The notes under the pieces are model-generated. The model saw only the letters and a program-made list of their open reading frames with translations. It was not told the origin of the DNA and did not search any database. From Hyphomicrobiaceae bacterium (GTDB taxonomy: Bacteria > Pseudomonadota > Alphaproteobacteria > Rhizobiales > Devosiaceae): a stretch of DNA of 64,000 bases. The stretch is from positions 1 to 64,000 of the forward strand of contig JACKJF010000005.1 of the NCBI GenBank assembly GCA_020638095.1. The letters run 5' to 3'. The stretch's first letter is position 1, and the number at the start of each line of letters is the position of its first letter. A program made the translations under genes and the position numbers. This document shows positions 1-64,000 of this stretch, in pieces.

Positions 1-1
1 C

Positions 2-1069
2 TCAATCCCCCTTGCGGCTCATCTCGATCATGCGTTCGACCGAGGCGCGGGCAGGGGCGATGATCTCTTCGGGGACCGTGACCTCCTCGGTGCCGGTATG
101 GAGCGACCAGAGGACGTTTTCGAGGTTGATGCGTTTCATGTGCGGGCAGATGTTGCAGCCGCGGAGGAACTCGACGCCGGTCGTTTCGCTCGCCACATTG
201 TCGGACATCGAGCATTCGGTGACCATGACGACCTTGGGCGGCTTCTCGGTCTTGACCCAGTTGATCATGCCTGCCGTGGACCCGGCATAGTCGACCGCGT
301 CGATGACGTCGGGCGGGCATTCGGGGTGGGCAATGATCTTGGCGTTGGGATAGGCGGCGCGCAATTCGGCGATGTCGGCGGCGGTGAAGGTTTCATGCAC
401 CTCGCAGGCGCCGGCCCAGGTGATGATCTTCTTTTTCGTCTTCTTGGCGGTGTTCTGGGCCAGGTACTGGTCGGGGATCATGATGACGGTGTCGCCCTCG
501 ACGCCGTTGACGATGTCGAGCGCGTTGGACGAGGTGCAGCAGACATCGGTCAGGGCTTTGACGGCGGCGGAAGTGTTCACGTAGGTCACGACAGGGGCGC
601 TGGGATATTGGGCGCGCATGGCGAGCACATCCTCGGCGGTGATCGAGGAGGCGAGCGAACAGCCGGCGCGGCTGTCGGGAATGAGGACCGTCTTCTCCGG
701 GTTCAGGAGCTTGGACGTTTCGGCCATGAAGTGCACGCCGCACTGAACGATGGTCGACTGGCTGACCTTGGTCGCCTCGATGGCCAATTGCAGGCTGTCG
801 CCGACGACATCGGCGATGCCGTGATAGATTTGCGGCGTCTGGTAATTGTGGGCAAGGATGACCGCATCCTTTTCCTTTTTCAGCCGGTTGATCTGCAGGA
901 TCAGCGGCGCAAAGAAGGGCCATTCGACCTCGGCGATCTTGGATTTGACCTGATTGAAGATCGGCGCGGTTTCCTTTTCAACCGCCTTGGTGAAGGTCAG
1001 ATCGTAAGTATCGGCGAGGATGGCCCGCGCATCCGCGATCGGGGTTACGGCGTTGATCAACTGCACCAT
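2..1069 (-). CDS. nadA: Quinolinate synthase NadA
   Basis: Condenses iminoaspartate with dihydroxyacetone phosphate to quinolinate in the cytoplasmic de novo NAD pathway, using a 4Fe-4S cluster. The protein is 355 residues, normal for the family. Cysteines fit the three cluster ligands: Cys110 in IVQCGVHFMAET, Cys222 in GACEVHE and the C-x2-C at 305-308 in RGCNICPHM. The AHNYQ motif at 73-77 and PDSRAGC at 131-137 are also typical. An in-frame start lies 30 bases upstream, but the ATG at 1069 follows a GAAAGGG ribosome site and begins the conserved part. The stop codon is at the very left edge, so any nadB/nadC partners lie outside the window. Confidence 0.96.
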   Translation of the reverse strand: MVQLINAVTPIADARAILADTYDLTFTKAVEKETAPIFNQVKSKIAEVEWPFFAPLILQINRLKKEKDAVILAHNYQTPQIYHGIADVVGDSLQLAIEATKVSQSTIVQCGVHFMAETSKLLNPEKTVLIPDSRAGCSLASSITAEDVLAMRAQYPSAPVVTYVNTSAAVKALTDVCCTSSNALDIVNGVEGDTVIMIPDQYLAQNTAKKTKKKIITWAGACEVHETFTAADIAELRAAYPNAKIIAHPECPPDVIDAVDYAGSTAGMINWVKTEKPPKVVMVTECSMSDNVASETTGVEFLRGCNICPHMKRINLENVLWSLHTGTEEVTVPEEIIAPARASVERMIEMSRKGD

Positions 1070-1201
1070 GATGCGCCCTTTCGTTGGGAAACGGGCCAAA
1101 CCGTTTCAGCCGCGCCACCATGTAGGGTTTTTTGCGGTTCATTTCAATCAAGCCAAGTGCTAAGCCCGATCGGACGAACTCTGGCTTAAAATAGGCGCAC
1201 C

Positions 1202-1837
1202 ATGGCGCAACATGCAGAAAAGTTGATCGAAACGGTCAAGAAGGCGCGGGTGATCCCGGTGATCATTCTCGACGATGTGGAGCTCGCACGGCCGGCGGCG
1301 GAAGCGCTGGTCAGTGGCGGTCTCAACGTTCTCGAAGTGACGCTGAGAACGCCAAATGCGCTCAAGGTCATGGCGGCGATGGCGGGGGTGCCGGGGGCAG
1401 TGGTCGGGTCGGGCACGGTCCGGAGCGCCGAGCATATGCGGCAATCGGTCGATGCGGGCTGCCAGTTCATGGTGTCGCCGGGAGCGACGCCTCGCCTGCT
1501 CGAGGCGGCTGAGGGCATGGCGATCCCGCTTCTGCCGGGCATCGGTTCCCCGACCGAGGCGATGGTTGCAGCGGAAGCGGGCTATACGTTTCTGAAATTC
1601 TTTCCGGCCGAAGCTCTTGGTGGCGCGCCGGTTCTCAAGGCATTCCAGTCGCCGCTTCCGGAACTGGTCTTCTGTCCGACGGGCGGCATCAGCACCAAGA
1701 ACGCCATGGACTACCTGTCGCTGTCCAACGTAGTTTGCGTCGGCGGCAGCTGGGTATTGCCGGCGGACGCGCTCGCGGCGCGGGATTTCGGCCGGATCGA
1801 GACGCTTGCCGGTGATGCGACGCAGCTGGGCCGCTAG
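1202..1837 (+). CDS. eda: KDPG/KHG aldolase
   Basis: 2-dehydro-3-deoxyphosphogluconate aldolase, which splits KDPG to pyruvate and glyceraldehyde 3-phosphate in the Entner-Doudoroff pathway. It is 211 residues long. The general-base glutamate (Glu45 in NVLEVTLRT) and the Schiff-base lysine (Lys132 in FLKFFPAE) fall at almost the same positions as in the E. coli enzyme, and the phosphate-binding PTGGIS motif follows. It faces away from nadA across a 130-base divergent spacer. Its 3' end overlaps the start of modA by 23 bases, so the two are likely on one transcript although no metabolic link is obvious. No edd, zwf or pgl is in the window. Confidence 0.95.
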   Translation: MAQHAEKLIETVKKARVIPVIILDDVELARPAAEALVSGGLNVLEVTLRTPNALKVMAAMAGVPGAVVGSGTVRSAEHMRQSVDAGCQFMVSPGATPRLLEAAEGMAIPLLPGIGSPTEAMVAAEAGYTFLKFFPAEALGGAPVLKAFQSPLPELVFCPTGGISTKNAMDYLSLSNVVCVGGSWVLPADALAARDFGRIETLAGDATQLGR

Positions 1838-2573
1838 CCTTTTTCTGATCGCCGCACTCGGTGCTTCGGCCCATGCGGCTGACGGCAGCCGGGCGACCAT
1901 TTTTGCGGCGGCGAGCCTTGTCGATGTGCTCGGGGAACTGGCGGGTGACTTCAAGGCAATGAGCGGCGCCGAAGTGGTTCTCGTTACCGGATCCTCGTCG
2001 ACGCTTGCAGCGCAGATTCTGGCGGGCGCCCCCGCTGACGCGTTCATTTCGGCCAACAAGGATTATGCGGATCAGGTTGCTTTGACCGTTGGCGCCGAAC
2101 CGCAGGACCTTTTCGGCAACGCGCTGGTTCTGATTGCGCCCCGGGATTTTGAGGGAACGGTCGATATAGGTGACATTGCCGACGCGCTTGGCGACGGCCG
2201 GCTGGCGCTTGGCGATCCCGCGCACGTTCCGGCTGGTATCTATGCACGGGAGGCGCTCGAGTATCTCGGCGAATGGCCGACGCTTCAAGATCATCTCGCT
2301 CCGGCGGGCGATGTGCGCGGCGCGCTCAATTTCGTTGCGACCGGTGCGGCGCCGTTCGGAATTGTCTATGCCACAGACGCCGTCGACCCAAGCGTTAGGA
2401 TCGTTGCGACCTTTCCTCAGGAAAGCCACGCGCCGATCCGCTATTGGGGGGTTGAGGTCACGCCAGACAGCGCGACATCCGATCAGTTCTTCGCCTTTCT
2501 GGAAAGTCCCGAAGCGGTTGAGGTGTTGACGCGTTTCGGATTTCAAACAGGCACAAGTCCGGACGGCAACTGA
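1815..2573 (+). CDS. modA: Molybdate ABC transporter substrate-binding protein ModA
   Basis: Periplasmic molybdate/tungstate-binding protein of the ModABC importer. About 252 residues: a short signal peptide (MRRSWAASLFLIAALGASA then HAADG) followed by a type II binding fold with the family motifs TIFAAASLVDVL, VTGSSSTLAAQI and GAPADAFIS. The ATG at 1815 is chosen because it places the signal peptide correctly; TTG 1806 and GTG 1812 are alternatives. It overlaps eda, suggesting translational coupling. Its permease and ATPase partners lie 1.3 kb downstream, separated by an opposite-strand gene, which is unusual for a mod operon. Confidence 0.92.
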   Translation: MRRSWAASLFLIAALGASAHAADGSRATIFAAASLVDVLGELAGDFKAMSGAEVVLVTGSSSTLAAQILAGAPADAFISANKDYADQVALTVGAEPQDLFGNALVLIAPRDFEGTVDIGDIADALGDGRLALGDPAHVPAGIYAREALEYLGEWPTLQDHLAPAGDVRGALNFVATGAAPFGIVYATDAVDPSVRIVATFPQESHAPIRYWGVEVTPDSATSDQFFAFLESPEAVEVLTRFGFQTGTSPDGN

Positions 2574-2579
2574 CTGATT

Positions 2580-3710
2580 TCAACCGGTCGGCGGCGGTCC
2601 CTTTCGCGTCTGGGCCGGCCCCTCATAGGGCGTGAACATTGGCAGGGCGTCGAGCCCGAGCACGGCGGGGCAATTGCTGACCGGCCGTTCGAAATACATG
2701 GTTCGGCCTGGCACGCCGGCGATTTCGTCAGCTTCGAAGAACTGGCCGTAGCAGTTCGGGTTGCAGTAGAATAGCGTGCCCCTTTGCCCGCTGAGCCGAC
2801 CGACTGTTTGGTCAGTATTGAGCACCTGCAGGTCGGTCATTGTTCCCGTCATCACGTGGCAGGCATCGGTTCCCGAGGTCAGGTACTGGTAGGAATCGAT
2901 GTTGAACTTGACCGGCGAGCCGACCATCTCGCCGCCGAACATGTCCTTGCGGGCGGTCCAATCGTCGCGGCCGAACCCTCTTTGCAGCACGCCTGAATAG
3001 CAGTCGATCACGTCCCAGTCGGCCTCGTGCTTGACGTTGTAGAAATAAAGCCCGTTGGCGTCGGTCGCACCGCGGCATCCGTCGAGCTGGTCTTCGATAT
3101 CGTTGGCGCTGTCGAACCAGCCAAGCGCGAGAATGGGAAATCCGTCCATGGCATAGCCGATCGGCTGCTTGAGGACTTCGACCTTTTCTTCACCCAGTTC
3201 CTCGATCAGGCATTTGGGTGCCGTGTGATAATGGTAGTCGTCGCCACGGCCTGCGTGACCGCCGCATTCGTCGAGCTCACCGGCCGCAAGCGCGCTGACG
3301 GGACGGCCGGTATCCGGCTGGATGGGGCCTTGTGTGTCCGGGCTGAAGATGGGAACGCCGTTGACGGCCACACCAATGGCACCTTCAACTGTCTCGGTTG
3401 GTTGGGCGGCGAGTTGCGGACTCAGCGTGATTTCGGTCTGGTGGTGGTGGATGGCGGGGAATTGCTGGTTGGACCCTTCGATGCCGGTCATTAGCGGCTG
3501 GCTTGGGTCCGGCAGGCCGCTCGACTTGAACTGGGCAAGGTTGCCCGAACACTGTAGGTCCTGCACCTCGTCGGTGTAGCAGGCGGCATTGCAGGTGCAG
3601 GCGTCAATCGTCAGGGAAAGATCATGGGCCGAAGCGGGACCGATGCTGAGCGCAGCGGACAAAATCGCGAGGGTCGCAAGGCCCGGAAGGGCGAACCATG
3701 GCCGTTTCAT
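2580..3710 (-). CDS. Secreted YHYH-domain protein
   Basis: A 376-residue exported protein with a clear signal peptide (MKRPWFALPGLATLAILSAA, cut near SAHDL). The YHYH motif that names the family is present in GDDYHYHTAPKC, near residue 200, within a cysteine-rich setting: CTCNAAC near the N-terminus and FYCNPNCYG near the C-terminus, probably disulphides. Function of YHYH proteins is unknown to me; they occur as secreted or envelope proteins in many marine bacteria. The start at 3710 has a strong AAAGGAG ribosome site 6-8 bases upstream. It sits antisense between modA and modB, and its 3' end is only 6 bases from the end of modA. Confidence 0.85.
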   Translation of the reverse strand: MKRPWFALPGLATLAILSAALSIGPASAHDLSLTIDACTCNAACYTDEVQDLQCSGNLAQFKSSGLPDPSQPLMTGIEGSNQQFPAIHHHQTEITLSPQLAAQPTETVEGAIGVAVNGVPIFSPDTQGPIQPDTGRPVSALAAGELDECGGHAGRGDDYHYHTAPKCLIEELGEEKVEVLKQPIGYAMDGFPILALGWFDSANDIEDQLDGCRGATDANGLYFYNVKHEADWDVIDCYSGVLQRGFGRDDWTARKDMFGGEMVGSPVKFNIDSYQYLTSGTDACHVMTGTMTDLQVLNTDQTVGRLSGQRGTLFYCNPNCYGQFFEADEIAGVPGRTMYFERPVSNCPAVLGLDALPMFTPYEGPAQTRKGPPPTG

Positions 3711-3883
3711 ATGCCGCTCCTTTGTCTTGAAAGGGCAGTCTGGCACGGATCGGCCGCAGGGGCCAACCCTTGGACCCGTGACGATGCTCCCGCCTTTACC
3801 CAAATGCGCGAGCGAGGTGGACAGAACGGCTCCGGGCATGCTGGGATTGGCGGCGCATCCGCCGGCCGAGTGATCCAGACCTC

Positions 3884-4576
3884 ATGACGATCGACCTTCT
3901 TGAAACCCTGCTGATCAGCCTGCGGGTGGCGCTGGTTGGAATGGCCGGGGCGGGCCTCGTTGCCGTGCCCGTCGCCTTCATTCTGGCGCGCTTCGACTTT
4001 CCGGGAAAATGGGTGCTGAGCGCCGTCACCCTCCTGCCGCTGGTTATGCCGCCAGTTGTTACCGGCTATGTCCTTCTGGTACTGTTCGGACCGCACGGGC
4101 CGCTCGGGGCCTTTCTTCATTCGATCGGGATCGACCTCGCCTTCCGCTGGACGGGCGCGGCGCTCGCGGCTGCGCTGGTGGCGCTGCCGATGATCATCCG
4201 GCCTCTCAGGGTTGCGCTCGAGGCCGTCGATCCGGACCTTCATGAAGCGCTCAGGGTTGCCGGGCACGGGCGGGTCAGCCGGTTCATGAAACTCGACCTG
4301 CCGCTCATCTGGCCGGGGCTGGCCGCGGGGCTCGTACTCGGCTTTGCCAAGGCGCTTGGCGAGTTCGGCGCGACCATCACCTTTGTCGCCAACATTCCTG
4401 GCGAAACGCGCACCCTTTCGCTTGCCGTCTACACCGCGCTGCAGTCGATCGGGAGCGAGGGGATCGTCTGGACCCTTTGCGGCATATCCATCCTGATTTC
4501 GCTGATCGCCGCTGGGCTTTCGGAATGGCTGGTGGCGCGGTTCGACCGCCGCCGCCGGGAGCATGGCCATGCTTGA
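3884..4576 (+). CDS. modB: Molybdate ABC transporter permease ModB
   Basis: Inner-membrane permease of the molybdate importer, 230 residues with about five or six hydrophobic segments. The cytoplasmic coupling motif EALRVAGHGRVSRFMKLDLP and the following GFAKALGEFGATITFVAN stretch are characteristic of ModB/CysT-type permeases. It begins 173 bases from the divergent YHYH gene, so it must have its own promoter in that spacer rather than being read from modA. Its last codons overlap the start of modC, a usual ModBC arrangement. Confidence 0.95.
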   Translation: MTIDLLETLLISLRVALVGMAGAGLVAVPVAFILARFDFPGKWVLSAVTLLPLVMPPVVTGYVLLVLFGPHGPLGAFLHSIGIDLAFRWTGAALAAALVALPMIIRPLRVALEAVDPDLHEALRVAGHGRVSRFMKLDLPLIWPGLAAGLVLGFAKALGEFGATITFVANIPGETRTLSLAVYTALQSIGSEGIVWTLCGISILISLIAAGLSEWLVARFDRRRREHGHA

Positions 4577-5750
4577 GGTCGATGTCCGGCGCAAGCTTTC
4601 CGGGTTCACGCTCGATGTAAAGCTCACCTTCGACGTGGGGGTCACTGCCATTCTCGGTCCGTCGGGTGCTGGCAAATCGACGCTTTTGCGCCTGATCGCG
4701 GGTCTCGATCGGCCCGACGGAGGTTCGATCCGGCTCGGCAATCAGATCTGGTTCGATTCGGCGTCGGGCACCGAACGCGATGTGCGGCACCGGCAGGTCG
4801 GCATGATGTTTCAGCATCCGCGGCTCCTGAGCCACATGGACGTGCTTGCCAATGTCGAACTCGGCCTTCGTGATGAGCAAAGCTATGAAGAGGTCGTCCG
4901 CCTGACCGGGGTGGAGCCGTTGATGCTGAGGCCGGTCGCCTCGCTGTCGGGCGGCGAAAAACAAAGGGTCATGCTGGCCCGTGCCCTGGCCGGCAAGCCA
5001 AAGGTCCTGCTGCTCGACGAGCCTTTTACCGGCCTTGATCAGGTTTCGCGGCGCGAACTCTTGAACCGGCTGGCGCGCGTTCTTCCAGAGGTGAGAGTTC
5101 CCGTTCTCTTCGTGACCCACGCCTTCGACGAGGCGGCACGGCTGGCACAGTCGTTCGTGCACCTCTCGGCCGGTGAGGTCATCTCGTCGGGAACGGCGGA
5201 GGAAGTGCTTGGCGGAATGGCGCCAAATGTCGACCTGGAGCGACCCGGTCAACGGGCCGCAGATCTGCCGGCGGACGCCCATGAAGCCGCGACAAGTTCG
5301 CTGATCTCGGGCGAGGTCGCGGCGCTCGAATCGTCGGGCCTTGCGCGCGTCCGGGTCGGAGGCCAGACGGTCGATGCGCCGGCGGGAAATTTCAGCGTCG
5401 GCGACCGGGTCTATCTCAGGCTCTGGGCCCGCGACGTGGTGCTTTCGCCGCTGCCCGGACGCCAGCTCAGCGCGCGCAATTCGCTCGCGGGACGGATCAA
5501 TGCCCTTGAAAAACTTCACAACGGCCAGGTCTTGGTGCGGATCGATATCGAGGGCGAAAAGATTGCCGCTCTGGTCATGGCACAGACGGCCAAGGACCTG
5601 AGACTTGAAGCCGGCAAGCCCATTTTCGTGATCTTCAAATCGACGGCGCTCGATCTTTCGATGGTGGTCGAAGAGGTGGCGGCGCCGAAGGCCCCAAGCG
5701 CTCCTGACGCCGGCTCAAAGGAGGCCGGAGCCGATCATCCGGTCGAGTAG
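4563..5750 (+). CDS. modC: Molybdate ABC transporter ATPase ModC
   Basis: ATPase of the molybdate importer, 395 residues. Walker A is GPSGAGKST (residues 32-40), the signature is LSGGEKQRVMLARAL and Walker B is VLLLDEPF. A C-terminal TOBE/Mop-like domain (SARNSLAGRINALEKL onward) is the molybdate-sensing part that separates ModC from other importer ATPases. Two ATG codons at 4563 and 4569 are both possible starts; they overlap the end of modB. The end overlaps by 36 bases the end of the convergent MarR-like gene. Confidence 0.94.
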   Translation: MAMLEVDVRRKLSGFTLDVKLTFDVGVTAILGPSGAGKSTLLRLIAGLDRPDGGSIRLGNQIWFDSASGTERDVRHRQVGMMFQHPRLLSHMDVLANVELGLRDEQSYEEVVRLTGVEPLMLRPVASLSGGEKQRVMLARALAGKPKVLLLDEPFTGLDQVSRRELLNRLARVLPEVRVPVLFVTHAFDEAARLAQSFVHLSAGEVISSGTAEEVLGGMAPNVDLERPGQRAADLPADAHEAATSSLISGEVAALESSGLARVRVGGQTVDAPAGNFSVGDRVYLRLWARDVVLSPLPGRQLSARNSLAGRINALEKLHNGQVLVRIDIEGEKIAALVMAQTAKDLRLEAGKPIFVIFKSTALDLSMVVEEVAAPKAPSAPDAGSKEAGADHPVE

Positions 5751-6143
5751 GCGGAGAAAGCGTCGGCGGTGCTTTTTCTTCACGCCGGCAAGGAGCCGGG
5801 CGTCGAGCCGCTGCCAGTGAAGAACGAGGTTCGCAGCGACATCCTGACCGGATGGCGAAAGGGTGGTGGCGTCGTCACGGGTGACGAGACCCAATCGCGT
5901 CAACCGCTGCAGGCGGGCCAGCAGGTCGCGCAGGGATTGCCCGGTCAGTTCGGCGAGATCGGGGTCGCTGATCGGCGTTGCGGCATCGAGGGCGAAGAGT
6001 ACGGCGTCATCGCCCGGTTCGAGATCGAAAAAGCGCAAAGGCTCCAGGGTTCTCCGGCGCGCGACCTGACCCGCCATGATGAGCTTCAACATGGCGGAAC
6101 GATCGACGGCCGACCGATTGGCTTGGCCGGAACTGGCTTTCAC
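5715..6143 (-). CDS. MarR-like winged-helix regulator
   Basis: A 142-residue protein resembling MarR-family regulators: a helical N-terminus, a winged-helix centre (LTGQSLRDLLARLQRLTRLGLVTRDD, then the LSPSGQDV wing) and a C-terminal helical tail rich in Arg/Lys. The GTG start at 6143 has an AAAGGTG ribosome site 8 bases upstream; an internal ATG at 6092 is possible. It converges on and overlaps modC, so it could act on the mod genes, but no binding site was identified and the ligand is unknown. The family call rests on pattern only. Confidence 0.65.
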   Translation of the reverse strand: MKASSGQANRSAVDRSAMLKLIMAGQVARRRTLEPLRFFDLEPGDDAVLFALDAATPISDPDLAELTGQSLRDLLARLQRLTRLGLVTRDDATTLSPSGQDVAANLVLHWQRLDARLLAGVKKKHRRRFLRLLDRMIGSGLL

Positions 6144-6270
6144 CGCGCAGGCACCTTTACATTGTTGCCTTTGAGCGATCAGACTTACGGCATTTGTTTG
6201 CCAAGGTCGAACAGGCTCGCGATTCGTCGTTAATCGTGGTTGGGTCGCCGGAGTTGGGTGGAGGGTCGCG

Positions 6271-7167
6271 GTGCAGGATCTGGCGCGGATCAGGGCTTTC
6301 GTTCAGGTGGTTGATGCAGACGGGTTTTCGGCGGCGGCGCGGCTGCACGGACGATCGAAGGCGCTGTTGAGCAAATACGTGACCGACCTCGAGGACCATC
6401 TCGGGGTCAGGCTCCTCAACCGGACCACCCGCAAACTCTCGATGACCGAGGCGGGCGAAGCCTATTATCGCGACGTGCGCGACCTGTTGCAGCGGCTCGA
6501 CGATCTCGACAATTCGGTGGCCGAGCAGACGAGCGTGCCGCAGGGGCTGTTGCGGGTATCGGCGCCGCGCAACTATGGGGAAACGAACCTCGCACCGGCG
6601 ATCTATTCGTTCCTTAATACCTACGACAAGGTCAGCCTCGATCTCAGGCTTGAAGACCGCAAGATCGACCTCGTGGCCGAGGGAGTCGACGTGGCGCTTC
6701 GCATTTCCGATATGCCGGATTCGTCGCTGATCGCGCGCAAGATCGCAACGACCACGCTGGTTCTTTGTGCAAGCCCGGCGCTGGTCGAGAGGCTGGGGCC
6801 GCTGACCCATCCCGAGCAGTTGCGCACCCGGCCGTGCATCATCGATTCCAATCTCTCTTCGCCCAATGGGTGGCGTTTCAAGGTGAACGGCCAGCCGCTG
6901 ACGATCCAGGTTTCGGGGCGGGTGCGGGTCAACTCGCCCGTCGCGGTGCGCGAGGCGGCAATCGCTGGTCTTGGTTACGCCATCTTGCCCGGCTACCTCG
7001 CCCGCGAACCGATCCAGGCGGGAACGTTGCTGCACCTGCTCGAGGACCAGTTCGGCGATGAACTCGGGTTGCAGGCGGTTTATCCGCACCGCCAGCATCT
7101 GCCTGCCAAGGTACGCGCCTTTATCGATCACCTGAGCGACTGGTTCGCGGAACGGTCCCTCACCTGA
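6271..7167 (+). CDS. LysR-family transcriptional regulator
   Basis: A 298-residue LysR-type regulator. The N-terminal helix-turn-helix reads ARIRAFVQVVDADGFSAAAR...SKYVTDLEDHLGVRLLNRTTR, followed by the usual periplasmic-binding-protein-like effector domain (RKIDLVAEGVDVALRI and the C-terminal GLGYAILPGYLA). It resembles the DsdC/AaeR-like subgroup with the short PxGxLRVSAP linker. It starts at GTG 6271 and ends 11 bases before the DUF1007/nickel-transporter gene, so it may be co-transcribed with it. Target genes are unknown. Confidence 0.92.
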   Translation: MQDLARIRAFVQVVDADGFSAAARLHGRSKALLSKYVTDLEDHLGVRLLNRTTRKLSMTEAGEAYYRDVRDLLQRLDDLDNSVAEQTSVPQGLLRVSAPRNYGETNLAPAIYSFLNTYDKVSLDLRLEDRKIDLVAEGVDVALRISDMPDSSLIARKIATTTLVLCASPALVERLGPLTHPEQLRTRPCIIDSNLSSPNGWRFKVNGQPLTIQVSGRVRVNSPVAVREAAIAGLGYAILPGYLAREPIQAGTLLHLLEDQFGDELGLQAVYPHRQHLPAKVRAFIDHLSDWFAERSLT

Positions 7168-7178
7168 CAGGCAGGCAA

Positions 7179-8777
7179 TTGCGCCAGATACTCGTTTTCC
7201 TTCTGGGCTTCATGGTGTTGACCGGTTCGACCGTGGCGCCCGGCCTTGCCCATCCGCACCTCTGGATTCTCTCGCAGACATTCATCCAGTTCAACGATCA
7301 GGGGCAGGTGGTCTCGCTCCGGCATCTGTGGACATTCGATCAGGCCTTTTCGGCCTGGTCGGTTCAGGGTCTCGACGTTAATTCGGACGGCGAGGTCTCG
7401 AGCGACGAGATGACAGACCTGACGACTACCTATCTCGAGGGCCTGTCGCATTACGACTACTACACGTTTGCGGGGCAGGGTGATCACGACATCGCGCTTG
7501 AAGATGCGCACAAAGCCCATATGGAGGACCGGCCGGACGGGCTGGTGATGGATTTCACCCTCAACCTCGCGACGCCGGTCACTCCCAACGAGCCTTTCGA
7601 TGTCGCCGTCTACGATCCTGAATTCTACACGGCGTTCGATTACGTGCTGACCGACCCGGTGGTCCTGGTCAACGCGCCGGCGGATTGCAGCGAGTCTCTG
7701 GCGCCGCCCACGCCCCTGCCGCAGGACGTGCTGGACCGGCTTTACGATCTGCCGCCGGACGTAACGCAGCTGCCGCCCGACCTCAAGGTCGCGGTCCGGA
7801 ATTCAAGCTACAAGATCCGCGTGCAATGCGGGGATGCGCCGCCAGCCGTCGCGGCGACGGCACTCGACGCGGCGACCCAGCTTGCCGCCGCACCGGCAAC
7901 GGCTCCCGCGACCGTCCCCTTTGCCCAGCCGGCGGTGGAAAAGGGTCTGCCCATTCCGCGCCAGGGCATCCTTCTTGCCGTCTACAATCTCCAGCTCGAA
8001 ATGTACAAAGCCCTGACCGGGGCGCTCGCGGACATGAAGGACAATGGCAGCGCTTTCTGGGTTTTGGGCCTGTTGAGCTTTCTTTACGGGGTTTTTCACG
8101 CGGCCGGGCCGGGTCACGGCAAGGTGGTGATATCTTCCTATGTGCTGGCGACCGAGCAGCAGCTGCTGCGCGGCGTCGCCATGAGCTTTGCCGCCTCGCT
8201 GGTCCAGTCGTTGGTCGCCATTTCGTTCGTGCTGGTCGCCGCGCTCCTGTTGCAGATGACCAGTGTCGCGATGAGCGGGGCTACGCAGGTCCTCGTTATT
8301 GGTGCCTATGCAATGGTTACGCTGATGGGGCTCTGGCTCATCGTCCGGCACGTGTTCGGCCTTGGTCATCACCATCACGAGGCGCATGGCCATCATGGCC
8401 ATGATCATGCAGATCACGCGCACGGGCATGAGGACCATCATGTCGTCACGGCGCGACAGACCGGCGGGTCGTTCTGGGAGATGGCGGGCGTCGTGTTGTC
8501 GGTTGGGGCCCGGCCATGTTCGGGAGCGCTGGTGGTTCTGGTCTTTTCGCTCAGTCAGGGGCTCTTTCTGGCGGGTATCGTCGCGACCTTGCTGATGGGC
8601 CTAGGGACGGGCATCACGGTTTCACTGCTCGCGGGCTTTGCCGTCGCGATCAAGCAACTCACGCAGCGCCTTGGCGGCAGGGCAAGCTGGGTTGGGCCAC
8701 TTACCTGGTGGGTCGAGCTTTTCGGAGCCGTCCTGGTGTTCGCTTTCGGGCTCCTTTTTCTCCTCGCCAATATTTAG
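7179..8777 (+). CDS. DUF1007 domain fused to a nickel/cobalt exporter (RcnA/NixA-type)
   Basis: A 532-residue two-part protein. Residues 1-25 form a signal peptide (TTG start; LVFLLGFMVLTGSTVAPGLA). Residues ~25-215 are a periplasmic DUF1007 domain with an EF-hand-like loop DVNSDGEVSSDE. The second half, from about residue 265, is a polytopic nickel/cobalt transporter of the NixA/RcnA superfamily with the motif HAAGPGHGKVVISSYV. A cytosol- or periplasm-facing loop near residue 395-425 is very His-rich (GHHHHEAHGHHGHDH), a likely metal-binding segment. The DUF1007 and transporter halves are commonly neighbouring separate genes, so the single reading frame is notable. Direction of transport (uptake or export) is inferred from the His loop only. 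Confidence 0.85.
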   Translation: MRQILVFLLGFMVLTGSTVAPGLAHPHLWILSQTFIQFNDQGQVVSLRHLWTFDQAFSAWSVQGLDVNSDGEVSSDEMTDLTTTYLEGLSHYDYYTFAGQGDHDIALEDAHKAHMEDRPDGLVMDFTLNLATPVTPNEPFDVAVYDPEFYTAFDYVLTDPVVLVNAPADCSESLAPPTPLPQDVLDRLYDLPPDVTQLPPDLKVAVRNSSYKIRVQCGDAPPAVAATALDAATQLAAAPATAPATVPFAQPAVEKGLPIPRQGILLAVYNLQLEMYKALTGALADMKDNGSAFWVLGLLSFLYGVFHAAGPGHGKVVISSYVLATEQQLLRGVAMSFAASLVQSLVAISFVLVAALLLQMTSVAMSGATQVLVIGAYAMVTLMGLWLIVRHVFGLGHHHHEAHGHHGHDHADHAHGHEDHHVVTARQTGGSFWEMAGVVLSVGARPCSGALVVLVFSLSQGLFLAGIVATLLMGLGTGITVSLLAGFAVAIKQLTQRLGGRASWVGPLTWWVELFGAVLVFAFGLLFLLANI

Positions 8778-8873
8778 ACCTGCGTCCTCGCCGATGAGAG
8801 CGCGGGTCCTGAGTCCTTATTTTGTCGCAGGGTCGAACCGGAAACCCGCTTTGCACTTTTCGTGAACCTGCTC

Positions 8874-8909
8874 CAAATCAAAACGCCCCGCGGAGGTCCG
8901 CGGGGCGTT
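8874..8909 (-). terminator. Intrinsic terminator after the 5'-nucleotidase gene
   Basis: A near-perfect inverted repeat with 13-bp arms (AACGCCCCGCGGA at 8882-8894, TCCGCGGGGCGTT at 8897-8909). On the minus strand it is followed by TTTTGATTT, so it should end the leftward 5'-nucleotidase transcript, whose stop codon is 25 bases away. It may also stop rightward readthrough from the nickel transporter gene. Confidence 0.8.
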
Positions 8910-8933
8910 CGGGATTTTTGCAGACCGGCGGTT

Positions 8934-10442
8934 TTACATGCCGGTCGTGATACGGCCCTCGATGGTCGGGGCAACCGAGCCCATCTTGCGGATGTAGGCC
9001 ATCACGTCGTTGGCCATCAGCTTGGCATCCGTCATCGAGAAGAGGACGGGCTTGCCGACGAACATCGAATAGCCGTCGCCGCCGCGCGCCATGAAGTCGT
9101 TGGTGGCGAGCGAGTAGGTCGCGTTCAGGTCGAGATCGGCGTCGCCGACCTTGACCGAGACGACGCGCGATCCGGCATCCTTGGATGGATCGTAGACCAC
9201 GGTCATGCCCGAGATCTGCGGGAAGCGGCCGATGGCTTCAGGCGCCGCCTGCAGGCCGTTTTCCAGAGCCGCCAGAATATCCGCGCCGGTGACTTCAAGT
9301 TTCAGCGTGAGGTTGCCGAAGGGAAGTTCGGTCAGGATCTCCTTGCGGGTGATCTGATAGTTCGCGTCATATTCGCGGTCGGCGCGGATACCGCCGCCGT
9401 TGGTGATTGCCACGTCCGCCTGAACCGCGTCCCGCATGGCATCCGCGATCAGGTCACCGATGGCGGTTTCCTGCGAACGAACCATGGCGCGCCGGCTGTC
9501 GAGCGGCGTGGTGACGATGCCGACTGGCACGTTGAGTTCGTTGTCGAGCTCGGCCTGCAGGCTTGCAACCTTCTGGGCAAAGTCGTCGGGCACGGCGTAG
9601 TTGGCCGTGTCGATGATGCGATAGTCGACGCCCCAGGAGAACTTGCGGTCCTCGCCGGTTCCCTCGATCATGGCATCGATATCGATGGCCACCATCTTGT
9701 AGGCGTCGGACTGGGCCTCGGCCAGAATGGAGGTGCCGATGTCATAAAGATGCAGCGTGTGGTCGTCACCCGAGAGGATGATGTCGGCGAGGCCGCTGGT
9801 CAGCATCTGTTCGTCAAGCTGCACGCCCGCGTGGGCGACTGCGACGACGATATCGGCTCCCGCTTCACGCAAAAGCGCCGACTGGGCCTCCAGGGTGGGC
9901 ATGACGCCAGAGATCTTCAGATCGCCGGGGCTCGACTTGACCGGCGAATCTTCGGCGGTTAGGCCAACGACGCCAACCTTCAGACCATTGAAGTCGAAAA
10001 TCTCGTTGTCGGCAAAGCCTGGAACCACCGAGCCGTCAGCCTCGCGAAGGTTCGCGGCCAGCTTCTCGGACTTCAGGTCGCCCATGCGCTTGAGAAAGAT
10101 GTCCTTGCCGAAGTCGTATTCGTGGTTGCCCGGAACGAAGATGTCGGGCGGCTCCATGTTGAGCAGGTCGATCACGTGTTCGCCCTGATCGAAGCCGGAA
10201 AAGAGCGACGGGGAAATGGCGTCGCCGGCGTGAATGTAGAGGACATTTTCATCGTTGGCGCGTTCGTCCCGCGCCACCGCAGCGGCGCGCGAAAAGCCGC
10301 CCCGATCCTTGTCCACTGCCATTTCATAGAGATCGGACACCAACAGAAGGGTCAGTTTGACCTCTTCAGCGCGCACGGCGGTCGTTGCCACCGACGCGAA
10401 GGCGACCGAGCCGAGCAGAAGTGCTTTCAGCTTGTTCGTCAT
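8934..10442 (-). CDS. Secreted 5'-nucleotidase-like bifunctional metallophosphatase
   Basis: A 502-residue UshA-like enzyme with a signal peptide (KALLLGSVAFASVATTAVRAEE). The N-terminal metallophosphatase domain keeps IHAGDAISPS, VPGNHEYDFG and VAHAGVQLD; the C-terminal nucleotidase domain keeps AITNGGGIRAD and the aromatic substrate-stacking region near TNDFMARGGDGY. Two metal-site positions differ from classical UshA: the first D-x-H motif reads SDLYEM (His to Tyr) and the GHxH motif reads SGDDHT. It may therefore use a different metal set or substrate. The ATG at 10442 follows GGTGAGG. It is a single-gene unit with its own terminator. Confidence 0.88.
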   Translation of the reverse strand: MTNKLKALLLGSVAFASVATTAVRAEEVKLTLLLVSDLYEMAVDKDRGGFSRAAAVARDERANDENVLYIHAGDAISPSLFSGFDQGEHVIDLLNMEPPDIFVPGNHEYDFGKDIFLKRMGDLKSEKLAANLREADGSVVPGFADNEIFDFNGLKVGVVGLTAEDSPVKSSPGDLKISGVMPTLEAQSALLREAGADIVVAVAHAGVQLDEQMLTSGLADIILSGDDHTLHLYDIGTSILAEAQSDAYKMVAIDIDAMIEGTGEDRKFSWGVDYRIIDTANYAVPDDFAQKVASLQAELDNELNVPVGIVTTPLDSRRAMVRSQETAIGDLIADAMRDAVQADVAITNGGGIRADREYDANYQITRKEILTELPFGNLTLKLEVTGADILAALENGLQAAPEAIGRFPQISGMTVVYDPSKDAGSRVVSVKVGDADLDLNATYSLATNDFMARGGDGYSMFVGKPVLFSMTDAKLMANDVMAYIRKMGSVAPTIEGRITTGM

Positions 10443-10636
10443 TTGAGCCTCACCAGTTTGGTTGATTACGCCCGCAAGCGTATAGAGACCTTAGATGACA
10501 GATTTGCCAAAGCAACGTTTTTGTTAACCAATTGGCCAAAAGCGGCAGAAGCGCTGACGTTTCTGACCAGGGATCGACGGCTTGTGTTGCAGTGCGGTTC
10601 GATTAAGTTGCGCGGGTTCCAAGCGATATCCGAGCA

Positions 10637-11674
10637 ATGCCGTCCATTCCTTCAATCCCCAAAAAGCCCGCCGATCATCCATCCGTTCCGCCGAAAAAGG
10701 TTGGAGTTCTGCTCCTTAATCTCGGGACGCCCGACGACACGGACTACTGGTCCATGCGGCGCTATCTCGGGGAATTCCTGTGGGACAAAAGGGTCATCGA
10801 GACGCCGCGGATCATCTGGTGGTTCATTCTCAACCTCATCATCCTCAACACCCGTCCGCAGAAAAGCGGTGCGACCTATCGCAAGATCTGGGACTATGAG
10901 CGCGGCGACAGTCCGCTTCGCCTGATCGGAAAAGCCCAGGCCGAAAAACTGGCCAAACGCTTCGCCAAATCCGATGTCATCGTCGATTTCGCCATGCGCT
11001 ATGGCAATCCGTCGACCGAGGAGCGGATCAAGGCCCTGAAGGAGAAGGGATGCGACCGCATCCTGCTTTTTCCGCTTTATCCGCAATATTCGGCGCCAAC
11101 GACGGCGACGGCGAACGACAAGGCGTTCGATGTTCTGAAAACGATGCGCTGGCAACCGGCTGTTCGCACTGTGCCGGCCTATTTCGACGATCCGGCCTAT
11201 ATCAAGGCGCTAGCGGCCAGCGTTTCGCGCCAGCTGGCAGGGCTCGACTTCGAGCCGGACAAAATCATCACCTCGTATCACGGCATGCCGGAGGATTATC
11301 TGAAGGCGGGTGACCCCTATCATTGCCAATGCATCAAGACGACGCGGCTCCTCGCGGCGGAAATGAAGCTGCCGCATGACCGGTTCGTCGTCAGCTTCCA
11401 GTCGCGTTTCGGGCCGGCGGAATGGCTGAAACCCTATACAGACGAAACCCTTAAAAGCCTACCCGAAAAGGGCGTGCGCAAGATTGCCATCCTCGCACCG
11501 GCCTTTTCGGTCGATTGTCTTGAAACGCTCGAGGAACTGGCGATTGCCGGGCGCGAGACCTTCATGGATGCCGGCGGCGACAAGTTTGCTTATCTCTCGT
11601 GCCTTAACGACAGCGACGAGGCCATGCAGGTCATCGAGGCGATCAGCCGGCGCGAACTTTCCGGCTGGATATGA
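10637..11674 (+). CDS. hemH: Ferrochelatase HemH
   Basis: Inserts ferrous iron into protoporphyrin IX, the last step of haem synthesis. At 345 residues it is of usual bacterial length. Visible family features are VLLLNLGTPD at residues 23-32, the PLYPQYSAPTTA segment, the ITSYHGMPEDYLKAGDPY motif carrying the proposed metal-binding His, and LAPAFSVDCLETLEE carrying the catalytic Glu. The N-terminal 20 residues are Pro/Lys-rich and atypical. It stands alone, 194 bases from the divergent 5'-nucleotidase gene. Confidence 0.96.
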   Translation: MPSIPSIPKKPADHPSVPPKKVGVLLLNLGTPDDTDYWSMRRYLGEFLWDKRVIETPRIIWWFILNLIILNTRPQKSGATYRKIWDYERGDSPLRLIGKAQAEKLAKRFAKSDVIVDFAMRYGNPSTEERIKALKEKGCDRILLFPLYPQYSAPTTATANDKAFDVLKTMRWQPAVRTVPAYFDDPAYIKALAASVSRQLAGLDFEPDKIITSYHGMPEDYLKAGDPYHCQCIKTTRLLAAEMKLPHDRFVVSFQSRFGPAEWLKPYTDETLKSLPEKGVRKIAILAPAFSVDCLETLEELAIAGRETFMDAGGDKFAYLSCLNDSDEAMQVIEAISRRELSGWI

Positions 11675-11755
11675 GCGGAACCGGCGCCCGGGGAGATTGC
11701 CAAGGCCCGGATGCGTACCTAAATAGGATCATCATTTCGCAACCGGGAGGGCGAT

Positions 11756-12712
11756 ATGGACGGCTTGAGCATTACGCTGATCGCAATTGGCGTGCTTCTG
11801 ATTCTGGTGGTCTTTGCGGGCGCCAAGATCGTCCCGCAGGGCTACAATTACACGGTCGAGCGGTTCGGGCGCTATACGCGCACGCTCAAGCCCGGCCTTA
11901 GCCTCATCGTTCCGTTCATCGATGGCATAGGCAAGAAACTGAACATGATGGAACAGGTGCTTGACGTTCCCCACCAGGAGGTCATCACCCGCGACAACGC
12001 CACGGTCACAGTCAACGGCATCACTTTCTATCAGGTGATCGATGCGGCTTCGGCGGCCTACGAAGTGTCGGGTCTCGAAAACGCCATCCTCAACCTGACC
12101 ATGACCAACATCCGTACCGTGATGGGTTCGATGGATCTCGACGAACTCTTGTCCAACCGCGACGAGATCAATGCGCGTCTGCTGCGCGTGGTCGACGCGG
12201 CGGTCGAACCCTGGGGTGTCAAGGCGTCCCGTATCGAGATCAAGGACATCGATCCGCCCAAGGATCTGGTCGATTCAATGGCCCGGCAGATGAAGGCCGA
12301 GCGTGACAAGCGCGCGACCATTCTTGAAGCTGAAGGCCGGCGCCAGGCCGCCATTCTCGAGGCGGAGGGTCTCAAACAGTCTCAGGTTCTCGAAGCCGAA
12401 GGCCGGCGCGAGGCCGCGTTCCGGGACGCCGAGGCGCGCGAACGTTCGGCAGAGGCGGAAGCCAACGCGACCGCGGTCGTTTCCAAGGCGATTTCCGAGG
12501 GTGACGTGCAGGCGATCAACTATTTCGTCGCCAACAACTATGTCAAAGCGCTCGAGAGTATTGCCCGGTCGCCCAACCAGAAGCTGGTCCTGATGCCGCT
12601 CGAGGCATCAAACGTCATCGGGGCGATCGGCGGCATTGCCGAACTGGCCAAGGATGCGCTGGACAACCAGAATGCGCGCCGCGGCGGCTCGGGCCGCCCG
12701 CCCAGCACCTGA
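11756..12712 (+). CDS. SPFH/stomatin-like membrane protein (QmcA type)
   Basis: A 318-residue protein with one N-terminal membrane anchor ([19 protein letters not shown]) followed by an SPFH/band-7 domain ([20 protein letters not shown], then [18 protein letters not shown]) and a long Ala/Glu/Arg-rich coiled coil ([20 protein letters not shown]). Such proteins oligomerise at membrane microdomains and are usually paired with an NfeD protein, as here (next gene, 30 bases on). The start has a GGGAGGG ribosome site. Confidence 0.93.
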
Positions 12713-12742
12713 TCGGATGCGGTCGAGCAAGGAGCGCGGAAC

Positions 12743-13222
12743 ATGGACCTGATCAATCTGATTGCGTCTTACGGCGGATGGTCGTGGCTGGTGGCGGGCG
12801 TCGTTTTGCTTGCACTCGAACTGGTCGTGCCCGGCGGCGTGTTTGTCTGGTTCGGACTGGCGGGCCTCGTGACCGGCATCTTCGCCTTTGCGGTGCCCAG
12901 TTCAGACTGGCCGCTGCAATGGGCAGTTTTCGGGGTGCTCAGCATCGGCGGACTTGCCGGCTGGCTTGCCATCCGCGGGCGGATGCCGGCGACCAGCGAC
13001 CGGCCGCACCTTAACCAGCGTGCTGCACGAATGGTTGGTCAGCGCGGCTTTCTCAGCGAACCGATCGTCGGACGGGTCGGGCGCATGGAGCTCGGCGAGA
13101 GCGTCTGGCGTGTGACCGGTCCGGACCTGCCGGCCGGGCATCTGGTCGAGGTGACCGGGTTCAAGGGCAACCTGCTTGAGGTCAAGTCAGCCAATGACGA
13201 AGGCCGGGTGGAGGTCGCGTGA
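12743..13222 (+). CDS. NfeD-family membrane protein
   Basis: A short (159-residue) NfeD of the non-protease type: two or three membrane helices in the first ~75 residues (WSWLVAGVVLLALELVVPGG and the Gly-rich helices after it), then a soluble C-terminal OB-fold domain (GQRGFLSEPIVGRVGRMELG, VEVTGFKGNLLEV). NfeD proteins work with stomatin/SPFH partners; the SPFH gene is directly upstream. It overlaps the next gene by 4 bases (GTGA). Confidence 0.9.
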   Translation: MDLINLIASYGGWSWLVAGVVLLALELVVPGGVFVWFGLAGLVTGIFAFAVPSSDWPLQWAVFGVLSIGGLAGWLAIRGRMPATSDRPHLNQRAARMVGQRGFLSEPIVGRVGRMELGESVWRVTGPDLPAGHLVEVTGFKGNLLEVKSANDEGRVEVA

Positions 13223-13458
13223 GCGACGTCGACGTGACCGGTCCGCTGATCCGCGATCTCGTGTCGTGGATCGCCGAAAGGCCGCGCCCTTATGCCGATG
13301 TCATGGATGCCTGGCGAACCTCGTGCCCGCGCCTGACCATCTGGGAGGACGCGGTCGATCTTGGCTATGTGCGCCGCGAGGCGCAGGACGGGCCGGGGCA
13401 GATGATCGTGGTGACCGATCGCGGCCGCGATTATCTGGCAGGGACGAGCCGCAACTAG
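13219..13458 (+). CDS. Conserved small hypothetical protein
   Basis: A 79-residue protein beginning MSDVDVTGPLIRDLVSWIAE. It contains a run PRPYADVMDAWRTSCPRLTIWEDAVDLGYV and ends with a wing-like MIVVTDRGRDYL, which suggests a small winged-helix fold. I recall similar short proteins in many alphaproteobacteria but no function. The GTGA overlap with nfeD indicates it is translated with it. It also overlaps the end of the convergent motB-like gene by 4 bases. Confidence 0.75.
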   Translation: MSDVDVTGPLIRDLVSWIAERPRPYADVMDAWRTSCPRLTIWEDAVDLGYVRREAQDGPGQMIVVTDRGRDYLAGTSRN

Positions 13459-14309
13459 AGCCGCATCTCGGGCGGGACCGGCGGGTCTTCCTTCATCACC
13501 AGAATCGAAACCCGCTGGTTGGCGGCGAGATAGGGATTGTTGGGGAAGAAGGGTTCCGCGTCGGCGCGCCCGACAACCGAGTGGACCTTGTCGGGGCTGA
13601 GGCCGAATTCTTCCAGAATGCCGCGCACGACATTGGCGCGATCCGAGGAAAGTTCCCACGGACCGTAACGCGGGTTCGGATAGGTGGCGCCAGCGGCCGT
13701 GTGACCGGTGATGCGAATCTGGTTGGGCAATTGTTCGAGGATCGGGGCGATCGCCGCGATGGCCTTGCGGGTGACCTCGTAGGGGAATTTCGAGTTTTCG
13801 GGGAACATCGGCCGGCCTTCCTGGTCGGCGATGACGATGTTGAGGCCCTCGTTGGTTTCCTGGACGATGAGGTTGTCGGAGACCGAGGTGATGTCGGGCA
13901 GGTCCTGCCAAGCCTGTTTCAGGGTCGCGGCGGCCAGCGAGAAATGGTTGGGCATTTCCACGTTGTTGCGCTCGATATTGTAGGTGTTGGCCTCGGGTCC
14001 CTGGTTCTTGGCCTCGTCGTGGCTCTGGGTCGCGAAATCGGTGTCGTTCTGGGTCTGGCTCTGTGCCAGTTCCTTGACATAGTCGCGCTGCGGGTTGCCG
14101 TCGCGCTCGACAATGCCGGCTTTGGACTGTTCTTCGATCACGCCGAAGGCGTCCTTGACCGAACCGGCCACGACCTGAAGCTTTTCCTTGTCCTGGATGG
14201 AAAAGGAAATCAGCAGAACGAAAAAGCACACCAGAATCGACATGAGGTCGGCAAAGGTCACCAGCCATTCGGGGATGGAGTTTCCGGCTTCGGCTTTCTT
14301 GGTGGCCAT
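13455..14309 (-). CDS. motB: MotB/PomB-like flagellar stator protein
   Basis: A 284-residue stator subunit. A single N-terminal membrane helix (FADLMSILVCFFVLLISFS) carries the ion-binding Asp in FADLM. A long Gln/Asn/Asp-rich linker follows, then a C-terminal OmpA-like peptidoglycan-binding domain (QIRITGHTAAGATYPNPRYG, SSDRANVVRGILEEFG, NQRVSILVMKE). It is 24 bases downstream of the motA-like gene on the same strand. Because the partner is PomA-like, the motor may be sodium-driven. Confidence 0.9.
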   Translation of the reverse strand: MATKKAEAGNSIPEWLVTFADLMSILVCFFVLLISFSIQDKEKLQVVAGSVKDAFGVIEEQSKAGIVERDGNPQRDYVKELAQSQTQNDTDFATQSHDEAKNQGPEANTYNIERNNVEMPNHFSLAAATLKQAWQDLPDITSVSDNLIVQETNEGLNIVIADQEGRPMFPENSKFPYEVTRKAIAAIAPILEQLPNQIRITGHTAAGATYPNPRYGPWELSSDRANVVRGILEEFGLSPDKVHSVVGRADAEPFFPNNPYLAANQRVSILVMKEDPPVPPEMRL

Positions 14310-14333
14310 GGCGTCCGTTCCGTTCCGGCGGGG

Positions 14334-15110
14334 TTAGGCGGCTTCGGCGTCGGCCAGAAGTTTGGCCTGCTGGCTTTCGGGCATGTAGGCGATCAGCATT
14401 TCGCGGATCAGCGCCGGGCTCTTGCCGTCGCGCACGGCCATGATGCCGTCGATGATCAGCGTCTGGTTGACCTCTTCGACACCCTCCTTGGCGGCGAGCT
14501 TGTCAGCCACCGGCAGACAGATCAGGTTGGCGATAACGGCGCCATAAAGCGTCGTCAGCAGGGCGATGGCCATGGCCGGACCGATGGTCGAGGGATCGTC
14601 CATGTTGGCGAGCATCTGCACCAGGCCGACGAGCGTTCCGATCATGCCGAAGGCGGGCGCGGCGTCGCCCAGCGACTTGAAGACACGACGGCCTTCCTGG
14701 AGCCGGGTGAGGTACTGATCGCGGGCAAGTTCCATGGATTCGCGGATGAAGCCTGGATCGTAGCCATCGGCGATCATCTGTGCGCCCTTCTTGAGGTTGG
14801 GCTCATCAAGCTCGACGCCTTCAAGGCCGAGGGGCCCGGACTTGCGCACGATGTCGCCCATTTCGACGACGGAGTCGATGATATCGCGGGGTTCGGCCTT
14901 CTTGTGGGTGAAGGCAACCTTGCCGCCGACGACCATGGCGCTCATGACACCGGATAGAGGGAAACGAATGAGTGTTGCAGCGATACCGCCGCCGATCACG
15001 ATCAGGATCGAGCCGACGTCGATGAACTGGCTGAACGAGCCACCCATCATGATGGCGTAGACGATAAAACCGGCGCCCAGAAGCATGCCCAATATGGTGG
15101 CGAGATCCAC
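14334..15110 (-). CDS. motA: MotA/PomA-like flagellar stator protein
   Basis: A 258-residue four-helix stator protein. Length and sequence (MDLATILGMLLG start, SFSQFIDVGSILIVIGGG, FGMIGTLVGLVQMLANMDDP, IGPAMAIALLTTLYGAVIAN) match the short PomA branch of sodium-driven stators better than the ~290-residue proton-type MotA of Rhizobiales and Caulobacter. It heads a two-gene unit with the motB-like gene. No other flagellar gene lies in the window, so this may be a second stator set or an isolated pair. Confidence 0.9.
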   Translation of the reverse strand: MDLATILGMLLGAGFIVYAIMMGGSFSQFIDVGSILIVIGGGIAATLIRFPLSGVMSAMVVGGKVAFTHKKAEPRDIIDSVVEMGDIVRKSGPLGLEGVELDEPNLKKGAQMIADGYDPGFIRESMELARDQYLTRLQEGRRVFKSLGDAAPAFGMIGTLVGLVQMLANMDDPSTIGPAMAIALLTTLYGAVIANLICLPVADKLAAKEGVEEVNQTLIIDGIMAVRDGKSPALIREMLIAYMPESQQAKLLADAEAA

Positions 15111-15274
15111 GATGTACCCCGAAAATGCTTGAATCGATTTCGGGGTGAAGGATGCAGTCGCGAGGGCAAATTTGGCGTTAAGCGGCTTGGTAAATCCTCC
15201 GTTAACCGGTGCTGCGCGGCAACGGTTGATTAACCATAGAATGCCAGAATCTTAAGAATCGTTTTACCTTCCAC

Positions 15275-16900
15275 ATGGGCATTCTCTTGGCCGAACTTCC
15301 GTTAGCAAAGCGCCTCTGGCTCTGCCGCGGAATGGCAGGCAGCGTGGCGGGGCTTTTGACGCTCATCGCGGCCGGGACGGCTTCGGGCTTCGATCATTTC
15401 GGTTTCGGCGACGGATCGCAGACTAACAATCCGATGCTCACGTCACATTTTTCGCTCACCTCGCCCCCGGTGGCTCCACCCGTTCAGGTGCCAGTCGCAC
15501 CCGTGCCCGTTGCGGTTGCTCCCCCGGCGCAGGCGCCGGCGATGCAAACCGTATCGGCGCCGATCTACCAGGCTCCTATGGCGCCGATGCCGGTGTCGTT
15601 GGCGCCGTATGTGGTTGAAACCAGTCCCGCAGTTGTGACCCAGCCGCAAGCCATGGCGCCGGCCGAGCAGCCGATCCAGCTTGAAAACGGACATCCGGCC
15701 GCATGGATCGCCGTACCGGCCCCGACGCAACCCATTGTGCCTGATGAGCAGAATGCTGCTCCGGACTTCCTGCCAGCGGCAAGCTATGGCGGTTTCGACA
15801 CGCTTCATCCGCCAGCCAATATCGACTGGAGCGTCGGGCTCAGGGGGTCCTATGCGACCGGAAACATGAAGCCGCAGCAAAGTCTCGTCCTGACCCCGGA
15901 CGTGACCCTCACCTATGGCGGCGACCGGATGGACCTTTCGGCCAATGCAGGATTCGAAGGCGTCACGTCCAACCTGCAACTGGCGCGCGTCGATCAGCTT
16001 CATTCGGGCGTTGATCTGGCCTATGCGCTCGACCGGGTGACGAGCGCCAGCTTCTCGGCGAATCTCGACGTGTCGCAGGACGATGCGAACGCACCCGGCG
16101 TGCCGAAAAGCATTTCGGTCATGCCGATCACCTATGACGGCTCGGTCAGCGCCGGTGTTGCGCGCCAGTTCGGTCAGCTGGGGCTTGATCTTACGGGCGA
16201 TCTGGGGCGGACGCAGCTCACCCCAACCTATCTCAAAAACGGTACAGTCGAAGACAATGCGGACCTGTCCTTCTATAGCGGCGGAGCAAATCTTCGCGCA
16301 TCGTTCCAGGTCACGCCCATCGTCGCGCCATTTGTCGAGCTCGGCGCGGGCCGATCGATCTACGACAAAGCGCCGCAATCAACGGGCATGAAGCTCGACC
16401 AGACCAATTATTCGCTGCGCGGTGGCGTGGCGGCGACCTGGCAGGACAGCTTCACGCTTGAAGCGTCGACCGGCTACACTTGGGCAAATTTCGACGATCC
16501 GGGACTCACCGATATCGGCGCGCAGACCTATGCGCTCAGCGTCGACTTTGCGCCGCCGGAAGGCGTGACCGCCGGGCTAGGGCTCAGCACGACCATCAAT
16601 CCGGGCGACCCCGATACCGGAGTGGTGGCGTCGGTTGATTACGCGATTGACGGCAATGTTGGGGTCAAGCTCAGCAGCCAGTTCGGCATGACGGCCAACT
16701 TCGCCGCCGGCTGGACGGCGCCCGTGTCGGGCCTGCCCGGCGATTTCACCTATTCAACGGGCCTCGGTGCGTCATACCAGCTCAACCACTATGCGGCGGT
16801 AACCGCCGACTACGCCTACAACGCCGTCGATAGGGCGGTCGGCCCGCTCAAATATTCGCATACGATCTCGGCGGGGATTACCGTTTCGCGGCCCGAATGA
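15275..16900 (+). CDS. Outer-membrane beta-barrel protein with Pro-rich N-terminal segment
   Basis: A 541-residue envelope protein. After a hydrophobic leader ([21 protein letters not shown]) comes a ~130-residue region dominated by Pro, Ala, Val and Gln (for example [20 protein letters not shown]), then from about residue 185 alternating beta strands with paired aromatic ends ([12 protein letters not shown]...) to a terminal strand ITVSRPE. This resembles the beta-barrel porin 2 (BBP2) type of outer-membrane proteins. The Pro-rich segment could span the periplasm. Its stop overlaps the end of galU by 23 bases. An ATG at 15332 is an alternative start. Confidence 0.75.
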
Positions 16901-17762
16901 TCTGGTTGAGTTCGTGCAGGAACTCGACCGCGATATCCTGCCGCTCAAGGGCGAAGGCAACGTTGGCGCTCAGGAAACCGACCTTCGAACCGCAGTCGAA
17001 CGCGGTGCCTTTGTATTTGACACCGGTAAATCGCTGTTTGCCGAGCAGGCCCTGCATGGCGTCGGTGATCTGGATTTCGTTTCCCGCGCCCTTGGCCTGA
17101 TTCTCGAGAAGTTCGAAAACCTCGGGCTGCAGAATGTAGCGGCCGGAAATAATGAGGTTCGATGGTGCATCCGCCTGTTTCGGCTTTTCGACCATCTGGG
17201 TGATCTCGAACCCCTCGTCCGGGCCTTCGCCACGGCCGACCACACCGTAAGAACTGACATCCTCCGGGGCGACTTCCTCGACCGCGAGCACGTTGCCGCC
17301 ATGCTGTTCGTAGGCCGCGATCATCTGGGCGAGGACGCCCTGCTCGGATTTGAAGATCATGTCGGGAAGCAGCAGTGCGAACGGCTCGTCGCCGACGAGT
17401 TCGCGCGCGCACCACACGGCATGGCCAAGACCGAGCGGTTCCTGCTGGCGGGTAAAGCTGGTCTTTCCCGGTTGTGGCAAGTCGGCCTGCAGCAATTGCA
17501 GCGCTTCGGTCTTGCCGCGCTGCTCGAGCGTGTGTTCGAGTTCGAACTGGCGGTCGAAATGGTCCTCGATGACGCTCTTGTTCCGGCCGGTGACGAAGAC
17601 GAAGTGCTCGATGCCGGCTTGCTTGGCCTCGTCCACGGCGTACTGGATGACCGGCCGATCGACCACGGTCAGCATTTCCTTGGGCATGGCTTTGGTCGCC
17701 GGCAGGAAGCGGGTGCCAAGGCCGGCAACCGGAAAAACGGCGACGCGAAGTTTTGCGGTCAT
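16878..17762 (-). CDS. galU: UTP-glucose-1-phosphate uridylyltransferase GalU
   Basis: Makes UDP-glucose from UTP and glucose 1-phosphate for polysaccharide and envelope synthesis. 294 residues starting [14 protein letters not shown]; the nucleotide-binding motif [17 protein letters not shown] and the later [13 protein letters not shown] and [10 protein letters not shown] motifs are diagnostic. The ATG at 17762 is preferred over an in-frame start 33 bases upstream. It is divergent from galE, and the two together supply UDP-glucose and UDP-galactose. Confidence 0.95.
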
Positions 17763-17868
17763 TGCCTCGACACCTATTCCTGTTAGAAGGCGCATGGAAA
17801 CGCGCTGCGAGCGTGTTTACAGAAGGGCTGGCGGAATTCAACCTCCCGGGAGGCCAGAAGGAGAGCAA

Positions 17869-18855
17869 ATGACAGTTTTGGTCACCGGTGGCGCAGGTTA
17901 TATCGGCAGCCACATGGTTCTGAGGCTGATCGATGATGGCGCGGCCGTCGTCGTGCTCGACGACCTGTCGACGGGCTTTGACTGGGCCGTTCATCCGGAC
18001 GCGGTTCTAGTCAGGGGATCGGTGGGCGATCCGGAACTGGTGTCGCGGCTGATCGCCGAACATGGCGTCGACGAGATCGTGCATTTCGCCGGTTCGATCG
18101 TCGTGCCCGAAAGCGTCACCGATCCGCTCAAATACTACCGCAACAATACGGGCAATTCGCGCAACCTGATCGAGGCGGCGGTGAGGGGCGGGGTCAAGCG
18201 TTTCGTCTTCTCGTCGACGGCCGCCGTCTATGGCATGACCGGGCTCGAACCGGTCGGCGAAACGGCGCGTCTCGATCCGATCTCTCCGTATGGCCGGTCG
18301 AAATTGATGACCGAAATGATGCTCGAGGATGTCGAAAAGGCGCACGGCCTGCGCTTCGGCATTCTGCGCTATTTCAATGTTGCGGGGGCCGACCCCGAGA
18401 TGCGGTCGGGCCAGTCGACGCCCGTGGCGACGCATCTCATCAAGGTCGCGGCGCAGACCGCGCTTGGCCTTCGCGATCACATGCAGCTGTTCGGCAGCGA
18501 TTATCCGACGCCGGATGGCACCTGCGTTCGCGACTATATCCATGTCAGCGATCTGGCTGATGCCCACGCAGCGCTGCTCGACCGCATGCGGGAAAGCGGC
18601 GAAAGCTACACGCTCAATTGCGGCTATGGGCGCGGCTATTCGGTTCGCGAAGTCATCGACACGGTCAAGGCGGTGTCGGGTGTTGATTTCGACGTTCGGG
18701 AAGCACCACGCCGCGTGGGCGACCCGCCGGCCATTGTCGCGGCGGCTGACAGAATCCGGTCCGAGCTCGACTGGACACCCCGGCATGAGGATCTCGACCA
18801 GATCGTCGAGCATGCGCTCGGTTGGGAAAAGCGGCTTCTGGTACGGAACCGCTAG
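17869..18855 (+). CDS. galE: UDP-glucose 4-epimerase GalE
   Basis: Interconverts UDP-glucose and UDP-galactose. 328 residues; the NAD-binding motif GGAGYIG is at residues 7-13, the catalytic SST is at 115-117 and Tyr141/Lys145 lie in PYGRSKLM, as in short-chain dehydrogenase-type epimerases. The reading frame stays open upstream, but the start at 17869 has an AAGGAGAG ribosome site and begins exactly at the Rossmann fold. The stop directly abuts the ATG of the transglycosylase gene. Confidence 0.95.
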   Translation: MTVLVTGGAGYIGSHMVLRLIDDGAAVVVLDDLSTGFDWAVHPDAVLVRGSVGDPELVSRLIAEHGVDEIVHFAGSIVVPESVTDPLKYYRNNTGNSRNLIEAAVRGGVKRFVFSSTAAVYGMTGLEPVGETARLDPISPYGRSKLMTEMMLEDVEKAHGLRFGILRYFNVAGADPEMRSGQSTPVATHLIKVAAQTALGLRDHMQLFGSDYPTPDGTCVRDYIHVSDLADAHAALLDRMRESGESYTLNCGYGRGYSVREVIDTVKAVSGVDFDVREAPRRVGDPPAIVAAADRIRSELDWTPRHEDLDQIVEHALGWEKRLLVRNR

Positions 18856-20112
18856 ATGCCGCGAGGGGTGGGCCGAGGCATTGCGATTGCGGCCCGGCAC
18901 GGAACGCTCGCGAGTGCCGTTCTCTGGTTGTGGCTGTTTCTTGCTGCGACGGCCATGGCGCAGGAAGCCGGGTTCCGACAATTCATCGCTTCGTTCGAAC
19001 AAAAGGCGATGGCAGCAGGCATATCGCGCGACGTCTACCGCGCCGCCATGGCAGACGTTCATTTCGATCCGGCCATTGGCGCGCGCATCGCCGGCCAGCC
19101 GGAATTCACCACGCCGATTTGGGACTATCTCGACCAGCGAGTCAGCTCGGGCCGGATCGCGCGCGGCCAACGGGCATTCGAGGCCAATCGCGATCTCTTT
19201 TCGCGGATTGGCGGGCGGTACGGCGTCGATCCCTACATCCTCGCGGCGATCTGGGGCATCGAGACCGATTATGGTTCGGTTCTGGACAATGGATCGCTGA
19301 TCAAGCCGATCATCCCGTCACTGGCCAACCTCGTTTATGCCGAGCGCGGGCGGGTGGCGGCGGACGAGGCGGAACTGATCGCGGCGCTGACTCTTTTGCA
19401 GCGTAGCGGGATGGTGTCCCAGCAACTGGTCGGGTCATGGGCCGGTGCGATCGGGCACCTGCAGGTCAATCCCGGCGTGATCCTGAAATTCGGGACGGAT
19501 GGAGATGGCGACGGCAGGATCGACCCGCATCACTCGCTTGCCGACGCGCTGGCGACGAGCGCCGAGCTGCTGCGATCGTTCGGCTACGTGCCCGGCGTCG
19601 ACTGGGGTTTCGAAGTCGAATTGCCGCCAGGGTTCGATCTGCTTCTTGCGACGCGAGAGGAGATGCGGCCAATTTCATTCTTTGCCGACCGCGGGGTCAA
19701 ACGCGTCGCCGGACGGCAGTTCTCGAACCCCGACCTTCCCGTCTTCCTCTATCTTCCGGCGGGTCTTTCCGGGCCGAAATTCCTGATGACAAAGAACTAT
19801 CTGGTGCTCAAGGACTACAATTTCTCTGATTCCTATGCGCTATCCGTGGCGCACCTGACCGACAGGCTCAAGGGCGGGGGAACCTTCGTGCAGTCATGGC
19901 CGCGCGCCACACAATTTCCCAACCGGGCACAGCGCGTTGCCATTCAGCAATGGCTGAAGGATCTCGGTTTCTATACTGGCGACGTTGACGGACGCATCGG
20001 TCCGGTCAGCCAACGCGCCTACCAGTTCTTCCAGTCCCGAATCGGATTGCCGGCGGATGGGTTCATCACCCTTGAGAGCTATCGGCTGTTGCAGCAGGCG
20101 GTTGGACAATGA
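18856..20112 (+). CDS. MltB-like lytic murein transglycosylase with peptidoglycan-binding domain
   Basis: A 418-residue periplasmic enzyme that cleaves peptidoglycan glycan strands. A signal sequence (LWLWLFLAATAMAQ) is followed by the MltB-type catalytic domain with the catalytic Glu in AAIWGIETDYG (near residue 136), then a C-terminal peptidoglycan_binding_1 domain (IQQWLKDLGFYTGDVDGRIG...). The segment that in most MltB enzymes reads GAMGQTQFMPS is GAIGHLQVNPG here, followed by a DGDGDGRID stretch. It immediately follows galE and is followed by another envelope hydrolase. Confidence 0.9.
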   Translation: MPRGVGRGIAIAARHGTLASAVLWLWLFLAATAMAQEAGFRQFIASFEQKAMAAGISRDVYRAAMADVHFDPAIGARIAGQPEFTTPIWDYLDQRVSSGRIARGQRAFEANRDLFSRIGGRYGVDPYILAAIWGIETDYGSVLDNGSLIKPIIPSLANLVYAERGRVAADEAELIAALTLLQRSGMVSQQLVGSWAGAIGHLQVNPGVILKFGTDGDGDGRIDPHHSLADALATSAELLRSFGYVPGVDWGFEVELPPGFDLLLATREEMRPISFFADRGVKRVAGRQFSNPDLPVFLYLPAGLSGPKFLMTKNYLVLKDYNFSDSYALSVAHLTDRLKGGGTFVQSWPRATQFPNRAQRVAIQQWLKDLGFYTGDVDGRIGPVSQRAYQFFQSRIGLPADGFITLESYRLLQQAVGQ

Positions 20113-20155
20113 GCCTGCCATCGTTCAGCCGGAAATGGGGATTAGCGCGGTCGGA

Positions 20156-21313
20156 ATGAGGGTGGCGTTGCGGAATATTGCCGGACTTCTGATTACCGTC
20201 GCGGTGGTTTTGGCCATCACGGGCGGGCCCGCGCTGGCGCAGAAGCGGACGACCCTTTTCGATCTTCTTTTCGGCAACCAGAACAACCAGCAACAGGCAC
20301 AGCCCCAGCAGCCCGCGGCGCCGCAAGCGATCACCCAGCCCGCGAGGCCGTCGCCTTCGGTCACCGTGATCGCCGCACCGGCAATCAACAAGAACGAGAA
20401 CGCCACCCGGCTGATGGTCATCGGCGACTCGCTCGCCATCGATCTCGCCAAGGCGCTTGAGCGATACTACGCGGAAGACCCCAATCTCATCGTCATCGAC
20501 AAGGGCGTCGGGTCGTCCGGGTTCGTGCGCGACGACTACTACGACTGGAACGCGGCGCTCAAGGCCGAGCTTGACGCGGACAGTTTCGATATCGCGGTGG
20601 TCATCCTCGGGATCAACGACCGCCAGGCGATCGGGCGCAACCAGCCACTCAGCGAAGAGTGGAAGACCGAATACTCGGCGCGACTCAACACGTTTCTGAC
20701 GCAGTTCCGGGCGGCCGGAAAACCGGTGCTCTGGGTCGGCCTGCCGCCGATGCGATCGCATTCCTACTCCCAGGCGATCAGCGAAATATCCTCGCTGCAA
20801 CGGCTGGCGGTCGCGGGCAGCGGAGCCGACTTTGTCGATATCTACGAACGGTTCACCGATGAGCTCGGAAACTATTCCGAGGATGGTCCGGACATCAACG
20901 GGCAGACTGTCAGGATGCGCAAAAGCGACGGCATACACTTCTCCAACGCCGGATCTGACAAGGTTGCCTTTTACGTGAACCAGACGCTCAGGCGCTACTA
21001 TCGTGGCGGGGCGGTCAGCATCGAGGTGGCCGATCCGCTGGATGGCACTGATGCGGCAACGCTATTAAGGCCGCCGTTCCAGGGACAGGGGCAGATCCGG
21101 CTGCTCGAAGTCGCCGGCGCGATCATGCCGCTCAACAACGCGCCGCCACGCGCCACCGAACTTGTGGTAGCCAGCCCTGACGTCAAACCGGGACCGCTTT
21201 TCAGTCTCGAAGATCTTGTTGCCGCACCTGAAGGCCGGGCCGATGCGTTCGGGGTGGGGATCGCGCCGACCGACGACAATGCGGACGAGGTCGAAGGTCC
21301 AATGCCCGAATAG
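20156..21313 (+). CDS. Exported SGNH hydrolase of DUF459 type
   Basis: About 385 residues. A signal peptide (ITVAVVLAITGGPALAQ), then a Gln/Pro-rich linker, then an SGNH hydrolase core: block I with the nucleophile in MVIGDSLAIDL, the GINDRQ block, and the Asp-x-x-His pair in DGIHFSNAG. DUF459 proteins are thought to act on envelope glycans, probably as esterases; the substrate here is unknown. Start could be ATG 20156 or ATG 20135; the first is chosen because it directly precedes the signal peptide. It lies 43 bases after the transglycosylase gene, likely in the same operon. Confidence 0.85.
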   Translation: MRVALRNIAGLLITVAVVLAITGGPALAQKRTTLFDLLFGNQNNQQQAQPQQPAAPQAITQPARPSPSVTVIAAPAINKNENATRLMVIGDSLAIDLAKALERYYAEDPNLIVIDKGVGSSGFVRDDYYDWNAALKAELDADSFDIAVVILGINDRQAIGRNQPLSEEWKTEYSARLNTFLTQFRAAGKPVLWVGLPPMRSHSYSQAISEISSLQRLAVAGSGADFVDIYERFTDELGNYSEDGPDINGQTVRMRKSDGIHFSNAGSDKVAFYVNQTLRRYYRGGAVSIEVADPLDGTDAATLLRPPFQGQGQIRLLEVAGAIMPLNNAPPRATELVVASPDVKPGPLFSLEDLVAAPEGRADAFGVGIAPTDDNADEVEGPMPE

Positions 21314-21441
21314 GCAGGGCTGACCGAGGCAAAATCGGCCGGGCGGTTTTGGGTTGCTTTTGAGTCCCAAAGGAGTAGAACCCCGCCCACATTTGGCAAA
21401 CAAAGGGCTGAACAAGCCGGCCTTGTCCGGTTTGGGGCTAA

Positions 21442-23346
21442 GTGGCGATCTCCGAACAAATCGATATCGAGTCGGCAGAAATGCCGCACAAGAAGGCTTC
21501 GACGCTAGCTCTGGCGCTTGGGGCCATTGGCGTCGTTTACGGCGATATCGGTACCAGCCCGATCTATGCGCTACGTGAAACCGTGCGTGCCGCCGCGGGG
21601 GAAATGATCCCGAGCGAAGCGGACGTGATTGGCGCGCTCTCGATCATCGCCTGGGCGATCACGCTGATCGTGACGCTCAAATATGCGATCTTTGTTCTCA
21701 GGGCCGACAATAACGGTGAAGGCGGCACGCTTTCGATCATGACATTGGCCCGGCGCGTGGCAGGCAACTGGAAGCCGCTGGTTCTGGGGCTCGGCATGGT
21801 CGGCGCATCGCTATTCTTCGGCGATTCGATCATCACCCCGGCCATTTCGGTGCTCTCCGCGGTCGAAGGGCTCGACGTCGCGGCGCCGCAGATCGACCAC
21901 TTCATCGTGCCGATCACGATGGGCATCCTGATCGGACTCTTTTCCATCCAGCAGTTCGGTACGGGTGCGGTGTCGCGCATCTTCGGGCCGCTGACGCTGA
22001 TCTGGTTTCTGACCCTCGGCTATATCGGGATCGAACATCTGGCGGATTCCTGGCACATTTTCCGGGCGCTCAATCCGCTCGAGGGGGTGCACTTCATTTC
22101 GGTTCATCCCGACGTCGCTCTGGCGGTCATCGGGGCGGCATTCCTCGCCGTCACCGGCGCCGAGGCGCTTTATGTCGATCTCGGGCATTTCGGCCGGAAG
22201 CCGATCCTTTACGCCTGGTTCTTCGTGGTCTTTCCGTGCCTGTTGCTCAACTATTTCGGGCAGGGCGCCTATATCATCGGCAGCCACCGGCCGGTGGGTC
22301 TGCCGCTCTTTGAAATGGTCGACGAGCGCATGGCGCTGCCGCTCGTCATCCTTGCGACCATTGCGACGGTTATCGCGAGCCAGGCGGTCATATCTGGCGC
22401 GTTCTCCCTCACGCGGCAGGCGATCCAACTCAACCTTCTGCCGCGCATGAACGTGGTGCACACGTCTGCCGCGCAGTCGGGCCAGATCTTCATGCCCAAC
22501 GTCAACATATTGATGCTCGCCGGTGTGCTGCTTCTGGTCCTCGGTTTCGGTTCTTCGGACGGCATCGCCTCGGCCTACGGCATTTCGATTACCGGCGAGA
22601 TGCTGATGACCTCGTTCCTTCTCGGCGTTGTCATGCTGAGGCGCTGGCGCTGGCCGCAATGGGTGGTCGGCGGACTTACGGCCATCTTCGTCATTGTCGA
22701 CGTGATGTTCCTTGTGTCGAACCTTACGAAATTCTTCGATGGCGGCTGGGTCTCGGTGATGATCGCCTCGGTGATGCTGCTGATTATCGTCACCTGGACG
22801 CGGGGCAGCCGGCTTCTTTTCGAGAAGAGCCGCAAGGCCGAAGTGCCGCTCGAAACGCTGACCAACTCACTCGAACGGCACATGCCGCATATTGTCGAGG
22901 GCACGGCGGTGTTTCTGACCAGCGACCCGCAGAGCGCGCCGACGGCGCTGCTTCACTCGCTGAAACACTACAAGGTCCTGCACCAGCAGAATGTCATGCT
23001 GACGGTCGAGACGGCGCAACGGCCGCGCCTTGGGGCCGACGAGCGGGTGATCATCGAAAGTTTCAGCCCGCACTTCTCCAAGGTTCTTCTGCGCTACGGC
23101 TATATGGAAGACCCGAACGTGCCGCGCGGGCTCGGCGAATGCCGCAAGTACGGGCTCAAATTCGACATCATGTCGACCTCGTTCTTCCTGTCGCGGCGAA
23201 CGCTTGTCCCTTCGAAGAATACCGGCATGCCGGTCTGGCAGGACCGGCTCTATATCTGGCTGGCGCGCAATTCCGCCGACGCAACGAGCTATTTCCGCCT
23301 GCCGACCGGCCGCGTTGTCGAGATCGGAACGATGGTGATCCTTTAG
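21442..23346 (+). CDS. kup: Potassium transporter Kup
   Basis: Low-affinity potassium:proton symporter of the KUP/HAK family in the inner membrane. 634 residues, about twelve helices, with family motifs GAIGVVYGDIGTSPIYALRE near residue 30, DNNGEGGTLSIM and GQGAYIIG, and a cytosolic C-terminal domain. The GTG at 21442 is used; an ATG at 21481 would still precede the first helix. It ends 21 bases from the end of the convergent gltD. Confidence 0.95.
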   Translation: MAISEQIDIESAEMPHKKASTLALALGAIGVVYGDIGTSPIYALRETVRAAAGEMIPSEADVIGALSIIAWAITLIVTLKYAIFVLRADNNGEGGTLSIMTLARRVAGNWKPLVLGLGMVGASLFFGDSIITPAISVLSAVEGLDVAAPQIDHFIVPITMGILIGLFSIQQFGTGAVSRIFGPLTLIWFLTLGYIGIEHLADSWHIFRALNPLEGVHFISVHPDVALAVIGAAFLAVTGAEALYVDLGHFGRKPILYAWFFVVFPCLLLNYFGQGAYIIGSHRPVGLPLFEMVDERMALPLVILATIATVIASQAVISGAFSLTRQAIQLNLLPRMNVVHTSAAQSGQIFMPNVNILMLAGVLLLVLGFGSSDGIASAYGISITGEMLMTSFLLGVVMLRRWRWPQWVVGGLTAIFVIVDVMFLVSNLTKFFDGGWVSVMIASVMLLIIVTWTRGSRLLFEKSRKAEVPLETLTNSLERHMPHIVEGTAVFLTSDPQSAPTALLHSLKHYKVLHQQNVMLTVETAQRPRLGADERVIIESFSPHFSKVLLRYGYMEDPNVPRGLGECRKYGLKFDIMSTSFFLSRRTLVPSKNTGMPVWQDRLYIWLARNSADATSYFRLPTGRVVEIGTMVIL

Positions 23347-23367
23347 GATCGAACTGCACCGTCCTTG

Positions 23368-24792
23368 TCAGCGCGGCAGGTTGGTCTTGCCCATCAGGTC
23401 GATATCGATCGAGCGGGCGGCCTGACGCCCCTCGCGTATGGCCCAGACCACGAGCGACTGGCCGCGACGCATGTCGCCGGCGGTGTAAACGCCCGGCTTC
23501 GAGGTCCGGTAGTTGCTGGTATTGGCCAAAAGATTGCCGCGCTTGTCGAAATCGGCACCGAGTTGTTCGAGCATGCCTTCGTGCACCGGCCGCGAAAAGC
23601 CGATGGCCATCAGCACCAGATCGGCACGCAGGTGGAAATGCTGGTCGTCGATCGGCTTGCGCTTGATATCGACCTTGGCGCAGTGGACGTGGGTGACGTG
23701 ACCATTGGCATTGCCGACAAGGTCGAGCGTGCCTGCCTGGAATTCGCGGATTGCGCCCTCGGCCTGCGAGGATGAGGTGCGCATCTTGACGGCCCAGTTC
23801 GGCCAGGTCGTCATCTTGTCTTCCTTTTCCGGCGGGCGCGGCCGGATGTCGAGCTGGGTCACCTTGATGGCACCCTGGCGGAATGCTGTGCCGATACAGT
23901 CCGACGCCGTGTCGCCGCCGCCGATGACGACGACATGCTTGCCGGCCGCCGAGATCAGCGCCTCGTCAACCGGCTCGCCGCCGAGCAGCCGGTTTTGCTG
24001 GACGAGGTAGGGCATGGCGTAGTGAACGCCGATGAGATCGATGCCGCCGCAGCCAACTTCGCGCGGCTCTTCGGCGCCCCCGGTCAGAAGCACGGCGTCA
24101 TGATTGTCCTGAAGGTCGTTGAGGGTCCGGGTGACGCCGATATTCTCGTTGTAGTGGAATTCAACGCCCTCGGCTTCGAGCTGCCGCACGCGGAAGTCGA
24201 TATGGTGCTTTTCCATCTTGAAGTCGGGAATGCCATAACGAAGAAGTCCGCCGGCCTTGGGTTCGCGTTCATAGACGTGAACATCGTGTCCGGCACGGGC
24301 GAGTTGCTGGGCCGCAGCCATTCCGGCGGGGCCGGAGCCGACGACCGCGACTTTCTTGCCGGTGCGGGTGGTCGCGGGCGCCGGCTTGATCCAGCCATTG
24401 GCGATGGCGCGGTCGGCGATGGTCTGCTCGACCGTCTTGATCGCGACCGGAATGTCTTCGAGGTTGAGGGTGCAGGCCTCCTCGCAGGGCGCGGGGCAGA
24501 CACGGCCGGTGAATTCAGGGAAATTGTTGGTCGAGTGGAGGTTGCGCGCCGCTTCCTCCCAGTCGGCATTGTAGACCAGGTCGTTCCAGTCGGGGATCTG
24601 GTTGTCGACCGGGCAGCCCTGATCGCCGTGGCAATAGGGAATGCCGCAATCCATGCAGCGGGCCGCCTGGTCGCGCACGCGCGCCTGGCTCATGGGAATG
24701 GTGAATTCGTGGAAATGACGAATGCGGTCGGAAGCCGGCTCATAGCTCGGCTGCTCGCGATCCATTTCCAGGAAACCTGTGACTTTACCCAT
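23368..24792 (-). CDS. gltD: Glutamate synthase small subunit GltD
   Basis: FAD-containing NADPH-oxidising beta subunit of glutamate synthase, 474 residues. N-terminal cysteine clusters (CMDCGIPYCHGDQGCP and CPAPCEEAC) bind the 4Fe-4S centres; an FAD Rossmann motif (VAVVGSGPAGMAAAQQL) and an NADPH site (VVVIGGGDTASDC) follow. It is transcribed after gltB with 27 bases between them. Confidence 0.97.
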   Translation of the reverse strand: MGKVTGFLEMDREQPSYEPASDRIRHFHEFTIPMSQARVRDQAARCMDCGIPYCHGDQGCPVDNQIPDWNDLVYNADWEEAARNLHSTNNFPEFTGRVCPAPCEEACTLNLEDIPVAIKTVEQTIADRAIANGWIKPAPATTRTGKKVAVVGSGPAGMAAAQQLARAGHDVHVYEREPKAGGLLRYGIPDFKMEKHHIDFRVRQLEAEGVEFHYNENIGVTRTLNDLQDNHDAVLLTGGAEEPREVGCGGIDLIGVHYAMPYLVQQNRLLGGEPVDEALISAAGKHVVVIGGGDTASDCIGTAFRQGAIKVTQLDIRPRPPEKEDKMTTWPNWAVKMRTSSSQAEGAIREFQAGTLDLVGNANGHVTHVHCAKVDIKRKPIDDQHFHLRADLVLMAIGFSRPVHEGMLEQLGADFDKRGNLLANTSNYRTSKPGVYTAGDMRRGQSLVVWAIREGRQAARSIDIDLMGKTNLPR

Positions 24793-24819
24793 TCTTGCTG
24801 ATCCTCGTCGTCGCGGGCG

Positions 24820-29550
<4,731 letters not shown>

Positions 29551-29996
29551 GTCACGCCTCCTTTTCCCAGCCCGAGGGCCCAAGGTTTGGGACATGCCGC
29601 CCATGCGGGTCGTACCAGGTACGGCTCGAACGCGCGGCACGTTCATGTTCTGGGAGTGGGCTTCGCAGTCCTTGGAGGCGCTGCTGGCCACTCGTTCCGG
29701 GACGCCTCCGTCACCGGTCCATGCTCGTGACCCTGGCGACGTTCAAGCCGGGCGCCGTGACATGGAATACCTCACCTTACACGCTTTCGCCGGAAGGTTC
29801 AATTGGGACAATAGCACTGTCCTATTTATTCAGAGATTGCCAGATTTTGACCCGGGCTGCAAGCGCGGGGCGGCCCGGCAGGACGCATGAAAAAGGCGCA
29901 ACCCGTTTGACGGATTGCGCCTCGGATGAAACCCGATCCCGGTCCCGGCGCGCCGTTGGGGGGAGAGACCGCAGCCGGGATCGGAACCTTCGGGCC
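29551..29996. other. Gene-free leader region of gltB
   Basis: 446 bases between the gltB start and the hsp20 stop. Nearest hsp20 are its terminator hairpin (29890-29922) and a second, wider inverted repeat (GATCCCGG near 29935 with CCGGGATC near 29976). A small inverted repeat GGACA-N7-TGTCC lies at 29806-29822 and could be an operator, but there is no known match. The gltB promoter should lie here; no clear -35/-10 pair stands out. Confidence 0.5.
29890..29922 (-). terminator. Intrinsic terminator after hsp20
   Basis: Hairpin with 8-bp outer arms (AGGCGCAA at 29894-29901 and TTGCGCCT at 29915-29922) and an inner CCGT/ACGG stem. On the minus strand it runs into TTTTT. It lies about 75 bases past the hsp20 stop. 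Confidence 0.8.
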
Positions 29997-30461
29997 TTAG
30001 TTGACCGAGGACTGGTCCTCGATCGTCTGCCCGGTACCGGTGGACTTGATGTCGATGCGGCGGGCCTTCTTGCTTTCAGGCACTTCGCGCTTCAACTCGA
30101 TGTCCAGAAGTCCGTGTTCGAGGTTGGCCTTGACCACCTCGACATAGTCGCCGAGCTGATAGCGGAGCTCGAAGCTGCGTTCGGCAATGCCGCGATGCAG
30201 GAACTGGCGACCTTCGTCACTGGTGTCGGTCTTCCTGGCGCCCTTGACGGTCAGGTTGTTTTCCTTGACCTCGATCTCGATGTCGTCGGCGGTGAAACCG
30301 GCCACAGCGACGGTCACCCGCCAGCTGTCGTCATCGATGCGTTCGATATTGTAGGGCGGATAGGACTTGGCCTCCTGCCCGACCAGATTGTCGAGACGGT
30401 TGAAGAGGCGGTCGAAACCGACGGTTGAACGATAGAAGGGTGAAAAATCATAGGTTTGCAT
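29997..30461 (-). CDS. Small heat-shock protein Hsp20 (IbpA class)
   Basis: A 154-residue alpha-crystallin-type chaperone that holds unfolding proteins. The N-terminus YDFSPFYRSTVGFDRLFNRL is typical of class A rhizobial/IbpA proteins. The alpha-crystallin domain runs from about residue 36 (PPYNIERIDDDSWRVTVAVA) to the conserved LEHGLLDIELKREVPE near residue 115-130. An RpoH-like promoter lies about 110 bases upstream. I looked for a ROSE-type RNA thermometer in the ~100-base leader and did not find a convincing anti-ribosome-site helix. Confidence 0.94.
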   Translation of the reverse strand: MQTYDFSPFYRSTVGFDRLFNRLDNLVGQEAKSYPPYNIERIDDDSWRVTVAVAGFTADDIEIEVKENNLTVKGARKTDTSDEGRQFLHRGIAERSFELRYQLGDYVEVVKANLEHGLLDIELKREVPESKKARRIDIKSTGTGQTIEDQSSVN

Positions 30462-30568
30462 TGTGCTCTTCCTCTTGGACAGTGCGATGCCTTCACACGA
30501 CCTCCTGTGGACCCCTCAAAGGCTGCCCGGATCGCATGGCCGCTGGCTCATCCCAGCCGGCAACAGTG

Positions 30569-30596
30569 ATTTAGGAAGCCCGACCGCGAATTCAAG
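30569..30596 (-). promoter_or_regulatory. RpoH (sigma-32)-type promoter of hsp20
   Basis: Read on the minus strand: CTTG, 17 bases, then CCTAAAT. This fits the alphaproteobacterial RpoH consensus CTTG-N17/18-CYTATNT with one mismatch in the -10 element. Position and direction suit the downstream small heat-shock gene. Confidence 0.6.
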
Positions 30597-30659
30597 GCCC
30601 CGCTTCTCCCCGGTGAACGGCATATGAACGGACGGTTCCGATCCGGTTCAGGGCCCGGC

Positions 30660-30797
30660 CACTATTGATCGAAACGTGCCGCCGAGGACGCTTCAGAAGA
30701 TCTCATTCCGGCACTTTGGGCACCGGTATCCTCCGCCCCCCGCATGCTGGCGCCCGATCGACGGACCGGCAGGACAATCTCCTGCCGGTCCTTTTTA
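30660..30797 (+). ncRNA. Candidate small RNA ending in a strong terminator
   Basis: About 140 bases of rightward sequence with no credible reading frame that end in a textbook terminator. Complementary pieces can be seen inside (GATCG near 30668 with CGATC near 30757; GAGGA near 30683 with TCCTC near 30730), consistent with a folded RNA. The 5' end is a guess and no strong promoter was found. It matches no RNA family I recognise. Confidence 0.3.
30763..30797 (+). terminator. Strong intrinsic terminator
   Basis: Perfect 12-bp stem (GGACCGGCAGGA at 30763-30774, TCCTGCCGGTCC at 30780-30791) with loop CAATC, followed by TTTTT. No protein gene precedes it on this strand: the next gene to the left, hsp20, runs the other way. 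Confidence 0.85.
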
Positions 30798-30817
30798 TTG
30801 CCGGGGAGATTGCGGGA

Positions 30818-31843
30818 ATGGCCTTTGCCGCCTATGGAATGCCAGCCATTCGAGACGAGCTGGAGGCCAAGGTGGCGATCATTGTCGATCAGAACGGGCC
30901 GCGTTTTGCCAACGTGCCGCAGAACCCGACCCCCGAGGGCATGCGGGGCGGTTATGTCGAGACCGGCGACAAGGTGAAGTTGCGCTATGCGGTTTTTCCC
31001 AGGACCGACGGGCCGGTGCGCGGCACGATCTGCCTGCTGCACGGGCGCACCGAATTCATCGAGAAGTATTACGAGACGATCCAGGACTTCCAGAAGCGCG
31101 GGTTCATGGTGGCGACCTTCGACTGGCGCGGACAGGGCGGGTCGGACCGGCTGATTTCCAATCCGCGCCTCGGGTTCGCGCAGCGGGTCGAAGACTACTG
31201 GACCGATCTGGCCACCTTTCACTCCAATATCCTTTTGCCTGACTGCGCCCCGCCGCATTTTCTCGTGGCGCATTCGACCGGCGGAATGGTCGCGCTGATG
31301 GCAGCGGCCCGCGACCGGATGATGTTCGACAGGATGTTCCTTTGCGCCCCATTGATCGGGGTGCCCGGCATGCCGCTCAGCGCTGCCGGCATGGCCACGC
31401 TTTTCGAAGCCATGTGCTTTGCCGGGCTCGGACAGTTGCCTTTGCCGGGCGACTTCCGGACGCCACATCACGAACTTTTCCCCGGCAATCCGCTGACTTC
31501 GGATTTCGAACGCTACATGCGCAGCGTGCATGTGCTCGAGGCGATGCCGGAGCTGGTGGTCAACAATCCCACAATCCGGTGGGCTGCGGCGGTGGCGCGC
31601 ACCTCGGCGCGTATGGCCGCGCCGGACTTTCCGGACCGGGTCAATGTGCCCCTGCTCATGCTGGCGGCGGCGCGCGATGAAGTGGTTTCGACCCCGGCAA
31701 TCGAGCATCTCGGACTGCGCCTCCGGACGGGCCGTCACGCAGTCATCGCCCGGGCGCGGCACGAAATGTTCATGGAGAACGACGCGATCCGGGGTCAGGT
31801 CTTTGCGGCGTTCGACGCCTTCGTGACCGAACAGAGCAGCTGA
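30818..31843 (+). CDS. Alpha/beta hydrolase, lysophospholipase (PldB-like, S33) family
   Basis: A 341-residue hydrolase of the serine aminopeptidase S33/lysophospholipase type. The oxyanion region is LLHGRTEFIEKYYETI, the nucleophile elbow LVAHSTGGMVAL carries the Ser, and the C-terminal catalytic His is probably in ARHEMFMEND. ATG 30818 is chosen because it follows GGGGAG and the upstream terminator excludes longer starts. Substrate is not evident; membrane lysophospholipids are the family guess. It converges on hisN. Confidence 0.85.
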   Translation: MAFAAYGMPAIRDELEAKVAIIVDQNGPRFANVPQNPTPEGMRGGYVETGDKVKLRYAVFPRTDGPVRGTICLLHGRTEFIEKYYETIQDFQKRGFMVATFDWRGQGGSDRLISNPRLGFAQRVEDYWTDLATFHSNILLPDCAPPHFLVAHSTGGMVALMAAARDRMMFDRMFLCAPLIGVPGMPLSAAGMATLFEAMCFAGLGQLPLPGDFRTPHHELFPGNPLTSDFERYMRSVHVLEAMPELVVNNPTIRWAAAVARTSARMAAPDFPDRVNVPLLMLAAARDEVVSTPAIEHLGLRLRTGRHAVIARARHEMFMENDAIRGQVFAAFDAFVTEQSS

Positions 31844-31865
31844 CGACCGCCCCCGGAACTTGCGG

Positions 31866-32666
31866 TCAGTTCGCGTTGTAGATTGCGCGCGCCGCCTGCA
31901 GCAGTTCTTCATTTGCCGCAACGATTACGTCGCCGCCCTGGTCCGCCGCTTTCCCTTCGACCGTCCTGAACATGCCACCGGCATTCTCGACAATGGGGAT
32001 AAGTGCGGCCACGTCGTACGGCTTCAGCCCCGCCTCAATCACCAGATCGATGTGGCCGGCAGCGACAAGACAGAACGCATAGCAGTCGCAGCCGTAACGG
32101 GCGAGCATGACCGCGCGCTCGAGTCTGAGATAGCGCGCTTCTGCGTCACCGGCAAAAAGGGCCGGCGTCGTGGTGAAGAGTATCGACTGACCGAGATCAC
32201 GTGTCGGGCGGGTCCGAAGCACGCGTATTTCTGTGCCCCGCTCCCAGGTTGACCGGCCGGGCATGCCAAGAAAGATTTCGCCGGTGAAGGGCTGGGACAT
32301 GAGGCCCGCGAAGTTTTTTCCCTCATATGAAACGCCGATCAGCGTACCCCAGACCGGCAGGCCGGCAATGAAGGCGCGGGTGCCGTCGATCGGATCGATG
32401 GTCCAGGTGAACGGACTGCCGGTTTCTTCGGAGGGGTGTTCCTCGCCCACGATATTGTGCTCGGGGAAGGCGGCGGCGATGACCTCGCGAATGGCGAGTT
32501 CGGCATTGCGGTCCGCCTCGGTGACCGGGTCGAAGCCCACCGCATATTTGTTGTCGACGGCAAGCGGGGTGCGGAAGCGGGGCAGGGTTTCCCTTGCGGC
32601 GGCGGCGGCGGCGGCGCGCAGGGTCGCCTCGACGCGGCTGAGGTCGAGATCGGCGGGAAGGGTCAT
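31866..32666 (-). CDS. hisN: Histidinol-phosphatase HisN (inositol monophosphatase family)
   Basis: A 266-residue magnesium-dependent phosphatase of the IMPase superfamily. Metal-binding motifs are GEEHPSEE and WTIDPIDGTRAF, and the C-terminal motif is KPYDVAALIPIVENAGG. In Rhizobiales and actinobacteria this subfamily dephosphorylates histidinol phosphate. It shares an ATGA overlap with the N-formylglutamate amidohydrolase gene upstream and the pair lies beside cpdR, a recurring arrangement in this order. Confidence 0.88.
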   Translation of the reverse strand: MTLPADLDLSRVEATLRAAAAAAARETLPRFRTPLAVDNKYAVGFDPVTEADRNAELAIREVIAAAFPEHNIVGEEHPSEETGSPFTWTIDPIDGTRAFIAGLPVWGTLIGVSYEGKNFAGLMSQPFTGEIFLGMPGRSTWERGTEIRVLRTRPTRDLGQSILFTTTPALFAGDAEARYLRLERAVMLARYGCDCYAFCLVAAGHIDLVIEAGLKPYDVAALIPIVENAGGMFRTVEGKAADQGGDVIVAANEELLQAARAIYNAN

Positions 32667-33544
32667 TCGGCGGCCAGCCGTCTCTGGGCGAAAAGCGAAT
32701 AGTCGAGCCGGGCCAGGTGATGAACCAGCCGGTCGATCACGTCCTTGACCGCGTTGAAATTGGCGGACTTCAGGCGCGTTTCCTCGCTCATGTAAAGGTG
32801 CCGGCTGATCTCGATCTGCAGTGCATGAATGGCGAAATCGGGCTTGCCGTAGGAGCGGGTGATGTAGCCTCCGGCATAGGGCTTGTTGCGCACCACGTTG
32901 AGTCCCGCCTCGGTGAAGAAGTTCTCGATCTCGTTGACAATGGCCCGATCGCAAGTCGCCCCGAAGCGATCGCCCAGAACTACGTCGGGTGTTGCACCCC
33001 GGGTCGTGCCGGTCAGTTTCGGCATGGAATGGCAATCAATCAGGATGGCAACGCCAAAGCGGTTGAGCGTTTCGCCGAGGAGCTTCTGCAGGGTTGCGTG
33101 ATAGGGCCGGTAAATGCCCTCGATGCGCATTTGCGCGTCGGCAAAACTTAGGGGTTCGCGATAAATCGGCTTGTTCTCGGCCACCACGCGGGCAAGGGTG
33201 CCAAGGCCGGCGGCAACGCGCGGCGAGTCGGTCTTGAGGTGCTGGGGCAGGGCCTCGTCGAACATTTGCGGGTCGAGTTCGTAGGGCTCGCGGTTGACGT
33301 CGAGATAGGCGCGCGGAAAGCAGGCCCTGAGGAACAGGGCACCCAGATTGGGCGCGCGGCCGAACAGTTCATCGACATGGGTATCTTCGGACTGACGGAT
33401 CGACATGCGGTCGAGCCGGATCAGCTTGAGGAAGCGATCGGGATAGTGGGTGCCGGAATGGGCGGAGTTGAAAACCAGCGGTGCGATCTGACGCCGCGGA
33501 CGCACGGTCTCGAATGCTGGAACGTCCTCGAAGTCCGATTGCAC
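32663..33544 (-). CDS. N-formylglutamate amidohydrolase family protein
   Basis: About 293 residues of the FGase family, zinc-dependent hydrolases that release formate from N-formylglutamate in one histidine-degradation route. Family features include LVFNSAHSGTHYP, the DTHVDELF motif, DVNREPYELDP and ILIDCHSMP. GTG 33544 is favoured because the GAGG ribosome site lies 8 bases before it; GTG 33550 would leave no spacing. The absence of hut genes nearby and the coupling with hisN make the true substrate uncertain. Confidence 0.85.
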   Translation of the reverse strand: MQSDFEDVPAFETVRPRRQIAPLVFNSAHSGTHYPDRFLKLIRLDRMSIRQSEDTHVDELFGRAPNLGALFLRACFPRAYLDVNREPYELDPQMFDEALPQHLKTDSPRVAAGLGTLARVVAENKPIYREPLSFADAQMRIEGIYRPYHATLQKLLGETLNRFGVAILIDCHSMPKLTGTTRGATPDVVLGDRFGATCDRAIVNEIENFFTEAGLNVVRNKPYAGGYITRSYGKPDFAIHALQIEISRHLYMSEETRLKSANFNAVKDVIDRLVHHLARLDYSLFAQRRLAAE

Positions 33545-33694
33545 GCCCACTCCCTCAGCGTTTGCGGTTGAAACAAATCAAATTGTTCTGAGGCCAGATT
33601 GCCTTGCGCCCCGGTCTTTGTCCATATATCTCCCTTAGTTGCGTGATTTGGCCAGCCGGGTCCACACCGGACCTTTGCGGCGCCGGAGGATGGA

Positions 33695-34054
33695 ATGAAG
33701 CGGATATTGCTGGCGGAAGACGATGCCGACATGCGTCAGTTCCTGACACGGGCGCTCAAGAATGCCGGCTATGACGTGGTCTCGTTCGACAATGGCCGGT
33801 CGGCCTATGAGCGCTTGCGCGAAGAACCGTTTTCGCTGCTTTTGAGCGACATCGTCATGCCGGAAATGGACGGGATCGAACTCGCCCGGCGGGCGACGGA
33901 GCTCGATCCGGACCTCAAGGTCATGTTCATCACCGGTTTTGCGGCGGTGGCGCTCAACCCCGACAGTGACGCGCCAAAGGAAGCCTCGGTCCTTTCCAAG
34001 CCGTTTCATCTCAAAGATCTGGTCAACGAGGTCGAGCGGCTCCTGGCGGCGTAA
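33695..34054 (+). CDS. cpdR: CpdR-type response regulator
   Basis: A 119-residue single-domain receiver. Acidic pocket AEDDADMR, phosphoryl-acceptor Asp in LLLSDIVMPEMDG (residue ~51) and conserved Lys in VLSKPFHLKDL. In Caulobacter and Sinorhizobium CpdR, when unphosphorylated, primes ClpXP for cell-cycle-dependent proteolysis. The C-terminus LLAA fits the hydrophobic tail known for CpdR. Its setting beside hisN matches other Rhizobiales. Confidence 0.9.
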   Translation: MKRILLAEDDADMRQFLTRALKNAGYDVVSFDNGRSAYERLREEPFSLLLSDIVMPEMDGIELARRATELDPDLKVMFITGFAAVALNPDSDAPKEASVLSKPFHLKDLVNEVERLLAA

Positions 34055-34097
34055 TCGGCCCCGGACTTCCACCCGTTCCACAATCCTTCTGCACCCC

Positions 34098-34127
34098 TTG
34101 ACCGGCGGACCGCTTTTGTGGTCTATC
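34098..34127 (+). promoter_or_regulatory. Likely sigma-70 promoter of the tRNA-Val genes
   Basis: TTGACC at 34098-34103 and TCTATC at 34122-34127 with an 18-base spacer, about 40 bases before the first tRNA. Confidence 0.5.
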
Positions 34128-34168
34128 GCCTTCGCTTCGGGCGGGCCTTCGGGCAGTTCGGAGTGGAT

Positions 34169-34243
34169 GGGCGTGTAGCTCAGCGGGAGAGCACTACGTT
34201 GACATCGTAGGGGTCACTGGTTCAATCCCAGTCACGCCCACCA
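34169..34243 (+). tRNA. tRNA-Val (anticodon GAC)
   Basis: A full cloverleaf: acceptor GGGCGTG pairs with CACGCCC, D arm GCTCAGCGGGAGAGC, anticodon stem CTACG/CGTAG with loop TTGACAT (anticodon GAC, valine), T arm ACTGG-TTCAATC-CCAGT, discriminator A and an encoded CCA. Confidence 0.97.
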
Positions 34244-34344
34244 TCCTTTTGGCCCCGGGTTCAGTATGTGGAACCGAGGCCGTTTCGATTGTTGCGCCGC
34301 TGAACCGAACAAACGGTTCCCAACTTCCGGCGGCGCTTCCGGTC

Positions 34345-34419
34345 GGGTGTGTAGCTCAGCGGGAGAGCACTGCCTTCACACGGCAGGGGTCACAGGTTCA
34401 ATCCCTGTCACACCCACCA
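34345..34419 (+). tRNA. tRNA-Val (anticodon CAC)
   Basis: Acceptor GGGTGTG pairs with CACACCC, D arm identical to the previous tRNA, anticodon stem CTGCC/GGCAG with loop TTCACAC (anticodon CAC, valine), T arm ACAGG-TTCAATC-CCTGT, encoded CCA. It lies 101 bases after the GAC gene, clearly a paralogue of it, and is probably co-transcribed. The accessory zone begins just downstream. Confidence 0.97.
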
Positions 34420-34541
34420 GACCCCTCCACCGCCTTTCATTTTGATCCCAGAGCGCTAATTCCTCTTTATTTTTCCCTATTTGGTGCCAAATGTGAGGCG
34501 CGAAGCGGTGTCGCCCGCGCGCTGACAGATGGGAGGACCAG

Positions 34542-35561
34542 ATGACTTTGCAGGGTACCAATAGTTCGGTGACGGGGGCCGGGATCCGTTTTGCCCTCGG
34601 AGCATCGGACGATCTTCTCATCGGCAAATCGGGTTTCGTGATGAGCACCGACGTGGTGGCTGTTACGGCCACGGGCAGCGGGCAAGTCCTCAGAATATTC
34701 GGGACCGTTGCCGGCAACACGCTTGCCCTGCAGATTGGCGACAATGCCTCCGTTGATGCGTTTTTCAATGTTCTGATTGGCTCCCAAGGCAGTTTGATCG
34801 GGGGAAGCGGGGCGGCTTTCGAATTGCACGCCAGCAGTTCCACCATCGAAAACCGGGGGGAGATCTATGGTGCGTCTGGCATCGATATCCAGGCGACATC
34901 CGCCGTGCCAAGCCTTGGAACCACGGTCACCAATTCCGGACTCATCGACGTTTTCGGCACCGGGTTCAAGATCAGAGGCGATGAGGATCTGACTTTGACA
35001 AATTCCGGAACCATTCGGTCCGGATCCGGGCACGCCTTCGATGGCGGGGGCAACCTTGGCGATATGACCATCCTGAATTCGGGTCTCATGGATGGTGACG
35101 TCCTCCTGGCGGGTGGAAAAGATGCCTATATCGCTTCTGGCAACGGCCGCGCGACCGGGACAGTATTCGGGCAGGCTGGCAATGACACGCTGACGGGTGG
35201 CAAGTTCGCAGATGATTTCGAGGGGGCACAGGGCAACGACGTGCTGCGCGGCAATGGTGGCAATGACATCTTGAACGGCGGCAACGGCAAGAACAAACTG
35301 TTCGGCGGAGCCGGCAAAGATGCCTTCACGTTCAATTTCACCGCGAGCGGCGAGGGCAAGACGCGGGTCATGGATTTTCAGGACGGTGCCGACAAGCTCG
35401 ATTTTTCAGCCTATCACGTGACCCGGGCTCAGGTCTTGGCCGCCGCCTCAAATGTCGGTACCGGACTTGAAATCGACATGGCGGCCCTGGGGAGCAGCGG
35501 CAAAGTCATCATCGACAATTTCCACAAGTCCCAATTGGGCGGCGGTGACCTGATCCTCTAG
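34542..35561 (+). CDS. RTX-like calcium-binding repeat protein
   Basis: A 339-residue protein with no signal peptide. Residues 1-195 show loosely repeating short strands with NSG and NxG turns (ENRGEIYGASGIDIQ, VTNSGLIDVFGTGFKI, LTNSGTIRSGSG), like a parallel beta-helix. Residues ~205-265 hold RTX nonapeptide repeats of the form GGxGxD (AGNDTLTGG, QGNDVLRGNGGNDILNGG, GGAGKDAF). The C-terminus ends in a short hydrophobic run like substrates of type I secretion. A GGGAGG ribosome site precedes the ATG. No secretion genes are nearby. Function unknown. Confidence 0.85.
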   Translation: MTLQGTNSSVTGAGIRFALGASDDLLIGKSGFVMSTDVVAVTATGSGQVLRIFGTVAGNTLALQIGDNASVDAFFNVLIGSQGSLIGGSGAAFELHASSSTIENRGEIYGASGIDIQATSAVPSLGTTVTNSGLIDVFGTGFKIRGDEDLTLTNSGTIRSGSGHAFDGGGNLGDMTILNSGLMDGDVLLAGGKDAYIASGNGRATGTVFGQAGNDTLTGGKFADDFEGAQGNDVLRGNGGNDILNGGNGKNKLFGGAGKDAFTFNFTASGEGKTRVMDFQDGADKLDFSAYHVTRAQVLAAASNVGTGLEIDMAALGSSGKVIIDNFHKSQLGGGDLIL

Positions 35562-35578
35562 GCAATTGCGCGGCGGCT

Positions 35579-36052
35579 GTGCCTCTTTTTTGCCGCGTCG
35601 CGCAGCCTGATCCGCTTGGCCTCGAAGCGGGCATCTCACGCTATGCCTATGTGTTGAATGATCCGCTTCAAAAGGTGGACTCGAAAGGGATGTATGTGAA
35701 CCCGACCGAGAGTCTCACGGCTCAAAACCATCTTAAGTATTCTGTGTCAGCGTCGACCGTGGCTCCCAGCGAAATTGATGTAGCGATGTGTCGGCCAGCC
35801 AACGACAACGCTGAAGCTGTGCGTGTTGCGGAACTGAGCTACAGCGATACCGTTTTGGGGCATGCTGACCGTCCGTATATTTCTACGTTGCTCGCACTTG
35901 AGATCATAGGCACAGGGACGGGGGTTCCAGACCCGGGCGGAACGGGTGGCTTGCGTTTTGACGTTCCTGGCACCTTCAATGGAAGTTCCGGGGTGTTTCA
36001 ACTCGTGGTGGCCCCGGGTGACAGGATTGTACATCTTCAATTTGGGCACTAG
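35579..36052 (+). pseudogene. Orphan RHS C-terminal fragment 1 (polymorphic-toxin tip)
   Basis: The frame starts abruptly, and only the last part of an RHS core is left: QPDPLGLEAGISRYAYVLNDP then LQKVDSKGMY. After this junction comes a ~120-residue unique tip ending FNGSSGVFQLVVAPGDRIVHLQFGH. The core-plus-variable-tip architecture is that of RHS polymorphic toxins, but the thousand-residue shell is missing, so it cannot be delivered on its own. It could be a displaced orphan module that recombines into a full rhs gene elsewhere, or a relic. Tip activity is not recognised. Confidence 0.7.
35603..35680 (+). repeat. RHS core repeat, copy 1
   Basis: A 78-base direct repeat of 36686-36763 (9 differences by eye, 69/78 identical), encoding the end of the RHS core. 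It could serve as a recombination site between tip modules. Confidence 0.85.
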
Positions 36053-36070
36053 TGATGAGAAGGTGCGGTC

Positions 36071-36532
36071 GTGAAGCTAAAACTGGACCAACGAATTTGG
36101 GAAAAACCGGAAGCGACAGTCAGGTATGTCGAAGAAGATTTTTCGATAAATTCCGAGAACATAGCAGGTGACGCATATTTCACCTTAATGATTAGAGACC
36201 TGAGTATTGACTTCAATGAACTTGGATATTTCACTTCAATTTGGGGGTTCTGCCCAAGAAACTCGTGGAAAGCAAGCGTGGTCAATCAGCCGCGTTTTGA
36301 CGATTGCCTTGTTTCGCTTTCGAGCACAATGGGTCTGAAAAAGAACGTTGGATGGCCTCTAGTAAATTTCAGAGATTCGGACGTAGTTTTTGACGTCAAA
36401 AGTGGCTGGCTAAGAATTCAAGATGCCCAGCACGAAGCTACTCGCTTTGGGAGTCCTTCACCGAACGTCGTCTTTGGGGTTACCCCGGGTGGGGAACTTT
36501 GCGAAGTCTATTTGCATCCCAAGCTTGTCTGA
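36071..36532 (+). CDS. Putative immunity protein for RHS fragment 1
   Basis: A 153-residue acidic soluble protein (MKLKLDQRIWEKPEATVRYV...), GTG start with AAGG before it, beginning 18 bases after the toxin-like fragment. Position and size fit an immunity gene, and the composition is clearly more AT-rich than the flanking chromosome. I do not recognise the family; one could look for a cyclophilin- or DUF-type immunity fold. The function is inferred from place only. Confidence 0.55.
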   Translation: MKLKLDQRIWEKPEATVRYVEEDFSINSENIAGDAYFTLMIRDLSIDFNELGYFTSIWGFCPRNSWKASVVNQPRFDDCLVSLSSTMGLKKNVGWPLVNFRDSDVVFDVKSGWLRIQDAQHEATRFGSPSPNVVFGVTPGGELCEVYLHPKLV

Positions 36533-36613
36533 CACCCACAAGTTCGCCTGGTGACAATTGATCGGTCCGCCGGAGCAGCGCGTTCGACGGACCACTTGCA
36601 AGTCCCCGGCTAA

Positions 36614-36957
36614 CGCTTTCCGGAAGAGTCTGGCATCTACTACAATTGGCACCGGCAATACGACCCGAAAACAGGCCGCTACACTCAGCCCGATCCGCTC
36701 GGTCTCGGGGCAGGCATCTCCCGCTATGCCTATGTGACGAATGATCCGCTTCAAAAGGTGGACCCGGGCGGGTTGGCGACCACCAAGAGCTTTCCTTACG
36801 CCTGCGTAGCACTTGGGTTGGATCCCACCGAAGCAAGCGACGCCCTCCACGATGCCAAAAAAACGCTGGGCTGCGCCCAAATGATAACTGTACCTTCGAT
36901 CTGGAAACAGGTGATATTTACTTCGGCGACGAGTGCATTGGAAACTTGAACGACTAG
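36614..36957 (+). pseudogene. Orphan RHS C-terminal fragment 2 with a -1 shift at an A7 run
   Basis: After an in-frame TAA (36611-36613) the frame reads RFPEESGIYYNWHRQYD then PKTGRYTQPDPLGLGAGISR, a longer piece of the RHS core than in fragment 1, then a short tip starting LATTKSFPYACVALGLDP. In this frame translation ends at 36949. A -1 slip at the seven-A run near 36857-36863 instead gives KKNAGLRPNDNCTFDLETGD then IYFGDECIGNLND and a stop at 36955-36957; this tail resembles many RHS toxin ends. Either programmed slippage, a single-base deletion or a sequencing error explains it. Confidence 0.7.
36686..36763 (+). repeat. RHS core repeat, copy 2
   Basis: Second copy of the 78-base repeat at 35603-35680, inside RHS fragment 2. 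Confidence 0.85.
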
Positions 36958-36971
36958 TGGGGAAAATCTGA

Positions 36972-37391
36972 ATGAATGTGAAGGTGAGCGCTCGGTTTTG
37001 GGGATTCGAATCGAGCATTCTTGAGCTGGCAAGGAAATTTGGAAATGATCTCGTATTGAGCCGTCCAATAATAAAGGCAGGCTCAGAGAATTTGTACTAC
37101 ACTTGTACAGTTGATTTCGAAGCAGAAAACACGCTTAAGTCCGTTGATATAGTTGATGATTTATATGACAGAATTTGCAGTAGTCATGATGCTCTAGATT
37201 TGATTCTTGAAAAAAAAGTGAGTGCCGAAATCTGGGTAGTGGCATTCGGCGAGCCCTGTGACCTTGATGGAAGAATTTCTGATGCCCTAATGTCCAAAAT
37301 TCAAAACGCTCGAGTTTCCCTGTTCGTGGAAAACTATCCACTCTCCGGAAACAAAAATCCCAGCGGAAGTTATGTGGTGCAATTCGAATGA
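36972..37391 (+). CDS. Putative immunity protein for RHS fragment 2
   Basis: A 139-residue protein (MNVKVSARFWGFESSILELA...) with a GGGGA ribosome site, beginning 14 bases after the shifted stop of fragment 2. It is AT-rich with codons such as ATA and TTA that the core genes avoid. There is a faint likeness to DUF4279-type immunity proteins (short strands, a two-layer fold with an acidic C-terminal strand pair), which I cannot confirm. Immunity role is inferred from position. Confidence 0.55.
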   Translation: MNVKVSARFWGFESSILELARKFGNDLVLSRPIIKAGSENLYYTCTVDFEAENTLKSVDIVDDLYDRICSSHDALDLILEKKVSAEIWVVAFGEPCDLDGRISDALMSKIQNARVSLFVENYPLSGNKNPSGSYVVQFE

Positions 37392-37430
37392 CTCTACCAA
37401 TCTAATCTGTTGCGTTTATGGGAGAGTGAT

Positions 37431-37778
37431 ATGAGACGAGTTTTTTTAGCTGGTGGACCGATGGAGGATTCGGTGGTGCGGTCTTGGCTTGCTGCAGGCG
37501 CAGTTTGGGCCATTGACATTCCAACCAACAGACAAATTGCGGAAGTGCATTGGCAATCAAGTTCCGCGAACCTGACATTGTTCTACTACCCATTGATGGA
37601 CAACGACGACGAACAGCTTGTTACGGCGCTGGATGATCTGCTCGAACATAACCCGGATTGTTTGGAAATCGTAGTATGTGGCTTTCGGGACGCTGAAGCT
37701 GAAAGGCAGCACTTTGCGCAACGAAAGTTTGCCTTCGAAAAGTGCGAAGGTGGGTGCAGCCAATACAAACGGACTTGA
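37431..37778 (+). CDS. Small unknown protein at the end of the RHS zone
   Basis: A 115-residue soluble protein (MRRVFLAGGPMEDSVVRSWL...) with a GGGAGAG ribosome site, 39 bases after the previous gene. It has no signal or membrane segment. Acidic centre (DNDDEQLVTALDDLLEHNP) and a Cys/Lys-rich end. No family recognised. It may be a second immunity gene or part of a further lost module. Confidence 0.5.
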   Translation: MRRVFLAGGPMEDSVVRSWLAAGAVWAIDIPTNRQIAEVHWQSSSANLTLFYYPLMDNDDEQLVTALDDLLEHNPDCLEIVVCGFRDAEAERQHFAQRKFAFEKCEGGCSQYKRT

Positions 37779-38082
37779 TTTGAGCTCGTTGGAAATCCGG
37801 GATGCGTCCTGTGGTTGTCCGCGTGCGTGGTGCAATTTGCCGGCGCGTTCGGAGTAATCCTGACGGCGTCGAGGTTTGCGATCGAGGTGGAGTTTGCCGG
37901 TTTCAATGGCTGATGGATGAGGCTCCGGGTCACGGTCTCCGCCGAGATCGCTGGTTACGACATGGCCGCTTGCCGCTTTCGCTCACCTTAGCGCTTGTCA
38001 TAAATCATTCGTAAAACTAGCATCTGGTCGGCCCAACCTTGGTCCCATGCGACCGGGGGGCCTCAATCAGGGAAGAGAAACC
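37779..38082. other. Gene-free boundary of the accessory zone
   Basis: 304 bases. No reading frame with coding character. The left two thirds look like decayed sequence; the right third holds the promoter and leader of the ABC importer. Confidence 0.5.
37995..38023 (+). promoter_or_regulatory. Sigma-70-type promoter of the ABC importer operon
   Basis: TTGTCA (37995-38000) and TAGCAT (38018-38023) with a 17-base spacer, 60 bases before the substrate-binding protein start. Confidence 0.6.
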
Positions 38083-39180
38083 ATGAAAATCACGAAACTT
38101 CTGGGCGTCAGCGTATCGTCGCTGGCGATGCTGGCTTCGGTAAACGCGGCGTATGCGGCGTCGGCCGAGCTGATCGCTGCGGCAAAGGCCGAAGGCCAGC
38201 TCACCGTGATCGCCCTGCCGCACGACTGGTGCGGCTATGGCGCGACCATTGACAAGTTCAAGGCACTTTATCCGGAAATCCAGGTCAACGAGCTCAACCC
38301 GGACGCGGGCTCGGCCGACGAAATCGAGGCGATCCGCGCCAATATGGGCAATATGGGCCCGCAGGCACCGGACGTGGTGGACGTGGGTCTGGCCTTCGGT
38401 CCGTCGGGCAAGGCGGAAGGCCTGTTCCAGCCCTATATGGTCGATCACATGGACCAGTTCTCGGTGGCTGACAGCGAGGGTTACTGGTACGGCGGCTATT
38501 ACGGCGTGATGGCGTTCGAAGTGAACACCGATCTGGTAACGAACGTTCCGCAGGACTGGTCGGATCTCCTCAAGCCCGAATATGCCAACTCGGTTGCCCT
38601 GGCGGGTGATCCGCGTTCGTCGGCTCAGGCCATTCTCGGCGTCTATGCCGCAGGTCTTTCGGCGAGCGGCGGCAACGCCATGGACGCGCCGATGGCCGGC
38701 CTCGACTTCTTCAAGAAGCTCAACGATGCGGGCAATTTCGTGCCGGTCATCGGCAAGGCTGCATCGATCGCCCAGGGCACGACCCCGATCGTCATCCGCT
38801 GGGACTATAACGCCCTGGCCGACCGTGCCACGCTCAACGGCAATCCGCCGATCGAAGTCGTGGTGCCGAAGACCGGCGTTCTGGCCGGTGTCTATGCCCA
38901 GGCGGTTTCGGCCTATGCGCCGCATCCGAATGCGGGCAAGCTCTGGCTCGACTTCATCTATTCGGACGAGGGCCAGCTGAGCTTCCTCGAGGGCTATTGC
39001 CATCCGGCGCGCTTCAATGCGCTTTCGGCTGACAGCATGATCCCGCAGGCCGTGCTCGATGCGCTGCCGCCGGCAGACGCCTACAAGATCGCCGTGTTCC
39101 CGAGCCTTGACGAACTTGACGCCAACAAGACGACAGTCACGGGCAGCTGGGACAGCGTCGTGGGCGCCAATGTCCAATAA
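38083..39180 (+). CDS. ABC importer substrate-binding protein (family 1, Fe/polyamine-like)
   Basis: A 365-residue periplasmic binding protein with signal peptide LLGVSVSSLAMLASVNAAYAAS. The mature part (AAKAEGQLTVIALPHDWCGY, PDVVDVGLAFGPSGKA, YYGVMAFEVNTDLV) belongs to the solute-binding family 1 group that includes ferric iron, spermidine/putrescine, thiamine and aminoethylphosphonate binders. The DWCGYG start of the ligand pocket does not fix the substrate. First gene of a four-gene operon; its end overlaps the next gene by 11 bases. Confidence 0.9.
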   Translation: MKITKLLGVSVSSLAMLASVNAAYAASAELIAAAKAEGQLTVIALPHDWCGYGATIDKFKALYPEIQVNELNPDAGSADEIEAIRANMGNMGPQAPDVVDVGLAFGPSGKAEGLFQPYMVDHMDQFSVADSEGYWYGGYYGVMAFEVNTDLVTNVPQDWSDLLKPEYANSVALAGDPRSSAQAILGVYAAGLSASGGNAMDAPMAGLDFFKKLNDAGNFVPVIGKAASIAQGTTPIVIRWDYNALADRATLNGNPPIEVVVPKTGVLAGVYAQAVSAYAPHPNAGKLWLDFIYSDEGQLSFLEGYCHPARFNALSADSMIPQAVLDALPPADAYKIAVFPSLDELDANKTTVTGSWDSVVGANVQ

Positions 39181-40102
39181 CCCTTCCGAGGGTTCTTCCA
39201 GCAATTCCCTGTCCGGCGCGGTTTCCACCGTGCCGGGCAAGGGCTTTTCCTGGCCGCGATTTCTGAGGCCCGAACTGGTCGGGGTGACACCGTTCATCCT
39301 TTTCGCGCTGATGTTCCTCGTGGCGCCGACCTCCTATCTGTTCGTCAACGCCTTCGTCGACGAAAACGGCCAGTTCACCTTCGGCAACATCGTCGCGCTT
39401 TTTCAGCCGCAGATCATGAGCGCCTACTGGATTTCGATCCGGGTCTCGTTCGCCTCGGCGGCCATCGGTGCCCTGGTCGGGCTCGCGATCGCGCTCGCGG
39501 TCATTCGCGGCGGGCTGCCGCGCGGGTTCCGTTCGGCCGTCATGACCTTTTCGGGCGTTGCCTCCAACTTCGCCGGCGTGCCGCTGGCCTTCGCCTTTCT
39601 GGCGACCCTTGGGCGGCTGGGCCTTGTCACGGTGCTGCTCAAAACGCTGGTCGGTTTCGACATCTACCGGTCGGGGTTCAACATACTCAGCTTCTGGGGG
39701 CTGACGCTCACCTACCTCTATTTCCAGATTCCACTGATGGTGGTCATCGTTGCGCCGGCCATTGACGGGCTCAAGCGCGAATGGACCGAGGCGGCCGACA
39801 CGCTTGGCGCGTCGCGGATGCAGTTCTGGCGCTATGTGGGGCTGCCGGTGCTCTGGCCCAACCTTCTGGGCACTTTCTCGCTGCTCTTTGCCAATGCGTT
39901 CGGAGCCATTGCTACCGCCTATGCGCTGACAGGGTCGTCGCTCAATATCGTTCCCATCCTGCTTTACGCGCAAATCCGCGGCGACGTGCTCCATTCACCG
40001 GGCCTCGGTTCGGCCATGGCGCTCGGCATGGTCATCATCACCGCCTTTGCCAACATCATCTACCTGGTCGTCCGGACGCGGGCTGAAAGGTGGCTGAAAT
40101 GA
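39170..40102 (+). CDS. ABC importer permease 1
   Basis: A 310-residue inner-membrane permease. A ~40-residue Ser/Pro-rich cytoplasmic N-terminus precedes six helices, and the coupling loop is EAADTLGASRMQFWRYVGLP. Start ATG 39170 overlaps the end of the binding-protein gene; the stop forms an ATGA overlap with the next permease. Resembles PotB/AfuB-type permeases. Confidence 0.92.
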   Translation: MSNNPSEGSSSNSLSGAVSTVPGKGFSWPRFLRPELVGVTPFILFALMFLVAPTSYLFVNAFVDENGQFTFGNIVALFQPQIMSAYWISIRVSFASAAIGALVGLAIALAVIRGGLPRGFRSAVMTFSGVASNFAGVPLAFAFLATLGRLGLVTVLLKTLVGFDIYRSGFNILSFWGLTLTYLYFQIPLMVVIVAPAIDGLKREWTEAADTLGASRMQFWRYVGLPVLWPNLLGTFSLLFANAFGAIATAYALTGSSLNIVPILLYAQIRGDVLHSPGLGSAMALGMVIITAFANIIYLVVRTRAERWLK

Positions 40103-40896
40103 AGGGCGCGCGGTTCTGGTCGTGGATCACTTTCCTTCTGGGTGCGGCCTATTTCCTTTTGCCGCTGATCGCGACGTTCGAGTTTTCGTTGAGGATGCGG
40201 CGCGGCGCCTATACGTGGGACGCCTATGCCGTCGTCTTTGCCGATCCGAATTTCCAGGCGACCTTCGGCTATTCGGCGCTGATCGGGCTTTTCACCATCA
40301 TCGTCGGGGTCATCGTGGTCGTGCCGGCGGCCTATTACGTCAGGCTGAAGCTGCCGCAGCTCCGGCCCATTCTCGAATTCCTGACGCTGATGCCGCTGAT
40401 CGTGCCACCGATCATTCTCGTCTTCGGCTATATCCGGCTCTATAATTCCTCGTCGATCCTGCCGTTCACTGGCTCGGCCCTCGGGACGGACCTGCTGCTG
40501 ATCTTCGGCTATGCAACGCTCAGCCTGCCGCTCATGTACCGCGCCGTCGATACGGGTCTCAGGGCCATCGATGTCGGAACGATCAGCGAGGCCGCGACGA
40601 TTCTCGGGGCTAGCCAGCTCACGATCATCACGCGTATCATTCTGCCCAACATCCTGATCGCCATTCTCAGCGGCGCGTTTCTGACCTTTGCCATCGTCAT
40701 GGGCGAATTCGTCATCGCGTCGCTGCTTGGCCGGCCGGCTTTCGGGCCCTATCTGCAACTGATCGGCGCCAACCGGGCCTATGAGCCGGCGGCGCTGGCG
40801 ATCATTTCCTTCATACTGACCTGGGGCGCGATGGGGCTCATCCAGTTGCTCAGCCGCTTTGCCCCGAAAACCCAACCGGCAAGGAGCGAGGCGTGA
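40099..40896 (+). CDS. ABC importer permease 2
   Basis: A 265-residue permease with about six helices and coupling loop EAATILGASQLTIITRIILP. PotC-like. The ATG at 40099 gives a 4-base overlap with permease 1, and the stop overlaps the ATPase start (GTGA). Confidence 0.92.
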   Translation: MKGARFWSWITFLLGAAYFLLPLIATFEFSLRMRRGAYTWDAYAVVFADPNFQATFGYSALIGLFTIIVGVIVVVPAAYYVRLKLPQLRPILEFLTLMPLIVPPIILVFGYIRLYNSSSILPFTGSALGTDLLLIFGYATLSLPLMYRAVDTGLRAIDVGTISEAATILGASQLTIITRIILPNILIAILSGAFLTFAIVMGEFVIASLLGRPAFGPYLQLIGANRAYEPAALAIISFILTWGAMGLIQLLSRFAPKTQPARSEA

Positions 40897-41960
40897 GCGA
40901 CGGCTTTCTGAAACTGTCGGGCATCGAAAAGAGTTTCGGCGCGACCAAAGTGGTGCATGGCGTCGACCTCGAATTCGGTGCCGGCGAGTTCGTTTCGCTG
41001 CTTGGCCCGTCCGGTTGCGGCAAGACGACGATCCTGAGGATGGTCGCCGGTTTCGAAAAGCCGAGCGCGGGACGCATTTTCCTTGGCGGCGAAGACATCA
41101 CCGACCTGTCGGCGCGGCAGCGCAATGTCGGCATGGTCTTTCAGTCCTATGCGCTGTTTCCGAACATGAATGTCGCGGCCAATGTGGGCTTCGGGCTCAA
41201 GGTCGCTGGCGCCAGCAGTGCCGACATGGCAAAGCGCGTCGATGAAATGCTCGACATTGTCGGGCTCAAGGGTTTCGAAAAGCGCTTTCCGTTCGAGCTC
41301 AGCGGTGGTCAACAACAGCGTGTCGCTCTGGCGCGTGCGCTCGCGCCGCGGCCGCGCATGCTGCTTCTCGACGAGCCGCTATCGGCCCTCGACGCGAAAA
41401 TCCGCGTGTCGCTGCGCGATCAGATCCGCGATATCCAGCGTGAACTCGGCATCGCGACGCTGTTCGTCACCCACGATCAGGAAGAGGCGCTTTCGATTTC
41501 GGACCGGATCGTGGTGATCAATGCGGGCCGGGTCGAACAGGTTGGCGTACCGCAGGACATCTACGATTCGCCGCAAACCGGATTCGTGGCGAAGTTCGTC
41601 GGATCGCTTAACGTGCTCAAGGGCGAGGTTGCCGATGCGGGCGCCAAGTCCGTTCGCCTCGGCAAAGACGTCGTCAGTCCGAAGACCTTCCCCGCGGGCG
41701 CCAAATCAGGAGACCATGTGTCCGTGGCATTCCGGCCCGAGGCCTTGTCGCTCGGCGAAGGCGGGGCGGGAGAACTGACGCTCAGCGGTACGGTCCTCTC
41801 CGTCAACTTTCTCGGGGCCATCATCCGCGTCCGGTTCGAGGCCGGCGGCATCGAGACCGAGATGGATCTTTTCAACGATCAGAGCGCGCTCATTCCGGTG
41901 CGCGGCGCCAACGTGACGGCGCATATTGCCGAGCGGTCGCTTCTGGCTCTGCCGGAATAG
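40893..41960 (+). CDS. ABC importer ATPase (PotA/FbpC-like)
   Basis: A 355-residue ATPase. Walker A GPSGCGKTT, Q-loop MVFQSYALFPNMNV, signature LSGGQQQRVALARAL, Walker B MLLLDEPLSALD, then a C-terminal TOBE-type regulatory domain (AFRPEALSLGEGGAG...). Starts at GTG overlapping permease 2. It converges on the MerR-family gene, 15 bases apart. Confidence 0.94.
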   Translation: MSDGFLKLSGIEKSFGATKVVHGVDLEFGAGEFVSLLGPSGCGKTTILRMVAGFEKPSAGRIFLGGEDITDLSARQRNVGMVFQSYALFPNMNVAANVGFGLKVAGASSADMAKRVDEMLDIVGLKGFEKRFPFELSGGQQQRVALARALAPRPRMLLLDEPLSALDAKIRVSLRDQIRDIQRELGIATLFVTHDQEEALSISDRIVVINAGRVEQVGVPQDIYDSPQTGFVAKFVGSLNVLKGEVADAGAKSVRLGKDVVSPKTFPAGAKSGDHVSVAFRPEALSLGEGGAGELTLSGTVLSVNFLGAIIRVRFEAGGIETEMDLFNDQSALIPVRGANVTAHIAERSLLALPE

Positions 41961-41975
41961 AACTTTTCGCTGGTT

Positions 41976-42392
41976 TCAGGCGCTGCGGGCGGGCTTCCGG
42001 GCGTCGGCCAGCTGGTCTTCGGCCTGCTGGCGGATTTCGCGAAGTTCGCGGATGGTCGTGGTCAGGTCGCGCTGCTGCTGCTCGAGCTTGTCGAGGCGCT
42101 GGCTCACCAGGTTGTGCAGCAGTTCGACCTGGGATTTCTGCGCCGGATCCGCATCGTATAGACCGAGATAATCCGAGATTTCCCTGAGCGAAAAACCGAG
42201 CCGCTTGCCCCGAAGGATCAGCATCAGGCGGGCGCGGTCGCGGCGCGAAAAGACACGGGTGCCGCCGACGCGGTTCGGGGCGATCAGGCCCTTGGCCTCG
42301 TAGAAGCGGATGGTGCGGGTGGAAATGGCAAATTCCCGCGCCAGCTCCGCGATGGAATAGAGCGACTTTTCGCTATTGGGCATTCTGGTCAT
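41976..42392 (-). CDS. liuR: MerR-family regulator, LiuR-like
   Basis: A 138-residue MerR-type protein: the N-terminal winged helix IAELAREFAISTRTIRFYEA is followed by LGFSLREISDYLGLYDADP and a dimerisation coiled coil (LVSQRLDKLEQQQRDLTTTI). It lacks the Cys residues of metal-sensing MerR proteins. LiuR-type regulators of this length control branched-chain amino acid and fatty-acid breakdown in proteobacteria, matching the neighbouring fad genes and the boxes between fadD and fadE. It overlaps the end of fadD by 20 bases, on the same transcript. Start is ATG 42392 or 42383. Confidence 0.82.
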   Translation of the reverse strand: MTRMPNSEKSLYSIAELAREFAISTRTIRFYEAKGLIAPNRVGGTRVFSRRDRARLMLILRGKRLGFSLREISDYLGLYDADPAQKSQVELLHNLVSQRLDKLEQQQRDLTTTIRELREIRQQAEDQLADARKPARSA

Positions 42393-44163
42393 CCGATTGT
42401 CTCGACGCGATCATCTGCGCATATTCCTCGCGCAGCTCCTTCTTAGACAGTTTGCCGATCAGCGTCTTGGGCAATTCGTCCTTGAAGATGAAATCACGCG
42501 GCATTTCGATCTTCGATATCAGTTCGGACAGAAACGATTTCATTTCCGCCGCGGTCGCGGTCATGCCCGGCTTGAGTTTGATGAAGGCGACGGGGGCTTC
42601 GCCGCGATATTCGTCCTTGACGCCGATCACGTTGACCTCGTCGACCGCATCGTGGCGCAGAAGCGCCTCCTCGATATTGCGCGGATAGACGTTAAAGCCG
42701 GAGCAGAGGATCAAATCCTTGATCCGGTCGACGAGGAACACGTAGCCGTCTTCATCGACATAACCGACATCGCCCGTGCGGAAAAAGCCGTTCGACATGG
42801 CGTCATCTGTGGCAGCCGGATTGTTGAAATAGCCGGCCATGACCTGCGCACCCTTGACGACGAGTTCACCGCGCTGGCCTGGGGGGACCTCCTTTGAGGG
42901 ATCGTCGAGATCGCGGAACTGGATGTCGGTGCCGGGTAAGGGCATGCCGATCGACATTGGCTTGGAGGGCACGCGCAGTGCGGCGCAGCAGACGACGGGC
43001 GAACATTCGGTGAGCCCGTAGCCTTCGGCAAGAAGGGCGGGCGACACTTTGGCGAAATCGATGCGGGTTTCGCCGGGCAGCGGGGCCCCGCCGGAAATGG
43101 CCAGTTCGAGCGAGGCGATCATTTCGGGCCGCGTGTGGCGGCTGTTGGCGATGGCGTGCAACAGGGTCGGTACCGAGGGCAGGATGTTCGGCCGCTTGCG
43201 CTGCATGAGCTCGTGGAACGCCTTGATGTCGAAGCGGGGCAGCATGATGGTTTCGATGCCGTTGCTCAGTGGCACGTTCATGCACACCGTCATCGCGAAG
43301 ATGTGGAAGAACGGCAGGATGGCGACGACCTTGGAGGGCGCGTAGAAAACGCCGCAGCCCCACTTGTCGATCTGGTCGACATTCGCGGCGACGTTGGCAT
43401 GGGTGAGCATGGCGCCCTTGGGCAGGCCGGTGGTGCCGCCGGTATATTGCTGAACCGCGATGTCATTGATCGGGTCGATCTCAGCCGGCGCCGGCATGAT
43501 GCCGAGGTCGATGAGTTTGTCGAACCAGCGGATGCGGTCCTTGATCGGGGAGGCGCCGATATCGGCGAGGTCGCGGCGCTTGGCGATGGTGAAGAGCGTG
43601 CGCTTGACCACGGGCAGGGCGCTCGGAAAGCTGCAAACGATCACTTTCTGGATATGGCCACGGGCAACGAGGGCTTCGGCCTTCTCGAAGACCTGGGCAA
43701 GGTCGAGCGTCACCATGATGTCGGCACCCGCGTTGCCGGCAATGTGGGACAGCTCGTCGAGCGAATAGAGCGGGTTGCAGTTGACCACGACGGCGCCGAG
43801 CAGCAGCAGCGCATAATAGGCAACCGGATAGAAGGGCGTGTTCGGCAGAAGCAGTGCCACGCGCGTGCCGTGAGTGACGTCATATTCGTTCTGCAGCGCA
43901 CCGGCGAAGGCGAGGATCTGGCGCTTGAGCGTCTTGTAGTCAGTGACGGCGCCAAGGAAGTCCATGGCCGGCGCGTCCGGCACCCGGTCGCATGCCGCAA
44001 GGACCCTTTCGTGAATGGGGGTTATGCGGATCGGCACATTCCATTTGATGCCGTCCGGGTAGTTGGCGACCCAGGGGCGATAGCCCTCGGCCGCAAACGG
44101 GATCGACAGGGTCTGTTCGGTCGCGGACCCAGCCTCGTCCGGACGCACGATGGTCACCGTCAT
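42373..44163 (-). CDS. fadD: Long-chain acyl-CoA synthetase FadD
   Basis: Activates fatty acids to acyl-CoA by way of acyl-AMP. About 596 residues. AMP-binding P-loop YTGGTTGLPKGAMLTH, EGYGLTECSPVV, and the C-terminal SGFNVYPRNIEEALL hinge are typical of class I adenylate-forming enzymes. ATG 44163 follows GGGAGG. Transcribed leftward, divergent from fadE across a spacer with two palindromic boxes. Confidence 0.95.
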   Translation of the reverse strand: MTVTIVRPDEAGSATEQTLSIPFAAEGYRPWVANYPDGIKWNVPIRITPIHERVLAACDRVPDAPAMDFLGAVTDYKTLKRQILAFAGALQNEYDVTHGTRVALLLPNTPFYPVAYYALLLLGAVVVNCNPLYSLDELSHIAGNAGADIMVTLDLAQVFEKAEALVARGHIQKVIVCSFPSALPVVKRTLFTIAKRRDLADIGASPIKDRIRWFDKLIDLGIMPAPAEIDPINDIAVQQYTGGTTGLPKGAMLTHANVAANVDQIDKWGCGVFYAPSKVVAILPFFHIFAMTVCMNVPLSNGIETIMLPRFDIKAFHELMQRKRPNILPSVPTLLHAIANSRHTRPEMIASLELAISGGAPLPGETRIDFAKVSPALLAEGYGLTECSPVVCCAALRVPSKPMSIGMPLPGTDIQFRDLDDPSKEVPPGQRGELVVKGAQVMAGYFNNPAATDDAMSNGFFRTGDVGYVDEDGYVFLVDRIKDLILCSGFNVYPRNIEEALLRHDAVDEVNVIGVKDEYRGEAPVAFIKLKPGMTATAAEMKSFLSELISKIEMPRDFIFKDELPKTLIGKLSKKELREEYAQMIASRQSDDQNAQ

Positions 44164-44212
44164 TTCAGCCGTCCTCCCACCGACGCGAAACACACGAAAC
44201 TATTTCATTGTT

Positions 44213-44228
44213 TTGACGATAGCGTCAA
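44213..44228. promoter_or_regulatory. LiuR-type operator, box 1
   Basis: TTGACGATAGCGTCAA, an imperfect inverted repeat (one unpaired position per arm), 50 bases before the fadD start. It has the form TTGACG..CGTCAA of LiuR boxes. Confidence 0.6.
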
Positions 44229-44349
44229 TTCGCTGACAGAGGTTTTGCCGGGATTCCGGGGCCTGCCGATTGCGCGACGGTCATGCGAGGTTTACCTTAT
44301 GAGTGCGTCGCGGCGGCGCGCAGGCCGACGTTAATCCGACGGTAAATGG

Positions 44350-44365
44350 TTGACGTATACGTCAA
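44350..44365. promoter_or_regulatory. LiuR-type operator, box 2
   Basis: TTGACGTATACGTCAA, a perfect 16-base palindrome, 64 bases before the fadE start. It strongly resembles the known LiuR binding consensus (TTGACGTNNACGTCAA form). Confidence 0.75.
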
Positions 44366-44428
44366 TGTGTGGCAATCGGCGTCCGGCTGTTCGCGGCAGG
44401 CATCCGGTTGGCTGAAAGGAGTTCAACC

Positions 44429-46900
44429 ATGGGCATTCTGATCTTTCTCGCTTATGCGATCGCAGTGGTGGTGCTGGCCTATTTCGTCACGCCGGCTTGG
44501 CTGTGGGCGGCGGTGTTCCTGGCGCTCGGCACAATTGCGATGCTGGTCACCGGATCGAGTGGCTGGCTGGCCTGGACTGCAGCCCTGTTCCTGCCCGTCG
44601 TGCTTGGACTTCTCTCCATTCCCGTGCTGCGTCGGCTGGTGCTGACGGGTCCGGCGCTCAATGCGGTGCGCTCGATCCTTCCCAGGGTTTCGCGCACGGA
44701 ACAGGAAGCGCTCGATGCGGGCACGGTGGGCTGGGACGCCGAAATCTTCTCGGGCCGCCCCGACTGGCAGAAGCTCATGGCGATCGGAAGCGGCAAGCTG
44801 ACGGCTGAGGAACAGGCCTTTCTCGATGGGCCGACCGAAGAACTCTGCCGGATGATCGATGACTGGGAGTTCCGGCACAACCTCGCCGACCTCTCTCCCG
44901 AGGTCTGGGACTTCATGAAGAAGAACAAGTTCTTCGGCATGCTGATTTCCAAGGAACATGGCGGGCTTGGATTTTCAGCCCAGGCGCAGTCGCAGATCGT
45001 CTCGAAGATCGGCAGCCGTTCGGGATCGGCCGGCATCACCGTGATGGTTCCGAATTCGCTCGGGCCTGGCGAACTGCTCGAGAAATACGGGACCGACGCG
45101 CAGAAGGAGAAATATCTCTCCCGGCTTGCGGACGGCCGCGAAATTCCGTGCTTTGCCCTGACCGGTCCGAATTCGGGTTCCGACGCGGCGGGCATGCGCG
45201 ATGTCGGCGTTGTGACCTATGGCAAGTTCAATGGCGAGCGCGTGCTCGGCGTGCTGCTCAATTTCGACAAGCGCTACATCACCCTTTCGCCTGTCGCGAC
45301 GCTGGCGGGGCTGGCCTTTTATCTGCACGACCCCGAAAACCACCTCGGCAAGGGCGAAGATGTCGGAATCACGCTCGCCCTCATTCCGTCCGACCATCCG
45401 GGCATGGATATCGGGCGGCGGCACTTCCCGGTGCGCCAGCCGTTCCTCAACGGTCCGGTGCGCGGCAAGGACGTCTTCATTCCGCTCGACTATCTGATCG
45501 GCGGCCAGGGCTATGCCGGGCAGGGCTGGCGGATGCTGATGGAATGTCTTTCGACAGGCCGGGCGATTTCACTGCCGGCGGTCGGTTCCGTCTCCGTCCG
45601 GCAAGTGTTGCGCGCGACTTCGGCCTATGCCCGCGTCCGGCGTCAGTTCGGTATTCCGGTTGGCCTGATGGAAGGCGTCGCCGAGCCGATGGCCCGGATG
45701 ATCAAGAGCGCCTACCGCATCGAGGCGGGGCGGCAGCTGACGGCGACGATGGTCGATGAGGGACAGAAGCCCTCCGTGGTTTCGGCGCTCCTTAAATACC
45801 GTGCGACCGAAGCAATGCGCGAAGCGCTCAACGACGCGTTCGACATTCATGGCGGACGGGCCATTCAGGAAGGTCCGCACAACTATCTGCTGAGCGGCTA
45901 TCTGCTGACTCCGGTGGCGATCACTGTCGAAGGCGCGAATATCCTCACGCGCACGCTCATCACGTTCGCGCAGGGTGTGCTTCGCGCCCATCCCTATCTT
46001 TATGCGGAAATCGCCGCCGCGCAGAACAAGGACAAGCGGGCCGGACTCATTGCCTTTGACAGGGCCTTTGCCGGCCATGTTGGTTTCATGCTCGCCAACA
46101 TCACGGGCAGCTTTTTCCAGGCGGTGACCGGTGGCGCGTTCAACAAGGCACCTGTCAGTCACGAACTGACATGGGCCTACAGGCGTTTCGACCGCTATGC
46201 GCAGAGCTTTGCGCTTCTGGCCGACTGGACGGCGGTGGTGCTGGGCGGTGAACTCAAGTCGCGCCAGGCCCTGTCCGGGCGGATGGCCGATATTCTCAGC
46301 GACCTCTATCTCTGGTCGGCGACGCTGAAGCGTTTCGAGGATGACGGCAAGCTGGCCGAAGACCGGCCGGTCGCCGAAGCGGTGGTGCGGGACGCGATCG
46401 CCTCGATCGAGAGGGCAATGGCCGAAGTGCTCGATAATTTCCCGAACCCGTTCTTCAAGTTCGCGATGCGGGCGCTGATCTTTCCGTTCGGCCACCATGC
46501 CCGGCCGGAAACGGATGCGCGCAATTATGAGCTGGTCAAGGCGATGCTGCAGCCTTCGGCCCATCGCGACCGCATGACAAGAGGCGTTTTCGTTTCCGAG
46601 GATCCGAGCGACCCGTTTGGCCTTCTCGAGGATGCGCTGCAGAAGGTCACACGCGTTGCCGAGATCGAGAAGAAGTTCATCCGGGCGCTGAAGAAGGGCG
46701 AGATCGATCGCCGGCTCGACCGCGACGCCATTACCGACGCGGTGACCAAGGGCATCCTGACGCATGAAGAGGCCGGGTTCCTGAGGCTTGCCGACGAGGC
46801 GACGGACCGCGTGGTGCAGGTCGATGAATTTGCACCCGATGCTCTGGCGCGTCAGGGCACCCTGCGCGCCTCGGGACAAAAGACCGAAGCGGCGGAATAG
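44429..46900 (+). CDS. fadE: Long acyl-CoA dehydrogenase FadE
   Basis: An 823-residue membrane-associated acyl-CoA dehydrogenase that makes trans-2-enoyl-CoA. An N-terminal hydrophobic hairpin (residues ~2-70) is followed by the FAD dehydrogenase domain (KEHGGLGFSAQAQSQIVSKI, CFALTGPNSGSDAAGM, IHGGRAIQEGP) and a C-terminal DUF1974-type extension, as in E. coli FadE (814 residues). ATG 44429 follows GAAAGGAG. First gene of a fadE-fadJ-fadI unit. Confidence 0.95.
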   Translation: MGILIFLAYAIAVVVLAYFVTPAWLWAAVFLALGTIAMLVTGSSGWLAWTAALFLPVVLGLLSIPVLRRLVLTGPALNAVRSILPRVSRTEQEALDAGTVGWDAEIFSGRPDWQKLMAIGSGKLTAEEQAFLDGPTEELCRMIDDWEFRHNLADLSPEVWDFMKKNKFFGMLISKEHGGLGFSAQAQSQIVSKIGSRSGSAGITVMVPNSLGPGELLEKYGTDAQKEKYLSRLADGREIPCFALTGPNSGSDAAGMRDVGVVTYGKFNGERVLGVLLNFDKRYITLSPVATLAGLAFYLHDPENHLGKGEDVGITLALIPSDHPGMDIGRRHFPVRQPFLNGPVRGKDVFIPLDYLIGGQGYAGQGWRMLMECLSTGRAISLPAVGSVSVRQVLRATSAYARVRRQFGIPVGLMEGVAEPMARMIKSAYRIEAGRQLTATMVDEGQKPSVVSALLKYRATEAMREALNDAFDIHGGRAIQEGPHNYLLSGYLLTPVAITVEGANILTRTLITFAQGVLRAHPYLYAEIAAAQNKDKRAGLIAFDRAFAGHVGFMLANITGSFFQAVTGGAFNKAPVSHELTWAYRRFDRYAQSFALLADWTAVVLGGELKSRQALSGRMADILSDLYLWSATLKRFEDDGKLAEDRPVAEAVVRDAIASIERAMAEVLDNFPNPFFKFAMRALIFPFGHHARPETDARNYELVKAMLQPSAHRDRMTRGVFVSEDPSDPFGLLEDALQKVTRVAEIEKKFIRALKKGEIDRRLDRDAITDAVTKGILTHEEAGFLRLADEATDRVVQVDEFAPDALARQGTLRASGQKTEAAE

Positions 46901-46930
46901 ACCGCTGGAGCGGATTTGAGGGAGATTCTC

Positions 46931-48931
46931 GTGGCGGACGCCGAACCCAAGGTTGCATCGGGGGCCAAAGACCCGATCCTGAGCAACCTCAAATTCTGGA
47001 AATTCCAGGTCGATTTCGAACGGATCGGCTGGCTGACGATCGATACGCCGGATTCGCCGGTCAATACGCTTGGCACCGCGACGATCATTGAACTTGAGAA
47101 GCTGATCGGGCGGATCGAGGAGATGGTCGCGCTCAACCAGCTGGCGGGTGTTGCCCTGCTCAGTGACAAGCCGAGCGGTTTCGTTGCCGGTGCGGACATT
47201 TCCGAGTTCGACCAGATGGCCGATCCGGCCGTCCTGCCGAACGCGCTCAAACGCACGCATGCGCTGTTCGACCGGATCGAAAGCCTCAAGGTTCCGTTCG
47301 TTTGCGGCATTCACGGGTTTGCGCTGGGGGGCGGGCTCGAGATCGCGCTCGCGTGCCACTATCGCATCGCAGTCAATGACGAGAAGACCAAGATCGGTTT
47401 TCCGGAAGTCAAGCTCGGGCTCTTCCCCGGTTTTGGCGGTACGGGCCGTTCGGTGCGCCAGGCCGGGCCGGTTCAGGCCATGCAGGCCATGCTGACCGGG
47501 CGGAATTTCTCCGCCGGCGCGGCGCGCGGCATGGGGCTCGTCGACAAGCTCGTCAGACACAAGGACCAGCTGCGCTGGGAAGCGCGCAAGGCCATCCAGA
47601 CCAACAAGCGGTCAAAGCCGGCCGGATGGACGAAGACCATCATGGGTTGGGGACCGGTGCGCAGCTATGTCGCCAACAAGCTCGAGACCGAGACCGCCAA
47701 GAAGGTCAACCGCGACCATTATCCCGCTCCGTTCTCGCTGATCGATCTTTTCCGCGAAACGGGTGATGATCCAAAGGCGATGCGGGCCGGCGAGATCGAC
47801 CGGTTCGTGCCGCTGATGGCGTCGGACACGGCGCGCAATCTCCGGCGGGTGTTCTTCCTCTCCGAAGGGCTGAAGAAGCAGGGCGTTCGCGGCAGCAAGC
47901 CCAAGTTCGGGCGCGTGCATGTGGTGGGCGCCGGGGTGATGGGTGGCGACATCGCGGCCTGGTGCGCCTATCGCGGCATGGAAGTCACGCTTCAGGACCT
48001 CGACATGGAGCGCATCAAGCCGGCACTCGACCGGGCCAAGAAGCTTTTCGCCAAGCGGCTCAGGAAGAAGACTCTGATCGACGCAGCGGTCAGCCGTCTT
48101 ATTCCGGACATTGCGGGCAACGGCATCGCCCGTGCCGACGTGATCATCGAAGCGGTGGTCGAGCGGCTCGACATCAAGCAAAAGATATTCGCCGATGCGG
48201 AGAAGCGGGCCAAGCCGACCGCGATTCTCGCGACCAATACGTCATCGATCGAACTCGAACGCATCGCTGAAGTTCTCAAGGACAAGTCAAGGCTGATCGG
48301 CCTCCACTTCTTCAATCCGGTGGCGCAGTTGCCGCTGGTCGAGGTCATCCGCTCGACGCTTAATACCGATGCGTCGATCCAGATGGGTGCCTCGTTCGCG
48401 CTTGCCATCGGCAAGTCGCCGGTCGTGGTTAAAAGCGTGCCGGGCTTCCTCGTCAATCGGGTGCTGATGCCCTACCTGCTCGGGGCGGTGCACCGGGTCG
48501 AGGACGGGGAAAGCCCTGAACTCCTCGACAAGGCCGCGGTGGCGTTCGGCATGCCGATGGGGCCGATCGAGCTCATGGACGTTGTGGGGCTCGACGTTGC
48601 CGCGAGCGTGGCCAAGGAGCTCAGCCAGCCGATCCGTGAGGGCGGCCGTGCGGCGCGGCTCATCGCTGCGGGCGATCTCGGGCGCAAGACCGGGCAGGGT
48701 TTTTACCGCTGGGTCGACGGCAAAGCGCGCAAGGGTCAGGCACCCGATCATCCCGATCTCGTGGCGCTCGGACGCGACTTGGTGAAGCCGCTGGTCGACA
48801 CATGCGAGACCTGCGTTGCGGACAGGGTCGTCGCCAGCGCCGATCTCGCGGATATCGGCGTGATCCTCGGAACCGGCTTCGCTCCGTTCCTTGGCGGACC
48901 GCTGCAGGCGCGCAAAGACGGAAAGGCGTGA
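46931..48931 (+). CDS. fadJ: Fatty-acid oxidation multifunctional protein (enoyl-CoA hydratase / 3-hydroxyacyl-CoA dehydrogenase)
   Basis: About 666 residues. N-terminal crotonase domain with oxyanion loops SGFVAGADISEFD and GGGLEIALACHYRIA; central NAD-binding 3-hydroxyacyl-CoA dehydrogenase domain (VVGAGVMGGDIAAWCAYRGM) with the catalytic His in GLHFFNPVAQLPLVEV; then two C-terminal HAD helices domains. GTG 46931 is preferred over TTG 46916 because GAGGGAG lies properly before it. Belongs to the FadB/FadJ group; FadJ is suggested by the partner thiolase. Confidence 0.93.
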   Translation: MADAEPKVASGAKDPILSNLKFWKFQVDFERIGWLTIDTPDSPVNTLGTATIIELEKLIGRIEEMVALNQLAGVALLSDKPSGFVAGADISEFDQMADPAVLPNALKRTHALFDRIESLKVPFVCGIHGFALGGGLEIALACHYRIAVNDEKTKIGFPEVKLGLFPGFGGTGRSVRQAGPVQAMQAMLTGRNFSAGAARGMGLVDKLVRHKDQLRWEARKAIQTNKRSKPAGWTKTIMGWGPVRSYVANKLETETAKKVNRDHYPAPFSLIDLFRETGDDPKAMRAGEIDRFVPLMASDTARNLRRVFFLSEGLKKQGVRGSKPKFGRVHVVGAGVMGGDIAAWCAYRGMEVTLQDLDMERIKPALDRAKKLFAKRLRKKTLIDAAVSRLIPDIAGNGIARADVIIEAVVERLDIKQKIFADAEKRAKPTAILATNTSSIELERIAEVLKDKSRLIGLHFFNPVAQLPLVEVIRSTLNTDASIQMGASFALAIGKSPVVVKSVPGFLVNRVLMPYLLGAVHRVEDGESPELLDKAAVAFGMPMGPIELMDVVGLDVAASVAKELSQPIREGGRAARLIAAGDLGRKTGQGFYRWVDGKARKGQAPDHPDLVALGRDLVKPLVDTCETCVADRVVASADLADIGVILGTGFAPFLGGPLQARKDGKA

Positions 48932-48941
48932 GGAAGAGAAG

Positions 48942-50231
48942 ATGAGTGAATATCGTTCCTTGCGCCGGGTCGCGATCGTTGGCAGTGCGCGCACGCCGTT
49001 CTGCCGCGCCTATACGGGCTATGCGGACCAATCCAATCTGTCGCTGCTCGGCACTGCGATCGGCGGACTTGTGGAGAAGTTCGGCCTTAAGGGCCAGCGC
49101 GTCGGCGAGGTGATGGGCGGCGCGGTTCTTGGACATAGCCGCGATTTCAATCTGGCGCGCGAGGCATTGCTCGATGCGGATCTGTCGCCGACAACGCCCG
49201 GCACGACCATGCAAATCGCCTGCGGCACGTCGCTCCAGGCGGCGCTCAGCCTTGCCGGCAAGATCGCAACCGGCGAAATCGACAGCGGCATTGCCTGCGG
49301 CGTCGACACGGTTTCGGACAGTCCGCTCGTTCTTGGCGACAAGTTCGCCCACCGGATGATCGACCTCAGCCGGGCCCGGACCACGGGCCAGAAGCTGGGA
49401 ACGTTCAAGGGCTTTTCATTTGGCGAACTGAGGCCGGTTGCACCCTCTGTCGCCGAGCCTCGCACTGGCCTTTCCATGGGCGAACATTGTGAGCTGATGG
49501 CGCGCGAATGGGGCATCACCCGCGAGGAACAGGACGAGTTCGCCCTGCGCAGCCACCAGAACGCTACCGCAGCCTATGATGCCGGGTTCCACGACGACCT
49601 GCTGGTTCCGGCGGAGGGGGTGCTGCGCGACAACAACGTGCGCGCCGACACGACGCTCGAGAAGATGGCAACGATGAAGCCGGCATTCGACCGGCGATCG
49701 GGGCAGGGGACGCTGACAGCGGCAAATTCGACGCCGCTGACCGACGGCGCTTCTGCCGCGCTTCTGGCTTCGGAAGACTGGGCGAAGGAACGGGGACTGC
49801 CGATCCTTGCCTATCTCAGCACCGGCCAGGTCGGGGCCAACAATTTTGCCGGCGGAGACGGTTTGCTGATGGCGCCGACCATTGCCGTTTCCGATATGCT
49901 GAAGCGCACGGGCCTCGGCTTTGCCGACTTCGATCTCTTCGAAATTCACGAAGCCTTCGCCGCGCAGGTGCTGGCAACGCTCAAGGCCTGGACCGACCGG
50001 CGCTACAGCAAAGAGGTTCTCGGGCGGGACAAGGTTCTGGGCAAGATACCTATTTCCAAAATTAACGTTTACGGCTCGAGCCTTGCCTATGGGCATCCCT
50101 TTGCGGCGACGGGCGCGCGCATCCTCGGACATACGGCCAAACTGTTGAACGCGAAGGACAAACAGCGGGCGCTGATTTCGGTCTGCACGGCAGGCGGCAT
50201 GGGTGTCGCGGCCATTGTTGAACGGACGTAA
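48942..50231 (+). CDS. fadI: Acetyl-CoA C-acyltransferase (3-ketoacyl-CoA thiolase)
   Basis: A 429-residue thiolase. Nucleophile Cys in MQIACGTSLQAALS, His in YGHPFAATGARI, and the second Cys in SVCTAGGMGVA. The NNFAGGDGLLMAPTIAV insertion and length of ~430 are typical of FadI rather than the ~390-residue FadA. ATG 48942 is preceded by GAGG. It begins 10 bases after fadJ; the last codons carry a box like a LiuR site. Confidence 0.93.
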   Translation: MSEYRSLRRVAIVGSARTPFCRAYTGYADQSNLSLLGTAIGGLVEKFGLKGQRVGEVMGGAVLGHSRDFNLAREALLDADLSPTTPGTTMQIACGTSLQAALSLAGKIATGEIDSGIACGVDTVSDSPLVLGDKFAHRMIDLSRARTTGQKLGTFKGFSFGELRPVAPSVAEPRTGLSMGEHCELMAREWGITREEQDEFALRSHQNATAAYDAGFHDDLLVPAEGVLRDNNVRADTTLEKMATMKPAFDRRSGQGTLTAANSTPLTDGASAALLASEDWAKERGLPILAYLSTGQVGANNFAGGDGLLMAPTIAVSDMLKRTGLGFADFDLFEIHEAFAAQVLATLKAWTDRRYSKEVLGRDKVLGKIPISKINVYGSSLAYGHPFAATGARILGHTAKLLNAKDKQRALISVCTAGGMGVAAIVERT

Positions 50232-50238
50232 ACGTCAA
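50223..50238. promoter_or_regulatory. LiuR-like box at the end of fadI
   Basis: CGGACGTAAACGTCAA: the core GACGT-AA-ACGTC is symmetric and matches the fadE box except for the first two bases. It spans the fadI stop codon and lies just before a likely promoter for oppA. Confidence 0.45.
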
Positions 50239-50243
50239 GGAGC

Positions 50244-50273
50244 TTGCCAAAAGGTTTTGGTCATGCCTAGTTA
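50244..50273 (+). promoter_or_regulatory. Possible promoter of the opp operon
   Basis: TTGCCA (50244-50249) and TAGTTA (50268-50273), spacer 18 bases. Weak but well placed, adjacent to the LiuR-like box. Confidence 0.4.
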
Positions 50274-50282
50274 GGCGACCAA

Positions 50283-50331
50283 GGCCAGACCCCCGTCTGG
50301 CCACGCGAACGGCGATGGGCATATCATCGCC
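50283..50331 (+). other. Two hairpins in the oppA leader
   Basis: GGCCAGAC (50283-50290), CCCC loop, GTCTGGCC (50295-50302); then GGCGATG (50311-50317) with CATCGCC (50325-50331). Neither has a T run, so they may be leader structures or stabilisers rather than terminators. Confidence 0.5.
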
Positions 50332-50366
50332 AAATCATGAGAAAAAACCCAAGGGAGAGTGGTTTT

Positions 50367-52001
50367 ATGAAGCATACCCTTATCCGTACGTCTGCCTTTG
50401 CCCTCGGTGTCGCCAGCATTGCGCTGTTCGGCCTCAGTGCCCAGGCGGCCATGGTTCCGGCCGGTGCGACGCTTGCCGACAACCAGACATTCACGATGCG
50501 CGTCCTCAGCGAGTTCGACGCGATCGACCCGCAGCTCAGCGAGACCGTGGATGCGGCCGGCGTCGAGCGCGACCTGTTCGAAGGCCTGTTCAACCAGGAT
50601 GCCGACGGTAATCTGGTTCCGGGCGTGGCGCTGAGCTATGATGTCAGCGACGACAAGACGGTTTATACGTTCCACCTGCGTCCCGAGGCGATGTGGTCCG
50701 ACGGTCATCCCGTTACCGCCGCCGATTTCGAATATGCCTGGAAGCGTCTCGCCGATCCGGCAACCGGTTCTCCCTACCAGTGGTACGTGACCATCATGGG
50801 CCTGAAGAATGGCGATGCGGTCACCGCCGGCGATATGCCGCTTGACGACCTCGGCGTGAAGGCGATCGACGATCACACGCTTCAGGTCACGCTCGAGCAG
50901 CCGACCCCGTACTTCACCAAGACCACGGTGAACGCCTCGACCTTCCCGGTGCCGAAGTGGGTCATCGACGAGTTTGGCGACGACTGGACCCTGCCCGAGC
51001 ATATCGTTGGCAACGGTGCGTATGTTCTGACCGAGCACGTTCCGAACGAGCGTCTGGTTCGCGAACGCAACCCGAAATACTGGGATGACGCCAATACCGT
51101 CATCACCAAGACCACGTCGCTGATCATCAACGACGAAAACGTCGCGCTCGCCCGCTGGAAAGCCGGCGAAGTGGACCGCACCGAAGTGCCGACCGGCCAG
51201 TTCCCGACCCTGAAGGCGGAATATCCGGATTCGGCCATGTCCGCGCCGCGCCTTTGCACCTATTACTACTGGTACAATGAAGGCCCGACGGGTCCGGAAG
51301 CCCTCAAGGACGTTCGCGTCCGTCAGGCTCTGAGCTATGCGCTCGACCGCAACGTGATCACCGACCAGATCCTGCAGGGTGGCCAGTTCCCGGCCTACAC
51401 GTTCACCCCGGCTGCGACCGCTGGCTTTACGCCCCCGTCTGTTCCGTTTGGTGAAATGACCCAGGACGAACGCGACGCCAAGGCCAAGGAGCTGATGGCG
51501 GCCGCAGGCTTCGGTCCGGATCATCCGCTGACCTTCAACCTCAACTACAACACGTCCGAAGCCCACAAGCAGATCGCGACCGTGGTTGCCCAGATGTGGA
51601 AGACCAAACTCGGCGTTGACGCCACGCTGGTCAACATGGAAGGCCAGACCTACTTCTCCGAACTGCGCAACGGCAACTTTGACGTTGGCCGGTCCGGTTG
51701 GTGCGGCGACTATAACGAAGCCTCGACCTTCCTTGATCTGGTCCGGACCGATTCCGGCCAGAACGATGGCAAGTATTCGAATGCCGAGGTTGACGCCCTG
51801 ATGGCGGAAGCCAAGACGATGACCGATCCCAACCCGAACTACGAGAAGGTTGAGCAGATCATCGCCGAAGATATGCCGATCATTCCGGTCTATCACTATG
51901 CGACGAGCTTCATGATCGATCCGGGCCTTGCCCAGTCCTGGCCGCTCGGCAATGTCGAGCAGAACTGGTACTCCAAGGACCTGTACCGGCTCGCGAAGTA
52001 A
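50367..52001 (+). CDS. oppA: Oligopeptide-binding protein OppA
   Basis: A 544-residue periplasmic peptide-binding protein (solute-binding family 5). Signal peptide LIRTSAFALGVASIALFGLSAQA, then NQTFTMRVLSEFDAIDPQLS, VERDLFEGLFNQDADGNLVP, and the family motif VKAIDDHTLQVTLEQPTPYF. ATG 50367 follows AGGGAGAG. Very strong codon use for a highly expressed protein. A perfect hairpin follows the gene. Confidence 0.95.
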   Translation: MKHTLIRTSAFALGVASIALFGLSAQAAMVPAGATLADNQTFTMRVLSEFDAIDPQLSETVDAAGVERDLFEGLFNQDADGNLVPGVALSYDVSDDKTVYTFHLRPEAMWSDGHPVTAADFEYAWKRLADPATGSPYQWYVTIMGLKNGDAVTAGDMPLDDLGVKAIDDHTLQVTLEQPTPYFTKTTVNASTFPVPKWVIDEFGDDWTLPEHIVGNGAYVLTEHVPNERLVRERNPKYWDDANTVITKTTSLIINDENVALARWKAGEVDRTEVPTGQFPTLKAEYPDSAMSAPRLCTYYYWYNEGPTGPEALKDVRVRQALSYALDRNVITDQILQGGQFPAYTFTPAATAGFTPPSVPFGEMTQDERDAKAKELMAAAGFGPDHPLTFNLNYNTSEAHKQIATVVAQMWKTKLGVDATLVNMEGQTYFSELRNGNFDVGRSGWCGDYNEASTFLDLVRTDSGQNDGKYSNAEVDALMAEAKTMTDPNPNYEKVEQIIAEDMPIIPVYHYATSFMIDPGLAQSWPLGNVEQNWYSKDLYRLAK

Positions 52002-52013
52002 CCCGATGAGCTC

Positions 52014-52043
52014 GATGCACCCGCGTTTCGTCGCGGGTGCATC
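52014..52043 (+). terminator. Intercistronic hairpin after oppA
   Basis: Perfect 12-bp stem (GATGCACCCGCG at 52014-52025, CGCGGGTGCATC at 52032-52043) with loop TTTCGT and no T run. Such hairpins after the binding-protein gene commonly raise its mRNA level relative to the permease genes by blocking 3' decay or causing partial termination. Confidence 0.65.
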
Positions 52044-52165
52044 ACCATTCGAAGCGTCGGAAATGCGCCAAGCGCAGTTTCTCAAATTAATTCGGACCCT
52101 GGTGCCGGTTCCCGCGTAATGCGCCGGAAGCGGCATTCGGTTATGCTGATTGGATTCAGGGGCAC

Positions 52166-53089
52166 ATGATCAATTTTGTCATCAGACGCATCGGGATCGC
52201 CATCCCGACCTTGCTCATTCTGATCGCGATCTCATTCTTTCTCATGCACGCGGCGCCGGGCGGACCGTTCAATTCGGAACGCGGCGTGCCGCCTGAGGTT
52301 CTCGCCAACCTCAATGCCAAATACGGTCTCGACAAGCCGCTGATCGTGCAGCTGTGGAACTATATCTGGGACATCGTCACAAAGTTCGATTTCGGTCCGT
52401 CGATGATCTTCAAGACCCGTACGGTCAACGACATCATCGCCCAGGGTTTTCCGGTGACCTTCACCTACGGCATCTGGAGCTTTCTGGTTGCGGTCGTGGT
52501 CGGCGTGTCGCTCGGCGTCGCCGCGGCGGTCAACCACAATAGCTGGCTCGACTATCTTGCGGTTGGCGTCTCGATCGGTGCGCAGGTTCTGCCGAACTTC
52601 GTGCTGGCGCCGATCCTGGTTCTCGTTTTCACGCTCGGGCTTCACTGGCTGCCTGGTGGAGGCTGGAATGGCGGGCAGTGGCCCTATCCGGTCATGCCGG
52701 TGATTGCCCTGTCCACGTCGTTCATGGCTTCGATTGCGCGCATCACCCGAAGTTCGATGCTCGAGGTGCTGCATTCCAATTTCATCCGCACGGCGCGGGC
52801 CAAGGGCCTGCCGGCCAACACGGTGATCTGGAAACACGCGTTCAAACCGTCACTATTGCCGGTCATTTCCTATCTGGCGCCGGCCTTTGTCGGCATGATC
52901 ACCGGCTCGGTGGTCGTTGATGTCTATTTCTCGACCGGCGGCATGGGGCAGATGTTCGTCAATTCGGCGACGTCGCGCGACTATTCGACGATGATGGGGA
53001 TCACCATCCTTTACGGGGTGCTGACCATCGTCTTCAACATGCTGGCGGACATTCTTTACGCCTGGATCGACCCGAAAATCCGGCTCTAG
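52166..53089 (+). CDS. oppB: Oligopeptide ABC permease OppB
   Basis: A 307-residue permease with the family start INFVIRRIGIAIPTLLILIAISFFLMH split here by its first helix, and the coupling loop RTARAKGLPANTVIWKHAFK. Six helices. Begins 164 bases after oppA, past the hairpin. Confidence 0.95.
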   Translation: MINFVIRRIGIAIPTLLILIAISFFLMHAAPGGPFNSERGVPPEVLANLNAKYGLDKPLIVQLWNYIWDIVTKFDFGPSMIFKTRTVNDIIAQGFPVTFTYGIWSFLVAVVVGVSLGVAAAVNHNSWLDYLAVGVSIGAQVLPNFVLAPILVLVFTLGLHWLPGGGWNGGQWPYPVMPVIALSTSFMASIARITRSSMLEVLHSNFIRTARAKGLPANTVIWKHAFKPSLLPVISYLAPAFVGMITGSVVVDVYFSTGGMGQMFVNSATSRDYSTMMGITILYGVLTIVFNMLADILYAWIDPKIRL

Positions 53090-53098
53090 GAGACGCAG

Positions 53099-54028
53099 AT
53101 GGCCATTGCAGACCAGAAAATGCAGGATTTCTCCGAACGCCTGACAACGGTCAACGAGATCAAGGGACGTTCGCTCTGGCAGGACGCGTTCCGCCGCTTC
53201 TTCAAGAACAAGGCGGCCTTTGCCAGCCTCATCGTTCTCGCGGCGGTGGTGCTCTTCACCTTCATCGGGCCTTACTTCGCCGTGTGGAGCAATGAAGAGA
53301 TCGACTGGAGCGTTCTTGGTCAGGTTCCGACCAAGGGCATTCCTTCGTTCGAAACCGGCCATTTCTTCGGAACCGACGATCTCGGGCGTGACCTCTACTC
53401 GCGCGTGATCCAGGGCACGCAGGTGTCGCTCCTCGTCGGCATCATCGGTGCCGGCATCGCGGTTCTGGTCGGCACGTTCTACGGGGCGGTCGCGGGCTAT
53501 TTCGGCGGGCGCGTCGACAGTGCGATGATGCGCACGGTCGATATCCTTCTCGCCATTCCCTACATGTTCATCCTCATTCTGCTGCTGATGGTTTTCGGCC
53601 GGTCGGTGCTCATGCTCTTCGTCGGCATCGGGCTCGTCAGCTGGCTCGGCATGGCGCGTATCGTTCGCGGGCAAACGCTCAGCATCAAGAACAAGGAATT
53701 TGTCGAGGCGGCGCTGGTGACGGGCGTTCATCCGTTCACCATCATCTTCCGCCACATCGTGCCCAACCTTCTGGGCGTGGTTGCCGTCTACGCGACACTG
53801 CTCGTGCCGGAGATGATCCTGACCGAAAGCTTCATTTCGTTTCTCGGGCTTGGCGTTCAGGAACCGAACACGAGCTGGGGCGCGTTGATTTCTCAAGGCG
53901 CTTCGACCATCCAGTACGGAACGCTGTGGCAGCTCGCGTTCCCGCTGTTCTTCTTCGTGATTTCACTCTTCAGTTTCTATTTCATCGGCGACGGTCTTCG
54001 CGACGCGCTCGATCCCAAGGACCGCTAA
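53099..54028 (+). CDS. oppC: Oligopeptide ABC permease OppC
   Basis: A 309-residue permease with the cytosolic N-terminal extension typical of OppC (SLWQDAFRRFFKNKAAFASL), the motif HFFGTDDLGRDLYSRVIQGT and the coupling loop EAALVTGVHPFTIIFRHIVP. Nine bases after oppB with an AGGAG ribosome site. Confidence 0.95.
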   Translation: MAIADQKMQDFSERLTTVNEIKGRSLWQDAFRRFFKNKAAFASLIVLAAVVLFTFIGPYFAVWSNEEIDWSVLGQVPTKGIPSFETGHFFGTDDLGRDLYSRVIQGTQVSLLVGIIGAGIAVLVGTFYGAVAGYFGGRVDSAMMRTVDILLAIPYMFILILLLMVFGRSVLMLFVGIGLVSWLGMARIVRGQTLSIKNKEFVEAALVTGVHPFTIIFRHIVPNLLGVVAVYATLLVPEMILTESFISFLGLGVQEPNTSWGALISQGASTIQYGTLWQLAFPLFFFVISLFSFYFIGDGLRDALDPKDR

Positions 54029-54042
54029 GGAGCGTTGCGCCT

Positions 54043-55011
54043 GTGAGTCTTCTGAAAGTACGCAACCTCTTCGTCGATTTCTCGACGCCCGATGGCACGG
54101 TGCACGCAGTAACCGATGTCAGTTTCGACATCAGCAAGGGCGAAACACTGGCGATTGTCGGCGAAAGCGGCTCGGGCAAGTCGCAGATCGTTTTCGCGGC
54201 CATGGGCCTTCTGGCCGACAACGGCCGGGCGCGCGGCGAGGTCCTGTTCGAAGAGCGCAACCTCTTGTCGCTGTCGCCGTCCGATCTCAACAAGGTCCGG
54301 GCCAACGACATTGCGATGATCTTCCAGGACCCGATGACCTCGCTCAATCCCTACATGCGCGTGTCGGAGCAGATGACCGAGGTTCTGGTGCTGCACAAGG
54401 GCATGAGCAAGTCTGCGGCCTATACGGAGTCGCTCCGCATGCTCGACGCGGTCAAGATCCCGGACGCGCGCAGCGTGATCCGGCGCTATCCGCACGAATG
54501 TTCCGGCGGCATGCGCCAGCGCATCATGATCGCGATGTCGCTTCTGTGCCATCCGAAACTCCTGATCGCCGACGAGCCGACGACGGCGCTGGATGTGACC
54601 GTGCAGGCGCAGATCATGCACCTGCTCAACGAAATCCAGAAGGAATTCGGCACGGCCATCATTCTTATCACCCACGATCTGGCTGTGGTGGCGGGCAGTT
54701 GCGAGAACACGCTGGTTCTCTATGGCGGCCGGGTGCTCGAGTACGGGCGGACGGTCGATCTCTTCAAGTCGCCGGCCCAGCCCTACACCAAGGGCCTGCT
54801 CAGCGCCCTTCCGCGTCTCGACACGGACGGCGAACAGCTTCACACCATTCCAGGCAATCCGCCCAACATGATGCTGGATGTCCGGGGATGCCCATTCGAG
54901 CCGCGCTGCCCCTACCGGCGGCCGGAATGTGCCGAGACCATGCCGGACCTGGTCCGGTTCCAGGATGACCGGCTGCGCGCCTGCCACGTCGCCTTCGAGG
55001 ATTTGCAATGA
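54043..55011 (+). CDS. oppD: Oligopeptide ABC ATPase OppD
   Basis: A 322-residue ATPase. Walker A GESGSGKSQ is unusual: the last position is Gln rather than the common Ser/Thr-rich GKS[TS], but this occurs in OppD proteins. Signature ECSGGMRQRIMIAMSL, Walker B LLIADEPTTALDV, and the Cys-rich C-terminal GCPFEPRCPYRRPEC motif typical of OppD/F. GTG start at 54043 behind AAGGAG. Confidence 0.94.
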   Translation: MSLLKVRNLFVDFSTPDGTVHAVTDVSFDISKGETLAIVGESGSGKSQIVFAAMGLLADNGRARGEVLFEERNLLSLSPSDLNKVRANDIAMIFQDPMTSLNPYMRVSEQMTEVLVLHKGMSKSAAYTESLRMLDAVKIPDARSVIRRYPHECSGGMRQRIMIAMSLLCHPKLLIADEPTTALDVTVQAQIMHLLNEIQKEFGTAIILITHDLAVVAGSCENTLVLYGGRVLEYGRTVDLFKSPAQPYTKGLLSALPRLDTDGEQLHTIPGNPPNMMLDVRGCPFEPRCPYRRPECAETMPDLVRFQDDRLRACHVAFEDLQ

Positions 55012-56000
55012 GTAGCGCCGAGACCCTTCTGAGCGTCGACCAGCTCAAAGTCTATTTCAACGTCAAGCCGGAAGGCGCGATGCTGTGGACGAAACCGCTG
55101 CGCCTGAAGGCGGTGGACGGCGTCAGTTTCGATCTGAAGAAAGGTGAGACGCTCGGTATCGTCGGCGAGTCCGGCTGTGGCAAGTCGACCCTGGCGCGGG
55201 CGATCATTTCCATGGTGCCATCCGAGTCCGGCCGGGTCGTCTGGTTCGGCAAGGATATTCTGGGGCTGCCGGTTGACCGGATGCGGCCGCTTCGCCGCGA
55301 AATCCAGATGATCTTTCAAGACCCGCTGGCCTCGCTCGATCCGCGCATGACAATCGGTGAAATCATCGCCGAGCCGCTCAAGACTCATCTGCGCGATCTC
55401 AAACCCCGCGAGATCAAGGCGCGGGTGCAGGCGATGATGGAAAAGGTCGGGCTCCTGCCCAACCAGATCAACCGGTATCCGCACGAATTTTCGGGCGGCC
55501 AGTGCCAGCGCATCGGCATCGCGCGGGCGCTTGTGCTCGAACCCAAACTCATCATTTGCGACGAACCCGTTTCGGCGCTCGATGTTTCGATCCAGGCGCA
55601 GGTCATCAACCTTCTGACCCGGCTGCAGAAGGATCTCGGCATATCGCTGATTTTCATCGCGCACGATCTCAGTGTGGTCAAACACATTTCCGACCGGGTG
55701 CTGGTGCTCTATCTCGGCAATGCGGTTGAAATGTCGAACGGTGACGAGCTCTACATGCATCCGCGCCATCCCTATACGCAGCTCCTGATTTCGGCGGTGC
55801 CGATCCCCGATCCGGAGGTCGAGCGCAATCGCGAAGTCGAGCTGATCAAAGGCGAACTGCCGTCGCCGATCAACCCGCCGTCAGGTTGCGTGTTCCGCAC
55901 CCGCTGTCCAAGGGTTCAGGACATCTGCTCTAAGGAAAAGCCGGTTCTCCGGGCAATCGAGGGCACTCACGAAGTCGCCTGCCACTTTCCGCTCGACTAG
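55008..56000 (+). CDS. oppF: Oligopeptide ABC ATPase OppF
   Basis: A 330-residue ATPase. Walker A GESGCGKST, signature FSGGQCQRIGIARAL, Walker B LIICDEPVSALDVS and a C-terminal GCVFRTRCPRVQDIC motif. ATGA overlap with oppD. Last gene of the opp operon; ends 34 bases before the end of the convergent receiver gene. Confidence 0.95.
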   Translation: MSSAETLLSVDQLKVYFNVKPEGAMLWTKPLRLKAVDGVSFDLKKGETLGIVGESGCGKSTLARAIISMVPSESGRVVWFGKDILGLPVDRMRPLRREIQMIFQDPLASLDPRMTIGEIIAEPLKTHLRDLKPREIKARVQAMMEKVGLLPNQINRYPHEFSGGQCQRIGIARALVLEPKLIICDEPVSALDVSIQAQVINLLTRLQKDLGISLIFIAHDLSVVKHISDRVLVLYLGNAVEMSNGDELYMHPRHPYTQLLISAVPIPDPEVERNREVELIKGELPSPINPPSGCVFRTRCPRVQDICSKEKPVLRAIEGTHEVACHFPLD

Positions 56001-56034
56001 GCGGCATCGGCCGCAGGTCCTTTGAAAGTGCGGC

Positions 56035-56595
56035 TCACGCAAACAGCGCGTCGATGTCTTTCTGTTCGGTCAGCTGGGCCTCGTCATCATCCGGTCCGCC
56101 GGCCGGCACAATCATTCCGGAACGACGTTCATCTCCGTTATAGGCGGTGGCGTCATGGCGGCGCCGGTCGGGTCCGAAATAGTGGGCCGAGCGCACGAAG
56201 GGCCGCGGGTGTTCGATGACTTCCAATACGCGTTCGTAGAGATCGCGGGCGCTGAAAGGCTTGCGCAGGAATTCGGTGGCGCCAGCGTCCCGGCATTCGA
56301 CGACCCGCCATTTCTCGGTATACGCCGAGACCATAATGATCGGCACGAAGCGGTTCGCGCCCTTCTCGTCGGCGCGGAGCAATTCGGTCAACTCGACGCC
56401 GGTAATCGTGGTCAGGGCATAGTCGACGATGGCGATGTCGATGAGATTGGCCTTGAACGCTTCGAGGGCCAATGCGCCATCGGTTGCTTCGGTAATGCGG
56501 GACATGCCGAAGCCGCGCAGCATGGCGCGAAAGATCTTGACCATATGCGGTGATGGATCGGCGACGAGTACCGATAGTTGCGACATGTCCAGCAT
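56035..56595 (-). CDS. CheY-like receiver-domain protein
   Basis: About 186 residues. A receiver domain (VLVADPSPHMVKIFRAMLRG, acceptor Asp in IAIVDYALTTITGVEL, Lys in FLRKPFSARDLYERV) followed by a ~60-residue hydrophilic tail with no known output domain (FGPDRRRHDATAYNGDERRS). A similar short receiver with PFV.s..yFGPDRRR tail is common in Rhizobiales; function is not settled. Start ATG 56595 or 56586. Confidence 0.85.
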   Translation of the reverse strand: MLDMSQLSVLVADPSPHMVKIFRAMLRGFGMSRITEATDGALALEAFKANLIDIAIVDYALTTITGVELTELLRADEKGANRFVPIIMVSAYTEKWRVVECRDAGATEFLRKPFSARDLYERVLEVIEHPRPFVRSAHYFGPDRRRHDATAYNGDERRSGMIVPAGGPDDDEAQLTEQKDIDALFA

Positions 56596-56717
56596 TGCGT
56601 CGAACCTGAAGGATCGCGAGAATCTACGAAACTTCGGGTCGGGACGGGGTAAATGGCGGGCTAAGCAATAACCCGAAGCGATAACCCGAATGTCCCACGA
56701 GTTGGCGCGAAGCGGCG

Positions 56718-56746
56718 TTGACAAGCCGGGCATCTGGCCCTATGAC
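56718..56746 (+). promoter_or_regulatory. Sigma-70 promoter of the bL36 gene
   Basis: Perfect -35 TTGACA (56718-56723), 17-base spacer, -10 TATGAC (56741-56746), 58 bases before the start codon. Confidence 0.75.
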
Positions 56747-56803
56747 AGCGCTACTTTTGTGGGCGCTTGGCGCCCCTTTTTCTGTTTACCTTCGAGGTTG
56801 GGC

Positions 56804-56929
56804 ATGAAGATCAAGAATTCGCTCCGGGCGCTTATGGGCCGGCATCGTGCCAACAAGCTCGTGCGCCGTCGCGGCCGCTACTACATCATCAACAAGGTCA
56901 ACAAGCGCTTCAAAGCCCGCCAGGGCTGA
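56804..56929 (+). CDS. rpmJ: Ribosomal protein bL36 (zinc-free form)
   Basis: A 41-residue basic protein, [20 protein letters not shown] then the [20 protein letters not shown] stretch. It lacks the C-x2-C...C-x4-H zinc ribbon of the classical bL36, so it is the C-minus (YkgO-like) type, which is the usual single copy in many alphaproteobacteria. It has its own promoter and terminator. Confidence 0.93.
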
Positions 56930-56958
56930 TGCGCGCATTTGCGTTGACCTGAACGAAC

Positions 56959-56986
56959 AGCCCGCCAACTGGCGGGCTTTCTTTTT
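56959..56986 (+). terminator. Terminator after rpmJ
   Basis: 9-bp perfect stem (AGCCCGCCA / TGGCGGGCT), loop AC, then TTTCTTTTT. It ends the rpmJ transcript just before the end of the convergent peptidase gene. Confidence 0.85.
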
Positions 56987-56991
56987 GTGCC

Positions 56992-58383
56992 TCAGCCAAG
57001 CGCGGCGAGAATCCTGACCCAGGACCGGATGCCCTTGTGGAAGCTCTCGAGGTCGAGCTTCTCATTGGGTGAGTGAACTGCGTCATCTTTCCGGCTAAAG
57101 CCGATCATCAGCGCGTCGAGGCCGAGCACTTTCTTGATCGTTTCAACCGCCGGGATGGACCCGCCACCCCCATGGAGCACCGGCTCGGTGCCCCATTCAT
57201 CCATGAGCGCCTGGCGGGCCTTGTCGATATGGGGACCGGAATAGGGCACGGCGACCGCCGCTGCCGCTCCATGTTCTTCGAACTTGACCGTACAGTCCGG
57301 CGGCAGCCGGTCGCGGACATGTTTGCGGAACGCATCGCGCACCTTGTGCGGATCCTGATCGGCCACGAGACGGAACGAGATCTTGGCGTTGGCCTTGGAC
57401 GGGATCACCGTCTTGAAGCCGGGTCCGGCATATCCGCCGGAAATACCGTTGATCTCGCAGGTCGGCCGGGCATTGATCTGTTCGAAGACCGTGCGGCCCT
57501 TTTCGCCGGCGGGGGTCGTCAGGCCGACCGAAGCGAGAAACTCCGTCCCGTCGAAATCGAGCTTGTTCCACATTTCGACGATCTCGGGCGGCACCTCCCG
57601 CACGTCGTCGTAGAACCCTTCCACGGCGACACTGCCATCCGGGTTTCTGAGACTGGCGATGATATCGGCAATCACCTGGTTTGGGTTGCGCGCGGCCGAT
57701 CCGTAGCCGCCGGAATGGAGATCGCGGCTGGCGCAGGTGATCTCCACGTCCTCGGCAACGAGGCCCCGTAACGAGGTAACGATGGCAGGCGTCGACTTGT
57801 CCCACATGCCGGTGTCACAGACGAGCGCGAGGTCCGCTTCGAACTCGGCGGCGTTCGCGGTAACGAAGGGTGCAAAGCTCCGGCTCGCCGACTCCTCCTC
57901 TCCCTCGATGAGGAAGGAAAGGCCGATCGGCAGATCGCCGGTGAGGTTGAGAAAGGCGCGGCAGGCTTCGACGAAGGTCATGACGAGACCCTTGTCGTCG
58001 GCGGCGCCGCGGGCGCGCACGAACTTCTCACCGTTTTCCCGCTCCGCGAGAACAGGCTCAAACGGGTCGGAAGCCCAGAGGCCGAGCGGGTCGACCGGCT
58101 GCACGTCGTAATGGCCGTAAAAGACGGCGTTGAGGCCGTCCGGTTTGCGACGGTGGCCGACGACCATCGGGTTGCCATCGGTGTCGCGCACCGCCGCGTC
58201 GAAGCCGAGTTCACCGAGCATGGCGGCCAGCCAATCCGCTGCCGCCCGGCATTGGGGAGCGTAGGCCGGATCGGTCGAAATCGAAGGAATGCGCAGAAGC
58301 GCGAACCAGCGATCAAGGCTCTCCCCGAGGTTGGCGTCGACATGCGCGAGCAGACGCTCCAGCTCTTGCGGGGGGAGGGACAT
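56992..58383 (-). CDS. M20-family dipeptidase/metallopeptidase
   Basis: A 463-residue cytosolic zinc peptidase of the M20 family (ArgE/DapE/CPG2 clan). Metal ligands and catalytic acid are seen in VFYGHYDVQPVDPLGLW, the Glu-rich FLIEGEEESASRSFAPF and LVCDTGMW, with the last His probably in VLHGGGGSIPAVETI. The nearest group is peptidases annotated as M20/M25/M40 dipeptidases. ATG 58383 follows AGGAG. Products of the opp importer may be among its substrates. Confidence 0.9.
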   Translation of the reverse strand: MSLPPQELERLLAHVDANLGESLDRWFALLRIPSISTDPAYAPQCRAAADWLAAMLGELGFDAAVRDTDGNPMVVGHRRKPDGLNAVFYGHYDVQPVDPLGLWASDPFEPVLAERENGEKFVRARGAADDKGLVMTFVEACRAFLNLTGDLPIGLSFLIEGEEESASRSFAPFVTANAAEFEADLALVCDTGMWDKSTPAIVTSLRGLVAEDVEITCASRDLHSGGYGSAARNPNQVIADIIASLRNPDGSVAVEGFYDDVREVPPEIVEMWNKLDFDGTEFLASVGLTTPAGEKGRTVFEQINARPTCEINGISGGYAGPGFKTVIPSKANAKISFRLVADQDPHKVRDAFRKHVRDRLPPDCTVKFEEHGAAAAVAVPYSGPHIDKARQALMDEWGTEPVLHGGGGSIPAVETIKKVLGLDALMIGFSRKDDAVHSPNEKLDLESFHKGIRSWVRILAALG

Positions 58384-58525
58384 GGGCAACTCCTAAGATT
58401 TTGGGGACCCTATCGGGCCGGTTGCGGCGAGGCAATCGGTTTGGGCGTTGCGCGCGCCGGACGAACGTTGTTTGATGGGCCCCGATGGACTTTCCGACCT
58501 TAGCGTCATCGCATTTTCACCCGGC

Positions 58526-58554
58526 TTGATCAGGATCATTCGCGCGCCGATAAC
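58526..58554 (+). promoter_or_regulatory. Possible promoter of ppsA
   Basis: TTGATC (58526-58531), 17 bases, GATAAC (58549-58554), 52 bases before the start codon. Confidence 0.5.
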
Positions 58555-58605
58555 CGGGTGTATCAGTCTTCCAACATCAATGGGCAATTCACTGAGGAGC
58601 AGAAA

Positions 58606-60987
58606 ATGTCAGCGACAATCATGTGGTTCGAAGACCTTCGACGCAAAGACGTGGCCGCTGTCGGCGGCAAGAACTCTTCGCTCGGAGAAATGGTCAGCAC
58701 GCTCGATGCACGGGGCGTCAAGGTGCCGGGTGGCTTTGCCACGACGTCAGATGCCTATTGGCAGTTCGTGAAGGACAGCGGCCTCGGCGAGGTCATTCGC
58801 GATACCCTTGCGGAACTCGAAGCCGGGCATATCGTTCTTCACGAAGCGGGTGCGACGATCCGCAAGGCCTTCCTCAAGAAGCCGTGGCCGGAAAATCTCA
58901 AGGCCGACATTCTTGCCGCCTACAAGGAGCTTGCCCGGCGCGCCGGACGCGACAATCCGGACGTGGCAGTGCGGTCGAGCGCGACCGCGGAAGACCTGCC
59001 CGACGCGAGCTTTGCCGGTCAGCAGGAAACCTACCTCAACGTCAAGGGCGACGCGGAACTGCTTGAAGCCTGCCGGCGCTGCTACGCATCGCTCTTTACC
59101 GACCGCGCGATCTCCTATCGCACGACCAAGGGGTTCGACCATCTCAAGGTTGCCCTGTCGATCGGCGTGCAGATGATGGTCCGCTCGGACATTGGCGGAT
59201 CAGGCGTCATGTTCTCGATCGACACGGAAACCGGGTTCGACAAGGTCGTGGTGATCAACGCAGCGTGGGGCCTTGGCGAGAACGTGGTGCAGGGCGCGGT
59301 CGATCCGGACGAGTTCGTCGTGTTCAAGCCGCTGCTTGAAAACAAAAGCCTGTCGCCGATCGTCGAAAAGCGGCTCGGCGCCAAAAAGATCAAGATGATC
59401 TATGCGACCGAGAGCGACCGGCCAGTCAAGAACGTGCCGACCTCGAAGGCCGAACGGGCGAAATTTGTGCTTGATGACAAGGATATCCTGCATCTCGCGC
59501 GCTGGGCGGTGGAGATCGAGAATCACTATGGCTGCCCGATGGACATGGAATGGGCCAAGGACGGCGTGACCGGCGAACTCTTCATCGTGCAGGCACGGCC
59601 TGAAACGGTGCAGTCGCGCAAGACCGGCGCTGTGCTGCAGTCCTATTCGATTGCCGGAAAGCGCGAAGTCCTGACCACCGGCCTCAGCGTTGGCGCGGCG
59701 GCGGTCGCCGGACGGGTCTGCGTCATCGAAGACGTCAAGGACATTGACCAGTTCATCGAAGGCTCGATCCTCGTCACCAGCACGACCGACCCCGACTGGG
59801 TGCCGATCATGAAGAAGGCGGCGGGCATCATCACCGACCATGGCGGGCGCACGTCGCATGCGGCCATCGTGTCGCGCGAACTGGGAACGCCGGCCATCGT
59901 TGGAACAGGCAACGCGACACATGTGCTTCACACCGAGCAGGAAGTGACAATGTCGTGCGGCGAGGGCGATGAGGGCTTCGTTTATGCGGGCATCGCCGAG
60001 GTCAAGATCGAGGATATCCAGCTCAGCGATATTCCCGAGACCAAGACCAAGGTCATGTTCAACCTTGCCAATCCGGGTGCGGCCTTCCGCTGGTGGCGCA
60101 TCCCGAGCGATGGCGTCGGCCTCGCGCGCATGGAATTCGTCATCAACAACCATATCAAGGTCCATCCGATGGCCCTGATCAAGTTTGATGAGGTCCACAA
60201 CGAAGCGGCACGGGCCGAGATCGAGGAACTGACCAAAGGCTATCCCGACAAGCCGGCCTATTTTGTCGACAAGCTCTCGCGCGGCCTCGCGCGCCTTGGG
60301 GCGGCGGCCTATCCCAACCCGGTCATCGTCCGGATGAGCGACTTCAAGACCAACGAGTATGCGGGTCTTCTGGGCGGCGCGCAATTCGAACCCAAGGAAG
60401 AGAACCCGATGATCGGGTTCCGCGGTGCCTCGCGCTACTATTCGCCGAAGTACCGCGACGGGTTCGCGCTCGAATGCAAGGCGATCAAACGGGCCCGCGA
60501 CGAGATGGGTTTCAACAACATTATCATGATGATCCCCTTCTGCCGGTCGACGCACGAGGCGGACCGGGTGCTCGAAGTGATGGCCGAGAATGGCCTCAAG
60601 CGCGGGGAGAATGGGCTCAAGGTCTATGTGATGTGCGAAATCCCGGCCAACGTTGTACTGGCAGACGCGTTCGCCAAACGCTTTGACGGGTTCTCGATCG
60701 GCTCGAACGACCTGACGCAGCTGACCCTCGGCGTCGACCGCGATTCCGAAGACCTGGCGTCGCTCTTCGATGAGCAGGATCCGGCGGTCGAATGGATGAT
60801 CAGCAACGTCATGCGCGAAGCCCACAAGGCGGGAGCCAAGGTCGGGCTATGCGGACAGGGTCCGAGCGATCATCCGCAGTTCGCCGAGTTCCTCGTCGAA
60901 TGCGGCATCGATTCGATCTCGGTGACGCCGGACAGTTTCGTGGCGGTCAAACGCCACGTCGCGGCGGCGGAAAAGCGCCTAGGCTGA
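58606..60987 (+). CDS. ppsA: Phosphoenolpyruvate synthase PpsA
   Basis: Makes phosphoenolpyruvate from pyruvate and ATP in gluconeogenesis. 793 residues in three parts: N-terminal ATP-grasp domain (VGGKNSSLGEMVS, VAVRSSATAEDLPDASFAGQ), the phosphohistidine domain (ITDHGGRTSHAAIVSRELGT) and the C-terminal PEP-binding TIM barrel (KVGLCGQGPSDHP near the end). ATG 58606 follows TGAGGAG. Points toward pyk, which does the opposite reaction. No ppsR-type regulatory kinase gene is in the window. Confidence 0.96.
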   Translation: MSATIMWFEDLRRKDVAAVGGKNSSLGEMVSTLDARGVKVPGGFATTSDAYWQFVKDSGLGEVIRDTLAELEAGHIVLHEAGATIRKAFLKKPWPENLKADILAAYKELARRAGRDNPDVAVRSSATAEDLPDASFAGQQETYLNVKGDAELLEACRRCYASLFTDRAISYRTTKGFDHLKVALSIGVQMMVRSDIGGSGVMFSIDTETGFDKVVVINAAWGLGENVVQGAVDPDEFVVFKPLLENKSLSPIVEKRLGAKKIKMIYATESDRPVKNVPTSKAERAKFVLDDKDILHLARWAVEIENHYGCPMDMEWAKDGVTGELFIVQARPETVQSRKTGAVLQSYSIAGKREVLTTGLSVGAAAVAGRVCVIEDVKDIDQFIEGSILVTSTTDPDWVPIMKKAAGIITDHGGRTSHAAIVSRELGTPAIVGTGNATHVLHTEQEVTMSCGEGDEGFVYAGIAEVKIEDIQLSDIPETKTKVMFNLANPGAAFRWWRIPSDGVGLARMEFVINNHIKVHPMALIKFDEVHNEAARAEIEELTKGYPDKPAYFVDKLSRGLARLGAAAYPNPVIVRMSDFKTNEYAGLLGGAQFEPKEENPMIGFRGASRYYSPKYRDGFALECKAIKRARDEMGFNNIIMMIPFCRSTHEADRVLEVMAENGLKRGENGLKVYVMCEIPANVVLADAFAKRFDGFSIGSNDLTQLTLGVDRDSEDLASLFDEQDPAVEWMISNVMREAHKAGAKVGLCGQGPSDHPQFAEFLVECGIDSISVTPDSFVAVKRHVAAAEKRLG

Positions 60988-61009
60988 GTTCACAAACCTC
61001 GCTTGATAT

Positions 61010-61037
61010 GGCGCGCCCTCCTGGGGCGCGCCTTTTT
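61010..61037 (+). terminator. Terminator between ppsA and pyk
   Basis: 9-bp stem (GGCGCGCCC / GGGCGCGCC), loop TCCTG, then TTTTT. The T run overlaps the stop codon of the convergent pyk gene. Confidence 0.85.
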
Positions 61038-62457
61038 ATTGTCCGCCGATATAGGCGATGCGCAGCATGTTGGTGGTGCCCGGTGTGCCGAACGGCACGC
61101 CGGCGGTGATGGCGATGCGTTCGCCGCGTTCGGCGAACCCCGCATCAGCGGCGATGGCGCAGGCGCGGGCCACCATGTCCTCGACATCTTCGGGGTCGGG
61201 CATGACATAGCAGTAAAGTCCCCAGACGAGGCTGAGGCGGCGAACGGTGCGAAGCTCGGGCGAGAGCACCATGATCGGCTTGGCGGGCCGCTCGCGCGCC
61301 GCGCGCAGGCCGGTCGAACCCGATGAGGTGTAGGTGCAGATGGCCGCGAGATCGAGGGTCTCGGCGACCTGGCGGGTCGCCGCGGCGATGGCATCGGCGG
61401 CGGTCGGTTCGGGATTGTGCTGCTGAGCCCGGATGATCGACTGGTAGTTGACGTCGTGTTCGACGGCGAGCGCAACCCGATTCATGGTCTCGACCGCCTC
61501 GATGGGGAAATCGCCAGCGGCAGATTCGGCCGACAGCATGATGGCGTCCGCGCCTTCGAACACGGCGATCGAGACGTCGGAGACTTCAGCGCGGGTCGGA
61601 ACCGGCGAGTGGATCATCGATTCGAGCATCTGGGTCGCAACCACGACCGGTTTGCCGAAACGGCGGGCCATGCGAATCATGCGCTTCTGCAGGCCTGGCA
61701 CCTGTTCGAGCGGCATTTCCACACCCAGGTCGCCACGGGCGATCATGAAGGCGTCACAGAGCTTGACGATATCTTCAAGGCGTTGAATCGCCTGGGGCTT
61801 TTCGATCTTGGCCATCACGCCGGCGCGGCCGCGCACGACCTTGCGGACATCCATCACATCCTCGGGGCGCTGCACGAAGCTTAGGGCCACCCAGTCGATC
61901 TCTTCGTCCAGAGCGGCGTCAAGATCGGCACGGTCCTTTTCGGTCATGGCCGAGAGATTGAGGAGAGAGTCGGGGACTGAAACGCCTTTCTTGTTGGAAA
62001 GCGGTCCGCCATGAACGACCGTCGTCACGATCTTGTCCGAGGTTGCATCGGTGATCCTGAGTGAAATCTTGCCGTCGTCGAGGAGCAGGCGGTGACCCAC
62101 GGAAACGGCGTCGAATATTTCAGGGTGGGGGAGTTGCACGCGCGTCACGTCGCCAAGGGCGGGATCGCGGTCGAGCACGAATGTTTGTCCGTCGGTCAGT
62201 TCGGCGGCGCCGTTGGCAAACATGCCGACCCGGATCTTGGGTCCCTGAAGATCGACCAGAATCCCCAAGGGCCGGCCAAGCTCGGCCTCCACCCGGCGAA
62301 TGCGGGCGACGGTTTCGCGCAGAAGGTCGTGGCTCGAATGGCTCATGTTGATGCGGAACACGTTGGCGCCGGCTTCAACCAGACGGCGCACCATGCCGTC
62401 ATTGTTGGAGGCGGGACCGAGCGTGGCCAGAATCTTGACGCGGCGGGGAAATTTCAT
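61036..62457 (-). CDS. pyk: Pyruvate kinase
   Basis: Last step of glycolysis/Entner-Doudoroff: PEP and ADP to pyruvate and ATP. 473 residues. MKFPRRVKILATLGPASNND start, GANVFRINMSHSSHD, the metal/substrate MAKIEKPQAI and MIARGDLGVEMP motifs, and the AESAAGDFPIEAVETMNRV region are all present. It overlaps the end of the DUF1036 gene by 4 bases (ATGA), so both come from one leftward transcript. Confidence 0.96.
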   Translation of the reverse strand: MKFPRRVKILATLGPASNNDGMVRRLVEAGANVFRINMSHSSHDLLRETVARIRRVEAELGRPLGILVDLQGPKIRVGMFANGAAELTDGQTFVLDRDPALGDVTRVQLPHPEIFDAVSVGHRLLLDDGKISLRITDATSDKIVTTVVHGGPLSNKKGVSVPDSLLNLSAMTEKDRADLDAALDEEIDWVALSFVQRPEDVMDVRKVVRGRAGVMAKIEKPQAIQRLEDIVKLCDAFMIARGDLGVEMPLEQVPGLQKRMIRMARRFGKPVVVATQMLESMIHSPVPTRAEVSDVSIAVFEGADAIMLSAESAAGDFPIEAVETMNRVALAVEHDVNYQSIIRAQQHNPEPTAADAIAAATRQVAETLDLAAICTYTSSGSTGLRAARERPAKPIMVLSPELRTVRRLSLVWGLYCYVMPDPEDVEDMVARACAIAADAGFAERGERIAITAGVPFGTPGTTNMLRIAYIGGQ

Positions 62458-63044
62458 TGCATGTTCTCATCACTTTCGCCGGTATCGGGTGGAAGATCGC
62501 CCTCCGGCGGTACGTCGAGTTCGGTTGGCGCACCGGCTCCGGGCGGCACGTCGCCTCCGGGCGCCAGGCCTCCTGGCGCGTTGGCGTCGGTCAGCTGAAA
62601 GGTCCAGCTGGTGTTTTCGCCGCCATTCTCGCCCTTTTCGCCCGTGTCGGCCTCGAAGAATCCGGTGCGCTCGTAGCCGCGCGCCAGGCAGTCTTCTACA
62701 CCGATAATTGTGAAGCTTTCATTCTGGGTGCACATGAAGGCCGTGCCTTCCCAGGTGCCGCCGCCGATATCGTCCACTGCGTAGAGATAATAGTAGCGCC
62801 GCTGCAAGTCACCGAGCACCACTACGGCGCAGTCATCGGGGTTGGCGATCCACCAACCCTCCGACTGCCAGCCACGTTCGGACTTGTATCCGAGCGCAAC
62901 CGAAACCGGGTTGGCGGTCTGGTTGCAGACGCGCAGATCGGCGCGCGCGGGCAGGGTTGCCAGCAGCATGAACACCAGCGCCGCAAGAATGGGCGCGATG
63001 GCCGCACCGGTGCGGAACGCGTTCGGGAAGCGAAGCTGGGTCAT
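62454..63044 (-). CDS. Exported DUF1036 protein
   Basis: A 196-residue envelope protein. Signal peptide (IAPILAALVFMLLATLPARA), then the DUF1036 domain (DLRVCNQTANPVSVALGYKS, GWWIANPDDCAVVVLGDL) with several Cys pairs, ending with a ~50-residue Gly/Pro/Asp/Glu-rich tail. Function unknown. Found next to pyk in many Rhizobiales, here with a 4-base overlap. Confidence 0.85.
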   Translation of the reverse strand: MTQLRFPNAFRTGAAIAPILAALVFMLLATLPARADLRVCNQTANPVSVALGYKSERGWQSEGWWIANPDDCAVVVLGDLQRRYYYLYAVDDIGGGTWEGTAFMCTQNESFTIIGVEDCLARGYERTGFFEADTGEKGENGGENTSWTFQLTDANAPGGLAPGGDVPPGAGAPTELDVPPEGDLPPDTGESDENMQ

Positions 63045-63230
63045 TTTCGTTCCGTGTCATGCGCAAGCAGGCCCATTAAGTCAATGGGCCTGACCGAATG
63101 GCTCGTTTGCTAGCCATGCATTGCGTCCAAGGTTGGGCGGTCGCTTGCCGGGGATAAGTCGGCGCCGGGCCTTGCCAGAGCGAGACCGCTGGGGTTGAAC
63201 GTGCCAGTTGCATCAGGCGGAGTAGCGGTC

Positions 63231-63497
63231 ATGGCGAGCGGCGGAATGGCACCGAACCAGCTCAAGGCGTTCATTGAACGAATCGAGCGGCTGGAAGAGG
63301 AAAAGAAGGCGATCGCCGACGATATCCGCGAGGTCTATGCCGAGGCCAAGGGCAACGGATTCGACACGAAGGTGATGCGCCAGGTCGTCAAGATCCGCAA
63401 GCAGGACACCAACGAGCGGCTCGAACGGGAAGCCATTCTCGATACCTACCTTCACGCGCTCGGCATGGCCGCGCAGATGGCCGCTGACAGCGAATAG
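63231..63497 (+). CDS. gapR: Nucleoid-associated protein GapR (DUF2312)
   Basis: About 88 residues, mostly helical ([20 protein letters not shown], then [20 protein letters not shown] and [20 protein letters not shown]). This is the DUF2312 family that in Caulobacter (GapR) binds AT-rich, overtwisted DNA ahead of replication and transcription forks as a dimer of dimers. ATG 63231 follows GGAG; GTG 63195 is an alternative but less likely start. Confidence 0.9.
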
Positions 63498-64000
63498 TCA
63501 TTCGCCGGCTTCGGGCTCGGCAGTTTCCGGACGTTCGGCAAAGGCGCGAAAGCTCCTGACCGTCAACGGCATCATGGTGGTGGCAAGGTAGGCGATCCCG
63601 CAAACGGCGAAGGCGTTGGAAAGGCCGATGCCGGCGATCAAGGCGCCGGCCACAAGGCCGCCGAACGGCATCGTCACCCAGGTCAGGGCGGTGACGAGCG
63701 AACTCACACGTCCGACCAGTCTTTCCGGAATGCGCTCGAAAATGACGGCGCCGAGGATCGGGTTGAGAAAGCCCGAGGCGAAGCCCGCGATGGCGGCGAT
63801 GCCGAAGATGCTCCAAAGCGGTGCGCCCAGCACGAAGACAAGAAAGCGTGGAAAGCCTGCGATGAGGAAGGCGAGGGTGTAGACCGTCAGACGCGGCAGC
63901 CGTTCCGCAAGGCCCGTTGCGATGGCCGCTCCTCCGACTGCTGCGGCGGAGAAAGTGCCGAGCAGCAGTCCGAGAACAGCCGGCCCGTAGCCCGTGACGT
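63498..64000 (-). CDS. MFS transporter, C-terminal part (cut by the window edge)
   Basis: The frame is open from its stop at 63498 to the right edge (about 167 residues of the C-terminus). It contains GYGPAVLGLLLGTFSAAAVG, a loop with ATGLAERLPR, several hydrophobic helices and GFLNPILGAVIFERIPERLV then GRVSSLVTALTWVTMPFGGL, typical of the MFS_3 (enterobactin exporter-like) group. The N-terminal half and start codon lie outside the window. Its stop codon abuts that of gapR. Confidence 0.85.
   Translation of the reverse strand, partial: VTGYGPAVLGLLLGTFSAAAVGGAAIATGLAERLPRLTVYTLAFLIAGFPRFLVFVLGAPLWSIFGIAAIAGFASGFLNPILGAVIFERIPERLVGRVSSLVTALTWVTMPFGGLVAGALIAGIGLSNAFAVCGIAYLATTMMPLTVRSFRAFAERPETAEPEAGE

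Follow-up and report, generated by a model that had tools for sequence, protein, structure and literature searches.

Two probable orphan Rhs tip/immunity modules downstream of tRNA-Val(CAC) in a Devosiaceae-type chromosome

The tRNA-Val locus and its low-GC zone

We analyzed a 64,000-nucleotide stretch of a Devosiaceae-type chromosome, referred to here as the window, from an organism placed within or next to the Devosiaceae. Behind two tRNA-Val genes lie an RTX-type gene, two modules that each join the core end of an Rhs contact-weapon toxin to a C-terminal tip, and three small genes. The features are as follows.

34169..34243, + strand: tRNA-Val(GAC), called by ARAGORN
34345..34419, + strand: tRNA-Val(CAC), called by ARAGORN; the variable zone starts behind it
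34542..35561, + strand: RTX-type calcium-binding repeat protein, 339 aa (PF00353, E 6.8e-8), outside the cassettes
35579..36052, + strand: module 1, in which a headless Rhs core end running to ~35686 is joined to tip 1 (TIGR03696, E 7.6e-7, below cut-off)
36071..36532, + strand: imm1, placed like an immunity gene to module 1; it starts with a GTG at 36071, leaving 18 bases between it and the end of tip 1; distant Firmicutes relatives
36614..36949, + strand: module 2, in which a headless Rhs core end reaching ~36775 leads into the initial part of tip 2 (TIGR03696, E 7.1e-17)
36877..36957, + strand: C-terminus of tip 2, in a frame other than that of the core, recognized from its translation, which hits the Agrobacterium protein that the initial part also hits
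36972..37391, + strand: imm2, placed like an immunity gene to module 2; open, with 14 bases separating its ATG at 36972 from the end of the tip 2 C-terminus
37431..37778, + strand: imm3, the last of the small genes and perhaps an immunity gene that lacks a tip; open, with a ribosome-site-like GGGAGAG before the ATG

These results bore out the initial annotation with regard to the two tRNA-Val genes and the RTX-like gene ahead of the cassettes. It had also reported a change in composition directly after the tRNA genes. A low-GC zone does exist, but it begins elsewhere. In a sliding GC analysis of the window, we found that the cassette zone (35.58-37.78 kb) was the GC-poorest part of the 64 kb (0.50 versus a mean of 0.615 with a standard deviation of 0.023). 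The lowest 2.3-kb window (0.501) starts at 35496, and the lowest value outside the cassette zone was 0.579. The drop extends over 35.5-37.8 kb and starts after the RTX gene, ~1.2 kb beyond the tRNAs; the RTX gene itself, with a GC of 0.583 and a GC3 of 0.697, is closer to normal.

tRNA-Val(CAC) borders the variable zone: the sequence is conserved upstream of this gene and not downstream. Its upstream side was alike in 136/136 pairs, whereas the downstream side of the window was alike with none of 16 relatives. We looked for signs of a recent tRNA-driven integration and rejected it, as the window holds no extra 3' end of tRNA-Val(CAC) except in the neighboring tRNA-Val(GAC). No integrase was found among the seven ORFs scanned in 34.5-37.8 kb; beyond this region, the scan covered five long ORFs of the window. 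In one relative (G132), a phage integrase lies directly behind the same tRNA, which keeps an integration reading alive.

Core ends, tips, and small genes

Both modules retain an Rhs core end. The ORF at 36629-36949 matched TIGR03696 at E 7.1e-17 with 61.7 bits, above the profile cut-off of 32.5 bits, and the ORF at 35579-36052 matched at E 7.6e-7 with 29.6 bits, under the cut-off. The frames are open for only 10 and 5 codons ahead of the first core residues seen in modules 1 and 2, respectively. The cores share a repeat, as first proposed, though it measures 101 nt at 82% identity (35592-35692 and 36675-36775) and not 78 bases; after the shared core, the tips diverge. Read from the sequence, the end of core 1 departs from the usual DPxGL. 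No YD-repeat shell precedes either core and there was no RHS_repeat match, so neither module is a full Rhs effector. In tblastn searches with three Rhs proteins from genomes of the family, the 64 kb gave matches at the two module sites only (E≤1), and no main rhs shell gene was found in the window, in keeping with the initial annotation. We also found no PF13665 match, and thus no PAAR-like domain before the tips, among the window ORFs scanned.

In module 1, the sole start is a GTG at 35579, which lies 18 bases after the RTX stop and has no ribosome site visible by eye. From there, the frame is open to the end of tip 1 and up to imm1. Searches of Pfam, PADLOC, PHROGs, and PDB sequences gave no family for tip 1, and NCBIfam recognized the core alone. 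Tip 1 was found neither in plasmids nor in any of 397 genomes of the order, and no occurrence was confirmed in viral contigs. Weak matches outside the core in three genomes (G005, G027, and G124; E 0.0007-0.01) were taken for chance. imm1 has distant relatives in Firmicutes that stand among small uncharacterized genes, and the gene ahead of them is unlike tip 1. In 32 comparisons with these Firmicutes neighbors, imm3 reached a z of 3.5 (5/500 shuffles) against a 209-aa Listeria neighbor, and imm2 reached 2.0-2.3 against two others. The case for module 1 rests on position, since we found no relatives of tip 1.

The frame of module 2 opens behind a stop and offers no start codon until within the core. 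Its tip is broken: the core frame ends at 36949, and the C-terminus, in another frame, ends at 36957. Searched apart, both pieces matched the C-terminus of a single Agrobacterium larrymoorei protein from a vgrG locus, each match being weak singly (E 0.1 and 5e-3). This carrier is a Tox-PAAR-like protein (PF13665), in which the tip is in frame. We found that the gene after the A. larrymoorei tip is related to imm2 (26%, 0/1000 shuffles). Used as a query, imm2 misses this relative both in plasmids (E≤0.1) and in 189 loci (E≤0.01). In a comparison of imm2 with DUF4279, Pfam gave no match at E≤1. By hhalign against seven DUF4279 fragments, the probability was 6% and P was 0.006 over 119 columns, versus 0.16-0.63 for eight controls; we regard a DUF4279 relation as a lead only.

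Tip 2 was not identified as Ntox33: neither piece matched the profile (E≤10), nor did the Agrobacterium relative (E≤1), and Ntox33 occurred in 0/136 family genomes. The Agrobacterium tip domain gave hits in 3 of 397 genomes of the order (E 0.003-0.006), none of which we accepted; two of the matches fall more than 400 residues into a longer protein, and the third is in an unlike frame. The domain was likewise found in none of 297 genomes of an Agrobacterium-centered family set and in no phages, and plasmids returned only the domain itself.

The three small genes, 115-153 codons long, are all open. By eye, ribosome-site-like stretches precede them, and none were seen before the tips. The reported spacing of 14-18 bases was upheld for imm1 (18) and imm2 (14), with the caveat that the 14-base gap counts from a C-terminus out of the core frame. 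None of the small genes matched immunity-family profiles, and tblastn with imm1 to imm3 gave no match at E≤0.01 in stretches (parts of genomes) of the Devosiaceae set. A word search of 5.8 billion proteins with imm1 and imm2 returned one protein each, both seemingly from this organism. For imm3, we found no family above cut-off, no plasmid match, and no believable relatives. imm1 and imm2 each probably protect against the adjoining toxin end.

Rhs modules in the family and in known systems

An Rhs core was present in 7/136 genomes of the Devosiaceae set, often headless, and Rhs shells occur elsewhere in the family. Headless modules with small genes were found in further genomes of the set (G061, G101, G118, and others). 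Like the modules described here, they consist of a cut core, a tip, and a small gene, with low GC in several (0.42-0.50 in those of G061, G101, and G118). Unlike ours, they carry different tips and small genes, and some lie on contigs that also hold a full rhs gene. Contig 484 of G061 may not belong to the genome with which it was binned. VgrG was above cut-off in 3/136 family genomes and matched at E≤0.001 in 6/136; among the seven genomes with an Rhs core, it was above cut-off in one (G102) and a weak match in another (G089). T6SS delivery is therefore not the rule in the family.

Among the closest described arrangements are the orphan rhs-CT/rhsI pairs of Salmonella LT2 and other Enterobacteriaceae (PMC3967940), which lie downstream of a main rhs gene sharing 522 bp at 95% identity. 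The core fragments there lack the usual start signals; module 2 likewise has no start before its core, and module 1 has the GTG at 35579 without a visible ribosome site. As in those pairs, a displaced core end is joined to a tip and an adjoining small gene: a core end is kept in both modules (61.7 bits, and 29.6 against the cut-off of 32.5), and a small gene follows directly (18 and 14 bases). Here, however, no main gene was found in the 64 kb, and one tip does not follow the frame of its core. The orphan cdiA-CT/cdiI arrays (PMC3150448) are similar in being made of tip and immunity fragments, in which most tips lack a start and the immunity genes are expressible, but those tips belong to CdiA (VENN) and not to an Rhs core. 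Agrobacterium has vgrG-DUF2169-PAAR-like effector-immunity loci (PMC8546570). In the A. larrymoorei locus, the proposed relatives of tip 2 and imm2 adjoin; the carrier there is Tox-PAAR-like (PF13665) rather than an Rhs core, and the tip is in frame.

Origin and role of the modules

We propose, with a probability of about 0.72, that the variable zone behind tRNA-Val(CAC) holds two orphan Rhs C-terminal toxin-tip/immunity modules whose tips are probably undelivered and whose small genes are probably kept for immunity. The original suggestion of displaced orphan cassettes agrees with the headless cores, the unrelated tips, the adjoining small genes, the lack of a shell in the window, and the pairing of the module 2 tip with its neighbor on another carrier in Agrobacterium. 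According to this model, the modules would have been acquired by horizontal transfer. The tips are probably not made here as delivered toxins, because module 2 has no start before its core and is out of frame and the one start in module 1 is an unconvincing GTG. The small genes would be made and would protect against neighbors whose intact carriers bear those tips. Recombination of its core into a complete rhs gene, should the genome have one, might make tip 1 usable.

The missing starts of module 2, the frame shift in tip 2, and the failure to find a shell within 64 kb would also suit a decayed rhs locus or imported DNA whose remains have no present function. Three small genes that are open and preceded by ribosome-site-like stretches, together with a tip 1 open to its end, argue against such debris, unless the small genes arrived too recently to have decayed, and we consider it unlikely. 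A toxin-antitoxin role, of the kind reported for an orphan rhs gene of Salmonella (PMC7043789), would require tip 1 to be translated from its GTG and to act inside the cell with imm1. The position of that codon just behind the RTX stop and the open frame up to imm1 would allow this. The GTG has no ribosome site in view, however, and the first 36 residues are mostly Rhs core and not a natural start, which makes this role highly improbable. A chance placement of small genes that have nothing to do with the tips is less probable still. The lack of an immunity-family match and the placement of imm1 relatives among small uncharacterized Firmicutes genes are consistent with it, but chance does not explain the relationship between imm2 and the gene next to the Agrobacterium tip. 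This argument covers module 2, and not imm1 or the third gene.

Tip 2 with imm2, and their counterparts in A. larrymoorei, could be two representatives of an undescribed, very small toxin domain (~55-60 residues) with its own immunity family. Such a pair would move as a unit between delivery systems, a PAAR-like protein of a vgrG locus and an Rhs core, across Hyphomicrobiales families, with the immunity half alone surviving in the window. We give this proposal even odds.

The arrangement itself is already known, and our literature search found no paper on displaced Rhs modules in Devosiaceae. The locus would extend displaced Rhs tip/immunity modules to a Devosiaceae-type alphaproteobacterium, in a little-studied family, and it would tie an Rhs tip, together with its neighbor gene, to the tip of a PAAR-like effector. 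If this is confirmed, the locus offers a toxin-immunity pair small enough to be tested, as well as an example of immunity outlasting its toxin.

Anatomy and base composition of the cassette zone

The cassette zone contains the following features:

34169-34419, tRNA-Val(GAC) and tRNA-Val(CAC) (ARAGORN)
34542-35561, RTX-type gene, next after the tRNAs (PF00353, E 6.8e-8)
From 35579, first Rhs core end, core 1 (TIGR03696, E 7.6e-7, below the profile cut-off)
36071-36532, imm1, small open gene
From 36614, second Rhs core end, core 2 (TIGR03696, E 7.1e-17)
36972-37391, imm2, small open gene
37431-37778, imm3, third small open gene

The initial annotation proposed two Rhs core ends with unrelated tips, preceded by an RTX-like gene, and we found both. 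Core 1 and core 2 share a 101-nt repeat (82%), beyond which the tips are unrelated. By eye, a ribosome-site-like stretch lies 5' of all three small genes, most clearly at imm1 and imm3, and none is visible upstream of tip 1 or tip 2. The protein collection includes a contig of 998 bases that encodes an identical C-terminal part of imm1 (P0001); judging by this contig, the imm1 locus was apparently sequenced twice.

The GC content reaches its minimum for the 64 kb, 0.501, in the 2.3-kb window starting at 35496, compared with a minimum of 0.579 outside the cassette zone and a mean of 0.615. The lowest value is that of imm2 (0.421; GC3, 0.407), and core 2 is near normal (0.593). A shift directly behind the tRNAs had been claimed. 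The shift itself is borne out, but it does not start at the tRNAs, because the RTX gene has a GC content of 0.583.

The two modules and their relatives

In module 2, the core 2 frame through tip 2 stops at 36949, and another frame (36877-36957) encodes the C-terminus, whose stop lies 14 bases ahead of imm2. In the window, the toxin half does not stay in frame, and imm2 is open. The frame break may be real or an assembly error. We searched the two tip 2 pieces separately against a plasmid collection of 72,556 records and found that they match adjacent parts of the same Agrobacterium larrymoorei protein, WP_137395847.1 (65.5% over 29 amino acids [aa], E 5e-3, and 62.5% over 24 aa, E 0.1). Each match is weak singly; we consider tip 2 related to this protein because, of the 72,556 records, both pieces pick out this one and match it in the right order. 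WP_137395847.1 is a 196-aa Tox-PAAR-like protein (PF13665, E 2.6e-18) in the gene order VgrG, DUF2169, PAAR-tip, small gene, small gene, Rhs/TNT protein.

The small gene directly after WP_137395847.1 shares 26% identity with imm2 across 119 positions (pairwise BLASTP E 2e-6; z 10.4, 0 of 1,000 shuffles), and the other five pairings of imm1 to imm3 with the two Agrobacterium small genes gave z values of -1.1 to 1.9. As a query, imm2 had no match in the plasmids at E<=0.1 and, in a search of 189 loci at E<=0.01, did not recover the Agrobacterium gene; a plasmid search with the latter returned nothing but the gene itself. On these sequence comparisons, the position and likeness are best explained by a toxin-immunity pair common to different carriers. 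The pair is rare: it turned up in none of the 297 genomes of a family set centred on Agrobacterium, with no believable match among 397 genomes of the order. No Pfam or NCBIfam model matched these parts of the tip 2 and imm2 relatives.

The same A. larrymoorei plasmid (L181) carries, in one vgrG locus behind the PAAR-tip pair, an Rhs protein whose C-terminus belongs to the TNT family (PF14021), together with another gene containing an Rhs core.

By eye, imm2 resembles DUF4279, which excerpts of PMC13304343 describe as the probable immunity domain for a Salmonella Rhs-Ntox33 protein. No Pfam model, DUF4279 included, matched imm2; the hhalign match to DUF4279 is weak, and a model of moderate confidence gives a common ferredoxin-like fold. 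We treat a DUF4279 relationship as a lead.

In module 1, the tip 1 frame is open, and a search for its relatives found none. Relatives of imm1 (21-28%) occur in Listeria, Lactiplantibacillus, Enterococcus, and Amphibacillus; none of them carries a credible functional name. The Lactiplantibacillus relative is surrounded by small genes and IS30 elements, with a type VII secretion gene (EssB/YukC) at a distance of about 4.6 kb, and the Listeria relative lies in a row of small genes flanked by metabolic genes. According to passages of PMC10327511, in which this site is not named, Listeria commonly carries orphan immunity genes of T7SS toxins. The gene ahead of imm1's relatives is unlike tip 1; therefore, position is the basis for pairing tip 1 with imm1.

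Several public labels seem at odds with the sequences. P0010 and P0013 match the imm1-family profile, and their names (30S ribosomal protein S2 and TilS) are wrong or reflect fused fragments. L142 (NZ_LR134402.1), a 569-kb record under the title Listeria monocytogenes plasmid 5, carries chromosomal-looking iol metabolic genes. L007 (JAHREI010000010.1), titled Bacillus subtilis SK6B4, holds a Pseudochrobactrum-like alphaproteobacterial transporter operon and is probably a mislabelled or mixed genome.

The tRNA-Val site and Rhs genes in the family

The family set comprises 136 genomes centred on a Devosia genome (G001, locus L065) and is read as Devosiaceae. The gene beside the tRNAs (32663-33550), which we take to be N-formylglutamate amidohydrolase-like, has matches in 128 of the 136, the nearest in G108 (69% identity). 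The response regulator adjoining the tRNAs is present in 33 of 34 loci examined (90-97% in the 31 loci from this set). On these two genes, we assign the window to the Devosiaceae or to a neighbouring lineage. Twenty stretches were taken, and four in which the tRNA pair was incomplete or absent were left out; the remaining 16 and the window were compared by tblastx (E<=1e-6; downstream side up to 3.66 kb). The upstream side was alike in all 136 pairs. Downstream, 69 of 120 pairs of relatives had something in common, and the window resembled 0 of the 16, one of which, G080 (L160), has an inverted tRNA pair, so that its downstream side is not strictly equivalent. Because the upstream side is conserved in every pair and the window's downstream side is shared with none, the stretch behind the tRNAs is, by these alignments, a variable zone.

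At the same site, 3 kb of G108 is also GC-poor (0.531). In G132, a phage integrase lies directly behind tRNA-Val(CAC) (L165:1875-2864; PF00589, E 9.5e-23); therefore, tRNA-Val(CAC) serves as an insertion site within the family. Apart from the neighbouring tRNA-Val(GAC), the tRNA-Val(CAC) end is not repeated in the window. The tRNA pair is inverted relative to the response regulator in 4 of 29 loci having both genes (L091, of which L160 is a longer stretch, L092, L103, and L111).

TIGR03696 matches occur in 7 of the 136 genomes, above the cut-off in 6. Thirteen of the 20 matches sit in open frames of <500 aa, including both parts of a single broken module and, in one case, a frame roughly 0.1 kb away from the end of its contig. 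At 16 of the 20 places, an ORF of at least 60 aa starts -16 to +18 nt from the tip stop; one is the other half of the broken module, and the scan took the first ORF from -20 on, favouring small spacings. Rhs shells and headless modules (core ends without a preceding YD-repeat shell) are thus both present. The core closest to the window's is in G088 (73% over 132 nt). No family Rhs locus matched imm1 to imm3, and no donor of modules 1 and 2 was found in the set. One contig of G061 (contig 484; L144) has three headless tip modules in a row, with small genes, and an 894-codon rhs gene; it may be foreign to the bin.

Precedents and possible use

Orphan Rhs modules are an already known kind. A search by title and abstract, which does not prove absence, found no paper on them in the window's bacterial group. 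The initial remark that they are poorly described in Hyphomicrobiales must be limited, because Rhs effectors and orphan immunity genes of agrobacteria, also Hyphomicrobiales, are described in parts of PMC8546570.

As described in portions of PMC3967940 and PMC3150448, precedents include displaced tips without start signals, one tip activated through recombination with the main rhs gene, and an orphan immunity gene whose expression was demonstrated. Similarly, the window's tips lack convincing starts, one is out of frame, and the small genes are open. This anatomy fits that of displaced tip/immunity modules. We think that the present use of the small genes would be immunity against neighbours, and tip 1 may be a reserve if the genome has an rhs gene.
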